A program made the translations under genes and the position numbers. The notes under the pieces are model-generated. The model had not been told where the DNA came from, searched no databases, and was given only the letters and a program-made list of their open reading frames with translations. From positions 1-12,348 of the forward strand of contig JAAYZQ010000500.1 in assembly GCA_012514775.1 (NCBI GenBank): 12,348 nucleotides of DNA. The letters are read 5' to 3'. Position 1 is the stretch's first letter. The number at the start of each line of letters is the position of its first letter. Source of the stretch: Anaerolineaceae bacterium (GTDB lineage: Bacteria > Chloroflexota > Anaerolineae > JAAYZQ01). Shown in pieces: positions 1 through 12,348 of this stretch.

Positions 1-296
1 CGGCGGCGGGCGACAGCCTCAGCGGTTCGGTCGAGATCACCGGCACGGCGACCTCTCCCGCCTTCGAGTACTACAAGGTCGAATACTCGACGGACGGTGA
101 GAACTGGTACCCCGTGGACGGCGACGACTACAGCCACGAGGAGCAGGTCAGCGGCGCCACCCTCGCCACCTGGGACACGACGCTCTTCCCCAATGGCAGC
201 TACTCTCTGCGCGCCGTGCTCGTGGACAACACGGGCAACTATGTCGCCTCGGAGCCCATCGCGGTGACCGTCAACAACGCGGCTGCCCCTGAATAA
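1..296 (+). CDS. C-terminal end of an exported Ig-like domain protein (partial)
   Basis: The reading frame is open from the left edge (codons in phase with position 3) and ends at TAA 294-296, leaving about 97 residues. They form a beta-sandwich-like pattern: an opening SGSVEITGTA, then FEYYKVEYS, NWYPV, LATWDTT, NGSYSLRAVLVDNTGNYV and a final AVTV strand. This resembles the Ig/FN3-like modules at the C-termini of cell-surface proteins; in Chloroflexota such a module often ends class A penicillin-binding proteins. The family parallel is my recollection and the catalytic part lies outside the window, so the whole-protein function is not known. No membrane segment or sorting signal follows the domain. 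A strong hairpin lies 78 bases after the stop. Confidence 0.7.
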   Translation, partial: AAGDSLSGSVEITGTATSPAFEYYKVEYSTDGENWYPVDGDDYSHEEQVSGATLATWDTTLFPNGSYSLRAVLVDNTGNYVASEPIAVTVNNAAAPE

Positions 297-373
297 GCCA
301 CGAGGTGCCGCGCGCGTCGTGAGAATCTTTGACTGACGCGCTTCCCGGCATAGAGTCAAGTGCTACAAACACC

Positions 374-414
374 GACCCCGGTGTGCCACATCTGGCCACA
401 CCGGGGTCTGCTTT
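374..414 (+). terminator. Hairpin terminator between convergent genes
   Basis: GACCCCGGTGTG (374-385) and CACACCGGGGTC (397-408) form a perfect 12-bp stem around an 11-nt loop, followed by TGCTTTTG. It sits between the stop of the Ig-like protein (296) and the stop of the histidine kinase (463, minus strand), where a shared terminator is expected. The T-run is only four bases. Read on the minus strand the hairpin is followed by GGTGTTTG, so termination of the kinase message is possible but weaker. Confidence 0.75.
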
Positions 415-462
415 TGCCCCTCGTCCCTTCTCACCCTTAACCGGGCGGCCGGCCTCTCAGCC

Positions 463-2952
463 TCAGGCCGGGATGCGTACCCGGATGCACGTGCCCTGCC
501 CTGCCCCGCTCTCGACCTCCAGGGTGCCGCCCAGCTCGGCGACCCGCTCGCGCATGGAGCCCAACCCCATCCGGCCGGGGAACTCGCCCTCGGGGTCAAA
601 GCCGATGCCGTCGTCCTGCACCTCGAGCATCGCCTCGTGGGGGCCGGCCTGGAGCCGAAGGATGACCCGGCTCGCCTCGGCGTGCTTGATGACGTTGTTC
701 AACGCCTCCCGGGCGATGCGATAGAGCGCTTCCTTGGCCTCGAGGGCAACGTCGGGCTCCTCGCCCAGCTCGGTCTCTACCTCCAGCTCGTGACGCGCGC
801 CCAGGGCCGCAGCTTGCCGGGTCAAAGCCACGACCAGGCCGTCCTTTTCCAACGAGTCGGGTCGCAGCTCAAAGATCAAGGCGCGCATCTCGGCCAGGCC
901 CGCCTCGGCCAGCGAAAGCACGTAGCCCATCGGCTCCACGGCCCGGCCCGGGTCCTGTTCCAGCAGTGTTAGGGCAGTGTGCCCGGCCAGGCCGATGCTG
1001 TACAGCACCTGCGAGACCGAATCGTGGAGCTCCCGGGCCAGTCGCTGCCGCTCTTCCAATACCGCCAGTCGCCGTGTCTGGGCAAAGAGGTGCGCGTTCA
1101 CAATGGCGGTCGCCGCCTGGTTGGCGATGGTCTGGGCCAGGGCGGCGTGGTGCGACGTGTAGGCCGCGGGCTGGACGTGATAGAGCAGCAGCCAGCCCTG
1201 AAGCTGCGCGTGGACCGTGAACGGGACCCCCATCCAGGAGCGGACGTGGGCCATCTCTGCGTCGGGATGCGACTCCAGCGCCTGCCGAACGTCGTGGGCC
1301 AGCCGGCCCTCGCCGCGCACGTCGTCCACGATGACGGGCTTGCCGGACTGCATCGCCGCCCAGAGCTCGTTGTTCCTGTCCACAAAGGGTAGCAGAGAGG
1401 CCTCCTCTCCAGAGTTGCTCCCCCGATGGGCCACGTGCTTTAACTCATCGCGTTCCAGGAGCAGGATGCTTGCGGCGGCACAATCCACCACCTGGCGCAA
1501 CTGGTCCAGGATCAGGCCCAGCAGCGGGCGCAGCTCCAGGGTGGAAGCGATGCTGGCCGAGGCATCCAGCAGCGTGGCCAGCTCGCGGGTGCGCTGTTGG
1601 ACCCGCTGTTCCAGCAACTGGTACGCCTGTACCTCCTGGGTGATGTCGCGAATGACCACCAGCGTGTGGGGTTGGCCGCGATACAAGAAGTCGGTGCCGT
1701 CCAACTCGACGTGGAAGGGCGTGCCGTCGCGGCGCAGGCTCACGGCGCGGCCGTGGAACTGCCCATTGGCCCTGACCTGTTCCAGGAACTGGCTGAAGAG
1801 TGGCATCGAGTCGGGATGGATCAACTCCGCAGGCTCGCGAGGGGACGAGTGGGAGAAGGGATAACCATGCATGCGGCTGGCGGCCGGGTTAAAGTCCACC
1901 AGGCGGCCCTCCAGGTCAAAGATGAGCAGGCCGTCGCTGGTGGACTCGAAAACGCTGCGATACTGCTCTTCGCGCTCGGCCAGGGCCGCCTCCGCCCGCC
2001 GGCGCTCGGCAATGTCCTCCTGGAGCTGTTCGTTGATCGTCAAGATCTCGCGCGTCCGCCATTGAACCGCTTCCGTCAGCCACGCCTGCCGGTTCACGGA
2101 GAGGTGGGCGAGCCCGGCACCCAGGAGGACGATGATGAACCCGCCGATCTCGAAAACGAGCAATGCCTGCCTGGTAGCGCTGCCCCATCCTCCCTTCGGA
2201 ACGGCAGCCAGCTCCCACGTTTCCTCTGACAATTGGACCAGGACCAGGACCGGATCCTGGTCGACAATCTCGGGTGGCCCAACAAAGACCTGCCCCTCGC
2301 TGTCGCGCAGGGCAAAGGTCAGGTGTCCCGTGTCTTCGGCGAGCCCCCCGTCCTTGAGCAGGACCGAAACGTCGAGGGCGATGGCAACCAGCCCGGCAAA
2401 GACGTCTTCCTGGTACACGGGCTGCCGGGCGATCAAGCCCAGGCTGCCGTCCATGAGTGCCACGGGCCCCGTGGCGACCGCCTGCCCCGATTCCAGGCAG
2501 CGCAGAGTATCGGCCCGGACCTGCGGGCGTGGATCCTGCAACAGGTCGTACGCCAGCAACCCTTCGTTTTCGGTTCGGGGATAGACATAACGAACGATGC
2601 CGGCGGGGGCCACGGCCAGGTAGCGGATGCCCTGGGCGCCGGCGTACAAGCCCTCGGCGAACGTCTCGAACCGGGCGCCGAGATCCTGAGCCGACGCCTC
2701 CACCTGGACAAAGGCGGACAGCCCTTGCAACCGGGCGATGCGGCGGTTGATGGCCAGCGACAGCGTGTTCCCCCGCAGGGACGTCTCGGCCATGGCTTCG
2801 GCGCGCTCTTCCTTCAGCAAGCGCGCCTCGTACCAGCGCATCGCGTACCACCAGGTGAAAAGCAACACCACGAGGGTGAGCGTCGCGGCGAGGGCGGCTT
2901 TGCCGCTGGGGCTCGTGGCGTAATCCAGGAACCGCTGCCTTGCCCGGTTCAT
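463..2952 (-). CDS. Membrane sensor histidine kinase, CHASE-PAS-GAF-HisKA_3 type (NarL-class)
   Basis: 829 residues. One membrane helix near residues 18-38 and a second near 262-285 flank an extracytoplasmic CHASE-like sensor (about 50-255). A coiled linker follows (295-330), then a PAS domain (about 328-438; YRSVFESTSDGLLIFDLEGR and later DITQEVQ). Next comes a second helix, a GAF domain (about 458-622), and a HisKA_3 domain with phospho-acceptor H643 in RLARELHDSVSQVLYS. The HATPase_c domain has an N-box near 749-758 (ALNNVIKHA), DDGIGF at 780-785 and GRMGLGSMRERV at 793-803. This is the architecture of kinases that phosphorylate NarL/LuxR-type regulators. The ATG at 2952 overlaps the TGA of the upstream regulator (ATGA), and no good SD precedes it, so translation is probably coupled. 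The ligand is unknown. Confidence 0.93.
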   Translation of the reverse strand: MNRARQRFLDYATSPSGKAALAATLTLVVLLFTWWYAMRWYEARLLKEERAEAMAETSLRGNTLSLAINRRIARLQGLSAFVQVEASAQDLGARFETFAEGLYAGAQGIRYLAVAPAGIVRYVYPRTENEGLLAYDLLQDPRPQVRADTLRCLESGQAVATGPVALMDGSLGLIARQPVYQEDVFAGLVAIALDVSVLLKDGGLAEDTGHLTFALRDSEGQVFVGPPEIVDQDPVLVLVQLSEETWELAAVPKGGWGSATRQALLVFEIGGFIIVLLGAGLAHLSVNRQAWLTEAVQWRTREILTINEQLQEDIAERRRAEAALAEREEQYRSVFESTSDGLLIFDLEGRLVDFNPAASRMHGYPFSHSSPREPAELIHPDSMPLFSQFLEQVRANGQFHGRAVSLRRDGTPFHVELDGTDFLYRGQPHTLVVIRDITQEVQAYQLLEQRVQQRTRELATLLDASASIASTLELRPLLGLILDQLRQVVDCAAASILLLERDELKHVAHRGSNSGEEASLLPFVDRNNELWAAMQSGKPVIVDDVRGEGRLAHDVRQALESHPDAEMAHVRSWMGVPFTVHAQLQGWLLLYHVQPAAYTSHHAALAQTIANQAATAIVNAHLFAQTRRLAVLEERQRLARELHDSVSQVLYSIGLAGHTALTLLEQDPGRAVEPMGYVLSLAEAGLAEMRALIFELRPDSLEKDGLVVALTRQAAALGARHELEVETELGEEPDVALEAKEALYRIAREALNNVIKHAEASRVILRLQAGPHEAMLEVQDDGIGFDPEGEFPGRMGLGSMRERVAELGGTLEVESGAGQGTCIRVRIPA

Positions 2953-3599
2953 GTCGCGCGTTTCGACGGGTCGAGGGTCACCAGGCCGGAGCGCACAGCA
3001 TAGAGGGCCGCCTGCGTCCGGCTGGAGACGCCCAGCTTGCTGAGGATGTTGCTGACGTGTGTCCGTACCGTCTTGTCGGCAATGACCAGGGCCTCGGCGA
3101 TCTCCTGGTTCGACTTGCCCAGGGCCAACTGCTGCAACACTTCGGCCTCGCGGCGGGTCAGGGGTTGGGGATCCTTCGGCGGTGGGACCTCCCTGAGCAG
3201 CCGCTCGGCGGCCGAAGGTGAGAGGGACACCTGCCCTGCCGCCGCTTGCTTGATGGCCCGGCACAACTCCTTGGCATCGATGTCCTTGAGCAGGTAGCCG
3301 ATGGCCCCGGCACGCATGGCCCCGTAAACGGCGCTGTCCTCCAGGACGCTGGTCAGGGCAATCACCTCCACGGATGGCATCTCGCGCCGGATGGCCTCGG
3401 TGGCGGCGATGCCATCCATCACCGGCATCAGCAGATCCATGAGGACGACGTCGGGCTCAAGCTCCCGGGCCAGGCGCTGGGCTTCGAGGCCGTTGCTTGC
3501 CTCGCCTACGATCTCCAGCTCGGGGTCCGCAGCCAGGAACATCCCGAGTCCCTTGCGAACTACCTTGTGATCGTCCACGATTAGAATGCGAATGCCCAT
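2949..3599 (-). CDS. NarL/FixJ-type response regulator (receiver + LuxR HTH)
   Basis: 216 residues. The N-terminal receiver has the acidic pair D9-D10 (ILIVDDHKVVRKGL), phospho-acceptor D55 (VVLMDLLMP), T83 and the conserved K105. A short linker leads to a LuxR-type HTH (about 147-205: LTRREAEVLQQLALGKSNQEIA, then TVRTHVSNILSKLGVSSRTQA). It is therefore a transcription factor activated by phosphorylation, and the overlapping kinase gene is the obvious partner. The ATG start is preceded by GGAGG with 8 nt spacing on the minus strand. A 12-bp palindrome lies 24-35 bases upstream of the start, and a further inverted repeat lies in the divergent promoter, so autoregulation is plausible. Confidence 0.95.
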   Translation of the reverse strand: MGIRILIVDDHKVVRKGLGMFLAADPELEIVGEASNGLEAQRLARELEPDVVLMDLLMPVMDGIAATEAIRREMPSVEVIALTSVLEDSAVYGAMRAGAIGYLLKDIDAKELCRAIKQAAAGQVSLSPSAAERLLREVPPPKDPQPLTRREAEVLQQLALGKSNQEIAEALVIADKTVRTHVSNILSKLGVSSRTQAALYAVRSGLVTLDPSKRAT

Positions 3600-3622
3600 C
3601 GCCCTGGCCTCCCTGCCGCAAC

Positions 3623-3634
3623 TGTCCTAGGACA
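3623..3634. repeat. 12-bp perfect palindrome upstream of the response regulator
   Basis: TGTCCTAGGACA is perfectly self-complementary. It lies in the predicted 5' leader of the response regulator/kinase operon. It could be an operator, but it could also be chance. Confidence 0.45.
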
Positions 3635-3669
3635 AATATCCCACACAAGACCGACCCTTTACCCGATGC

Positions 3670-3686
3670 AGGGCACCATCTGCCCT
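3670..3686. promoter_or_regulatory. Inverted repeat at the divergent regulator promoter (possible operator)
   Basis: AGGGCA (3670-3675), 5-nt spacer, TGCCCT (3681-3686): 6-bp perfect arms. It abuts the -10 element at 3687-3694, so it would cover the start site of the minus-strand promoter and the upstream region of the plus-strand one. Size and symmetry suit a dimeric LuxR-type regulator, but no protein can be assigned from sequence. Confidence 0.45.
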
Positions 3687-3714
3687 ATTATAATGGGTAT
3701 GCATGGCTTGGCAA
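3687..3714 (-). promoter_or_regulatory. Predicted sigma70 promoter for the response regulator/kinase operon
   Basis: On the minus strand TTGCCA (3714-3709) and TATAAT (3692-3687) are separated by 16 nt, giving a start near 3680 and a leader of about 80 nt. The -10 lies in ATTATAAT (3687-3694), which is self-complementary, so TATAAT is also readable on the plus strand at 3689-3694 for the divergent receiver gene. No clear -35 is visible for the plus direction. Confidence 0.5.
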
Positions 3715-3755
3715 AATTCGACGATCTGCCTGGCGTCGGTACGGGGATTTGTGTG

Positions 3756-4145
3756 ATGATTCAGGTTCTGCTGGTGGATGAACAGGCCGTTGTGCGGCAG
3801 GGATTGCGGATGCGCCTTGCCCTGGAACCGGATCTCGAGATCGTAGGCGCGGCCAGAAGCAGCGAAGAAGCGCTGGGAATGGCTCGCACCATCACTCCCG
3901 ACATCGTCGTCATGGACATCGACATGCCGGGAGTCGATGGGTTCCAGGCCATCAGGCAGATGCGCGATGCCATGCCGGGTGCCGCGGTGATCGTGCTGAC
4001 GCTGCGCGAGGGCAAGGACGTCCGGGCACAGGCACTGCAAGCCGGCGCGTTGGCGTTTATCGAAAAACAGGGTGGAGCCGAACCCCTGCTGCTCGAGATC
4101 CGCCGGCTGGCCGCCGGCGTGGCGGACGAGGGCCGATCAGGGTAG
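3756..4145 (+). CDS. Stand-alone receiver-domain protein (single-domain response regulator)
   Basis: 129 residues, all receiver: acidic pocket D8-E9 (VLLVDEQAVVRQGL), phospho-acceptor D54 (IVVMDIDMPGVDG), T82 and K104. The sequence style is that of NarL-family receivers, but the protein stops about 20 residues after the last receiver helix with no HTH. I see no leftover LuxR HTH codons between 4146 and 4246. It could be a CheY-like adaptor, a phosphate sink for the neighbouring kinase, or the remnant of a full regulator. I chose ATG 3756 because it opens the receiver at its normal first strand and has GGGG 9 nt upstream. The frame is open back to 3666, but that adds an unrelated leader. It diverges from the two-component pair. 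Confidence 0.85.
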   Translation: MIQVLLVDEQAVVRQGLRMRLALEPDLEIVGAARSSEEALGMARTITPDIVVMDIDMPGVDGFQAIRQMRDAMPGAAVIVLTLREGKDVRAQALQAGALAFIEKQGGAEPLLLEIRRLAAGVADEGRSG

Positions 4146-4183
4146 AGCGGCCGGTCAACGCCGGCCCGACGGGCCGCACGGCG

Positions 4184-4235
4184 GGCCTGGGTCTCCCTCG
4201 ATGCCGTATCATGGATAAGGCGCGGGACCCAGGCC
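4184..4235. terminator. Inverted repeat between convergent genes (possible terminator)
   Basis: GGCCTGGGTC (4184-4193) and GACCCAGGCC (4226-4235) are perfect 10-bp arms. The 32-nt loop contains a smaller hairpin (GCC, G/A mismatch, TATC, ATG, GATA, GGC). It lies between the receiver gene (stop 4145) and the NifX-type gene (stop 4247). There is no T-run on either side, so function as an intrinsic terminator is uncertain. Confidence 0.4.
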
Positions 4236-4246
4236 TCACAGGTCCG

Positions 4247-4903
4247 CTATTGTTCCCCTTCCAATCGATTGAGGCGGTTCAACGTTTCGGCCAGTTGCTC
4301 TTGCAGGCGCTGGACGCTTTCACGGAGCTGCGCCAACTCCTCTTGGTCTTCGGAGGGAGGCACGGGCGCGGGTTGAACCTGGCCTCCTGTGCCCATCCCA
4401 CGGCCCATTCCCGTGCCCTGGCCCATGCCCTGGCCGCGGCCCATCCCCATGCCACGACCCATGCCACGACCACGGCCCATGCCCTGGCCGCGGCCCATGC
4501 CCATCCCGGCACCTGTGCCAGGGGCAGGGACCGTGGCACCGCCAATGCCGGCGTGAGCGTCCACGTTGGCGCCGCCCATGGGCTGCAGCCGGCCGGCCTT
4601 GAAGGCTTCCACCGCCTGGCGCACGGTCCCTTCCGAAACCAGGTAGCCCGGCACGCCGGCTGCCTGCAGGACCCCGAAAGCATTCGGCCCCAGGTTGCCG
4701 CTCAGCACCGCCTGGGCGCCGCGCTCCACGACGAACTGGGCCGCCTGGATGCCGGCCCCCCCACCCAGGTCCATCGCCGGGTTGGCCACTGCCTCGTACT
4801 GCATGCTCTCTGTGTCGACAAAGAGGTAGGCCGGGCACCGGCCAAAGACGGGGCTGGCAGGTGCGTCGAGCGTCTCACCTTGTGCAGAAACTACGATCTT
4901 CAT
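4247..4903 (-). CDS. NifX/NifB-type cofactor-binding domain protein with DUF5320-like Gly/Met/Arg and coiled-coil tail
   Basis: 218 residues. Residues 1-105 match the dinitrogenase iron-molybdenum cofactor domain (NifX/NifB family): MKIVVSAQGETLDAPASPVFGRCPAYLFVD, then GGGAGIQAAQFVVERGAQ-type helix, VLSGNLGPNAFGVLQAAGV. Related small proteins bind Fe/Mo-S clusters or their precursors, often outside nitrogen fixers. A linker leads to a Gly/Met/Arg-rich tract (131-174, built from GMGRG units) and a C-terminal coiled coil (about 184-216). That tail resembles the DUF5320 proteins encoded at 6583 and 6902, so this looks like a natural fusion of the two families. C23 is the only cysteine. Start ATG 4903 has a strong SD (GGAAGGAG, 9 nt away). 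No nif structural genes are visible, so a role in nitrogen fixation is not implied. Confidence 0.88.
   Translation of the reverse strand: MKIVVSAQGETLDAPASPVFGRCPAYLFVDTESMQYEAVANPAMDLGGGAGIQAAQFVVERGAQAVLSGNLGPNAFGVLQAAGVPGYLVSEGTVRQAVEAFKAGRLQPMGGANVDAHAGIGGATVPAPGTGAGMGMGRGQGMGRGRGMGRGMGMGRGQGMGQGTGMGRGMGTGGQVQPAPVPPSEDQEELAQLRESVQRLQEQLAETLNRLNRLEGEQ
4420..4498. repeat. Direct 25-nt repeat inside the Gly/Met/Arg tract
   Basis: An identical 25-base sequence beginning GGCCCATGCCCTGG occurs at 4420-4444 and 4474-4498, exactly 54 bases (18 codons) apart. Each copy encodes part of the GMGRGQGMG unit of the NifX-type protein. Being in phase, copy-number changes would lengthen or shorten the tail without a frameshift. 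Confidence 0.8.
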
Positions 4904-5155
4904 GAATTCGATCTCCTTCCTTGTCTATTACCCATGGCAATCATTGTTGGTCTCCTGGCTCCTCCAGTACATGTGCATGTCCGAAAAACTGGACAGCAAC
5001 TCAAGGGCCCCAGGCGTTGCCATCCGCTGGCGTGTTCGAACACCACGGAAGGCCGGCGACGGCCTCTGGGGGCCTCTGTCAGGCTGCCGGGAGCGCTGCA
5101 AAGAACTTCTCCGGCCCCCAAACTGCATTGGTTCGCAACCTCTATGTGTAACTTG
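4904..5155 (-). promoter_or_regulatory. Long structured 5' leader of the NifX-type gene
   Basis: The minus-strand promoter at 5161-5189 predicts a leader of about 250 nt, long for a bacterial message. It contains several self-complementary stretches: GTGTTCGAACAC (5032-5043, perfect palindrome), GGCC-GTCGCC-GGCC near 5052-5065, and CCAGT...ACTGG around 4965-4993. It also contains AGCCAGGAGACC (minus strand, 4960-4949), which equals the first 12 bases of the B12-box consensus of cobalamin riboswitches. I could not find the other conserved parts of that riboswitch (GGGAA...GGTG core, CCGCnACTGT, closing P1 helix). I therefore call only a possible cis-regulatory leader, not a cobalamin riboswitch. 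I see no convincing protein in this stretch. Confidence 0.35.
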
Positions 5156-5160
5156 CATAT

Positions 5161-5189
5161 AGCATAGCACACCCGCGTCCCTTTGTCAA
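5161..5189 (-). promoter_or_regulatory. Sigma70 promoter for the NifX-type gene
   Basis: On the minus strand TTGACA (5189-5184), 17-nt spacer, TATGCT (5166-5161), with TG one base before the -10 (extended -10, TGCTATGCT). The direct repeat CATATAGC (5156-5163) overlaps the -10. The expected start is near 5154. Confidence 0.78.
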
Positions 5190-5223
5190 GTATTTTAGAC
5201 AAAATGTCAGTTATCTATTGACA
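5182..5223. promoter_or_regulatory. Inverted repeats between the divergent promoters (possible operators)
   Basis: TTTGTC (5182-5187), 10 nt, GACAAA (5198-5203), and TGTCA (5205-5209), 9 nt, TGACA (5219-5223). The first overlaps the minus-strand -35 and the second overlaps the plus-strand -35. A protein bound here would cover both promoters at once. Confidence 0.55.
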
Positions 5224-5246
5224 GATACCATATAGCGTGCTATACT
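5218..5246 (+). promoter_or_regulatory. Sigma70 promoter for the metal-handling operon, overlapped by a palindrome
   Basis: TTGACA (5218-5223), 17-nt spacer, TATACT (5241-5246), preceded by TGC (extended -10). The expected start is near 5253. The palindrome TATAGC-GT-GCTATA (5231-5244) spans the spacer and most of the -10, a classic repressor position. The 8-mer CATATAGC at 5229-5236 also occurs at 5156-5163, 73 bases away. Confidence 0.82.
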
Positions 5247-5276
5247 GGGCGCAAGAACAGGCCGCGAGGGGCTTCC

Positions 5277-5342
5277 ATGCTCGAGGTAGGGAAGGTGGGC
5301 TGGCATTCGCAACGCGCCTTGCGCGACGATTACTGGAGGTGA
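5277..5342 (+). CDS. Possible 21-residue leader ORF upstream of the DUF4213/DUF364 gene
   Basis: ATG 5277 is preceded by GAGGGG with 6 nt spacing, opens 24 nt after the predicted start of transcription, and runs to TGA 5340-5342. It begins MLEVGKVGWHSQ and ends DDYWR. Its last codons overlap the SD (GGAGGT, 5335-5340) of the next gene, whose GTG is 6 nt past the stop, so translating it could expose or block that SD. The peptide matches nothing I recognise and may be chance. Confidence 0.35.
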   Translation: MLEVGKVGWHSQRALRDDYWR

Positions 5343-5348
5343 GATAGG

Positions 5349-6089
5349 GTGACGATCACGGACGACCTTTTGGCAGAGCTGAAAACGGATGCGCCGGTTC
5401 GCCAGGTGGTGGTAGGTGCCTTCTGGACGGCGGTGGTGCTGGAGAGCAACCCGGTCCGCGCCGGGCTGGGGTCCACGTTGCACGGCGAACACCACGACGA
5501 GGGCCCGCCAGTCCGGGAGCCGGGGCGCCTGCGAGAGCGAAGCGGGCGGGAGCTGGCCGAGTTGCTCCGCTCGCCGCAGATCCTGGAGGCCAGCATTGGC
5601 ATGGCGGCGTTGAACGCGCTCCTCGACGTGGACGAATCGAGTTGTGTCGATCTCAACGCCGAGGAGCTCATCGTAGAGCGGGGGACCGGCAAGCGGGTGG
5701 CCATCGTGGGCCACTTTCCCTTCGTAGACCGCGTGCGACAGGTTGCGCGGGAGTCCTGGGTGCTGGAGCTGCGTCCGCGTCCCGGCGACCTGGCCGCCGG
5801 CCAGGCGGTGGACGTCCTGCCCCAGGCGGACGTCGTTGCCTTGACGGGCACCTCGCTCCTCAACCACACGTTTGACGATCTCGTCGCCCTGTGCCGGCCC
5901 GAGGCCTTTGTCGTCCTCCTCGGAGCCAGCGCCCCCCTCTCGCCCGTGCTGCTGGAACGGGGCGTGGACGCCGTATCGGGCACGAAAGTGGTGGACGTGG
6001 CGGCGGCCGTGCGCGCCGTGAGCGAAGGAGCAACCTTTCGCCAGATACCGGGCAAGCGCCTGTTGACCATGGCGCGACGGGATCGGTAG
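5349..6089 (+). CDS. DUF4213/DUF364 putative heavy-metal chelation protein
   Basis: 246 residues, no signal peptide or membrane helix. The N-terminal part (about 1-95) has the DUF4213 pattern: VVVGAFWTAVVLE, then GLGSTLH and LEASIGMAALNALL, an enolase-N-like fold. The C-terminal DUF364 part (about 105-240) is Rossmann-like, with VAIVGHFPFVDRVR (117-130), VVALTGTSLLNHTFDDL (162-178), VVLLGASAPLSPVLLERGVD (188-207) and a final SGTKVVD. The family is annotated as heavy-metal chelating from structure, and its biochemical role is not established. Start GTG 5349 has GGAGGT 8 nt upstream. It is the first main gene after the plus promoter at 5218-5246, and the CGGC gene follows 34 bases later. Confidence 0.88.
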   Translation: MTITDDLLAELKTDAPVRQVVVGAFWTAVVLESNPVRAGLGSTLHGEHHDEGPPVREPGRLRERSGRELAELLRSPQILEASIGMAALNALLDVDESSCVDLNAEELIVERGTGKRVAIVGHFPFVDRVRQVARESWVLELRPRPGDLAAGQAVDVLPQADVVALTGTSLLNHTFDDLVALCRPEAFVVLLGASAPLSPVLLERGVDAVSGTKVVDVAAAVRAVSEGATFRQIPGKRLLTMARRDR

Positions 6090-6123
6090 CCGATTCACAA
6101 CAAGCATTCGAGGAGGAGCTCAC

Positions 6124-6561
6124 ATGGTAAAGGTCGGGATCATAATCTGCAATCGCTATCATACCTGCGCAGGCGGCAAGTGCTTGCGCTCGCTGCGCAA
6201 CCGGGAGGGAGCCTTTGCCCGGTACCGGGACGAAGAGGTGGAGCTGGTCGGCTACACAACCTGTGGCGGCTGCCCGGGCGGCAACGTGGAATACGCCCCG
6301 GCCGAGATGAAAAAGAACGGCGCCGAGGTCATCCACCTGGCGACGGGGCTGGTGGTCGGCTATCCGCCTTGCCCGCGGTTGCAGGCTTTTTGCGAGTTCA
6401 TTCCGGCCAAGTATGGCCTGGAGGTGGTCGTGGGCACCCATCCCATCCCGCAGAACTACTATCTGACCCACGGTGCCCTGGGAACCTGGCGCTCGGCCAG
6501 GTGGCAAGAGTTGATTCAGCCGGTGCTCACCGACGAAGCGACGCGGCGGGCATACGACTGA
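6124..6561 (+). CDS. CGGC domain-containing protein (predicted metal-binding)
   Basis: 145 residues with cysteines at C9, C15, C20, C47, C50, C83 and C90. The signature is VGIIICNRYHTCAGGKCLRS at 4-23, TTCGGCPGGNVEY at 45-57 (the CGGC box) and PPCPRLQAF at 81-89. HPIPQNYY (105-112) carries a conserved-looking histidine. This is the CGGC family (PF08821), found mostly in anaerobes and predicted to bind a metal or Fe-S centre; I know of no proven activity. It ends at TGA 6559-6561. The ATG is preceded by GAGGAGGAG at good spacing. It sits between the DUF364 gene and a DUF5320 gene in one run, consistent with a shared metal or cofactor function. Confidence 0.9.
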   Translation: MVKVGIIICNRYHTCAGGKCLRSLRNREGAFARYRDEEVELVGYTTCGGCPGGNVEYAPAEMKKNGAEVIHLATGLVVGYPPCPRLQAFCEFIPAKYGLEVVVGTHPIPQNYYLTHGALGTWRSARWQELIQPVLTDEATRRAYD

Positions 6562-6582
6562 GAGTGGAAGGAGGTGAGTGAC

Positions 6583-6834
6583 GTGCCACGTTTTGACGGT
6601 ACCGGACCGCAGGGTGCCGGTCCCATGACCGGACGCGGCGAGGGATACTGCGCCATAGAGCAGCCCGAGCCGGGCAGAGTGGCTCGCGGCTATGCCGGAT
6701 TGCAGGGGACACCCCTGCGTCGCGTGCCCCTGGCGTCCCGGCCCTTCAGATGGCTGCCGGCGCTGGCGTGGTGGCCCGCCAGGTGGGCAGGTCGAGCCTG
6801 GGCCGCCCGGCGAGGGCGAGGCCGCCGCTGGTAG
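6583..6834 (+). CDS. Short DUF5320 protein lacking the coiled coil
   Basis: 83 residues. It opens with the DUF5320 signature (PRFDGTGPQGAGPMTGRGEG, then YC with C23 the only cysteine). After residue 30 it departs from the usual pattern: no Gly-rich tract with coiled coil, but a Trp/Arg/Ala-rich, strongly basic end (RWLPALAWWPARWAGRAW...RGRGRRW). I chose GTG 6583 because the family starts with this motif and GGAGGT (6570-6575) lies 7 nt upstream; an in-frame GTG at 6574 overlaps that SD. Function of DUF5320 is unknown; such genes often accompany NifX-type genes. The basic, Trp-rich tail might contact nucleic acid or membrane, but that is speculation. Confidence 0.75.
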   Translation: MPRFDGTGPQGAGPMTGRGEGYCAIEQPEPGRVARGYAGLQGTPLRRVPLASRPFRWLPALAWWPARWAGRAWAARRGRGRRW

Positions 6835-6901
6835 TGCAGCTATCCAGTGGGCTACAGGACAAGAGATCTGTGAGGTATGAGCTGGAAGGGAGGTGAGCAA
6901 T

Positions 6902-7312
6902 ATGCCAGCAGGAGATCGAACGGGACCCATGGGGATGGGACCGATGACCGGCCGCGGTGCGGGCTACTGCGGCGGCTATGACGCTCCGGGTTGGTCCAAC
7001 CCGTTTCCAGGGCGTGGCTTTGGCCTTGGCCTGGGCTGGGGACGGGGCCGCGCCTGGGGAGGAGGCGGTGGTTGGCGCCACCGAAACTGGTACGATGCCA
7101 CGGGCGTGCCCGGCTGGATGCGCTTTGGCTACGGGCCGGCGTGGGGAGCGCCGCAGCCCTGGGGGGCATCGCCCTCCTGGGGCTACGGGCCCTATGCCCC
7201 AGAGCCGAGCCGCGAGCAAGAGATCGAGTTCCTCCGGCAGCAGGCTGAGTGGCTGAAGCAAGAGCTGGACGCCATCGGCCAGCGCATACAGGAGCTGGGC
7301 CAGGAGGAATAG
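6902..7312 (+). CDS. DUF5320 protein with Gly/Trp-rich middle and C-terminal coiled coil
   Basis: 136 residues. N-terminal signature DRTGPMGMGPMTGRGAGYC (5-23; C23). The middle (35-98) is very rich in Gly, Trp, Tyr and Pro (GLGLGWGRGRAWGGGGGW and several PWG/WGYG units). A charged C-terminal helix follows (about 102-135, REQEIEFLRQQAEWLKQEL), predicted to be a coiled coil. This is the full DUF5320 layout, and the coil resembles the end of the NifX-type protein at 4247-4903. ATG 6902 has GGGAGG 8 nt upstream; the in-frame GTG at 6893 overlaps that SD. 67 bases separate it from the previous DUF5320 gene. Together they suggest a duplication in which one copy lost the coil. Confidence 0.82.
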   Translation: MPAGDRTGPMGMGPMTGRGAGYCGGYDAPGWSNPFPGRGFGLGLGWGRGRAWGGGGGWRHRNWYDATGVPGWMRFGYGPAWGAPQPWGASPSWGYGPYAPEPSREQEIEFLRQQAEWLKQELDAIGQRIQELGQEE

Positions 7313-7330
7313 GGCGACGTAAGAACGGAT

Positions 7331-7378
7331 CCCTCGGGGCGGGCAACCGGGCCGCAGCCGTCCCCCCTGCCCCGAGGG
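7331..7378 (+). terminator. Strong GC hairpin between the DUF5320 and MFS genes
   Basis: CCCTCGGGGC (7331-7340) and GCCCCGAGGG (7369-7378) are perfect 10-bp arms that extend inward by three pairs (one G-U). No T-run follows; the MFS start codon is 22 bases later. It may be a terminator of an unusual kind, a processing site, or an attenuator that lowers expression of the permease relative to the genes before it. Confidence 0.45.
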
Positions 7379-7400
7379 CGAGGCCTTGGAGTGGCGTGTC

Positions 7401-8669
7401 ATGCTTCTACAGAAGCTTGTTCAACGAAGCATTCATTTTACCAAACGTCAAAGCCACGACTTCAAGCTGATGCTGGCACGCCGGACACTCCATGGTCTGG
7501 CTACTGGCCTGACAACACAGTACAGCTCGCTGTACGCCACGTTGCTAGGCGCCAGCCCGGTACAACTGGGATCGCTGCAGAGCGTGGGCAACACCGTGGG
7601 CGCCCTGGCGTCGCTGCCGGCAGGCTGGTTCATCGACTGCTATGGCTTGAAAAAAGTCTTTCTCCTGGGCACGGCACTCCTGGCGGCGTCTGGAGTGCTC
7701 TATTTCGTGGCTCCGGACTGGACCTGGCTCTATGCCGCGATCATTATCTATTACCTGGGATCGCGCATCACCTGCACTGCCTGCACCGTCACCTGTGCCG
7801 CCGAGCTGCCCAACGAGGGGCGTGCAACCGGGCGCGGCCTGTGCCGCACTCTGGCGTCGCCCATAGCCCTGGTTTCACCCCTGCTGGCGGCCTGGCTCAT
7901 CTCCCGCTTCGGGGGCATCGGCGTAGAGGGCCTCCGCCCCTTGTTCGCCTTTCAGGCGCTCATCTTTGTCGCCATCCTTGTGCTCCTGCTAATCCGGCTG
8001 TCGGCCGGTCGCGGACGGAACGGGTCGGCAGCTGGGCGCCCGACCCTGGAGGGTTTTGCGCAGGTCTTCAAGCAGGGTCCCGACGTCGTACGCCTGCTGG
8101 TGATCATGGGTCTCATGGAACTGCCGTGGACCGTGGCCCAGCCTTTCATGCCGGTCTATGCCCACGACTTCAAGGGGGCCGACGAGTTTGTGCTCGGCGG
8201 CATCGCCATGGCGAATGCCTTCGTGCCCATGCTCGCCTCCATCCCGTTGGGCCGCCTGGCAGACCGCCACGGACGCAAGAAGCTGCTCTTTGCCATCGCG
8301 CCCCTGGCCTATGCCGGCAACCTTCTTCTGATCTGGGCGCCGGGGTCCGGAGTGGGTGCTTCGGCATGCCTGTTGGCCTACGGCGTCCTCTTTGGCTTCA
8401 ACAGCATCGGCATGGGGCTCGCTTCTTCCATGGCGGCCGAGATCATGCCCCAGGAGCACATGGGGCACTGGATCGGCCTCGTCGGCCTCTTTCGCGGGTT
8501 GCTGAGCATTCCCGCCCCCACCCTGGGCGGGCTGATCTGGGAGCACGTCGGCCCACAGCACGTGTTTGTGGCGGCGATTGCCATCGACGTCTGCCTGCGG
8601 TTGCCGCTGTTGGCCCTCACGCGAGAGACGTTGCATCTGCGAAAAAACGACAGCGCGGGGCCGGGATGA
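7401..8669 (+). CDS. Major facilitator superfamily permease
   Basis: 422 residues, about 12 hydrophobic segments, a typical MFS length. MFS motif A appears in both halves: GWFIDCYGLKKVF (75-87) and the better-conserved GRLADRHGRKKLLF (284-297). The cytoplasmic middle loop lies near 200-226. A cluster C125-x2-C128-x3-C132 (TCTACTVTC) sits in or next to the fourth helix, with C80 and C148 nearby, unusual for MFS and suggestive of metal or thiol contact. ATG 7401 is preceded by GGAG at 9 nt; the frame also allows TTG 7386. It follows the DUF5320 genes after a hairpin and leads into the methyltransferase gene. The substrate cannot be told from sequence; the neighbours suggest a metal, metal complex or vitamin-like compound. 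Confidence 0.88.
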   Translation: MLLQKLVQRSIHFTKRQSHDFKLMLARRTLHGLATGLTTQYSSLYATLLGASPVQLGSLQSVGNTVGALASLPAGWFIDCYGLKKVFLLGTALLAASGVLYFVAPDWTWLYAAIIIYYLGSRITCTACTVTCAAELPNEGRATGRGLCRTLASPIALVSPLLAAWLISRFGGIGVEGLRPLFAFQALIFVAILVLLLIRLSAGRGRNGSAAGRPTLEGFAQVFKQGPDVVRLLVIMGLMELPWTVAQPFMPVYAHDFKGADEFVLGGIAMANAFVPMLASIPLGRLADRHGRKKLLFAIAPLAYAGNLLLIWAPGSGVGASACLLAYGVLFGFNSIGMGLASSMAAEIMPQEHMGHWIGLVGLFRGLLSIPAPTLGGLIWEHVGPQHVFVAAIAIDVCLRLPLLALTRETLHLRKNDSAGPG

Positions 8670-8697
8670 TGGGGCAAGGAGGAAGAAACTGAAGGGT

Positions 8698-9357
8698 TTG
8701 TACGCCAACCCATTCGACGACCCGGGTATGACCTCCGGCTACGAGGCATGGTACGAAACCGCCGGCCGCCGGGCCGATCGCCTGGAAAAAGCCCTGTTGA
8801 TGCGGCTGCTGGCACGCTTCCCTCGGGCGAGTACCCTGCTGGAGGTGGGCTGCGGCACGGGCCACTTCACCCGCTGGTTCCAGGAGCAGGGCTTGCAGGT
8901 TGCCGGGCTGGACCTGTCGCTGCCCATGCTGGCTGAGGCCCTGAGCCTGGGGAGCCGTCCCTGCATCCGCGGTGATTCCCTGGCCCTGCCCTTTGCCGGC
9001 GAGTCCTTTGACCTGGTCGCCATGGTCACGACCCTGGAGTTCGTGGCCCATCCCGTCCAGGCCCTGGCAGAGGCGCTGCGCGTGTCGCGCCAGGGGTTAA
9101 TCCTGGGCGTCCTGAATCGCCAGAGCCTGCTCGGCCGGCAACTGCAAAGAGAGGGTGGTCCGATATGGGATGCGGCCTCTTTTTTCGCGCCATCCGACGT
9201 GGTGGAGCTGTTGCGGCGGGCGGCCGCGGGCAGGCGAATCGGGACCTTCTGGCGGACCACCCTGTGGCCCGTATTGCCGGGGGCCCTGCCACTGCCGTGG
9301 GGTGGGTTCATCGGCATGGGAGTAAGACTTATGGGGGACAGACGTGATCGGAATTAG
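8698..9357 (+). CDS. SAM-dependent methyltransferase (class I)
   Basis: About 219 residues. It opens with the common NPFD...SGYEAWYET N-terminus. Motif I for SAM binding is LLEVGCGTGHFTRWF (47-61), followed by the acidic end of strand 2 (VAGLDLSLPML, 68-78). Next come RGDSLALPFAGESFDLV (91-107) and the motif IV-like strand VAMVTTLEF. This is the Methyltransf_11 type; the substrate is unknown. The start is doubtful. TTG 8698 is the first usual start codon in frame, but the strong SD AAGGAGG (8676-8682) is 15 nt away. CTG 8689 lies 6 nt from it and adds three residues. The next ATG is 8728. It follows the MFS gene by 28 bases and overlaps the next gene. Confidence 0.85.
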   Translation: MYANPFDDPGMTSGYEAWYETAGRRADRLEKALLMRLLARFPRASTLLEVGCGTGHFTRWFQEQGLQVAGLDLSLPMLAEALSLGSRPCIRGDSLALPFAGESFDLVAMVTTLEFVAHPVQALAEALRVSRQGLILGVLNRQSLLGRQLQREGGPIWDAASFFAPSDVVELLRRAAAGRRIGTFWRTTLWPVLPGALPLPWGGFIGMGVRLMGDRRDRN

Positions 9358-9658
9358 CGCGCAGGTCAGCCTCTATCCTTTGCGGCAGGAGAACCTGTCG
9401 CAACCCATCGAGGCGGTCCTGGATACCTTCCAGGCCCATGGCCTCCACGTAGAAGCGGGTGCCATGAGCAGCATGATCGCCGGCGACGATTCCACGGTCT
9501 TTGCTGCTCTGCGAGAGGCCTTCCATCGTGCCGCCGAGCAGGGCCACGTGGTGATGGTGGTCACCTTGTCCAACGCCTGCCCCGTGCCGGCCCCTGGGGA
9601 CAAGGGCCCTGCTGAGGATGACCAAGACGCCGCCCGGCAAACAGGAGTGCGCCCCTAG
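9344..9658 (+). CDS. YkoF/MTH1187-like thiamine-binding-type protein
   Basis: 104 residues. Residues 1-80 have the ferredoxin-like pattern of the YkoF / thiamine-binding (MTH1187) family: ISAQVSLYPLRQENLSQPIEAVLDTFQAHGL, then VEAGAMSSMIAGDDSTVFAALREAFHRAAEQGHVVMVVTLSNACP. Family members bind thiamine or its HMP part, or act as small allosteric binding proteins. The polar tail after residue 80 looks disordered. GTG 9344 overlaps the methyltransferase gene by 14 bases and has GGGGG just upstream, so it belongs to the same message. Its stop is one base from the stop of the convergent VanZ gene. ECF transporter genes from 11470 could be functional partners, but they are not in the same operon. 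Confidence 0.8.
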   Translation: MIGISAQVSLYPLRQENLSQPIEAVLDTFQAHGLHVEAGAMSSMIAGDDSTVFAALREAFHRAAEQGHVVMVVTLSNACPVPAPGDKGPAEDDQDAARQTGVRP

Positions 9659-9659
9659 G

Positions 9660-10076
9660 CTAGCGCGATGCGCGCTCCCGCGAGCGGGATCTGTGCCGCC
9701 GCCAGGCAGCCCACAAGGCCAGCGCCGCCAATGCGCCGGCCGCGTCGCAGGCCACGTCCCACGGATCCGGGGTCCGGCCGGGCACGAAAGACTGGTGAAA
9801 CTCGTCAGAGATGCCATACAGCACCGCCACCAGGAAGGCGACGAGGAGCGACCGGCGCCTGCCCTCCAGGGCAAAGGCCAGGAGCACGGCCAGGACGGCG
9901 TACTCCAGGGCATGGGCGGCGCTGCTGAACAGCCGATCGGCCCAGCCGACGTCGGGACGCGGCAGGTCGGGCTGGGCGGAAAGAAAAAAGATGAGGCCCA
10001 TCCAGGCCAGGACGGCAGCCCAGCGGGCGATGGCAGCGGGGCCGGGGGTGGAGCGTGGCCGGTGACGAGGGGTCAA
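9660..10076 (-). CDS. VanZ-like membrane protein
   Basis: 138 residues with about four hydrophobic helices (near 15-35, 58-72, 78-90, 108-124). VanZ-family marks are HALEYAVLAVLL (55-66) and, after it, GISDEFHQSFVPGR (88-101) with DPWDVACDAAGAL (104-116). VanZ proteins are small membrane proteins; the namesake gives low-level teicoplanin resistance, but most members have no known role, so resistance should not be assumed. The start appears to be TTG 10076, which overlaps the glycosyltransferase TGA as TTGA, implying coupled translation. No ATG or GTG upstream of the first helix fits better. Confidence 0.85.
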   Translation of the reverse strand: MTPRHRPRSTPGPAAIARWAAVLAWMGLIFFLSAQPDLPRPDVGWADRLFSSAAHALEYAVLAVLLAFALEGRRRSLLVAFLVAVLYGISDEFHQSFVPGRTPDPWDVACDAAGALAALALWAAWRRHRSRSRERASR

Positions 10077-11272
10077 GGTTGCCTGCCCGCCCCGGCAGCC
10101 CTGTACGCCGCCTCCACCTGCTCGGCCCGGGTGTCCCAGTCGAACTCGTCCCAGATGCGCCTGCGGGCCGCGGCGCCCAACCGGCCGGCAAGCTCCCTGT
10201 CGGACAGCACTGCCGTCAGGGCCCGGGCCAGATCGTGGGCGTCGCCCGGGGCGGCCAGCAGGCCCGACTGCCCGTCCTGGATGTACTCGACGTTCTGCCC
10301 CACACCGCCGGCCACGACAGCCTTGCCCATGGCCATGCCTGCCACGACCTTGGCCGGGCACTTGGCTCTGTTGATGAGGGTGTCGCGAAAGGGGGCGACG
10401 ATGGCATCGGCCGCCGCCACCACCAGGTGCGAGCGCTCGTGCTCGATCCATCCCGTCCAGATCACCCGATCCTGGACGCCCAGTTCCCGGGCGCGCTCCT
10501 TGAGGCCGGCCAGCCCATCGCCGACGCCGGCGACGACCAGGCGCGCCGCGGCCAGCTCCGGGCCCAGGGCGGCCATGGCCTCCAGGGCCAGGTCCAGGTC
10601 GGTGCCCTGGGGAATGTGGCCCAGGTAGAGGGCAAAGGGCGCCTCGCCCACGCCCAGCTCGGCGCGGACGCGGGCCTTGTCCTCGTCACTGATGGCGGCC
10701 AGGTCGCGCCAGCGGCCATCGGGTCCGTTGGGCAGGTAAAAGACGCGGGCGGGATCGGCCCCGAAGCCGGCCACCTGCTCTTGCAGGCAGCGGCTGGCGA
10801 CGGTCACGGCGCCGGCACGGCGGGCCAGCCAGCGCTCCTGCCAGGCAAAGAGCGCTTTCCAGGGGGCGGGGTAGGGATTGACGTCGCTCCAGCCGCCCTT
10901 GCCCTCCCAGTCGTCGGTGTCCACCACCAGGGGGCGCCGGGAAAAGAGGCGCAGGGCGACGGCCGCCAGGCCGCTGTAGCCGATGGGCTTGAAGACGTGC
11001 ACGGCGTCGGGTCCCAGGCGCGTCGCCCGGCGGGCCATGCGCAGTGGCACGGTGAGCTGGTGCCAGGCGTCGTTGCGCCTCAGCACCATGTTCTCCAGGC
11101 GCACGCCGTCCTCCGCCCAGGCCCGGCCCGAGTCGGCCAGGTTGTCGTAGGGGGGCATGAGGATCGTCACCCGGTGGCCGCGGCGCACCAGGGCGCGGGC
11201 GATGAGAAAAGCGCGGGCACTGACCGTGCCCTTGGGTTTAAAGGCAAAGGGGCCGATAAATACGAGGTTCAT
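10073..11272 (-). CDS. GT-B glycosyltransferase (GT4-like)
   Basis: 399 residues. The N-terminal Rossmann half has MNLVFIGPFAFKPKGTVSAR with the Gly of the donor loop, ALVRRGHRVTILMP (27-40) and VHVFKPIGYSGLAAVALRL (91-109). The C-terminal half contains PFALYLGHIPQGTDLDLAL (212-230), ARLVVAGVGDGL (243-254), VIWTGWIEHERSHLVVAAAD (270-289) and the GT4-type donor region CPAKVVAGMAMGKAVVA then GVGQNVEYIQDGQSGLLAAP. It probably transfers a sugar from a nucleotide-sugar to a cell-surface or lipid acceptor. ATG 11272 begins the first Rossmann strand; the frame is open to 11356 but that lies upstream of the predicted transcription start. No clear SD is visible. VanZ follows by overlap. Confidence 0.9.
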   Translation of the reverse strand: MNLVFIGPFAFKPKGTVSARAFLIARALVRRGHRVTILMPPYDNLADSGRAWAEDGVRLENMVLRRNDAWHQLTVPLRMARRATRLGPDAVHVFKPIGYSGLAAVALRLFSRRPLVVDTDDWEGKGGWSDVNPYPAPWKALFAWQERWLARRAGAVTVASRCLQEQVAGFGADPARVFYLPNGPDGRWRDLAAISDEDKARVRAELGVGEAPFALYLGHIPQGTDLDLALEAMAALGPELAAARLVVAGVGDGLAGLKERARELGVQDRVIWTGWIEHERSHLVVAAADAIVAPFRDTLINRAKCPAKVVAGMAMGKAVVAGGVGQNVEYIQDGQSGLLAAPGDAHDLARALTAVLSDRELAGRLGAAARRRIWDEFDWDTRAEQVEAAYRAAGAGRQP

Positions 11273-11409
11273 GGCGCGCAAGCAGCCCACCCACAATCGC
11301 TCTCTGGCGTCGTACAAATCGTGTCTCGGATCATGCGAACCTTCCTGGTGCGCCACGCATTATACCTTATGCGGGTGCAAACCGCAATTCACGACGCATC
11401 GCCCGGCAC
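11273..11409. other. Remainder of the divergent glycosyltransferase/ECF intergenic region
   Basis: Apart from the minus-strand promoter (11359-11387) I see no further gene, repeat or clear operator here. The 80-nt leader of the glycosyltransferase has no obvious hairpin or SD. Confidence 0.5.
11359..11387 (-). promoter_or_regulatory. Sigma70 promoter for the glycosyltransferase/VanZ operon
   Basis: On the minus strand TTGCGG (11387-11382), 17-nt spacer, TATAAT (11364-11359). The expected start is near 11352, about 80 nt before the glycosyltransferase ATG. Confidence 0.65.
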
Positions 11410-11438
11410 TTGAAGCCCGGGTGGTAGAATGGTATAAT
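11410..11438 (+). promoter_or_regulatory. Sigma70 promoter for the ECF transporter genes
   Basis: TTGAAG (11410-11415), 17-nt spacer, TATAAT (11433-11438), with TG one base before the -10 (TGGTATAAT). The expected start is near 11445, giving a leader of about 25 nt. It is back to back with the glycosyltransferase promoter. Confidence 0.78.
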
Positions 11439-11469
11439 AGCGCTCCAAGACTAGCACGGGGGAACAATC

Positions 11470-11985
11470 ATGCAACGCCGGTCACCCAATCCACGTCTGA
11501 TGGCGGCGATGGTCCTCATGACGGCCATCGTCTTTGTGCTTACCCGCGTCATCCAGGTGCCCACGCCCGTGGTCGGTTACATTCACCTGGGCGACCTGGG
11601 CATCTTTTTCAGCGCCTTTGCCTTCGGCCCCCTCGTCGGGGCGGTGGCCGGCGGCCTGGGCACCGCCCTCGCCGACCTGACCAGCCCCTACGCCCAGTGG
11701 GCCGTCTTCTCGTTGCTGATCCATGGGCTCCAGGGTTGGGTTGCCGGTTGGCTGGCGCAACGCTGGCCGGGTGCCCGGGGCCTGGTGGCTGCCGGCCTGG
11801 CCGGCACCGCCATCGTGGTCGCCGGTTACCTGCTGGCCGGCACGATCCTGGTGGGCCTGGGCGCGGCCCTCACCGAGATCCCCTTGAACCTCATCCAGGC
11901 CCTCACCGGCGCCGTGGTGAGCGCGCCGCTCTATGCCGCCGTGCGGCAGGCCTACCCGCCCATCGCGCGCTTTGGCTCTCGCTAG
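11470..11985 (+). CDS. ECF transporter S component (substrate-binding membrane subunit)
   Basis: 171 residues, almost all hydrophobic, with about five or six helices (near 10-28, 42-68, 76-94, 104-132, 140-157). The stretch GYIHLGDLGIFFSAFAFGPLVGAVAGGLGTALADL (36-70) is the hallmark of the ECF S-component family (PF12822 type), resembling HmpT/ThiW-like members. The N-terminal LMAAMVLMTAIVFVLTRVIQV fits the first helix that contacts the EcfT coupling protein. Start ATG 11470 has GGGGGA 6 nt upstream and a strong promoter just before it. The ATPase gene follows 6 bases later. The substrate is not certain; a vitamin or precursor is typical of the family. Confidence 0.87.
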   Translation: MQRRSPNPRLMAAMVLMTAIVFVLTRVIQVPTPVVGYIHLGDLGIFFSAFAFGPLVGAVAGGLGTALADLTSPYAQWAVFSLLIHGLQGWVAGWLAQRWPGARGLVAAGLAGTAIVVAGYLLAGTILVGLGAALTEIPLNLIQALTGAVVSAPLYAAVRQAYPPIARFGSR

Positions 11986-11991
11986 CGACCC

Positions 11992-12348
11992 GTGGTGACG
12001 AGTAATGCGGCGGGCGAGGCCCGGGCCGCCATCCGGGTGGAAGGCCTGCGCTTTGCCTACCCGCCCCTCTCTTCCGGCGCGATAGCGCCCTGGGTGCTCG
12101 ACGGCCTGGACCTGGAGGTCCGGGCCGGCGAGTGGCTGGCGGTCATGGGCGCCAGCGACGTGGGCAAGACCACCCTCTGCCTGCTCCTGGCCGGCCTGGC
12201 CCCGTCCCTCACCGGCGGCACGCTTGAGGGCCGCGTCCTGGTGGCCGGCCGCGACACACAGCACCATCCTCCGCCCGCCCTGGCCGCCCTCGTGGGCCTG
12301 GTCTTCCAGGAGGTAGAGGCCCAGGTCTTTAACCCCTCCGTCGAGGCA
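11992..12348 (+). CDS. ECF/ABC transporter ATPase subunit (N-terminal part)
   Basis: The frame opens at GTG 11992 (or the next codon, GTG 11995) and stays open to the right edge: 119 codons. The product has an A-loop-like IRVEGLRFAYPP, the Walker A motif VMGASDVGKTTLCLLLAGL, and a Q-loop region VGLVFQEVEAQVFNPSVE, typical of EcfA ATPases. In Walker A the fourth residue is Asp instead of the usual Gly (GASDVGKT), still within GxxxxGK[ST]. Walker B and the ABC signature lie beyond the window. No SD is evident, so it probably relies on coupling to the S-component gene 6 bases upstream. An EcfT gene is expected further on but is not visible. Confidence 0.88.
   Translation, partial: MVTSNAAGEARAAIRVEGLRFAYPPLSSGAIAPWVLDGLDLEVRAGEWLAVMGASDVGKTTLCLLLAGLAPSLTGGTLEGRVLVAGRDTQHHPPPALAALVGLVFQEVEAQVFNPSVEA

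Follow-up and report, generated by a model that had tools for sequence, protein, structure and literature searches.

Predicted PadR operators overlap both promoters of a divergent NifX/DUF364 locus in an Anaerolineaceae bacterium

The window, by which we mean the whole stretch of 12,348 nucleotides analyzed here, contains two gene groups that face away from each other. On the plus strand, a DUF4213/DUF364 protein with a putative function in heavy-metal chelation (5349 to 6089; solved relatives 3l5o and 3npg) is followed by a CGGC-domain protein (6124 to 6561) and by two DUF5320 proteins, a (6574 to 6834) and b (6893 to 7312). The minus strand encodes a NifX-type protein (4247 to 4903) with a Nitro_FeMo-Co domain and a C-terminal DUF5320-like match that falls slightly under Pfam's cut-off. 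By protein, the nearest relatives are DUF364 proteins of 96 to 100% identity, and the closest named protein comes from an Anaerolineae MAG. In the genome DNA that was compared, the best DUF364 identity amounted to 72% (396 genomes of the class), 70% (a family), and 71% (the seven-genome order around G002), and a plasmid collection gave distant DUF364 relatives only (<60% identity). Beside the NifX gene, positions 463 to 4145 encode a CHASE-PAS-GAF histidine kinase, a NarL-type response regulator, and a divergent receiver-only protein; a similar kinase/regulator pair lies near DUF364 in locus L004. At the other end (11470 to 12348), we noted the S component of an ECF-type transporter (riboflavin-transporter-like family), and, after it, an ABC ATPase that is cut off by the window's end.

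The two gene groups are served by a pair of real, strong, divergent promoters of the sigma70 type. The plus promoter (5218 to 5246, plus strand) consists of TTGACA at 5218 to 5223, a 17-nt spacer, and TATACT at 5241 to 5246, with TG ahead of the -10 box, while the minus promoter (5161 to 5189, minus strand) has TTGACA as the complement of 5184 to 5189, again 17 nt, and TATGCT as the complement of 5161 to 5166, with TG in the same place. Coordinates and shuffles thus bear out the original prediction, which had described TTGACA, exactly 17 nt, and an extended -10 in both directions: the promoters score 11 (plus) and 10 (minus) of 12, and the six promoter-like sites in the window, the divergent two among the strongest, exceed the 1.2 ± 1.0 found in shuffles, i.e., they stand above chance. 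A gap of 28 bp (5190 to 5217) separates the two -35 boxes. We expect the plus promoter to drive DUF364-CGGC-DUF5320a-DUF5320b and the minus promoter to drive the NifX-type gene; judging by the -10 positions, transcription would begin near 5253 (plus) and 5154 (minus). A search of Rfam returned no match at gathering score, and the fold of the NifX gene leader was not unusual (z = -0.55).

Using a DUF364 protein alignment, we fetched 80 loci from public genomes and evaluated the gene neighborhood in the 76 of them that had at least 450 nt upstream. A padR gene directly preceded DUF364, in the same orientation, in 12 of the 13 loci with a DUF364 identity of at least 60%, in 4 of 18 at 50 to 60%, and in 0 of 45 below 50%. 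PF03551 was found in all five PadR proteins submitted, and the regulated operon of the relatives therefore encodes a PadR-family protein. In the window, for which it had been noted that no repressor gene was seen, a single tblastn query with an E cut-off of 0.01 found no padR either. A padR remnant between the plus promoter and DUF364 was considered and rejected as unproven: the matches were weak, with five residues (RALRD) at an E of about 0.3, and the lowest E of any match in the searched stretch was 0.04. While an ArsR-, Fur-, or DtxR-like regulator had been suggested, PadR is most likely, given that padR adjoins DUF364 in nearly all close loci and that its own promoter usually carries the operator described below; a Fur-like gene with a one-mismatch site was seen once in the relatives (L130).

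Twelve of 16 homology-found padR promoters align gap-free with the window's plus promoter (CTA-TTGACA-AATTGCACATAGTGTGS-TATAMT), orthologous padR-DUF364 promoters included, and these 12 carry a 21-bp imperfect palindrome, CTATTGACAA-N-TTGCAYATAG. Some of the conservation of this motif is promoter conservation because the -35 box belongs to it, but the spacer and the CTA ahead of TTGACA are conserved across the padR promoters as well. We built a matrix from the 12 promoters, with the window excluded, and used 61 of the 80 loci (L020 to L080; 896,728 bases) as background. The other four promoters (L011, L017, L019, and L021), which are more distant and out of register, contributed neither to the matrix nor to the 12-promoter counts; by the matrix, L017 and L021 reached 22.7 and 15.8 bits, respectively, at other positions, and L011 and L019 reached only 8.4 and 6.2 bits. 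Over 28 matrix-located padR promoter sites, dyad symmetry peaked at the 21-bp center with 6.7 of 10 pairs, compared to 2.7 ± 0.9 (mean ± SD) over all centers and 5.25 at the next best, where symmetry at conserved columns is partly selection because these 28 sites, like the 26 considered below, were picked from matrix-located ones. The best dyad spans CTA to ATAG, and its center lies 7 bases past the first T of TTGACA. Individual matrix promoters hold 3 to 7 of the 10 symmetric pairs, and the motif also occurs as a near-perfect palindrome (CTATTTGCATTGTGCATATAG at L149, 8 of 10 pairs) and as a perfect one (CTATTGACAAATTGTCAATAG at L152, 10 of 10). A palindrome pattern with up to two mismatches yielded 11 sites in 10 of 48 genomes, with one control match; 10 of the 11 have the CTATTGACA form, among which the window's minus-site sequence (see below) is absent, and the remaining one is G295:C357.

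Across 33 padR loci, two of which cover one region, 28 carried, on either strand of the 300 nt upstream, a site scoring 16 bits or more, and the motif was absent from 5. A Fisher test of padR against site (16/3/2/27, p = 5e-8) is given little weight, as its 150-bit cut was chosen after the list had been seen and the sites are partly tied to padR by construction; in all three of its genomes counted as having padR and no site, the operator is present by the matrix (L192, L194, and L201). In L014 (a 'Zipacnadia' MAG with padR-DUF364), two tandem promoter-operator-like sites lie about 180 and 90 nt upstream of padR, about 90 bp apart.

The two best-scoring sites in the window each overlap a core promoter. 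On the plus side, the predicted PadR operator CTATTGACAGATACCATATAG (5215 to 5235, plus strand) overlaps the -35 box and the spacer, and scores 27.1 bits (rank 1), with a weak dyad of 4 of 10 pairs. On the minus side, the predicted operator CTATGTGTAAcTTGCATATAG (5142 to 5162, no strand assigned) covers the last two -10 bases and the expected start region, scores 24.5 bits (rank 2), and has 8 of 10 pairs. None of 1,791,016 background positions scored as high as either site. With a symmetrized matrix, the plus site reached 21.5 bits, equaled by 1 of 895,508 positions, and the minus site 27.0 bits, equaled by none. The minus site reads ATGT-N9-ATAT, whereas the plus site retains only the outer CTAT/ATAG arms and, with so few symmetric pairs, could be decaying. 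With the full promoter-anchored matrix, the minus operator scored 5.4 bits and was missed because it is placed elsewhere in its promoter; a half-arm matrix revealed it. It is the strongest palindrome, and its start lies outside the region of 5156 to 5246 to which attention had originally been drawn.

Several features of that region had been singled out beforehand. The element CATATAGC, noted beside each -10 box, is indeed found at 5156 to 5163 and 5229 to 5236, 73 bp apart; the pair is more than chance, relatives of the element occur in related promoters, and it is the ATATAG arm common to both predicted operators plus flanking bases. Three inverted repeats that had been listed as overlapping the plus -10 box (TATAGC-GT-GCTATA, 5231 to 5244) or the -35 boxes (TTTGTC-N10-GACAAA, 5182 to 5203; TGTCA-N9-TGACA, 5205 to 5223) are present as well, but each is conserved in 0 of the 12 orthologous promoters, and we rejected them as operators in favor of the two 21-bp dyads. 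The idea of one regulator for both sides gains support, as the same predicted operator is found at each promoter. We also noted a possible weak second dyad, which we list tentatively (5200 to 5220, minus strand), 15 bp upstream of the plus operator and with the CTAT arm in common. It scores 8.3 bits (11.5 bits by the 12-promoter matrix, equaled by 151 of 1,791,016 background positions), and an overlapping dyad of at least 5 bits at the same offset, giving three arms in a row, was seen in 13 of 26 related plus-type promoters. Such a second dyad may let two PadR dimers bind.

Operator pairs at divergent promoters were read in three other genomes. The operator centers lie 73 bp apart in the window, and 100, 43, and 44 bp apart in G002, G011, and G010, respectively; in G010, one site of the two is weak, at 9.2 bits. 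A divergent-pair pattern run on 396 genomes matched four of them (G011, G307, G093, and G050), with only G011 recognized as being of this kind. No conserved, helically phased spacing was found among the pairs that we read; since the spacing varies, the looping between both sides that the original prediction had envisaged is unsupported, and the closeness of 73 bp to seven helix turns is, alone, weak evidence for a loop. In G002 (Anaerolineales UBA6131; locus L002), NifX and DUF364 are likewise served by divergent promoters that each have an operator, but there each gene group is headed by a padR gene (padR2 before NifX and padR1 before DUF364), both of which are missing from the window. In the minus promoter of G002, which serves padR2, the operator CTATATGCAAGATGCAAATAG takes a late position similar to that on the window's minus side. 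A transposase-like ORF (a label from sequence reading) lies between the padR2 and NifX genes at 5240 to 6733 of L002, a possible route to the separation of padR and NifX.

A pattern of promoter plus operator also occurred in front of other genes. Allowing up to two mismatches, we found 24 matches (12 with none, 5 with one, and 7 with two) in 12 of 12 genomes, versus 1 for the reversed control; allowing up to one mismatch in 48 genomes of one order, we found 31 sites, spread over 18 of the genomes, and none for the reversed pattern. Eighteen of these 31 sites precede padR, with padR-DUF364, padR-Mrp, and padR-DUF5320 among the arrangements. Six precede other members of the gene set without padR downstream, namely DUF5320-NifX (L115), DUF5320/NifX (L160), NifX alone (L172), DUF89 (L137), a small ORF followed by a ferredoxin-type ATPase (L173), and MobB (L171). 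Four sites, which may be chance, precede unrelated or unnamed genes (L130, Fur-like; L135, LacI-like; L169, of the phospholipid-methyltransferase family; and L168), and three were unreadable (two at contig ends and one without a locus). Gene-set members that bear the operator and have no padR of their own thus recur in relatives, as in the window, and at such sites the regulator therefore probably acts in trans. In G295, four perfect pattern matches coexist with a single padR match (E = 1e-25).

We propose, with a probability of roughly 0.78, that the divergent promoters are each overlapped by a PadR operator and that both sides are co-repressed by a repressor acting in trans. A PadR dimer would occupy the -35 box plus spacer on the plus side, and the end of the -10 box plus the start site on the minus side, and would block RNA polymerase at both promoters, such that the NifX-type and the DUF364-CGGC-DUF5320 genes would switch on together upon release of the repressor, most likely by binding of a small ligand. 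The DUF364 operon of relatives usually starts with padR, which probably controls itself there; as padR is missing from the window locus, the repressor would have to act from elsewhere in the genome. We infer PadR binding, repression, and the ligand, as well as the presence and location of padR in the source genome, from these comparisons.

An unlikely alternative is that padR was lost from the genome altogether, leaving both promoters constitutive and the operators as decaying orphans. The absence of padR from a position that it occupies in 12 of 13 close orthologous loci would fit such a loss, as would the low symmetry of the plus site (4 of 10 pairs). However, the minus site, with 8 of 10 pairs, is better than any of the matrix promoters, the plus site still scores 27 bits, and two freely drifting sites should not both stand out; moreover, the one detected padR and four perfect, separated sites of G295 make a distant padR plausible. 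Control of both promoters by the NarL/LuxR-type response regulator (2949 to 3599) or the receiver-only protein (3666 to 4145) is highly improbable: these genes are near the promoters (a few hundred to two thousand bases away), and L004 also has a response regulator and a kinase near DUF364, but relatives of the regulator were detected in 4 of the 80 loci and relatives of the kinase in 2, and the operator is found in many loci without either gene, its motif going with padR. We consider it least probable of all that the repeats reflect merely two near-consensus promoters with no regulator site. Two divergent TTGACA boxes do create some inverted repeats automatically, in line with the lack of conservation of the three palindromes listed originally; yet the palindrome at 5142 to 5162 fits the motif without containing a -35 box and with only the last two -10 bases, and the conserved spacer and CTA argue against this explanation as well.

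Co-repression by PadR would resemble known systems in several respects. Consensus operators of PadR proteins are ATGT/ACAT inverted repeats with arms 8 to 10 bp apart (PMC3506622, PMC5428041). The 21-bp motif resembles this consensus in that the minus site reads ATGT-N9-ATAT. LmrR of Lactococcus lactis, from the PadR-s2 subfamily, regulates itself and serves its own promoter and a second one, lmrCD (PMC5428041, PMC3506622); it binds riboflavin, and ligands such as riboflavin lower its affinity for the operator (PMC3506622, PMC5428041). Predicted operators in promoter regions and a probably self-controlled repressor that would serve its own and a second promoter are features in common with LmrR. 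LmrR targets a drug pump, whereas the genes here are metal/cofactor genes; our motif extends over more bases (21 bp, with a spacer of 9 and outer CTAT/ATAG), plus-type promoters hold the -35 box inside it, and in the window the repressor gene lies outside the locus. The first DUF364 structure paper lists PadR among the regulators in the genome context of DUF364 homologs and proposes for DUF364 heavy-metal chelation and a role in the synthesis of a flavin or pterin derivative (PMC2954201). Compared with the accessible part of that paper, the PadR neighborhood is common to both studies, and the predicted operator, promoters, and regulon come from the present one only. Nothing relevant on a regulon of the PadR/DUF364/NifX kind was found in the literature searched.

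More tentatively, and with considerable doubt, PadR in Anaerolineae might be the master switch of a scattered cofactor- and metal-handling gene set, comprising DUF364, an Mrp/NUBPL-type ATPase, DUF89, DUF5320, NifX, a ferredoxin-type ATPase, MobB, and the window's CGGC, and might sense a cofactor-like ligand, the latter reading resting on riboflavin binding by LmrR and on the flavin/pterin proposal for DUF364. If so, the window would represent a stage where the padR genes left the locus and both operators stayed. Little is understood about DUF364, DUF5320, CGGC, and stand-alone NifX-like proteins, and a common operator would place them in a single predicted regulon whose regulator can be tested, with a motif usable to find more members, in a group of bacteria represented here largely by metagenome-assembled genomes. 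At the off-set site L130 (G005), the one-mismatch operator-like sequence lies upstream of Fur-family-like and ferritin-like genes (labels from sequence reading).
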